Shown one piece after another: positions 1 to 23,843 of a stretch of 23,843 nt of DNA. The DNA is taken from IMG/VR virus record IMGVR_UViG_3300045952_000274, positions 1 through 23,843 of that record. The stretch is one strand, 5' to 3'. A model generated the notes under the pieces. The model was not told where the DNA came from. It did not search any database and worked only from the letters and a program-made list of their open reading frames with translations. The DNA is from a virus. Position 1 is the stretch's first letter. Each line of letters opens with the position of its first letter. The position numbers and the translations under genes were made by a program.

Positions 1-1
1 C

Positions 2-391
2 CAAGCCCGGCCACCCGCAGCGGATTGGAGGCAGATCAGCAATCCGCTTCAGACGGCCGAGACAACCGAGTATACCGCGAAAACAACGAGCCAGGCTTCA
101 GGTGATCCGGGCGCTGGGAATTTAGTCTGGAACACCGCGGGGCAATCGAATGCCACGGAACTCTATCTCGATTCGCTCTCCAATCAGGGAGTTGATGTGA
201 CGAACTATCTGCTGACGCTCAAAGCCGGTGATCGCGTTTTCATTCAAAGGCTGAGTGACGCAAACCAGTGGCAGTCATTCGACCTCACTTCAGTGACGAA
301 CATGAGCGGGTGGGTCAAGCTGGTCGTGGTCCCGGTAGGATCGAACGGCGCAACTTTCGCCAACAACAATCTGGTGAAACTCGCGGCCTGA
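2..391 (+). CDS. Phage structural protein, C-terminal part (5' truncated)
   Basis: The frame is open from the window edge to a TGA at 389-391, so only the last 129 residues are visible and the start lies outside. The pattern D-P-G-A-G-N-L-V-W-N, then a beta-rich stretch with L-K-A-G-D-R-V-F-I-Q and an ending F-A-N-N-N-L-V-K-L, resembles a C-terminal domain I know from phage tail-fibre and other virion surface proteins. No enzymatic motif is visible. It runs rightward and converges on the integrase, opposite to the tail operon at the right of the window, so it belongs to another transcription unit. The role as a fibre or capsid decoration is inference; that it is a phage structural protein is fairly likely. 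Confidence 0.6.
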   Translation, partial: QARPPAADWRQISNPLQTAETTEYTAKTTSQASGDPGAGNLVWNTAGQSNATELYLDSLSNQGVDVTNYLLTLKAGDRVFIQRLSDANQWQSFDLTSVTNMSGWVKLVVVPVGSNGATFANNNLVKLAA

Positions 392-489
392 TCTAGCGTC
401 GCTCTCGCCGGTGTTCTGAAGCCATTCGAGTCACCAGCGACTTCAGCCGTTGTGTGGCCCCGCCAGGGGCACCGGCATCCGCAATCCGC

Positions 490-510
490 AACCGGGCGCA
501 GCCCGTGGTT
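490..510. terminator. Hairpin after the plus-strand structural gene
   Basis: CGGGC-GCA-GCCCG at 493-505 is a perfect stem, extended outward by AACC and GGTT with a small mismatch. A weaker CCCC/GGGG hairpin lies at about 454-471. Neither is followed by a T-run, so a terminator role for the gene ending at 391 is only a suggestion. Nothing else is seen in 392-564. Confidence 0.3.
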
Positions 511-564
511 TCCGGCCCAAATCGCGCAATATCACACGCCCCCCCCTTTGACCCCCCTCGTCCC

Positions 565-617
565 CGGCGTTTTTCCGCCGAAAAAGATTCCTTTCCTCCG
601 CCCTATGGCGGCGGAGG
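565..617 (-). terminator. Hairpins at the integrase 3' end
   Basis: CCTCCGCC (595-602) and GGCGGAGG (610-617) form a perfect 8-bp stem whose 7-nt loop holds the integrase stop codon. On the minus strand a run of five T (585-581) follows 9 nt downstream. A second stem, CGGCG (565-569) with CGCCG (576-580), comes next. Together these may end leftward integrase transcription. The T-run does not directly abut the stem, so this is not a textbook intrinsic terminator. Confidence 0.4.
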
Positions 618-1502
618 ACGCAAGGCCCAAAAGCGCTCCGCGTCTTCGGGCATGACCAGCTCGACGTAGTTACGCATCAACACGCCGGGGCTGTTGCCCA
701 TCTCGGCCGCTATGCGTGGGAGATTCGGCTCAATCGCCAACCGATAGGAGGCATACGAGTGACGCAGCACATCGTGCTTCCACTGGTAGCACGCTGCCTC
801 TTCGAGATAGCCCCGCTTGCGCCTGAGTGTCATGTAGGATGGAACGACCGGCCCTTGGTCAACGCGATCCAGTGCGAGCCAACAACGCAGGGTCTCGCTC
901 ATCGGCACAATGCGCCTGTGGCGTGTCTTGGCCACCTTCCCGTCAATCACGATGCGCCCCGTTGCCCAATGGACCTTCGACCAGTCAAGGCGTTCGGCCT
1001 CTGATGGACGCAGGCCCCCGAAAAGGCACAGGACGAACCACGGACGAATAGCGCACAGGCACCGGTAGCGGGGACAGCGGCATCCGCCCAGGAGCATGAG
1101 CATCCGTTCCGCTTCGTTGAGGGAGAGAATCGGAGGGGTCTTGGCTTCCACCATCACCCGCTCGATGAATTCGCACGGGTTTTCGGTGATCCACCGTTTG
1201 CGTCTCGCGTAGGAGAAGAGCGACGAGAAATGCCCGAGATCGCTCGCCCGAGTGGCTGGCGACGTGCCATTGCGTAGCGCCAGAATCGCCTCCACGACCT
1301 CGACCGTTATCGCGGTGATGTTCGGATCGTCGTCCAGCCCCAGCTTGCCGAGGTATCGGTTTTGAAACATCCGCAGTTGTGACCCGAGAAGTTTCACATA
1401 CTTGGGCCGTCGGCCGCTCGTGGTCTTCGCCACGAGAAGTTGTTCGATCGCACTTGAGAACGAAGGCGGAATCCGGCTGGGAGAAGAAAAAAACGCTTCC
1501 AT
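603..1502 (-). CDS. int: Tyrosine site-specific integrase
   Basis: This 299-residue tyrosine recombinase should integrate and excise the phage at the adjacent attP-like site. The N-terminal part (about 1-120) fits an SAM-like core-binding domain. The catalytic domain shows R165 in G-G-L-R-P-S-E, K192 in A-K-T, R247 in D-V-L-R-H-S, and the nucleophile Y279 in R-N-Y-V-E-L-V. Two usual histidine positions differ: D244 occupies the first position of HxxR, and N270 (G-N-S-P) replaces the second His/Trp nine residues before the tyrosine. Both are typical of a recombinase subfamily common in Verrucomicrobiota, so the enzyme is probably active. The ATG is preceded by AAGGGA with 8-nt spacing, one of the few good ribosome binding sites here. 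A promoter-like sequence lies beyond the tRNA fragment. Family assignment is firm; host inference is moderate. Confidence 0.95.
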   Translation of the reverse strand: MEAFFSSPSRIPPSFSSAIEQLLVAKTTSGRRPKYVKLLGSQLRMFQNRYLGKLGLDDDPNITAITVEVVEAILALRNGTSPATRASDLGHFSSLFSYARRKRWITENPCEFIERVMVEAKTPPILSLNEAERMLMLLGGCRCPRYRCLCAIRPWFVLCLFGGLRPSEAERLDWSKVHWATGRIVIDGKVAKTRHRRIVPMSETLRCWLALDRVDQGPVVPSYMTLRRKRGYLEEAACYQWKHDVLRHSYASYRLAIEPNLPRIAAEMGNSPGVLMRNYVELVMPEDAERFWALRPPPP

Positions 1503-1571
1503 AAATCAGATCCCTTCGAGGTGAACAGCAATGCCGCGCTTGACCAACCCGATGAAGGTTGCGAAGGCCCC

Positions 1572-1620
1572 GAGGGTCCTAAGACTCGACCCTCCCAAAA
1601 CCCGCTCGCGTTACTAACGC
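1572..1620. repeat. Palindromes between attP and integrase
   Basis: GAGGGTC (1572-1578) and GACCCTC (1588-1594) form a perfect 7-bp hairpin stem. Just beyond it, GCGTTACTAACGC (1608-1620) is a perfect 13-bp palindrome around one central base. ACCCGCT also occurs twice, ending at 1606 and 1647. The 1503-1700 stretch has no credible gene. Such symmetrical and repeated sites between attP core and integrase fit binding sites for an excisionase, accessory protein or integrase arm domain. That role is inference. Confidence 0.4.
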
Positions 1621-1682
1621 CAAAGAAGAAACAGAATAAGACCCGCTAAAGTTAAGTGGCTCAACCTGAGGAAAATAGGGGA

Positions 1683-1698
1683 GAAAGCAACCGCTTTC
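1683..1698 (-). repeat. Perfect hairpin abutting the tRNA fragment
   Basis: On the minus strand GAAAGC-GGTT-GCTTTC forms a 6-bp stem with a 4-nt loop. It begins two bases after the last tRNA-matching base. It could be an integrase-contact feature of the phage arm, or could fold and end the truncated tRNA transcript. Confidence 0.45.
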
Positions 1699-1699
1699 G

Positions 1700-1737
1700 A
1701 TGCCATTGTGGTGCTCTACCAACTGAGCTACGGCCCC
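1700..1737 (-). other. attP: 5' half of tRNA-Ala(GGC); probable attP core
   Basis: Read on the minus strand, 1737-1700 matches tRNA positions 1-38: acceptor strand GGGGCCG, T8-A9, D-stem GCTC/GAGC with loop AGTTGGTA, A26, anticodon stem strand CCACA and the 7-nt loop ATGGCAT with anticodon GGC. The expected partner strand TGTGG is absent. The sequence continues as CGAAAGC, so identity stops at the end of the anticodon loop and no 3' half follows. Tyrosine integrases often cross over in the anticodon loop, so this is most likely the phage attachment core lying next to its integrase. Carrying the 5' rather than the 3' half is the less usual arrangement. The anticodon identity is read from the loop. 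Confidence 0.7.
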
Positions 1738-1752
1738 ACGCACCAAACCACG

Positions 1753-1791
1753 CCACATGAACGCATTACGACAAATCATGTGGAATGTCAA
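1753..1791 (-). promoter_or_regulatory. Leftward promoter with embedded operator upstream of the tRNA fragment
   Basis: On the minus strand a perfect TTGACA (1791-1786) is followed after 17 nt by TAATGC (1768-1763). A start near 1757 would lie about 20 nt before the tRNA 5' end. The 8-bp inverted repeat CCACATGA (1753-1760) / TCATGTGG (1776-1783) places one half-site in the promoter spacer and the other near the start point, the layout of a repressor operator. The -35 match is strong and the -10 is weak. It could drive the tRNA half and, beyond it, the integrase. Confidence 0.5.
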
Positions 1792-1823
1792 ACTGCACTG
1801 TGTTCGGCTCCACCATTAATTTT

Positions 1824-1858
1824 GCTCACTCGGCCGGGGTCACTTTCCGCCGGTGAGC
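1824..1858 (-). terminator. Hairpin overlapping the end of the small regulator gene
   Basis: GCTCAC (1824-1829) pairs with GTGAGC (1853-1858), and CGGC (1831-1834) with GCCG (1849-1852), with one bulged T. The stop codon of the regulator lies in the loop. On the minus strand it is followed by AAAATTAAT rather than a clean T-run. On the plus strand ATCATTTTTG follows. It may separate the regulator from the integrase promoter. Confidence 0.35.
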
Positions 1859-2091
1859 ATCATTTTTGGGAGCGTTGGGAGGTCCAACGCATCCATGATC
1901 ACCCCCATTAACGGGTGGTTCTTGGCCCAGCGCATGAGGATGTCCCGCCCGGCCTGGGTTCTCACGTTCGAGATCACCAGCCGCTCGATGAACGCTCCAT
2001 CGCTCTCGTTCGTCCCTCGCTCGGTGCGGATCAACCGCTTGACCGGCTCGGATACCCGCATCGACAACAGCGTCTTGGCTTCTGCATTCAT
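1840..2091 (-). CDS. Small ribbon-helix-helix-like regulator (candidate repressor or excisionase)
   Basis: This is an 83-residue protein beginning M-N-A-E-A-K-T-L-L-S-M-R-V-S. I chose this start because GAGAGG lies 8 nt upstream and because the longer in-frame ATG at 2181 would lie upstream of the predicted promoter start. A short beta-like stretch (A-K-T-L-L-S-M-R-V) followed by two predicted helices, including E-S-D-G-A-F-I-E-R-L-V, suggests a ribbon-helix-helix DNA-binding fold. No catalytic motif is present. It is transcribed leftward, divergently from the early operon, and is the only gene between that switch region and attP. It could therefore repress the face-to-face promoters or act as a directionality factor for the integrase. 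The fold assignment is by pattern only. Confidence 0.55.
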   Translation of the reverse strand: MNAEAKTLLSMRVSEPVKRLIRTERGTNESDGAFIERLVISNVRTQAGRDILMRWAKNHPLMGVIMDALDLPTLPKMMLTGGK

Positions 2092-2130
2092 AGTTAACGC
2101 CTCTCTCGACCCCGTCGTTGGTTTTTGTTG

Positions 2131-2182
2131 GTTGACGGTGTCACACGCCCAATCAATACACCGTTGGCCCACGAAAGTCAAC
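2131..2182. promoter_or_regulatory. Face-to-face divergent promoters with operator dyad
   Basis: Rightward: TTGACG (2132-2137), 17 nt, AATACA (2155-2160). Leftward, on the minus strand: TTGACT (2181-2176), 17 nt, TATTGA (2158-2153). The two -10 elements overlap, so only one polymerase could use the region at a time. A perfect 7-bp inverted repeat ACGGTGT (2135-2141) / ACACCGT (2158-2164) spans both, and GTTGAC/GTCAAC lie at the outer ends. The leftward unit is the small regulator and the rightward unit is the early operon, which is the layout of a lysogeny switch. Confidence 0.55.
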
Positions 2183-2211
2183 GGCAGGGGATGGAGCGGA
2201 AAAGGCTTGCG

Positions 2212-2233
2212 TGTATGTCTCTTTCGTCATACA
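2212..2233 (+). promoter_or_regulatory. Operator-like element ahead of the early operon
   Basis: TGTATG (2212-2217) and CATACA (2228-2233) form an inverted repeat with a 10-nt spacer. The right part contains the 11-mer TTTCGTCATAC, which recurs exactly at 6347-6357 just upstream of the replication gene. Lying 10 nt before the ATG at 2244, it may be an operator or leader element. Confidence 0.4.
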
Positions 2234-2243
2234 TGACCGCCAT

Positions 2244-2519
2244 ATGAAGGTGAAGAGCCGTTCGCGCATACGCCGTAACCGGCCGCCCAATCGCAACCTC
2301 ATCTCGTTCGATCCCTCCACCCCCATCCGCGAGATGCTCGAAGCCGAAGTGCGCGCCGAGGAAAACCGGGGCCATCGTCACGTCCGCACCCGCATCATCG
2401 AACGGTGCATTGCTGACCAGCTCGGAGACCGTCACCCGGAACTCGCGCAGCGCTACCAGATCATCAACGACGAACGCTGGCCGCGCCGACTCCTGATCGA
2501 AAACCAGCAAGCCGCCTGA
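2244..2519 (+). CDS. Basic ribbon-helix-helix-like DNA-binding protein
   Basis: This 91-residue basic protein is the first gene of the early operon. After an Arg/Lys-rich start (K-S-R-S-R-I-R-R-N-R), the stretch R-N-L-I-S-F-D-P-S-T-P-I-R-E-M-L followed by helices ending in R-I-I-E-R-C-I-A-D-Q-L resembles a ribbon-helix-helix fold. That is a pattern-level guess. An in-frame GTG at 2211 preceded by AAAGG would add 11 residues. I prefer ATG 2244 because the extra residues look non-coding and would overlie the inverted repeat at 2212-2233. It is followed after 3 nt by recT. A role as early regulator or DNA-binding accessory is inferred from position and charge only. Confidence 0.6.
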   Translation: MKVKSRSRIRRNRPPNRNLISFDPSTPIREMLEAEVRAEENRGHRHVRTRIIERCIADQLGDRHPELAQRYQIINDERWPRRLLIENQQAA

Positions 2520-2522
2520 CCT

Positions 2523-3653
2523 ATGCCCACCGCAACCGAAGCCAAACCTCCCGCCCCCGACGCACCCCCGGCACTCAAGACCAAGTCGGTGCGCGAACGA
2601 CTCGAAAGCCCGGAATTCCAGAACGCCGTCGCCTCGGTCCTGCCGAGGCATTGCACCCCGGAACGCTTCGTGCGCGTGGCCATCATGGCGGCGACCCGCA
2701 CCCCCAAGCTCCAGCTCTGCGACCAGACGAGTCTCTTTGGCGCGCTCATCAACCTGTCGATGATCGGGCTCGAACCGGACGGCCGAAGGGCGCACCTCGT
2801 TCCCTTCTGGAACAAAAAGCGCCAGACCTACGAATGCCAGCTCATCGTTGACTACAAGGGCATCGCGGAACTGGTGATGCGCAGCGGGCTCATTTCCACG
2901 ATCCACGCCGACGTGGTGCGCGAGGGCGACATCTTTGAATTCGAGACCGGGGAGATCAAAAAGCATGTGCCTTGGTTCCTGCGACTCGACACCGCGAAAC
3001 CCAGGCACAAGGGCCGCATCTTCTGCGTTTACGCCGTCGTCAGGTTCAAGGACGGGACCAGCAAGGCCGATGTCATTCCCACCGAGGATGTCGAGGCGAT
3101 CCGCAAACGCTCCAATTCGCCCAACGATGGACCGTGGGTCACCGATTGGGACGAGATGGCCAAGAAGACAGCGTTTCGCAGGCTCGCCAAATGGTTGCCG
3201 TGGACACCGGAAGTCCGCGATGCCATCGAAACCGAAGACGAGCCGGTCGGTGAAACCGTGGACGTGCCGACCGTCCATTTCGAGTTGCCAGCACCGGAAG
3301 AAAGCGCGCAGAAAAGCAGCGATGCGCCCGGGCCAAAGGTGAACCTGAAACCGCCGGAACCGCGCCAGTCTGGCGAGGAAACCGCCCAGGTTGAAGGACA
3401 GGCACCCCCCGAACCGCAAGCCGGCAAACCGGTGCTCTCCATGTTGCAGGACGGGTTGCAACAGTATCTCAGCACCGCAGAAATCTCGTTCCAAACCTTC
3501 GTCCAGTGGATGCAGACCAAGAAGGTCAAGGGCGCGGATACGTGGGCCGAACTTGTCGATGTCCCCGATCCTGCAATCCAGAAACTCACCGAAGCCGACC
3601 TCACACAACTCAAGACCGCGGCCGAGCTGGCCGCAAAGGTCAACCCCAAATGA
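2523..3653 (+). CDS. recT: RecT-family single-strand annealing recombinase
   Basis: This 376-residue protein belongs to the RecT/Redbeta-type annealases, which coat single-stranded DNA and pair it with complementary strands during phage recombination and replication. The core runs from about 25 to 235. It contains F-G-A-L-I-N-L-S-M-I-G-L-E-P (72-85), a Q-L-I-V-D-Y-K-G-I-A-E-L block (106-117), and the conserved W-D-E-M-A-K-K-T-A-F-R-R-L-A-K-W-L-P segment (209-226). The 235-376 tail is acidic and proline-rich and then helical. It may bind partner proteins such as single-strand binding protein or the nuclease. The partner exonuclease is encoded four genes downstream at 4661, the usual RecET pairing, with small genes in between. 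The stop overlaps the next ATG (ATGA). Confidence 0.95.
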   Translation: MPTATEAKPPAPDAPPALKTKSVRERLESPEFQNAVASVLPRHCTPERFVRVAIMAATRTPKLQLCDQTSLFGALINLSMIGLEPDGRRAHLVPFWNKKRQTYECQLIVDYKGIAELVMRSGLISTIHADVVREGDIFEFETGEIKKHVPWFLRLDTAKPRHKGRIFCVYAVVRFKDGTSKADVIPTEDVEAIRKRSNSPNDGPWVTDWDEMAKKTAFRRLAKWLPWTPEVRDAIETEDEPVGETVDVPTVHFELPAPEESAQKSSDAPGPKVNLKPPEPRQSGEETAQVEGQAPPEPQAGKPVLSMLQDGLQQYLSTAEISFQTFVQWMQTKKVKGADTWAELVDVPDPAIQKLTEADLTQLKTAAELAAKVNPK

Positions 3654-4081
3654 AAAACACACTCATCCACGTCCCCGAGCCGGGAACGCTCACCTTCAGA
3701 TCGCGCGCCGCCGAAGGGGAACCGGCACTCCACAAACTCATCAACGTCGCCGGGCCGGGAATGCTCATCTTCAGGCCGCGCGAACCAGCAGAAGGCGAGC
3801 CGCCGGTCCCCGAAGCGCCAGAGGGCGAACTCCTGCCGCCATCGTCCACCACAACCGGCTGGCCGGACCTGATCGAAGGCGTTCACACCGATGGAAGCGC
3901 AGCATGGTATAAGCTCTTCAACGATGCAGTCGAGAAGCCGTGCAGGTATCAACGCTACTACGAGCCGCTGCCGCCCGAGATCCCGCCGAGCAAGGGGAAT
4001 ATGGACGGCAAGGACCTGTGGAAGCCCAAGGACAACCAATATCAGGGCACCTGCGAGTTTGACGCGGTTCCCTACGACTAA
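3650..4081 (+). CDS. Hypothetical protein with an N-terminal tandem repeat
   Basis: The 143-residue product starts at an ATG overlapping the recT stop. I do not recognise the family. Its N-terminus is an internal duplication: residues 5-25 (L-I-H-V-P-E-P-G-T-L-T-F-R-S-R) and 30-51 (L-I-N-V-A-G-P-G-M-L-I-F-R-P-R), each ending A-E-G-E-P. At the DNA level this is a 75-bp period from 3662. A Pro/Glu-rich linker follows, then a C-terminal region with W-P-D-L-I-E-G, W-Y-K-L-F-N and Y-Q-R-Y-Y. No membrane segment or catalytic motif is visible. Its place between recT and the exonuclease suggests a recombination accessory, but that is only context. Confidence 0.65.
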   Translation: MKNTLIHVPEPGTLTFRSRAAEGEPALHKLINVAGPGMLIFRPREPAEGEPPVPEAPEGELLPPSSTTTGWPDLIEGVHTDGSAAWYKLFNDAVEKPCRYQRYYEPLPPEIPPSKGNMDGKDLWKPKDNQYQGTCEFDAVPYD

Positions 4082-4084
4082 GCT

Positions 4085-4444
4085 ATGCCAACCCGGATCA
4101 TCGAAGCCCACCGCACCAAGACCGGGCTCGCACCCTGGGACGATGCCGTAGTCCACCGGGCCGCGACCCTGTTCCTTTCCACCCTCGCAGAACACTGGTC
4201 AACGATTCAGAGCTTTCAGGCCGCATCGAAGAAGAACGAAGTCAGCGTCGGGTTCACCGTCAAATTCGTTCGCGGCAAGACGGGTCCGTCGATGACCGGA
4301 AAGATTCGCTTCGCGCGCGCAATCACCGCAGCCGTCGAGGCGAGCGTCCCCGATCCCCGCCAATCTGTTCTGTTCCCGCAAACGCCCCATGAAACGAACC
4401 AAGCAACCGAAGCCGAAACAACCGAAACCACAGCAAATCCGTGA
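4085..4444 (+). CDS. Hypothetical early phage protein
   Basis: This 119-residue protein starts 3 nt after the previous stop. It has a basic N-terminal half with helical stretches (W-D-D-A-V-V-H-R-A-A-T-L-F-L-S-T-L), then an alternating strand-like segment V-S-V-G-F-T-V-K-F-V-R-G-K. The tail is Thr/Glu-rich (T-E-A-E-T-T-E-T-T), likely disordered and overlapping the next gene in another frame. I do not recognise it. Position in the recET-like cluster suggests a DNA-metabolism accessory or a host-takeover protein, without direct evidence. Confidence 0.6.
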   Translation: MPTRIIEAHRTKTGLAPWDDAVVHRAATLFLSTLAEHWSTIQSFQAASKKNEVSVGFTVKFVRGKTGPSMTGKIRFARAITAAVEASVPDPRQSVLFPQTPHETNQATEAETTETTANP

Positions 4445-4664
4445 GGTCCGTGATGTGCTCGACACCGTGGGAATAGCCCGCCAGGAAAAAACAGTCACGA
4501 TCAGTTGCCGCAATATCGCACAGGCCCAGTGCATCGAGCGTGCATTGAAGGACCGTGCGAGCCTCGCCTTTCTCATCATCTCAGGCGGCATCCTGAGCTT
4601 TCCAAACAACGCGCGGGCTGCGGCCTTCGAGTTGGCCCAACAGATCGCCAACCTCACCTTGTGA
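4389..4664 (+). CDS. Hypothetical small basic early protein
   Basis: This 91-residue protein overlaps the preceding gene by 56 nt and ends in a GTGA overlap with the exonuclease start. The N-terminus is a lysine/proline/glutamine repeat (K-Q-P-K-P-K-Q-P-K-P-Q-Q), likely disordered and able to touch nucleic acid. A compact part follows, with V-T-I-S-C-R and a helix A-Q-C-I-E-R-A-L-K-D-R. The family is not recognised. The long overlap makes the exact start uncertain; a downstream start would leave the compact region intact. Confidence 0.55.
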   Translation: MKRTKQPKPKQPKPQQIREVRDVLDTVGIARQEKTVTISCRNIAQAQCIERALKDRASLAFLIISGGILSFPNNARAAAFELAQQIANLTL

Positions 4665-5536
4665 GAGACCAGAGCTTCATCTGCATCGACATGCCCGAGG
4701 CTGAGTATTGCAGCATCGAAGCTATCAACCATTCGACCCTCAAGTGCATCCACCCAACGCCACTCCACCTTCAGGCTCACGTTCTCGCTGAGCAGGAAGA
4801 GGAAGAAGCGGCGGTCCTGCGCATGGGTCAGCTCATTCATGGCAGCCTTTTCCGGCCGCACTTTCGAGACTCGCTTGTCGTGAAGCCCGCAACCCTGAAC
4901 ATGAATTCCAAGGAGGGAAGGGCTTTGCGAGAGGAAACAGAAAGATGCGGCCGTCAGCTTCTCTCAGTCGCGGACTGGGAGGTGATCATCGGTTGCAGCG
5001 AAAGCATCCGCCGTCATCCCTTCGCCAAACGCCTGCTTCAGCGCGGCTATGCCGAGGTCGGCGTCTTCTGCCCATACTTCTTCGAGGATGGGAACGTGCC
5101 CCGCAGCAGCGTGCTCCGCAAAGGCCGCATTGACTGGGTTCCTCCCGGCAACACCCTCGTTGATGTCAAGAGCGTCCCCTATGCAGGCGCGGACCCCAGG
5201 TCCTTCGCACGGGCGATCTCACAGTTCCAATATCACCAGCAGGCAGCGTTCTACCTCGACCTCTGGAACGCCTGCGGTGCCGTGGCCGAACGCCTGCCGC
5301 AGTTCTGGCAACCCAAGGAAATCTTCCTCTTCATCGTCGTCGAAAAAGAGCCGCCCTTCGCCGTGGCCACCTACCAGCTTGGAGAGGAATCCATCGAGCT
5401 TGGCCGCAGGCAATGGATGGCCGACATCGAGCGTTATTGGGAATGCAGGCGCACCGGGCAGTGGCCGGGATACCCTGAAGAACCGACGCTCATTGATGTC
5501 CCGGGCGTTGAACGCAGACTTCGCGAAGCACCGTAA
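4661..5536 (+). CDS. RecE-like PD-(D/E)XK exonuclease
   Basis: With the GTG start at 4661 the protein has 291 residues. An ATG at 4691 is the alternative, giving 281 residues. It matches the PD-(D/E)XK exonuclease domain of RecE and related phage proteins, which resects double-stranded ends to feed single strands to RecT. Visible active-site elements are G-Q-L-I-H60, A-E132, R-I-D158-W, D168-V-K170 and a downstream Q194-x-x-x-Y198. E. coli RecE is far longer; only the nuclease portion is present here. The GTG overlaps the upstream stop codon (GTGA), which implies coupling, and no Shine-Dalgarno is visible. With recT at 2523 it forms an annealing-type recombination system. Confidence 0.88.
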   Translation: MRDQSFICIDMPEAEYCSIEAINHSTLKCIHPTPLHLQAHVLAEQEEEEAAVLRMGQLIHGSLFRPHFRDSLVVKPATLNMNSKEGRALREETERCGRQLLSVADWEVIIGCSESIRRHPFAKRLLQRGYAEVGVFCPYFFEDGNVPRSSVLRKGRIDWVPPGNTLVDVKSVPYAGADPRSFARAISQFQYHQQAAFYLDLWNACGAVAERLPQFWQPKEIFLFIVVEKEPPFAVATYQLGEESIELGRRQWMADIERYWECRRTGQWPGYPEEPTLIDVPGVERRLREAP

Positions 5537-5554
5537 CCTCAACCCAACAAAACT

Positions 5555-5695
5555 ATGGATTGGCGACTCGTGTTCCTGATCGCAGCACTCGTCTGCTTCA
5601 TCATTGATGCCATCGGCATCGTCTCCGCGAAGGTGAAGCTTATCTCCATCGGGCTCGCCCTGTTCGTCTGCTACTTCCTCGTGAGGCAGGGATGA
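5555..5695 (+). CDS. 46-aa two-helix membrane protein
   Basis: This ORF begins M-D-W-R-L-V-F-L-I-A-A-L-V-C-F-I-I-D and has two hydrophobic segments, about residues 5-22 and 28-43, separated by a short loop with K-V-K. That predicts a hairpin in the inner membrane with both ends on one side. It ends in an ATGA overlap with the next ORF, which supports its being translated. Small early membrane proteins of phages may act in exclusion or membrane anchoring. A holin role is possible but unlikely in an early operon. The family is not recognised. Confidence 0.55.
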   Translation: MDWRLVFLIAALVCFIIDAIGIVSAKVKLISIGLALFVCYFLVRQG

Positions 5696-5851
5696 ACGAA
5701 GCCAGCTTGCAGGAAGTGGAACTGGACGAGTTGAAACAGCGCGTCGCCGTGCTTGGAGAAGTTCGTCAAGCACATCCACGAAAGGGTCAAGGAATTGGAG
5801 TTCCCGGTGGCGCGGAACACGCAGGAACATGAAAAGCCCGCCGACCATTGA
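5692..5851 (+). CDS. Small coiled-coil ORF, apparently frameshifted
   Basis: The ATG at 5692 opens a frame (M-N-E-A-S-L-Q-E-V-E-L-D-E-L-K-Q-R-V-A-V-L) that is clearly heptad-like to about 5752. It then turns into Gly/Pro-rich sequence and stops at 5832 (46 aa). In the +1 frame from 5753 the heptad pattern resumes, L-E-K-F-V-K-H-I-H-E-R-V-K-E-L, to a TGA at 5849-5851. Removing one T from GTGCTTGGAG at 5749-5758 would fuse both halves into a coherent protein of about 52 residues. This may be a real single-base mutation, a sequencing or assembly error, or less likely a programmed shift. A short coiled-coil next to a membrane-hairpin gene is the only functional hint. Confidence 0.5.
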
Positions 5852-6062
5852 CGACCTTATCAAGTGCGCAAAGCGTGAGCTTGCCCTGCGCCGCACGGTC
5901 TTCAACAAGCGGGTGCTGGCCGGGAAGATGACTCCCGACATGGCCGATCACGAACTCGCTTGCATGGCCGGGATCGTCAAGGTCCTCGAAGGATGCCGCG
6001 CACCATCGTTACCGCTGAAGGACCCCTATGGCCTTCCGCCTGACACCGATGTCGAACCATGA
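5829..6062 (+). CDS. Hypothetical early phage protein
   Basis: This 77-residue, mostly helical protein begins M-K-S-P-P-T-I-D-D-L-I-K-C-A-K-R-E-L-A-L-R. Its ATG overlaps the stop of the shorter, unshifted reading of the upstream ORF. Basic helix-forming residues up to G-I-V-K-V-L-E are followed by a Pro-rich tail. Short proteins of this style are frequent in phage early regions, but I cannot assign a function. It is joined to the next gene by ATGA. Confidence 0.6.
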   Translation: MKSPPTIDDLIKCAKRELALRRTVFNKRVLAGKMTPDMADHELACMAGIVKVLEGCRAPSLPLKDPYGLPPDTDVEP

Positions 6063-6232
6063 CCATCGAAGAGAAGCAGCGACTCTGCGCCCAGGTGAAT
6101 GACCTGATTGCCCGCGCACACCTCGATTTGCCCGATGCCTTGGGCGTCTTGGAGATCGTGAAGTTCAAGATGCTGCGTGACGCCTACGACAAGCGCGGCA
6201 AGACTCTCAGGGAGATTTTCGGAGAAGGATGA
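6059..6232 (+). CDS. Hypothetical 57-aa early protein
   Basis: The ATG at 6059 overlaps the upstream TGA. The product begins M-T-I-E-E-K-Q-R-L and is predicted almost entirely helical (V-N-D-L-I-A-R-A, L-E-I-V-K-F-K-M-L-R), ending L-R-E-I-F-G-E-G. No motif is recognised. It is the last gene before the terminator-like hairpin at 6293 and so closes the recombination part of the early region. The coupled start and uniform charge pattern support a real gene. Confidence 0.5.
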   Translation: MTIEEKQRLCAQVNDLIARAHLDLPDALGVLEIVKFKMLRDAYDKRGKTLREIFGEG

Positions 6233-6292
6233 TTCCCGCGCCCGGCGTCAGCCTGCACCTGTTCAACCGAACCAAGGGGCCATAGGGATTTG

Positions 6293-6326
6293 GCCCGTCG
6301 TACGCAGGACCACCGGGCGCTTTTTT
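6293..6326 (+). terminator. Intrinsic terminator between recombination and replication genes
   Basis: GCCCG (6293-6297) pairs with CGGGC (6314-6318), and six T follow at 6321-6326. The loop is 16 nt, long for an intrinsic terminator, but the T-run is clean. It would end or attenuate the first early transcript before the replication gene. Confidence 0.5.
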
Positions 6327-6341
6327 CTTGCTTGGAACGTA

Positions 6342-6361
6342 TTGCGTTTCGTCATACGCAA
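6342..6361 (+). promoter_or_regulatory. Operator-like inverted repeat ahead of the replication gene
   Basis: TTGCGT (6342-6347) and ACGCAA (6356-6361) are a perfect inverted repeat with an 8-nt spacer. It overlaps the 11-mer TTTCGTCATAC (6347-6357) that also lies ahead of the first early gene. GTCATACGCA here also resembles GTCGTACGCA at 6297-6306 in the terminator. I see no convincing -35/-10 pair. Confidence 0.4.
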
Positions 6362-6380
6362 CAGCAACACAAACCAGCCG

Positions 6381-7570
<1,190 letters not shown>

Positions 7571-7574
<4 letters not shown>

Positions 7575-8023
7575 ACACAACGACAACCTGCCGCATCTGC
7601 GGCGCACCCGTGACCCTGGCCCACGATCAAAGGCTCGCGGAGGCATTGCCGGAACCCTACCACAGACTCGTCGAATCGGTCGCCAAGCGCATCTGCTGCA
7701 ACCGGTGCGCCGATTTTCACCGCGCCCGGCGGGATACCGTCGAGCATCTGGAAAAACTGATGATTCGCGCCCTCGTCCCCGGGAAGGAAGAAATCATCCC
7801 GGCACGACTGGAAACAATCCGCGAAAACGTGACCCGAATTGCGATGACCCTCACCAAGTTGATCTGCGACTATCATCGAAGGCCATTCCTTCCCCAAACC
7901 CACACCATGCTGCTCGACAGGTTGATGGAAAATCCGGCCAAGTGCCGTCGGATCGTTTATGAGTTTGAAGACTTCGTCCGGCCCGACGAAGCTCGCGCAG
8001 TCCGCTCACCATGCGTCGCATGA
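7571..8023 (+). CDS. Zinc-ribbon protein of the replication cluster
   Basis: The ATG at 7571 overlaps the stop of the replication gene (ATGA) and gives 150 residues; nine in-frame codons upstream are less likely. C7-x-x-C10 and C43-x-x-C46 form a probable zinc-binding four-cysteine site. The rest is helical and basic (R-L-E-T-I-R-E-N-V-T-R-I-A-M-T-L-T-K-L). Position directly after the initiator suggests a replication or regulatory partner, for example a helicase-loader substitute. No loader ATPase motif is present, so this stays a guess. The family is not recognised. Confidence 0.65.
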
Positions 8024-8127
8024 ACTTTGGGGTCGTCGCCGCACTTTCTGGTTTCGGTGCTCATTCATGGGTCGAGCGCGAGCCGGTTGGGTTTTGCCGC
8101 GGCGACGGCCCTTTCTTGCAGCCATGA
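8020..8127 (+). CDS. 35-aa coupled ORF, doubtful
   Basis: An ATG overlapping the upstream TGA opens a 35-codon frame (M-N-F-G-V-V-A-A-L-S-G-F) whose own TGA overlaps the ATG at 8124. This exactly continues the ATGA chain of the operon. Its third-position GC is lower than that of the neighbours and no motif is seen. It may only serve to carry ribosomes to the next start. The alternative is that the downstream gene starts further upstream in its own frame, for example at 8067. Confidence 0.3.
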   Translation: MNFGVVAALSGFGAHSWVEREPVGFCRGDGPFLQP

Positions 8128-8516
8128 TCGAAGCGTTCGATGAGGCACGCCGCAGCCCGTTGGCTGATCCCCTCGACGCAATAACTGTCGAGTTTCCCTA
8201 TGATGAACTGGACGGCGAGAAGCCGGAAGCCGACGAGGTCTCACGGCGCAACGCCCGGGCCATCATCTTCATTCGGGAAGTCCTCCGGTGGGTGATCGAG
8301 CCTTGCAGCGCACGGGCGATCTTCGTTCGCACCGTCGCCCTTGCCTGGGTCGTCAACCCGTCCGTGTGGGAGAATGCACCGTCCCTCACCGAACTGGCGC
8401 GCCGCTACCGCGTGCCGCAGCCCACCTTGGTCAAGGGCGTGCTGAAGGCCGCGCGCCACTTCGGCATCAGGAACCGGGCTATGCGAATCCGGCTCAGGAA
8501 GGTCGTGAACGCCTAA
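8124..8516 (+). CDS. Helix-turn-helix DNA-binding protein, last early gene
   Basis: With ATG 8124 the protein has 130 residues; ATG 8067 in the same frame would add 19. The C-terminal part, P-S-L-T-E-L-A-R-R-Y-R-V-P-Q-P-T-L-V-K-G followed by V-L-K-A-A-R-H-F-G-I, is a good helix-turn-helix, and the end is strongly basic (R-N-R-A-M-R-I-R-L-R-K). The N-terminal half is acidic. Being the promoter-distal early gene next to the late tail operon, it could be a late-gene activator or sigma-like regulator. A small terminase-like DNA-binding role is an alternative. It converges on the tail operon with a 45-bp gap. Confidence 0.6.
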   Translation: MIEAFDEARRSPLADPLDAITVEFPYDELDGEKPEADEVSRRNARAIIFIREVLRWVIEPCSARAIFVRTVALAWVVNPSVWENAPSLTELARRYRVPQPTLVKGVLKAARHFGIRNRAMRIRLRKVVNA

Positions 8517-8518
8517 CG

Positions 8519-8556
8519 CCTGCGCCCGCCTCGCTTCTTTCTTTTTGTTCCGCAGG
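8519..8556. terminator. Inverted repeat in the gap between convergent operons
   Basis: CCTGCG (8519-8524) and CGCAGG (8551-8556) flank a 26-nt pyrimidine tract containing CTTTTTG. It sits exactly between the early operon and tail operon stops and may slow or end transcription from both sides. The long loop makes this weak. Confidence 0.3.
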
Positions 8557-8561
8557 GCATG

Positions 8562-11126
8562 TCAGTGAATGCTGAAGTTCTGGATGTTCGTCTCGGAATC
8601 CGCAAGACCCGGAACGTCCGAAGTGTAGGCCGCAAGCCAGCCCGACTTGTTGAGCAAAGCGCTGGCCCCCGAGGCCCAACTGCTCGTCCACGGTCGCGGC
8701 GGCACGCTTTCCCCCGGGTAGCCTTGCTTCCAGCGAATGATGCCGGGGGCGCTGTTCAGGAACATGCTGACCTTCGTGAGTCGTTTGTAGTAGCCGCCCA
8801 CAGGGATGATGGAGGGCGCAAGCGCGTTGGTCGCACCGGCAGCCAGGAACGTGAGCGATGCCTGCCCGACCTCCCCGGCCGTGTCGGTGGCGCGGACTAA
8901 CAGCGTCCAAGTGCCTTCCCCAGTGATCTTCGCCGCAATCCCGCCAACCTCCCGCTCCCCGACCGGGGCCGTGTTCTCCTGATGCAGAATGATCGGGCTG
9001 TCGCCCGCGCGGGTGAGTGTGACCCGGATGGATGCGAGGTTGTTGTCTGAATCGCGCACGACCGCACGCCAGTCGAAGCTCGAAGGGGCCGTGAAGCTCT
9101 GCCCGTCGGCGGGCGTCGGCGGCTGAATCCACTCGATCTTTGGCGCGTAGGCTGACGCTCCGTATTCCCAGACCCGCCACGGCGGGTTCGCAGCCAGGTT
9201 GTCGATGTCCCATGCCGTAGAATCGTTGAAGGGCACCAAGCGCCACTGCACCGTTGGCTCCGCCCGGGGCGCGGTCTCGAAGAAATCCCGACCGATGCGG
9301 CCCAGAGTCACGGTCGGGACCGGTTGCGCGGACGCGAGCAGGGCGTGTTCATACGCGCCCAGGTCCACCTTGCGCACAATCCAGACTTCAACCGGACGGG
9401 AGGCAACCCATGCCCGCGCGGGCCAGCCCAGCCGACCGCGCAGCCCCGTGATGTTCCATGTGGAACTGGTCGCCCCGGCCGCAGTCGCGTCCGTCGTGGC
9501 CGAAATCGCCATGAACTCCACGATCTGCCCGGCCGTGTCGGCGGCCACCGTGCCGAAGGTCGTGTCCGAGCATTCGATCAGGATCGCCATGAAATCGTTG
9601 TTCTCGGCCGATTGCTGGCCCGGGTCCGCATCCAAGAGGTCGTTCTCGTCCTCGATCCCTTCGGCCCGCAGCCGCGTGATGGTGAGCGTGATGCTCGTGG
9701 CCGCGGCCGCCACATCGGCCGCCAGACGCCCGCGCAGCACGATCTGGCGTTGCCAGCCCAACAGTTCCGCAGACAGGTCGTCCGAGCGGCGAAGGTAGAG
9801 CCCGCATCCGACCGTCGTGTTGTCCTCACGGGCAAGGAGCGGGGTGACCATGTTCGCCTTGCCGTCCACCAGATCCGGCGGCATTTCCAAGAGGCGCGTC
9901 CACAACACCGGCTCAGGCAGTTCGCTTGGCAACACAGGTTCGTAGGTTGAGTCCGGCACCACTATCGGCGTGAACGTGTTTTCCTCCTCGCCGTAAATCT
10001 CGGCGGGCGCGTTGCCTGCCGGAAGGCGTCGGCGCACCACCCGCAAAGCGCTCAGGAGTGCCGTCCCTCCCGGCTTCACGTCCACGTCGCACAGAAAGAG
10101 GTCCCCGGGGGCGAGCAAGTCGGCAAAGCCACGGCGCACACGAAGGGTCACCCGCCTTGCCGGACGGCCCCGGCGTGAACTCCAGCTTTCCAGCCATGCC
10201 ATTGCCTGCTTCTGGCGGGTAATCCAATCCCGTTGCAGCGCTTCGTTGCGCAGCCCGCCCGGGATCGCACGGACATCCAAGGTCGCCACCCGCACCACGT
10301 CCGGCTTGTAGGCCCGGGTCCGGTCTGTGTATTGCAGCGACCACTGGTTAGGCAGCGCAGCCGGTTGCGGAAGCTCGATCTTCGCACGTTCGACAAGCTG
10401 CGCGTTGCGTATCTGCGGCCAGCTCCCCGCCTGCGTCGAGTCCACCTCCCGGGTCCATGCCGTCGCCCCGATCAGGCCACCGTCGTTGATCACCCGGAAC
10501 TCACCCAGCTCGCCCAGGGTGTTCCCAAGCTCCCGCGCGGTCAGTTGGGTTTCCAAGAGCGGCGAGATGAAGTTGCGATTCGCGTCGGCCTTCACCACGC
10601 CCAGAGCTTCGGTCCACGAGGGCGCAAACTCGGATGGCGGCAGGTCCAGCCCGAAGCGCGGGTCCGCGAGGGCTTCCTGCGCAACCCCGGCCGGGTTCGC
10701 CTCCCCGTCGAGCAACCCCACCGGCACCCCGTCCGGCCCGCGCGGCGCACGCCGCACGATCACCTCCACGTTGGGAGCCTGCGGCCGTTCCCGTCCGAAA
10801 AACCACTTCACGAGCACCGCGTAGCACCATCCACGGTAGGCCGGGTGAACCTCCCCAAACTCGTTGTCGTTGAGAACCGCATCGGCAACCTGCGTGGCAT
10901 TCCCCCAGTAGAAGCGCACCTCCCCGAGATTCTGCACCGTGAAGATCGAATAGCCGTTGGCATGAACCCCCAAACCCGCAGGCGTCCCGTTGCCCTTGCC
11001 TTCCCACATCGTCTTGCCGTCCACGATCACCGTCAGGATTTCATCGACCGGGCCGGCGCAGACGAGGCAACCGAGCGTGCCGAAGTAGTCGTAGGTCTTG
11101 GGGCCGCCGCCCTTGCCCTTGCCCAT
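8562..11126 (-). CDS. Phage tail tip / host attachment protein
   Basis: The 854-residue protein is the last gene of the tail operon, placed after the NlpC/P60 gene as in gene transfer agents and lambda-like phages (J-type position). The N-terminal region (about 1-170: M-G-K-G-K-G-G-G-P-K-T-Y-D-Y, H-P-A-Y-R-G-W-C-Y) is characteristic of tail tip/baseplate proteins in Verrucomicrobia and alpha-proteobacterial phages. About 170-420 resembles the tail-tip hub domain with V-K-A-D-A-N. The stretch near 690-760 reads as an immunoglobulin-like fold (R-V-T-L-T-R-A-G-D ... T-D-T-A-G-E-V-G). The last 90 residues, with G-I-I-R-W-K-Q-G-Y-P, look like another beta-sandwich, possibly of chitobiase C-terminal type, and may touch the host surface. 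The start 'GGGPKTYDYFGT' context is convincing. Confidence 0.8.
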   Translation of the reverse strand: MGKGKGGGPKTYDYFGTLGCLVCAGPVDEILTVIVDGKTMWEGKGNGTPAGLGVHANGYSIFTVQNLGEVRFYWGNATQVADAVLNDNEFGEVHPAYRGWCYAVLVKWFFGRERPQAPNVEVIVRRAPRGPDGVPVGLLDGEANPAGVAQEALADPRFGLDLPPSEFAPSWTEALGVVKADANRNFISPLLETQLTARELGNTLGELGEFRVINDGGLIGATAWTREVDSTQAGSWPQIRNAQLVERAKIELPQPAALPNQWSLQYTDRTRAYKPDVVRVATLDVRAIPGGLRNEALQRDWITRQKQAMAWLESWSSRRGRPARRVTLRVRRGFADLLAPGDLFLCDVDVKPGGTALLSALRVVRRRLPAGNAPAEIYGEEENTFTPIVVPDSTYEPVLPSELPEPVLWTRLLEMPPDLVDGKANMVTPLLAREDNTTVGCGLYLRRSDDLSAELLGWQRQIVLRGRLAADVAAAATSITLTITRLRAEGIEDENDLLDADPGQQSAENNDFMAILIECSDTTFGTVAADTAGQIVEFMAISATTDATAAGATSSTWNITGLRGRLGWPARAWVASRPVEVWIVRKVDLGAYEHALLASAQPVPTVTLGRIGRDFFETAPRAEPTVQWRLVPFNDSTAWDIDNLAANPPWRVWEYGASAYAPKIEWIQPPTPADGQSFTAPSSFDWRAVVRDSDNNLASIRVTLTRAGDSPIILHQENTAPVGEREVGGIAAKITGEGTWTLLVRATDTAGEVGQASLTFLAAGATNALAPSIIPVGGYYKRLTKVSMFLNSAPGIIRWKQGYPGESVPPRPWTSSWASGASALLNKSGWLAAYTSDVPGLADSETNIQNFSIH

Positions 11127-11128
11127 GC

Positions 11129-11332
11129 TTATTTCTTCCCGGGCCGCTCGTCCTTCGCCCGCTTGTTGAATTGTCTATACACCCGGCCGATCCACGTCAC
11201 CGCGAGCTTGCGGGTCCCGGCGACGTAGGGCACCGGTCGCGCCTCCGAGACGTTCGAGACATCCGGCTCGTCAATCCCCGCAGTGTCCCGGGACTCGGCC
11301 GGTTTGTAGTTGCGTCCGCCAAGAAAGCCCAT
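11129..11332 (-). CDS. Small tail-operon protein
   Basis: This 67-residue protein, M-G-F-L-G-G-R-N-Y onward, is wedged between the NlpC/P60 gene (stop one base away) and the tip protein (2 nt away). It has an acidic first half and a basic C-terminus ending K-D-E-R-P-G-K-K, with V-P-Y-V-A-G-T-R-K-L-A-V-T-W in the middle. It has neither a signal nor a membrane segment. In similar operons a small protein at this place is part of the tail tip or helps its assembly. No recognised family. Confidence 0.6.
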   Translation of the reverse strand: MGFLGGRNYKPAESRDTAGIDEPDVSNVSEARPVPYVAGTRKLAVTWIGRVYRQFNKRAKDERPGKK

Positions 11333-11333
11333 G

Positions 11334-11828
11334 TCACGCTTCTGCGTTTAACCTTTGGGGTCTCCACGCGACCGCGTAGCGATCCGCCCAGGTCGGGTCG
11401 TTGATCGAGTGGATCGCCACCCCGCAATGGCGAAGGGCGTGGACGAATTGCCGACCCGGCAGCATCAGGCCGATGTGGGAAACTAACGCACCCACCTTGA
11501 AGCCGAGAAGGTCCCCCGGGATTTCCTCGCCCGGGCTCAGAAGTTTCAACTTCTGTGAGTGGGAGCGCGCTGTCTCGATCAGCACCGAACGGTCGGCCGT
11601 CCCCGACCACCGGGACGGTGCAACCACCGGGCTAAGCCCATGCTCCCAGCCAGCCTCCCGCCAGAGTGCAAGCGGCAGACGATGGCAGCACGCCCCGATC
11701 CCGCACTCGGCCATGTTGTCCCGGTAGGGCGTCCCGAGCCATCGTTGCGCAGCCATCCAAAGGCGTTCCCCGAAATCTTTTTGGTCCGCTTGACACGTCT
11801 CTTCCGAGTAACGAGTCAGAGGGCTCAT
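11334..11828 (-). CDS. NlpC/P60-family tail peptidase
   Basis: The ATG at 11828 overlaps the stop of the hub gene (ATGA) and gives 164 residues; the longer frame to 11969 only adds translation over the hub gene. W-L-G-T-P-Y-R (30-36) is the typical NlpC/P60 entry. C48 in G-I-G-A-C-C-H-R-L is the likely catalytic cysteine, with H118 (V-S-H-I-G) and H130 (F-V-H-A) completing the triad. The residue before the cysteine is usually Asp and is Cys here. Tail-associated enzymes of this family cut peptidoglycan peptides during DNA entry. Neighbours (hub upstream, tip downstream) are the classic arrangement. Confidence 0.85.
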   Translation of the reverse strand: MSPLTRYSEETCQADQKDFGERLWMAAQRWLGTPYRDNMAECGIGACCHRLPLALWREAGWEHGLSPVVAPSRWSGTADRSVLIETARSHSQKLKLLSPGEEIPGDLLGFKVGALVSHIGLMLPGRQFVHALRHCGVAIHSINDPTWADRYAVAWRPQRLNAEA

Positions 11829-13816
11829 TTCTTGCCGGTCGCAGCCGGTTCCTGCCGCACCCTGAAGTTCGATGGATTGCCCACCGGCAGGAACGGGAAG
11901 CCGCCGAAATTCGCGTAGTTGTCGAACTTGTTCTTGCATGTCGTGGCCAGCCCGTCGCAGCCGGGCCATCCAAAGGCACTCGTCAGTTCACCGATCACCG
12001 TTTCCGCAGTCCACAAGTGATGCGTGTCGATCCCCCCGACCAGCTCATCCTTGCGAATCCGCGTGAGCCGCCCGCCCATCTGCATGATCCCGCCCGCAAA
12101 CCACCCGGCAGGCAAGGCGGGTGTGGTCACGTCATACACCGTGCCCGCAAGGCCGTTGACCGTGACCGTCTTCCGCCAATTGGCAGCAAGCAATGTGCAG
12201 GCCCGGGAAAACAGGGCGTAGTTGCAGCTCGTCTGCACCAAGGCACTCGGAAATTTCCGTTCGGGAAGGCCCCCGAACTGCACGAGCGTGGCCGAAAGAA
12301 ACGGGCCGTCTGCCTCGACCGAAAGGATTTCACCCACGAAGATCGTCTTCGCAGGGTCGGCACCCTTCCATTCCTTGACCGTCAGCTTCCACACGCTGCC
12401 GGTGTCCATCGGCTGCGCGATGATTTCCCAGAGCGGATTGGCCGTCTCGAACTGCGTGCGCAAGCTCAGCCGCACGTCGTCCCACGAGAGCGAATCGGTC
12501 GTCTGATCGTGCTCGATCTGCGCGCACGTCCACTCTTCCCCGTCCGCCTGGAGTGACGAACCGGCCATGTCCGTGAAACGCCGCGTCTCCACGACACCCT
12601 GATTGGTCTGGCGGGTGAAGCGGAACAGATGCGCAACCACCGGGAGGGTCCCCTGCGAGCCTGCAATCTCGCCCGAGATCACTCCGTATTCGTTGGGCGT
12701 CTCCATCCACCGCACCACTGCCGTCCCCCCGAGCACCGATTGCCATGAGATGTCGAGAGACTGCGAGGCGAAGCGTGCTAGGATCGCAGTCCCCAGCACC
12801 GTCGTCTGCGCATCCCAATCGAGGGTGAGCGGGCTCATCAGGCTCACCACGTCCCCGGTCACCGAACTGCTCTGCACGACCTCCACTGCGGGAACGTCGA
12901 AGAAAAAGAGGGCGCGGTTCTCCAGTTGCATCGCCGCAAGCCCGTCCGGGTCCAGCACCCGGATGCTGCTCGCCCCCGCACTCACGTCCTCGGCCAGCCC
13001 GCCGATGTGCAACCACTGCGGCAACCAGCACGTCTGCGATGATCCCCCGAGTGCCGCAAAGAACTGCGTCAACACAATCGGGCTCTCACCCAGAAGCGTG
13101 AGAGCGGTCTGCATCTCCCGGTTGGCCGGTTGCGGATACCGGGCCGGGGCATCCGTCAGAGATGGCCGATGCTCCGACCAGTCCACCCGCGTATTCGCAG
13201 AACCACTCGCCTGCGGGGTAGCCATGTCGGGGAAGGACGGGAAGATAAGCCGCACCACACCGTCACCCGCGGCCGGCCCGTTCGAGAACGAGGCTCCCGT
13301 GACCCACAGCGCGCCATCGACCAAGGTGTCCTCGCAGTCCAGAGCATACTCCACTGACTCCGTGGTCAGCATCACCGGCACCGGCGTTGACTTGAATCGC
13401 CCCGCAAGCACCGGCACGTAACCCATGATGTAGCCTTCGTCCGCAGGCCCCGGCGTGAAATCCACGAGCGTGTATTCGTGGTTGCGGTCAATCCACAGCC
13501 AGCGGTTTGCCTGCCACGCAGGACCGCTCGTCCCCAGCTCGCGGAAGCCCGGCCAGAAGGGGAAAAGCACCGGCTCAAGCTCGTAGTCCGCAAGCGCATT
13601 GCGCACCGCGGCCATCCCCTTGCCAGAGACGACAATCTTCCACGAGAGCCCGCTGCGAAGCCGCCCAGGTGATCGTTGCGCGCGTCGTTCCCTCCCCGTC
13701 AGCCCCGTTTCGATCTCCGCAGTCGTCTCGTGCCGGGAACTCATCCCCGGTCCCCATTCCGCAGGATCATCGAGAAAAAGACATCGGCCGAGGCGGCTGT
13801 CCGTGACGTAGCGCAT
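11825..13816 (-). CDS. Tail hub protein with C-terminal BR0599/DUF2163-like domain
   Basis: Start ATG 13816 overlaps the tape measure stop (TAATG); the longer frame to 13891 is antisense-free but lies inside the tape measure gene. The product has 663 residues. The C-terminal third, with S-W-D-D-V-R-L-S-L, K-E-W-K-G, then T-S-C-N-Y-A-L-F-S-R-A-C-T-L-L, is the BR0599/DUF2163 type found in gene transfer agent hub proteins. The usual family protein is about 300 residues. The first half (S-W-K-I-V-V-S-G-K-G, L-F-P-F-W-P-G-F) looks like a distal-tail-type beta-rich region. I infer a fusion of distal tail and hub proteins. Repeated cysteines near the C-terminus (C-N-Y, R-A-C, C-D-G, T-C-K-N-K-F) fit an iron-sulphur or metal site reported for such hubs. 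Confidence 0.75.
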   Translation of the reverse strand: MRYVTDSRLGRCLFLDDPAEWGPGMSSRHETTAEIETGLTGRERRAQRSPGRLRSGLSWKIVVSGKGMAAVRNALADYELEPVLFPFWPGFRELGTSGPAWQANRWLWIDRNHEYTLVDFTPGPADEGYIMGYVPVLAGRFKSTPVPVMLTTESVEYALDCEDTLVDGALWVTGASFSNGPAAGDGVVRLIFPSFPDMATPQASGSANTRVDWSEHRPSLTDAPARYPQPANREMQTALTLLGESPIVLTQFFAALGGSSQTCWLPQWLHIGGLAEDVSAGASSIRVLDPDGLAAMQLENRALFFFDVPAVEVVQSSSVTGDVVSLMSPLTLDWDAQTTVLGTAILARFASQSLDISWQSVLGGTAVVRWMETPNEYGVISGEIAGSQGTLPVVAHLFRFTRQTNQGVVETRRFTDMAGSSLQADGEEWTCAQIEHDQTTDSLSWDDVRLSLRTQFETANPLWEIIAQPMDTGSVWKLTVKEWKGADPAKTIFVGEILSVEADGPFLSATLVQFGGLPERKFPSALVQTSCNYALFSRACTLLAANWRKTVTVNGLAGTVYDVTTPALPAGWFAGGIMQMGGRLTRIRKDELVGGIDTHHLWTAETVIGELTSAFGWPGCDGLATTCKNKFDNYANFGGFPFLPVGNPSNFRVRQEPAATGKK

Positions 13817-16278
13817 TATCCCACGAACTCGTGCCGGGTCTGCCGGATGATGTCCAACACGATCCCGCGCCCGCTCCCCGATGAAAGCCACTGGTCGGCA
13901 CCGTGTCGGCTGTCGAAGACCGCGACGTTGACTCCACCACCACCCGGGCCGGGTGGCGCGTTCCCGGCCCGCATCGACTCAAGGTATTCAGGCGTCCAGT
14001 AGCGGGTCGCCTCCGCATCGAAAACAAACTCGCCGCCGTGGACGACCCCGGTGGGAACCCCGGGGCTTGTGCTTCCCGTGTAACCACCGGAAGCGAAGCT
14101 ACCGGAGAGGGCAGCCAGAGCGGCGAGCAAAGCGACGATGCCGATTGCAGCGGCGGCACCGTAGGAACTGATCGAAGTGAACAGCGCACCCGGGGCCTTG
14201 GCCGTTGCCTCCGCAGTCGATGAGGTTACCTCGACGGCCTTGACCGCCAGGCGGCCGACGATCCACTCCGCAAACATCCGTGAGATTGCCTCCACCAGTG
14301 AGGTCGCAATCGTGTTGTAAATGTTCATCAGCGCTTCCCGCCACGTCATCGTCGCCATGATCAGGCCGGTCATGCTCCGAGAAATCCCCTCGACCGCCCC
14401 GCCGATCCCCGCCTTCCAGACGTTCGCCACGTCCATCGCCGTGATGGTCGCCATCTCGCGGATCTCCTTGAAGACAACCCCCCACTGGTCCGCATACGAA
14501 CCCGGGTCCGGCCCCATGCCGAACTGGCGACCCTGCACGGCGGCAAGCTGGCCCCGGTAGGTGTCCAGCCGTGAAAGAATCTGCTCCCGTTCCTGATCGT
14601 CCTTGGCCAAGGCGGCGCGCGCCTCTAACGACTTGACGATCTCCGCCAGGACCCGGGACTCCTCGTTCAGCAGCCGGCTCAGTTCACGGTGCTTTTCAAC
14701 TTCCGTGAGCCTGAAGTCCCCCTCGACCTTGGCCCGCCGCAACTCAATGGCCGCCATCCGTTCGCGGATTTCGCGCTCGTCCTCCAGCAGACCCTTCTTG
14801 GCACTCTGCTTCTTGACGACCTCCGTAGTGGCGTCCAGCTCCTTGCCGATGAGCGGAAGAGTTGCCTCGCGCGTCTTGCGAGCGTCCTCCAGAAGCTTCT
14901 TGAGTTGTTCGACCGCAGTAAGCGGCGTGTCGGACGGCTCCTCCCCACCGAAGACCAAATTCGCGATGCTCTTGTTGCGATCAAAGAACTTCTCGAACTG
15001 TTGCAGGATTTCGAGGCTTTCGGTCAGACTCTCATCCCACGTCCGCGCGGCCACCGGTTCGGTAGCTCCCGTCCCCTCTGCCTGCCAGCGGGCAAGAGCC
15101 ATCCGGGCCGGGGTCGTCATTGCCCCCATGAAGTCGAACACCTTCAGAAGCCCTTCCGCAAAATAGACGATGGCGGCCTTGAAGACGCCCTTGAGAAGAT
15201 TCCCGAAGGTCTGCGCGATGTAACGGAACCGGTCGCCCAGGTAGAGAATCCCGGCCACCATGCCGAAGACGATGTTCTTCACCGCGGCCTGAGCCAGCGT
15301 GTCGATGGTCGCTTGTATCCGGCCGAAGAATTCCACGATGCTCTGTAGCCCGCCTTCCGTGACAAAACTCCACATCTTCGTGGCCGAAGTGCGGATCGCT
15401 TCCATCCCCAGCTCGAACCCGGCGCGGATCGTCAGGTGAATCAGCTCCTCGAAAGTGCCGTCCGTCCACTTCTTGAAACCCAGGTCAAAGGCCGCAGCGA
15501 TCAGCTTCGCAAAATCCTCCCACAGCTTCGCCTTCACGATGGCCTGCATCGCCACCTTGATCTTTTCAAACACCGGCTCGAACGCCACACCCAACGCCTG
15601 CTGCGCAACGTCTCGGATGTTGCTGGCCAGCGTGCGCCAGGTCGTCATCCCGACAAGGCCCGCCTCCTTGAACGCCTTCAGCCGCTCCGTCAGAAATTCG
15701 TAGAGACGGCCCTGCTCGCGCGCCTGCGCAATCTCCTGCGCGTTGATTTGCAGGATGCGAGCGGCAAGGGCGTTGCGGTCAATGTGCCCCTCGATGAGTG
15801 CCCGAGTCTCCTGCAACAACTGCTCGTTGGCGATGCCCAGCCCCGACAATGCCTGCGACATGAGCACCACCAAGTCCACTTGCTTGCGCAGGCTGATCCC
15901 GGCCGAGGTTGCACTGCCCGTCACAGCCTGAAACCCACGCACAAGTTCCTCGAACGTGGCCGGGCTTTCCTTGGCCTTCTGCTTGAGCAGCTCGACGGCT
16001 TGGGCCGACACCCGCAGGGCATCGTTGAAGTCCTTGAAGCGTTGCGGTTGGAAAGTCTTCTGGACCGCCGCGATCCCCAGCCGCGCAGTCTCCAAGGTCG
16101 CGTTGAATTGAAGACCGGCCTTGGCGGCACGAAGAAATCCACTCGCCAACGCCCCCGCACTCACCGCGGCCGCGACCGGGGCCACCAGACTGCGCAGCGA
16201 CCCGGCCACCTTGGCCAGCGCAGCCTGAACCTGGGCCGCACCGTCAACCCGCAGGGTGATCGTTACCGGCTGGCTCAT
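13816..16278 (-). CDS. Tail tape measure protein
   Basis: The 820-residue protein is the length ruler of the tail and is ejected with the DNA. Features are long helical stretches (E-K-A-K-E-S-P-A-T-F-E-E-L type), an N-terminal Ala-rich segment (V-A-A-A-V-S-A-G-A-L-A-S-G), an early L-E-T-A-R-L-G-I region as in tape measures with the T-F-E-E-L-V motif, a coiled-coil middle (about 500-620), and a hydrophobic segment near the end (I-G-I-V-A-L-L-A-A-L-A-A-L). The C-terminus carries the common G-G-Y-T-G ... V-H-G-G-E-F-V-F-D motif. At the usual 1.5 angstrom per residue it predicts a tail near 120 nm. It overlaps both neighbours (ATGA upstream, TAATG downstream) and follows the chaperones, as expected. 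Confidence 0.92.
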   Translation of the reverse strand: MSQPVTITLRVDGAAQVQAALAKVAGSLRSLVAPVAAAVSAGALASGFLRAAKAGLQFNATLETARLGIAAVQKTFQPQRFKDFNDALRVSAQAVELLKQKAKESPATFEELVRGFQAVTGSATSAGISLRKQVDLVVLMSQALSGLGIANEQLLQETRALIEGHIDRNALAARILQINAQEIAQAREQGRLYEFLTERLKAFKEAGLVGMTTWRTLASNIRDVAQQALGVAFEPVFEKIKVAMQAIVKAKLWEDFAKLIAAAFDLGFKKWTDGTFEELIHLTIRAGFELGMEAIRTSATKMWSFVTEGGLQSIVEFFGRIQATIDTLAQAAVKNIVFGMVAGILYLGDRFRYIAQTFGNLLKGVFKAAIVYFAEGLLKVFDFMGAMTTPARMALARWQAEGTGATEPVAARTWDESLTESLEILQQFEKFFDRNKSIANLVFGGEEPSDTPLTAVEQLKKLLEDARKTREATLPLIGKELDATTEVVKKQSAKKGLLEDEREIRERMAAIELRRAKVEGDFRLTEVEKHRELSRLLNEESRVLAEIVKSLEARAALAKDDQEREQILSRLDTYRGQLAAVQGRQFGMGPDPGSYADQWGVVFKEIREMATITAMDVANVWKAGIGGAVEGISRSMTGLIMATMTWREALMNIYNTIATSLVEAISRMFAEWIVGRLAVKAVEVTSSTAEATAKAPGALFTSISSYGAAAAIGIVALLAALAALSGSFASGGYTGSTSPGVPTGVVHGGEFVFDAEATRYWTPEYLESMRAGNAPPGPGGGGVNVAVFDSRHGADQWLSSGSGRGIVLDIIRQTRHEFVG

Positions 16279-16619
16279 GGTTCAGTCTGCCGCTCCAGAA
16301 TCTTGCGCAGCGATTCAAAGCCGCGCTTGCCGGAACGGCCGTGAAAGCCCACGGCCGTTCCCGCCGCGTTGGCTTGCAGATCAATGAGCGCTTCCCCGGC
16401 CTTCAGTCTTCTTGCGGCGTTCACCAGCAGGAGAAGCCATGCGGGCGATTCGTTGAGCGCTTGCTCCCGGGTCAGCCCGGCGAGGATGCAGGCTTCGGCA
16501 ACGAAGTCCGCGTAGTCTCTCTCACCAAGGCTGCGGCCGCGTTGGCCGCCTCGGCGTGGGGAGCCATTGTTTCCGCCGCCCATTTGTTGTGCTCGACCAT
16601 TGCGCCCATGAACACGGAA
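16275..16619 (-). CDS. Tail assembly chaperone, -1 frame extension (T-like)
   Basis: This frame overlaps the end of the chaperone gene by about 150 nt and has no convincing start of its own. It lies in the -1 frame relative to that gene, as in the lambda G/GT pair. From E-R-D-Y-A-D-F-V-A-E onward it is clearly protein-like (L-N-E-S-P-A-W-L-L-L-L-V-N-A-A-R-R), matching the character of T domains that bind the tape measure. The coordinates start at the candidate slippery site; if slippage occurs later, the Gly/Arg-rich first part is not made. In-frame ATGs at 16733 and 16583 could also be used. It ends in an ATGA overlap with the tape measure. Confidence 0.6.
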   Translation of the reverse strand, partial: FRVHGRNGRAQQMGGGNNGSPRRGGQRGRSLGERDYADFVAEACILAGLTREQALNESPAWLLLLVNAARRLKAGEALIDLQANAAGTAVGFHGRSGKRGFESLRKILERQTEP

Positions 16620-16879
16620 AAAGGGGTGTGATTGACACGCCTCCCTTCGCGGACCAGCTCGAACATAGACTCCAGCTCCAGTTCGTCGGACCAGCCGTCC
16701 GGTTTGTCGCACAGCATCTCGGCTAAGGCGCACGGATCGTCCAGCAGCACGCCGAACTTGCGGAGTTCCCGGTTCTTCAACTGGCGCACGAGCACGTCGA
16801 TCATCAACCCGCTGCGCATCTTGACACGGACGTTGACGCCACCGTTGAGAGTTTCGGTCTTGGTCGGGCCTTCACTCAT
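16472..16879 (-). CDS. Tail assembly chaperone (G-like)
   Basis: This 135-residue protein begins M-S-E-G-P-T-K-T-E-T-L-N-G-G-V-N-V. It lies immediately before the T-like frame and the tape measure, where siphophages encode the assembly chaperone that coats the tape measure. The body is mixed (V-L-V-R-Q-L-K-N-R-E-L-R-K-F) and then helical (F-S-V-F-M-G-A-M-V-E-H-N-K-W-A-A-E). The last 14 residues (T-T-R-T-S-L-P-K-P) look out of frame, which suggests that part of the ribosomes shift to the -1 frame before the stop. Its start overlaps the upstream stop by ATGA. Assignment is by position, size and frameshift layout. Confidence 0.7.
   Translation of the reverse strand: MSEGPTKTETLNGGVNVRVKMRSGLMIDVLVRQLKNRELRKFGVLLDDPCALAEMLCDKPDGWSDELELESMFELVREGRRVNHTPFSVFMGAMVEHNKWAAETMAPHAEAANAAAALVRETTRTSLPKPASSPG
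16619..16625 (-). other. Candidate -1 ribosomal slippery heptamer CCCTTTT
   Basis: On the minus strand C-CCT-TTT in the chaperone frame follows the X-XXY-YYZ rule, with both tRNAs able to re-pair at CCC-TTT. It is about 150 nt before the chaperone stop and leads into the T-like frame. The coding quality suggests a later switch near 16515-16530, so this site is only one candidate. Confidence 0.4.
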
Positions 16880-17130
16880 TTGAGCTTCACCTCACTGACC
16901 CGGTTGCTGCCGCTCAACTCCTTGTGATCGGTGATGGTCGCACTCCCGTCCCGGCCCAGGTTCACCGCGCAACCGCTGCTGCCGAAGATCAGGAGCACCA
17001 CCACTGCGGCGATCACCAGACCCGCAATCACATAGATCACTGTCCTGCCGTGCCGCGACCACCACTCGGCCGGTTCGTACTTCTTGCCCGCAGGATCGAC
17101 CGGTTCCTTCTTTGGGGGTTGATCGCTCAT
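16876..17130 (-). CDS. Small single-span membrane protein
   Basis: ATG 17130 overlaps the preceding stop (ATGA) and gives 84 residues. A charged N-terminus (about 1-30, P-P-K-K-E-P-V-D-P, W-W-S-R-H-G-R) precedes one strong membrane segment (V-I-Y-V-I-A-G-L-V-I-A-A-V-V-V-L-L-I, about 32-49), then G-S-S-G-C and a hydrophilic tail. The positive residues before the span predict N-in, C-out. The G-S-S-G-C is a poor lipobox. It is unusual amid tail genes. Lysis, superinfection exclusion or a virion membrane role are all possible. The family is not recognised. Confidence 0.65.
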   Translation of the reverse strand: MSDQPPKKEPVDPAGKKYEPAEWWSRHGRTVIYVIAGLVIAAVVVLLIFGSSGCAVNLGRDGSATITDHKELSGSNRVSEVKLK

Positions 17131-17522
17131 TCTTCCCGCCACGCGGCGCAGCACCCGGCGTCTTTCCAGTGCTCGAAGCGATTGGGTTCCGTGTAGCTGT
17201 GGAACATGAATTCCACCCATGCGTCGGTGCATCTCTCTTCCGGCACAAGGGTGATCAGGTCCAGCTTGCCGATGGGACTCAGGCCGCGCGGCCATGTCTT
17301 CACCTGATGCAGCGGCGCGTTCGTGGTCTGGTAGAGCAGGCATTCAATCGTCGGTGAATCCGTGAAGCGGCCAGCGATGCGGCGCACCTTCACCGCATCC
17401 TCACCGTTGACCACTAACTCCGTCCACTTGCGTTTCGGGGCCTTGGACTGCACGGCGCGCGGGCCTTCGGGCACGGTTGCGGCAATCGTCAGGGCGGCGA
17501 GAAGACTATAGAGAAGTTTCAT
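17127..17522 (-). CDS. Secreted hypothetical protein in the tail operon
   Basis: The 131-residue product starts with a clear signal peptide: M-K-L-L, the hydrophobic Y-S-L-L-A-A-L-T-I-A-A-T-V, with possible cleavage around residues 16-24. The mature part (about 110 residues) has four or five cysteines, including C-L-L-Y-Q, E-E-R-C-T-D-A-W and D-A-G-C-C-A-A-W, which could form disulphides in the periplasm. No family recognised. It sits between fibre genes and chaperones, coupled by ATGA on both sides. A cell-envelope target such as exclusion or lysis control is inferred from the signal peptide. Confidence 0.65.
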   Translation of the reverse strand: MKLLYSLLAALTIAATVPEGPRAVQSKAPKRKWTELVVNGEDAVKVRRIAGRFTDSPTIECLLYQTTNAPLHQVKTWPRGLSPIGKLDLITLVPEERCTDAWVEFMFHSYTEPNRFEHWKDAGCCAAWREE

Positions 17523-17824
17523 GTGCTAGGTGGCGGCCACTTGTTCATAATCGCTGCTACCAAGGCGTCGAGAAATGCAGCCGCGCCCGGGATAGCGTCA
17601 AACTCTTCCCGCGAAAGTTCGACAATCCCGGCGTGCTGCTCGCCGCCCAATACTTCGGGTGGCGCGCTCAATGCCGCGGTGACCGTCACGATTTCGGATT
17701 CACCAAACACGCCGGTCTCGAAGACGTTTAACGTGATCCGTTTCGGCAGATCGTAAGACTGCACGACGTTGGTTGATGGTGCCCCGCGCGGTTCCGCCCA
17801 CGGTGGGATCGTTGCGATTGGCAT
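17519..17824 (-). CDS. Hypothetical small tail-operon protein
   Basis: This 101-residue protein starts two bases after the large fibre gene and overlaps the secreted protein by ATGA. The middle (R-I-T-L-N-V-F-E-T-G, S-E-I-V-T-V-T-A-A-L-S-A) is beta-like, and the end is an acidic helix (L-S-R-E-E-F-D-A-I-P-G-A-A-A-F-L-D-A-L). It has no signal peptide. It could be a fibre chaperone or a small virion protein given its place directly after the fibre gene. It is too small to be an obvious major tail protein. Confidence 0.6.
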   Translation of the reverse strand: MPIATIPPWAEPRGAPSTNVVQSYDLPKRITLNVFETGVFGESEIVTVTAALSAPPEVLGGEQHAGIVELSREEFDAIPGAAAFLDALVAAIMNKWPPPST

Positions 17825-17826
17825 GG

Positions 17827-20800
17827 TCAGGCTGGAGTTGTCGCAGTGGTCCGCACTTCATCGCTCGTCCCCGAAGCGTTCTGAGCGGAGATTTTGAAAT
17901 AGTAAGCCGTCGATGCCGCAAGTCCTGTGACGACCTTGGGGCTGACCGCGGCCGCATCAATCACGGTGTAGGGGCCACCCACGGCAGTAGCTTGCGAGAC
18001 AGTGTAGGATGTGGCTCCCGCCGATGCAGTCCAAGCCAGGCTGATCTGTCCCGAACTGGGAGTGCCGACGAAGTTTGTCGGAGCGTAGAGAGTGTTGATG
18101 TAAAGCTGGCGTTTGCCCGAAGCGTCCACCCCGATCAGGATGCGCCGCAACCCGCCCTGATACCGCAGGAGCGCGCCGCTGAAAGTGTTGTCGCTCAGGG
18201 TATCCTGCGCGTCGATCTGAAGTTGCTTGCCGACCACACCAAGCTGTCCCGCGTAGAAGTCAATCACCTGCGCCGCCGAATGCGGAGCGGCAATCGCCAG
18301 ACCGGCCGCGTTTGCATCCCGGGTGCGAAGGGAAACCTTGCTCCTCAACTCGGAAATTGAATGGTTGGCGTTGTAGGCTTCCACCCCGCCAAACGCTGAA
18401 CCGGCCCCTGATCCGCAGATGACCCAGTTGCACATCTCCGCACCGACACCGGTTTCCAGATTGCGGAGGCGCACGGCCCGCTGCGCCGCCTGTGTGCATG
18501 TGTAGGTAATCGGATTAACGACCGTCTCATCAATGATCGACAGCGCCGGAACTTCAAACAGATTGGTCAACGCACGCCATAACTGCTTTGCCGCGGTGAC
18601 ATCCCACAACTGGGTTGCCGCAGCAAGCAACCGGATGGCTGACTCCTGAGTCACACCATTCGTTCGCCGCCAGCTTTGAAGGTTCGTGGCTCCCGCACCA
18701 CCAAACACGGTCAACTGGCTGTTGCCAGCATTCGGATCGCCAATGCTGATCGCCAGAGTCGGGCTTACCCCGGTGATGACCGCGGCGGTAACCGTGGTCA
18801 GAACGGGCGAGGATACATAAAAGCCTTTCGAGAGGCCGTCGTCCGCAACCCATAGCTCCGTCACCCGCGCCGTGAGGTCCGCACCGGCATTGCCCGCCCC
18901 CGCAATCTTGAGAATGCGACCCACGTAGATGCCGGTGAGGTCGGTCACCGTGATCTGATGGGATTTCTGCGTCCCGGCCGTTGCCGCGGCCGTGCCGGGC
19001 GTGAGTGAACTCGGTGGACCGGCCGCAGGAATTTCATACCAGCCAAACGGCGAGGGGACATCCTGCGTGAACAGCGTGGTTCGTCCCGCCCCGTCCCGTT
19101 GCAGGAGCAGTTCACCGGACACCAACAGGCTCGCCGCCGGATACATCGCGCGGCTCATCGGGATCATGCACTGGTAGTCAATGGATGAGCGGAAGAGCCG
19201 CACTTTGCCGTTGTAGTGCCAGAAGAGTTCGTCGCCCAGTGCGCCGCTTGGATTGACCGGGGTGCGGTATTTGAACGTGTATTGTTCGTCATTGCAGAAG
19301 ATGCCATCGGGAAGGCGTCCGTTCTGGTCAATGAATCCCGGCTGGTTGATCCACGAATTGCGCGCGAAGTGGGTCACCTTCGTGTTGTCGTGCTGGAACT
19401 TCGGAAGCTGGATGCAGAAAGTGCAGTCCTCGAAAGCTACGGACGTGGCGTAGGCTGACTGAGTGCCGCGCTGGTAGAACTTCGGCACATAGCGGTTCCA
19501 CGTCATCGTCCAACCCGCATTGGTTCCCTGAAAGAGATTGACGTGCAGATGGGCGAACTTCGACTCACTGCGCCAGCCTTCGATCCACCACAGCATCGGG
19601 CCGTAGCCCTGCGATTGTCCGCTGGTTTCCTCCAGATGCGTTCCGTGAACCGTGAAGTTGTCCCCGTAGAACGCAATCGCGGGCCAGCCGAAGACGACCT
19701 TCGCATCGGCCGGGATCTGGGCACTGTTGAGCGTGGCGTCCAGTGTCACCACCGCACCGGCAACGGATCGCACCTTGCGGATCACTCCCCATTCCGGCGG
19801 CGCGGGGTTGAGCTGACTGTCCCCTTCAATCACGCAGATCATGCCCGGCTTGATGTCAGCCGTCGTTGCAGGACCGGTTGTCGGCGTCGTTTGCTGGTGA
19901 ACCTTGAAAAGCTTGGTCAGGTTGGCCGGAGTAACCGTTGCCCCGGCGACACTGCTCACCGTCCCTTCAACTTTCAGGCCGTTGAAAGCTGTGAGCGGAG
20001 CCATGAACCCGCCGAGAATCGTCACCTTGGGCGATGGACGAAGCGTCTGCCCCGCGAACGAGGCAATGATCCCCTTGTCGTTGCGCAGGCAGATGCGGGC
20101 CGAGATGGACGGGTGGATGATCGTCGTGATGTAGGCATTCTGCGCGCCGATGTGGATGCCGGTGTCGCACTGGTCAATGTGGACGTTCTCTAACAGGTTG
20201 AAGTCACCGTGAGCGTCCTCCGTGTTGGTGGCGTTGTCCCCGATGCCGATGCCTTTGGCCCACTGCTTGATCGCGACATTGCGCATCACAAGCGACGACG
20301 TGCCGATGGACGACCTCACGGCGATGGCTCCGGTCGCGGGCGTGTTGAACGTGGCGTTGCCTGCCGGATCAAGGTCCGTGCCGAGGCTCACCGTGCTGGA
20401 CACCCCGATGATCGTCATGTCGCGGATCACGACCTGCCGTTCCCAGGCCCCGGTGAAGAGAGCGATCTTGTCGGTCAGGTTGCCGTCGAACTTCAGCACC
20501 GTCCCCCGGTTATAGATGTCCGTGCCGTCCGACCCTACAGAGCGTTGCGAGAAGCACTCACCGCGGATCTCGAAGGAATTGAAGAGCGGGGCTTCCAGAT
20601 AACCGGTCGGGTGGGTTGACGATTTTGCAGGCCCGGCTTTCTGCGGCGGAAAGGCGGGGTCATACTCGCAGTAACCCAGCACGAGCACGTTGGGATCGGT
20701 GGGTGACCAAGGAGTCAGGTGATAGATGCCCGCCGGGACGAACACTCCCTTCTTCTGTTCCATTGCCGCGTCAATGCACTTCTGGAACGCCAGAGTGTTC

Positions 20801-20997
20801 ACCGTGGCAGTCGCATCGGGATGCGCCCCGTAGTCCCGCACATTGAACTCGCCGCGCAACGGACAGCCACCCGGAGTTACTCCATCGTGAACCCGCAAAC
20901 TCCAGGCATCCGTGTTGACCGTCACCTCGCGCGGCGCACCCACATAACCCGCGTGGTCCGCGGAATTGCCGCCCCTGTGTTGAACCAGCTTGCTCAT
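17827..20997 (-). CDS. Large tailspike-like protein with beta-helix and fibronectin-type domain
   Basis: The 1,056-residue protein begins with a short fibre N-terminal module (G-A-P-R-E-V-T-V-N-T-D-A-W-S-L-R-V-H-D-G) like those of Mtd-type and other fibres, then F-N-V-R-D-Y-G-A-H-P-D (about 49-60), the signature of the pectate-lyase superfamily beta-helix. Helix turns continue to about 500 with scattered Asp/Glu, and the following parts are beta-rich. The last 85 residues (S-L-A-W-T-A-S-A-G-A-T-S-Y, Y-Y-F-K-I-S-A-Q-N) form a fibronectin type III domain. Such proteins bind and often cut surface polysaccharide. A catalytic residue set cannot be fixed by eye. Its ATG overlaps the stop of the preceding gene (TAATG). 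Confidence 0.8.
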   Translation of the reverse strand: MSKLVQHRGGNSADHAGYVGAPREVTVNTDAWSLRVHDGVTPGGCPLRGEFNVRDYGAHPDATATVNTLAFQKCIDAAMEQKKGVFVPAGIYHLTPWSPTDPNVLVLGYCEYDPAFPPQKAGPAKSSTHPTGYLEAPLFNSFEIRGECFSQRSVGSDGTDIYNRGTVLKFDGNLTDKIALFTGAWERQVVIRDMTIIGVSSTVSLGTDLDPAGNATFNTPATGAIAVRSSIGTSSLVMRNVAIKQWAKGIGIGDNATNTEDAHGDFNLLENVHIDQCDTGIHIGAQNAYITTIIHPSISARICLRNDKGIIASFAGQTLRPSPKVTILGGFMAPLTAFNGLKVEGTVSSVAGATVTPANLTKLFKVHQQTTPTTGPATTADIKPGMICVIEGDSQLNPAPPEWGVIRKVRSVAGAVVTLDATLNSAQIPADAKVVFGWPAIAFYGDNFTVHGTHLEETSGQSQGYGPMLWWIEGWRSESKFAHLHVNLFQGTNAGWTMTWNRYVPKFYQRGTQSAYATSVAFEDCTFCIQLPKFQHDNTKVTHFARNSWINQPGFIDQNGRLPDGIFCNDEQYTFKYRTPVNPSGALGDELFWHYNGKVRLFRSSIDYQCMIPMSRAMYPAASLLVSGELLLQRDGAGRTTLFTQDVPSPFGWYEIPAAGPPSSLTPGTAAATAGTQKSHQITVTDLTGIYVGRILKIAGAGNAGADLTARVTELWVADDGLSKGFYVSSPVLTTVTAAVITGVSPTLAISIGDPNAGNSQLTVFGGAGATNLQSWRRTNGVTQESAIRLLAAATQLWDVTAAKQLWRALTNLFEVPALSIIDETVVNPITYTCTQAAQRAVRLRNLETGVGAEMCNWVICGSGAGSAFGGVEAYNANHSISELRSKVSLRTRDANAAGLAIAAPHSAAQVIDFYAGQLGVVGKQLQIDAQDTLSDNTFSGALLRYQGGLRRILIGVDASGKRQLYINTLYAPTNFVGTPSSGQISLAWTASAGATSYTVSQATAVGGPYTVIDAAAVSPKVVTGLAASTAYYFKISAQNASGTSDEVRTTATTPA

Positions 20998-21965
20998 TAG
21001 TTGTGGTCAACCAGCATCGAACCCGATGGCGTTTCCGCAACACTGTTGATCGCGACTACCCAATACACACTGAAGCCCGGTTCCTGATAGTCCCAGAACT
21101 CCCGCGCAGTTGCCGCGACCTCACCGACAGGAAGGGAGTTTGCATAGCTGCTGTCGGGATCGCGGTTGATCCGAAAGCCAAGGACGTTCGTGCCGGGATG
21201 GGTCCAGAAGAGATGAATGCTTTTCTGCGTGCTCCCGCCACCAACCGGAGCGACAAGGTTGCTCAACGCCGTCGCGGCCGCAGGGGCCGTTCCGGCGATT
21301 GAAACATGCACGGCACTGGTCACGGTCGTTCCACCGGCTCCGATGGCCGCAACGTAGTAGTCATACTCGCCCAGGCCCGGTGACTGCTCGTAGGCTCGCG
21401 CGTCCGTCTCCAGCGTGGCCTGCGCCGCGACAGCCCCGGCGTCCCGGGAACGGCGCACTTCAAAGGAAGTCACGTTTGCCCCGGAATGAGTCCAGACAAG
21501 TTTGATCTTCCCGGCCATCAGGCTCGCCGTGAAGTTGATCGGCATTTCCGGCGCAGTCGGCGCGGCAGCAGAAGGCAGAAAACCCCAGTCTTCAGCCTCG
21601 GTCTTGCCGAAGACCTCCAGATTCGATCTCGCCTGAAGCTGCTGGCTTGCGGTGAGACCCTGCGCTTCGTTGTGCTGGATATAGCGGCCGTCCAGCGTCG
21701 AGACGCTGCCCCCACTGCTTCCTTCTGTCACCGTAGCCCACTCCGCAAGATCCTCCGACAACTTGTAAGTCAGGTGTGTCTCGATGACGTAAACCTGCAT
21801 CCCGGCTTCCTTGCGAGCGTTCGGGATATTGTTGCGGTCGGTTAAGGTGGCAACCGTTCGCAGCCCGCCCTTTCCATACGCAGCAAGATGCGATGGGTAA
21901 ACGTCACCGTCGCTCGTCGGCGCAACCGGCGCGGTAACAGGGGTCGTGCCGGGGATGGCAGCCAT
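20997..21965 (-). CDS. Fibre-like protein with two fibronectin-type domains
   Basis: The 322-residue protein has an N-terminal module (4-58: P-G-T-T-P-V-T-A-P-V-A-P-T, Y-G-K-G-G-L-R-T-V) shared with the upstream gene. After a linker with D-G-R-Y-I-Q-H-N and L-T-A-S-Q-Q-L-Q-A-R-S-N-L, typical of phage fibre repeats, come two fibronectin type III-like domains (about 135-225 and 230-322: K-I-K-L-V-W-T-H-S-G, I-H-L-F-W-T-H-P-G). There is no enzyme-like core, so it is probably an adaptor or adhesin that joins spikes to the tail or binds host glycans. Confidence 0.75.
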   Translation of the reverse strand: MAAIPGTTPVTAPVAPTSDGDVYPSHLAAYGKGGLRTVATLTDRNNIPNARKEAGMQVYVIETHLTYKLSEDLAEWATVTEGSSGGSVSTLDGRYIQHNEAQGLTASQQLQARSNLEVFGKTEAEDWGFLPSAAAPTAPEMPINFTASLMAGKIKLVWTHSGANVTSFEVRRSRDAGAVAAQATLETDARAYEQSPGLGEYDYYVAAIGAGGTTVTSAVHVSIAGTAPAAATALSNLVAPVGGGSTQKSIHLFWTHPGTNVLGFRINRDPDSSYANSLPVGEVAATAREFWDYQEPGFSVYWVVAINSVAETPSGSMLVDHN

Positions 21966-21970
21966 GAGAA

Positions 21971-23782
21971 TCAGTCAACGAAGAGACAGCGCCCCGTGGG
22001 CGGAACCACACCCACAGCCCCGATCTTGACCCGCTTGAGTGTCGCACCCTCGCCAATCTGCAAGCGTGTCTCGTTGGCAGTCACGTTGCCGTCGAAGAGT
22101 GCGGCCACGCCCGCAGCCACGCCAATCGGATAGGTCGCCTGTTTGGGATCAATCACGATGTTGGCCCCGGTGATGTCCAAGGGCGTGCTCGCATCGGCCA
22201 GATCATTGCCGATGATCGCGTTGCCCGCCGCAGCCACCTTGATCCCGGTGTGCGTGCCCAGCCCGCTCAAAGCCCTGTTGGCCAGGATCACGCAACCGCT
22301 GGCGCTGGGTCCAAGTTCGTAGCCGATGGCCGGGCCGCCCGTAACCCCGCAACCGGTGATCAGCACCACTCTGCACTGGCGCACATGAATCCCGCCGCTG
22401 GCGGGCGTGGTAACGTCACCACACGCGAAACTCGAATTGGAGATGACGCACTCGTTTGGGCCAGCGGTGTTGCCGCCGACAAAACCTTCACCATAGAAAC
22501 CCCATGTATTCGCCCCACCCCGGGTCTCGCAGGAAATCAGATTGAAACGGTTCTGGAAGTTCAGATTGTTGGCGTCCGTGGCCCGCGAGAGAATGCCGTA
22601 TTGGAAACCGTCGGCTGGCCCGATGTTCTGGATGTCGATTTCGTCGAAATAGCAACCCTGACAGTTGGTGAGCAGGATGGCGGCGCGCGGGTTAAAACCG
22701 GAGTCGTTGACGATGGCGAGGTTGCGCACACTCGTGTCTCTGACCGGATTCCCGGCACTGCCGATGCCATCTCCCGCATGATGGACGTGCAGGATGGTCA
22801 GCCGGTGATGGCCTTGGATTAACAGGTTGCCCTTGAGCTGGAGCATCGCGTTGAGCCGGTAATGCCCCACAGGAATCACCACCGTTCCCTTGGCCACCGC
22901 ATTGTCGAAGGCTTTTTGAATCGCAATCTCGTCGGGCGCGAGGTTGTCGCCCTTCGCACCCCACTGCTTGACGTTGAAGATGGAAGTCCTGAACTGATAC
23001 CAGCGGCGGTTGGCGGCATCCACGATGATGCTCCCGGTATTGTCCGGCGTGCTGGTGTCGCTCGCCTTGTAGAAGAATTCGTTGCTCCCGCCATCGCCCG
23101 CGGTGTGGTAGCCGAGAGTTGCCACCACATCACCGTCCCGGGCGATGAAGCTGGAGTCCAGCGCGCGCAGCATGGCAATGGTCGGCATGTTGCGCACCAC
23201 CCCCATGTCCGCAGCCAGATTGGCCGCGGTCGTGGCACGCACCGGCGCGCCAAATTCAGGGTCGGCCTCGAACCCGGCCACGTAGGCCAGCCCGCCCAGG
23301 GTGACCCCGGCCATGAGTTCAAGACCGGACGGCTTCGCAACAACCGCCGGGAAACCGTTGGCCGCAAGACCGACACTGTCGGCCGCGGGGAAATAAATCC
23401 CGGCAGTCCCCGCAGTCTGCTTGATTGCCGGTGCGGAAACCGTCCCCGGCTGAGTCAGTTCGACACTCGGTGCCGATACGGGGTCGCCTGCCCCGGCCGA
23501 AAACGCCGTCCAGTCCGCATTGGTCAGGCCCGCCCCGAGAATCCACTTTTCCCCGGTGTCCGCATCAACGACCACCATGCACGCCTCGCGCCGCCCGGTA
23601 GGGATCGCCAGACGTGCCGCCGCGTTGTCCACCGTGCGCCAGCCACCCTTCCCATACTTGGCGAGATGCGAGGGATAGCTGTCTGTGTCGGCCGTTGGGG
23701 CAACCGGCGCAGAAATCGGAGTCGTCCCCGGGATCAGTTGGGCTTCCGGGCCTTCCAGAGTTTCGGTCGCATCCATAATCAC
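21971..23782 (-). CDS. Tailspike-like beta-helix protein (pectate-lyase fold)
   Basis: The 603-residue reading uses GTG 23782, which overlaps the upstream stop (GTGA); ATG 23776 is an equally good start two codons in. Residues 17-70 repeat the anchor module of the next gene (P-G-T-T-P-I-S-A-P-V-A-P-T, Y-G-K-G-G-W-R-T-V). From F-N-V-K-Q-W-G-A-K-G-D (about 269-279) the sequence is a right-handed beta-helix: V-V-I-P-V-G-H-Y, T-I-L-H-V-H-H, then turns rich in N, G and V to the end. This fold is typical of tailspike depolymerases. Catalytic residues cannot be assigned by eye. The first spike gene visible in the operon. Confidence 0.8.
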   Translation of the reverse strand: MIMDATETLEGPEAQLIPGTTPISAPVAPTADTDSYPSHLAKYGKGGWRTVDNAAARLAIPTGRREACMVVVDADTGEKWILGAGLTNADWTAFSAGAGDPVSAPSVELTQPGTVSAPAIKQTAGTAGIYFPAADSVGLAANGFPAVVAKPSGLELMAGVTLGGLAYVAGFEADPEFGAPVRATTAANLAADMGVVRNMPTIAMLRALDSSFIARDGDVVATLGYHTAGDGGSNEFFYKASDTSTPDNTGSIIVDAANRRWYQFRTSIFNVKQWGAKGDNLAPDEIAIQKAFDNAVAKGTVVIPVGHYRLNAMLQLKGNLLIQGHHRLTILHVHHAGDGIGSAGNPVRDTSVRNLAIVNDSGFNPRAAILLTNCQGCYFDEIDIQNIGPADGFQYGILSRATDANNLNFQNRFNLISCETRGGANTWGFYGEGFVGGNTAGPNECVISNSSFACGDVTTPASGGIHVRQCRVVLITGCGVTGGPAIGYELGPSASGCVILANRALSGLGTHTGIKVAAAGNAIIGNDLADASTPLDITGANIVIDPKQATYPIGVAAGVAALFDGNVTANETRLQIGEGATLKRVKIGAVGVVPPTGRCLFVD

Positions 23783-23843
23783 GAGACAATGAGGGTCACA
23801 TCGCCGCCCAGCTCATAGTAGGTCCGGTAGATGACGTAGGGCT
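23779..23843 (-). CDS. C-terminal end of the upstream tail-operon gene (partial)
   Basis: Only the last 20 codons are inside the window, ending P-Y-V-I-Y-R-T-Y-Y-E-L-G-G-D-V-T-L-I-V-S and TGA at 23781-23779. The stop overlaps the GTG start of the first spike gene, so it is in the same operon. Too little is present to name the protein. Confidence 0.55.
   Translation of the reverse strand, partial: PYVIYRTYYELGGDVTLIVS

Follow-up and report, generated by a model that had tools for sequence, protein, structure and literature searches.

Does the half tRNA-Ala(GGC) gene carried by this virus ahead of its integrase mark the site at which it integrates and, if so, what becomes of the host tRNA gene and of its promoter? 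The window, by which we mean the whole stretch of 23,843 nucleotides analysed here, is a 23.8-kb linear IMG/VR entry that represents an incomplete genome. Five features of this fragment are relevant to the question.

1763..1791, minus strand: tRNA-type promoter carried by the phage, recognised by its position (TTGACA, 17 nt, weak -10 TAATGC), with a predicted start at about 1756
1700..1740, minus strand: positions -2 to 38 of tRNA-Ala(GGC), i.e. the 5' half ending with the anticodon loop, a 41-nt exact match to the host locus L004
1503..1699, minus strand: leader from the tRNA 5' half to the integrase, with no tRNA 3' half, no terminator-like site and no further TTGAC
603..1502, minus strand: tyrosine integrase of 299 aa lacking the N-terminal domain of its long relatives (PF00589, 5.7e-07; phrog_1, 2.5e-26; alignments)
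1801..1822, plus strand: tRNA-Ala 3' end (positions 62-76) with 7 nt of its downstream flank, in inverted orientation to the 5' half (21/22 to L004)

The first-pass annotation of this DNA had described tRNA positions 1-38 on the minus strand, with an identity ending at the end of the anticodon loop, and this description proved exact. The sequence from 1737 to 1700 on the minus strand (GGGGCCGTAGCTCAGTTGGTAGAGCACCACAATGGCAT) is that of positions 1-38 of tRNA-Ala(GGC), and the identity even extends to position -2 of the intact tRNA-Ala(GGC) gene of L004 (minus 1740-1700, CGTGGGGCCGTAGCTCAGTTGGTAGAGCACCACAATGGCAT); with the intact genes of L002 and L003, it begins at -1. None of 100 shuffled sequences matched the 41-nt segment, even with up to three mismatches. 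The intact host gene that the annotation proposed to look for exists: among 84,980 species genomes, three contain the exact 38-mer, and all three belong to Verrucomicrobiota and have it in an intact tRNA-Ala(GGC) gene. Its rarity is due to the greater variability of the acceptor stem, since the inner 32-mer is present with at most one mismatch in 137 of the 196 genomes of one Verrucomicrobiota order. As the 38-mer is restricted to Verrucomicrobiota genomes, the virus is probably a temperate phage of these bacteria. At the end of the anticodon loop, the shared ATGGCAT is followed by C in the phage, whose sequence past the loop reads CGAAAGCGG, and by the counterpart TGTGG in the host. No tRNA was called in the window by ARAGORN, nor by Rfam at its threshold. 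The annotation had also stated that a 3' half is missing, which is correct for the sequence that follows the 5' half and has to be amended for the short inverted 3'-end piece at 1801-1822. The identity covers everything between the anticodon loop and the 5' end of the gene (positions -2 to 38), as in tRNA att sites of the anticodon-loop type. Profile searches identified phage genes on both flanks, with the integrase on one side and RecT and tail genes on the other, which makes the tRNA piece an attP rather than a host junction. The segment 1700-1740 is presumed to be the identity segment of this attP, with the crossover in or beside the anticodon loop.

The promoter proposed ahead of the tRNA half (TTGACA at 1791-1786, TAATGC at 1768-1763, a spacer of 17 nt and then 25 nt to the tRNA start) is only partly convincing by its sequence: the -35 box is perfect, TAATGC agrees with TATAAT at just two of six positions, and a consensus promoter scan calls nothing at this site. 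Its position is typical of a tRNA promoter. Among 58 distinct regions upstream of intact host tRNA-Ala(GGC) genes, 54 contain TTGAC 38-62 nt ahead of the gene, nearly all of them at 41-51 nt, and the chance of finding TTGAC in such a 25-nt span is about 1 in 40 (25/1024). The corresponding distance is 54 nt in the window, and 46 and 49 nt in two other phages of the same layout (L192 and L193, see below). The phage -35 box is thus believable on position, where it matches the host tRNA-Ala promoters.

The integrase starts 197 bp downstream of the tRNA 5' half on the same strand and possesses all catalytic residues of a tyrosine integrase (R165, K192, R247, N270 and Y279). The usual first H of the HxxR motif is a D (residue 244), and D or N is found there in most relatives of the family alignment. 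The arm-binding N-terminal domain of the long type (about 400 aa) is missing, a point that the first-pass annotation did not notice: around 115 N-terminal residues of the relatives have no counterpart, and tblastn with their N-termini gave no match upstream of the window integrase. Used as a single query against viral contigs, the integrase had no match; alignment-based queries did find relatives.

Is this layout found in other phages? The exact 38-mer is absent from viral contigs, and a scan in which the variable acceptor stem was omitted was needed to find three of them (L192, L193 and L194). L192 (38.7 kb) and L193 (33.7 kb) share with the window a promoter, a tRNA-Ala 5' half that breaks off at the same loop and is not followed by a 3' half, and a same-strand integrase directly downstream; in L193, phage-type genes lie on the side facing away from the integrase. 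Their integrases, 36% and 40% identical to that of the window, retain the catalytic residues but not the N-terminal domain found in the long relatives. In all three phages, the sole TTGAC ahead of the integrase is the one of the tRNA half. The integrase frame of L193 opens already at the ATG of the anticodon loop, and its best start codon, preceded by AGGA, is located about 18 nt past the tRNA half. Grouping the integrases of the three phages in a single clade is unsupported by the tree, yet not rejected (p-AU 0.08). The third contig, L194, was discarded as a case of the same design: its 31 nt of tRNA-Ala (positions 8-38, at 1530-1567) are within a small ORF that immediately follows an unrelated tyrosine integrase, with a different acceptor stem and without a promoter ahead.

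Two neighbouring observations are worth recording. L192 harbours two different tyrosine integrases in tandem behind its one tRNA-Ala 5' half (6092-7090 and 7120-8010, minus strand). On the reverse complement of L226, a divergent complete tRNA with a GGC anticodon and the G3:U70 pair of tRNA-Ala identity (1315-1385) overlaps the beginning of a short integrase frame, which is open from the anticodon-loop ATG onwards.

How elements of this integrase family insert can be read from integrated relatives in Verrucomicrobiota genomes, in which both junctions are preserved: an intact tRNA gene whose 5' flank is foreign, and a 5' half that has been displaced. On a single contig of G280 (C6), the displaced 5' half of tRNA-Arg(TCT) (positions 1-40) is found at 318-357 and the intact gene, which the integrase adjoins, at 15007-15083. 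The matching pair of junctions occurs on separate contigs in G351 and G068, and the displaced halves end at positions 38-40. In two relatives with an empty site (G713 and G366), the flank upstream of tRNA-Arg resembles that of the displaced half of G280, not that of its intact gene, with scores of 11.5 and 10.5 that both exceed all 500 shuffles. The tRNA-Arg upstream flank of G708 was rejected as a native flank, being element-like: its intact gene shares the element-type flank of the intact gene of G280 (score 16.5; shuffle maximum 7.0), and an integrase fragment match lies beside it. The two junctions and the empty sites together show that elements of this family replace the 5' half of the host tRNA and its promoter; the 5'-half mode is real. 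What had been proposed from the window, namely an attP used in a 5'-half mode, a hybrid tRNA under an element promoter and a displaced 5' half, is borne out by L192 and L193 and by these junctions. In G280, G351 and G068, the integrase is on the side of the intact tRNA and points away from it, and in the window, L192 and L193 it is on the opposite side, behind the tRNA half. The annotation's suggestion to look for lysogens was answered in part, as both junctions were recovered in these three relatives but no lysogen of the window's own type (5' half and integrase on the displaced side) was found among the 320 genomes searched with the integrase. The host tRNA-Ala genes read in two groups displayed ordinary flanks or an ordinary 3'-half neighbour, and no window-type lysogen either.

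Taken as a whole, the locus is very probably the attP of a temperate Verrucomicrobiota phage whose attB is the host tRNA-Ala(GGC) gene, with the tRNA rebuilt and the promoters swapped upon integration. The sequence identity, its end point, the gene order, the two additional phages, and the junctions and empty sites of relatives are direct observations behind this explanation; this phage's own mode of integration, the exact crossover point and the transcription of the integrase from tRNA promoters are what it adds to them, and would combine as follows. Recombination by the integrase would take place between the anticodon-loop segments of attP and of the host tRNA-Ala(GGC) gene. At one junction, the phage promoter and phage 5' half would be joined to the host 3' half to yield an intact tRNA-Ala whose first 38 nucleotides and promoter are viral. 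The other junction would bring the host promoter and host 5' half in front of the integrase, which would then be located behind the displaced host tRNA promoter. These two products would follow from the place of the integrase behind the tRNA half in all three phages. As long as the phage is free, the promoter destined to make the tRNA would stand ahead of the integrase, and the promoters of tRNA and integrase would hence change places at each integration or excision. The layout is compatible with a coupling of integrase expression to the host tRNA promoter, as tRNA half and integrase share a strand and neither a terminator nor another -35-like site was found between them; such a coupling may be expected.

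Only tentatively, and with slightly more doubt than confidence, we extend this to a fully reciprocal exchange, in which the tRNA promoter and 5' half would supply the integrase with its promoter and mRNA leader while the phage is free, and the host with its tRNA-Ala promoter in the lysogen, where the host promoter would take over the integrase. Such an arrangement would be associated with integrases that have lost the N-terminal domain, and it may have evolved repeatedly within a single clade. The window integrase belongs to a well-supported clade (100/98, 22 rows), most members of which are found at tRNA-Ala or tRNA-Val genes. The common mode of this clade at the same tRNA-Ala gene is a 3' half accompanied by a long integrase (L224, L227, L230, L231, L246 and the viral L251). 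On the integrase tree, a minimum of 12 switches between the tRNA halves and of 11 switches of side is required, these half and side labels being assigned in part by tRNA orientation alone. Within the clade of the window, short integrases are mostly paired with a tRNA half on the integrase-distal side, an association that is suggestive, with too few independent pairs for a formal test. In addition, L222 and L247 contain short integrases that diverge from a tRNA-Val 3' half, so the loss of the N-terminal domain is not confined to 5'-half sites.

Other readings of the tRNA half have to be weighed against integration at the anticodon loop. It could be a dead relic, left by an imprecise excision beside a shortened and inactive integrase in a phage that no longer integrates. 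The missing N-terminal domain and the rearrangement nearby, of which the inverted tRNA 3' fragment is the trace, would agree with such a history, which is nonetheless improbable, because three short integrases that have diverged to 36-40% identity all retain their catalytic residues, the tRNA half and the position of the promoter being the same in each case, and because the match to present-day hosts is perfect over the 38 nt. A different kind of att site is used in tRNA-dependent lysogeny, where a short core is combined with a complete phage tRNA (PMC10865867). Applied to the window, attP would merely share a core with the host tRNA without rebuilding it, and a complete phage tRNA-Ala would complement the loss. 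No complete tRNA of the same isotype was found within the window; since the window is a fragment, such a tRNA could lie in its missing part. We consider this reading very unlikely in view of the 41-nt identity reaching the 5' end of the gene and the tRNA-like -35 box, as opposed to a core of about 10 bp, of the lack of a complete tRNA in the L192, L193 and L194 records as well, and of the related elements that do rebuild their tRNA.

The half could alternatively be transcribed and act independently as a tRNA fragment or a decoy RNA, for instance in leader control of the integrase, instead of being an att site. The closeness of the integrase and the opening of the L193 frame at the anticodon-loop ATG speak for it. 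Against it, the segment shares its end point, the anticodon loop, with known att segments, relatives have matching junctions, and the 5' half folded with its downstream leader is no better than shuffles, so that we regard an RNA role in place of the att role as extremely unlikely. A leader that would complete a tRNA-like fold was likewise rejected (z 0.22 versus shuffles; 16.5 bits with Rfam, below its cut-off). A leader role in addition to the att role could exist.

The preferred explanation, an attP that rebuilds the host tRNA-Ala, has against it the poor -10 box, the failure to find a window-type lysogen among the 320 genomes and the integrases of the junction-bearing relatives, which adjoin the intact tRNA and diverge from it. 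It also leaves one feature unaccounted for, namely the inverted 3' piece at 1801-1822. It is located just past the promoter, 60 bp beyond the 5' half, and none of 100 shuffles reached its 21/22 match. No such piece is present near the att sites of L192 and L193. As it is inverted and holds just 15 tRNA nucleotides, it is unable to rebuild a tRNA and does not refute the attP reading. It may be left over from an integration in the ordinary 3'-half mode of the clade, or stem from a fold-back duplication. Inverted tRNA pieces occur a second time in this integrase family, in L046, where a tRNA-Leu and a 3'-half copy, whose downstream flanks are similar, lie inverted on either side of an integrase (300-453 and 1930-2052).

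Most tRNA-targeting integrases carry the 3' part of the gene, as the first-pass annotation noted, and 5'-half carriers are a known minority: 159 of 3,919 islands in the Islander database carry a 5' tDNA fragment (PMC4383910). As in the window layout, the 5' part of these islands restores the tRNA and a displaced 5' fragment is left behind, and crossover in the anticodon region is listed for them. The window differs in being a phage attP from Verrucomicrobiota, with a short integrase that immediately follows the promoter and 5' half, and with promoters that would swap. In archaea, integrases of the pTN3 type (Cossu 2017, as reviewed in PMC8371274) recombine at the 5' half of the tRNA gene, which is thereby placed under the promoter of the integrase; the review describes this as seldom encountered in bacteria. 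The likeness is close: the 5' half is the att segment, the recombinant tRNA is made from the element's promoter and part of the integrase is placed behind the tRNA promoter. There, however, the att site is inside the integrase gene, which is split on integration, whereas that of the window stays whole, its att segment ending 197 bp upstream of the integrase start. In ICEKp1, the integrase is transcribed from a tRNA promoter when integrated and from another promoter when free (PMC13023037). This use of a host tRNA promoter resembles the state proposed for the window, although the adjacent tRNA-Asn of ICEKp1 keeps its promoter while the window phage would change that of the tRNA itself. The Akkermansia phages Chambord, Moulinsart and Chantilly (ON453894-6) encode related integrases (26-29% identity) and their records begin or end in an anticodon loop; they differ by an ordinary 3' half beside a long integrase.

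The arrangement of the window is most likely the mirror image of the usual arrangement of tRNA and integrase. A layout in which integration exchanges the tRNA and integrase promoters appears to be new with regard to the systems compared, which do not include the cases of Williams 2002, reportedly the primary survey of tRNA sublocations with rare bacterial cases.

To conclude, our results enlarge the rare 5'-half class by several cases, from phages and from genomes, in a phylum whose phages have been little studied, and reveal that one integrase family uses both tRNA halves. They offer a natural way to ask whether tRNA 3' halves are usually preferred because of promoter constraints. During lysogeny, the host tRNA-Ala(GGC), found once in most of the genomes having it, would depend on a viral promoter, and the gene deciding on insertion or release would sit behind the tRNA promoter of the host.
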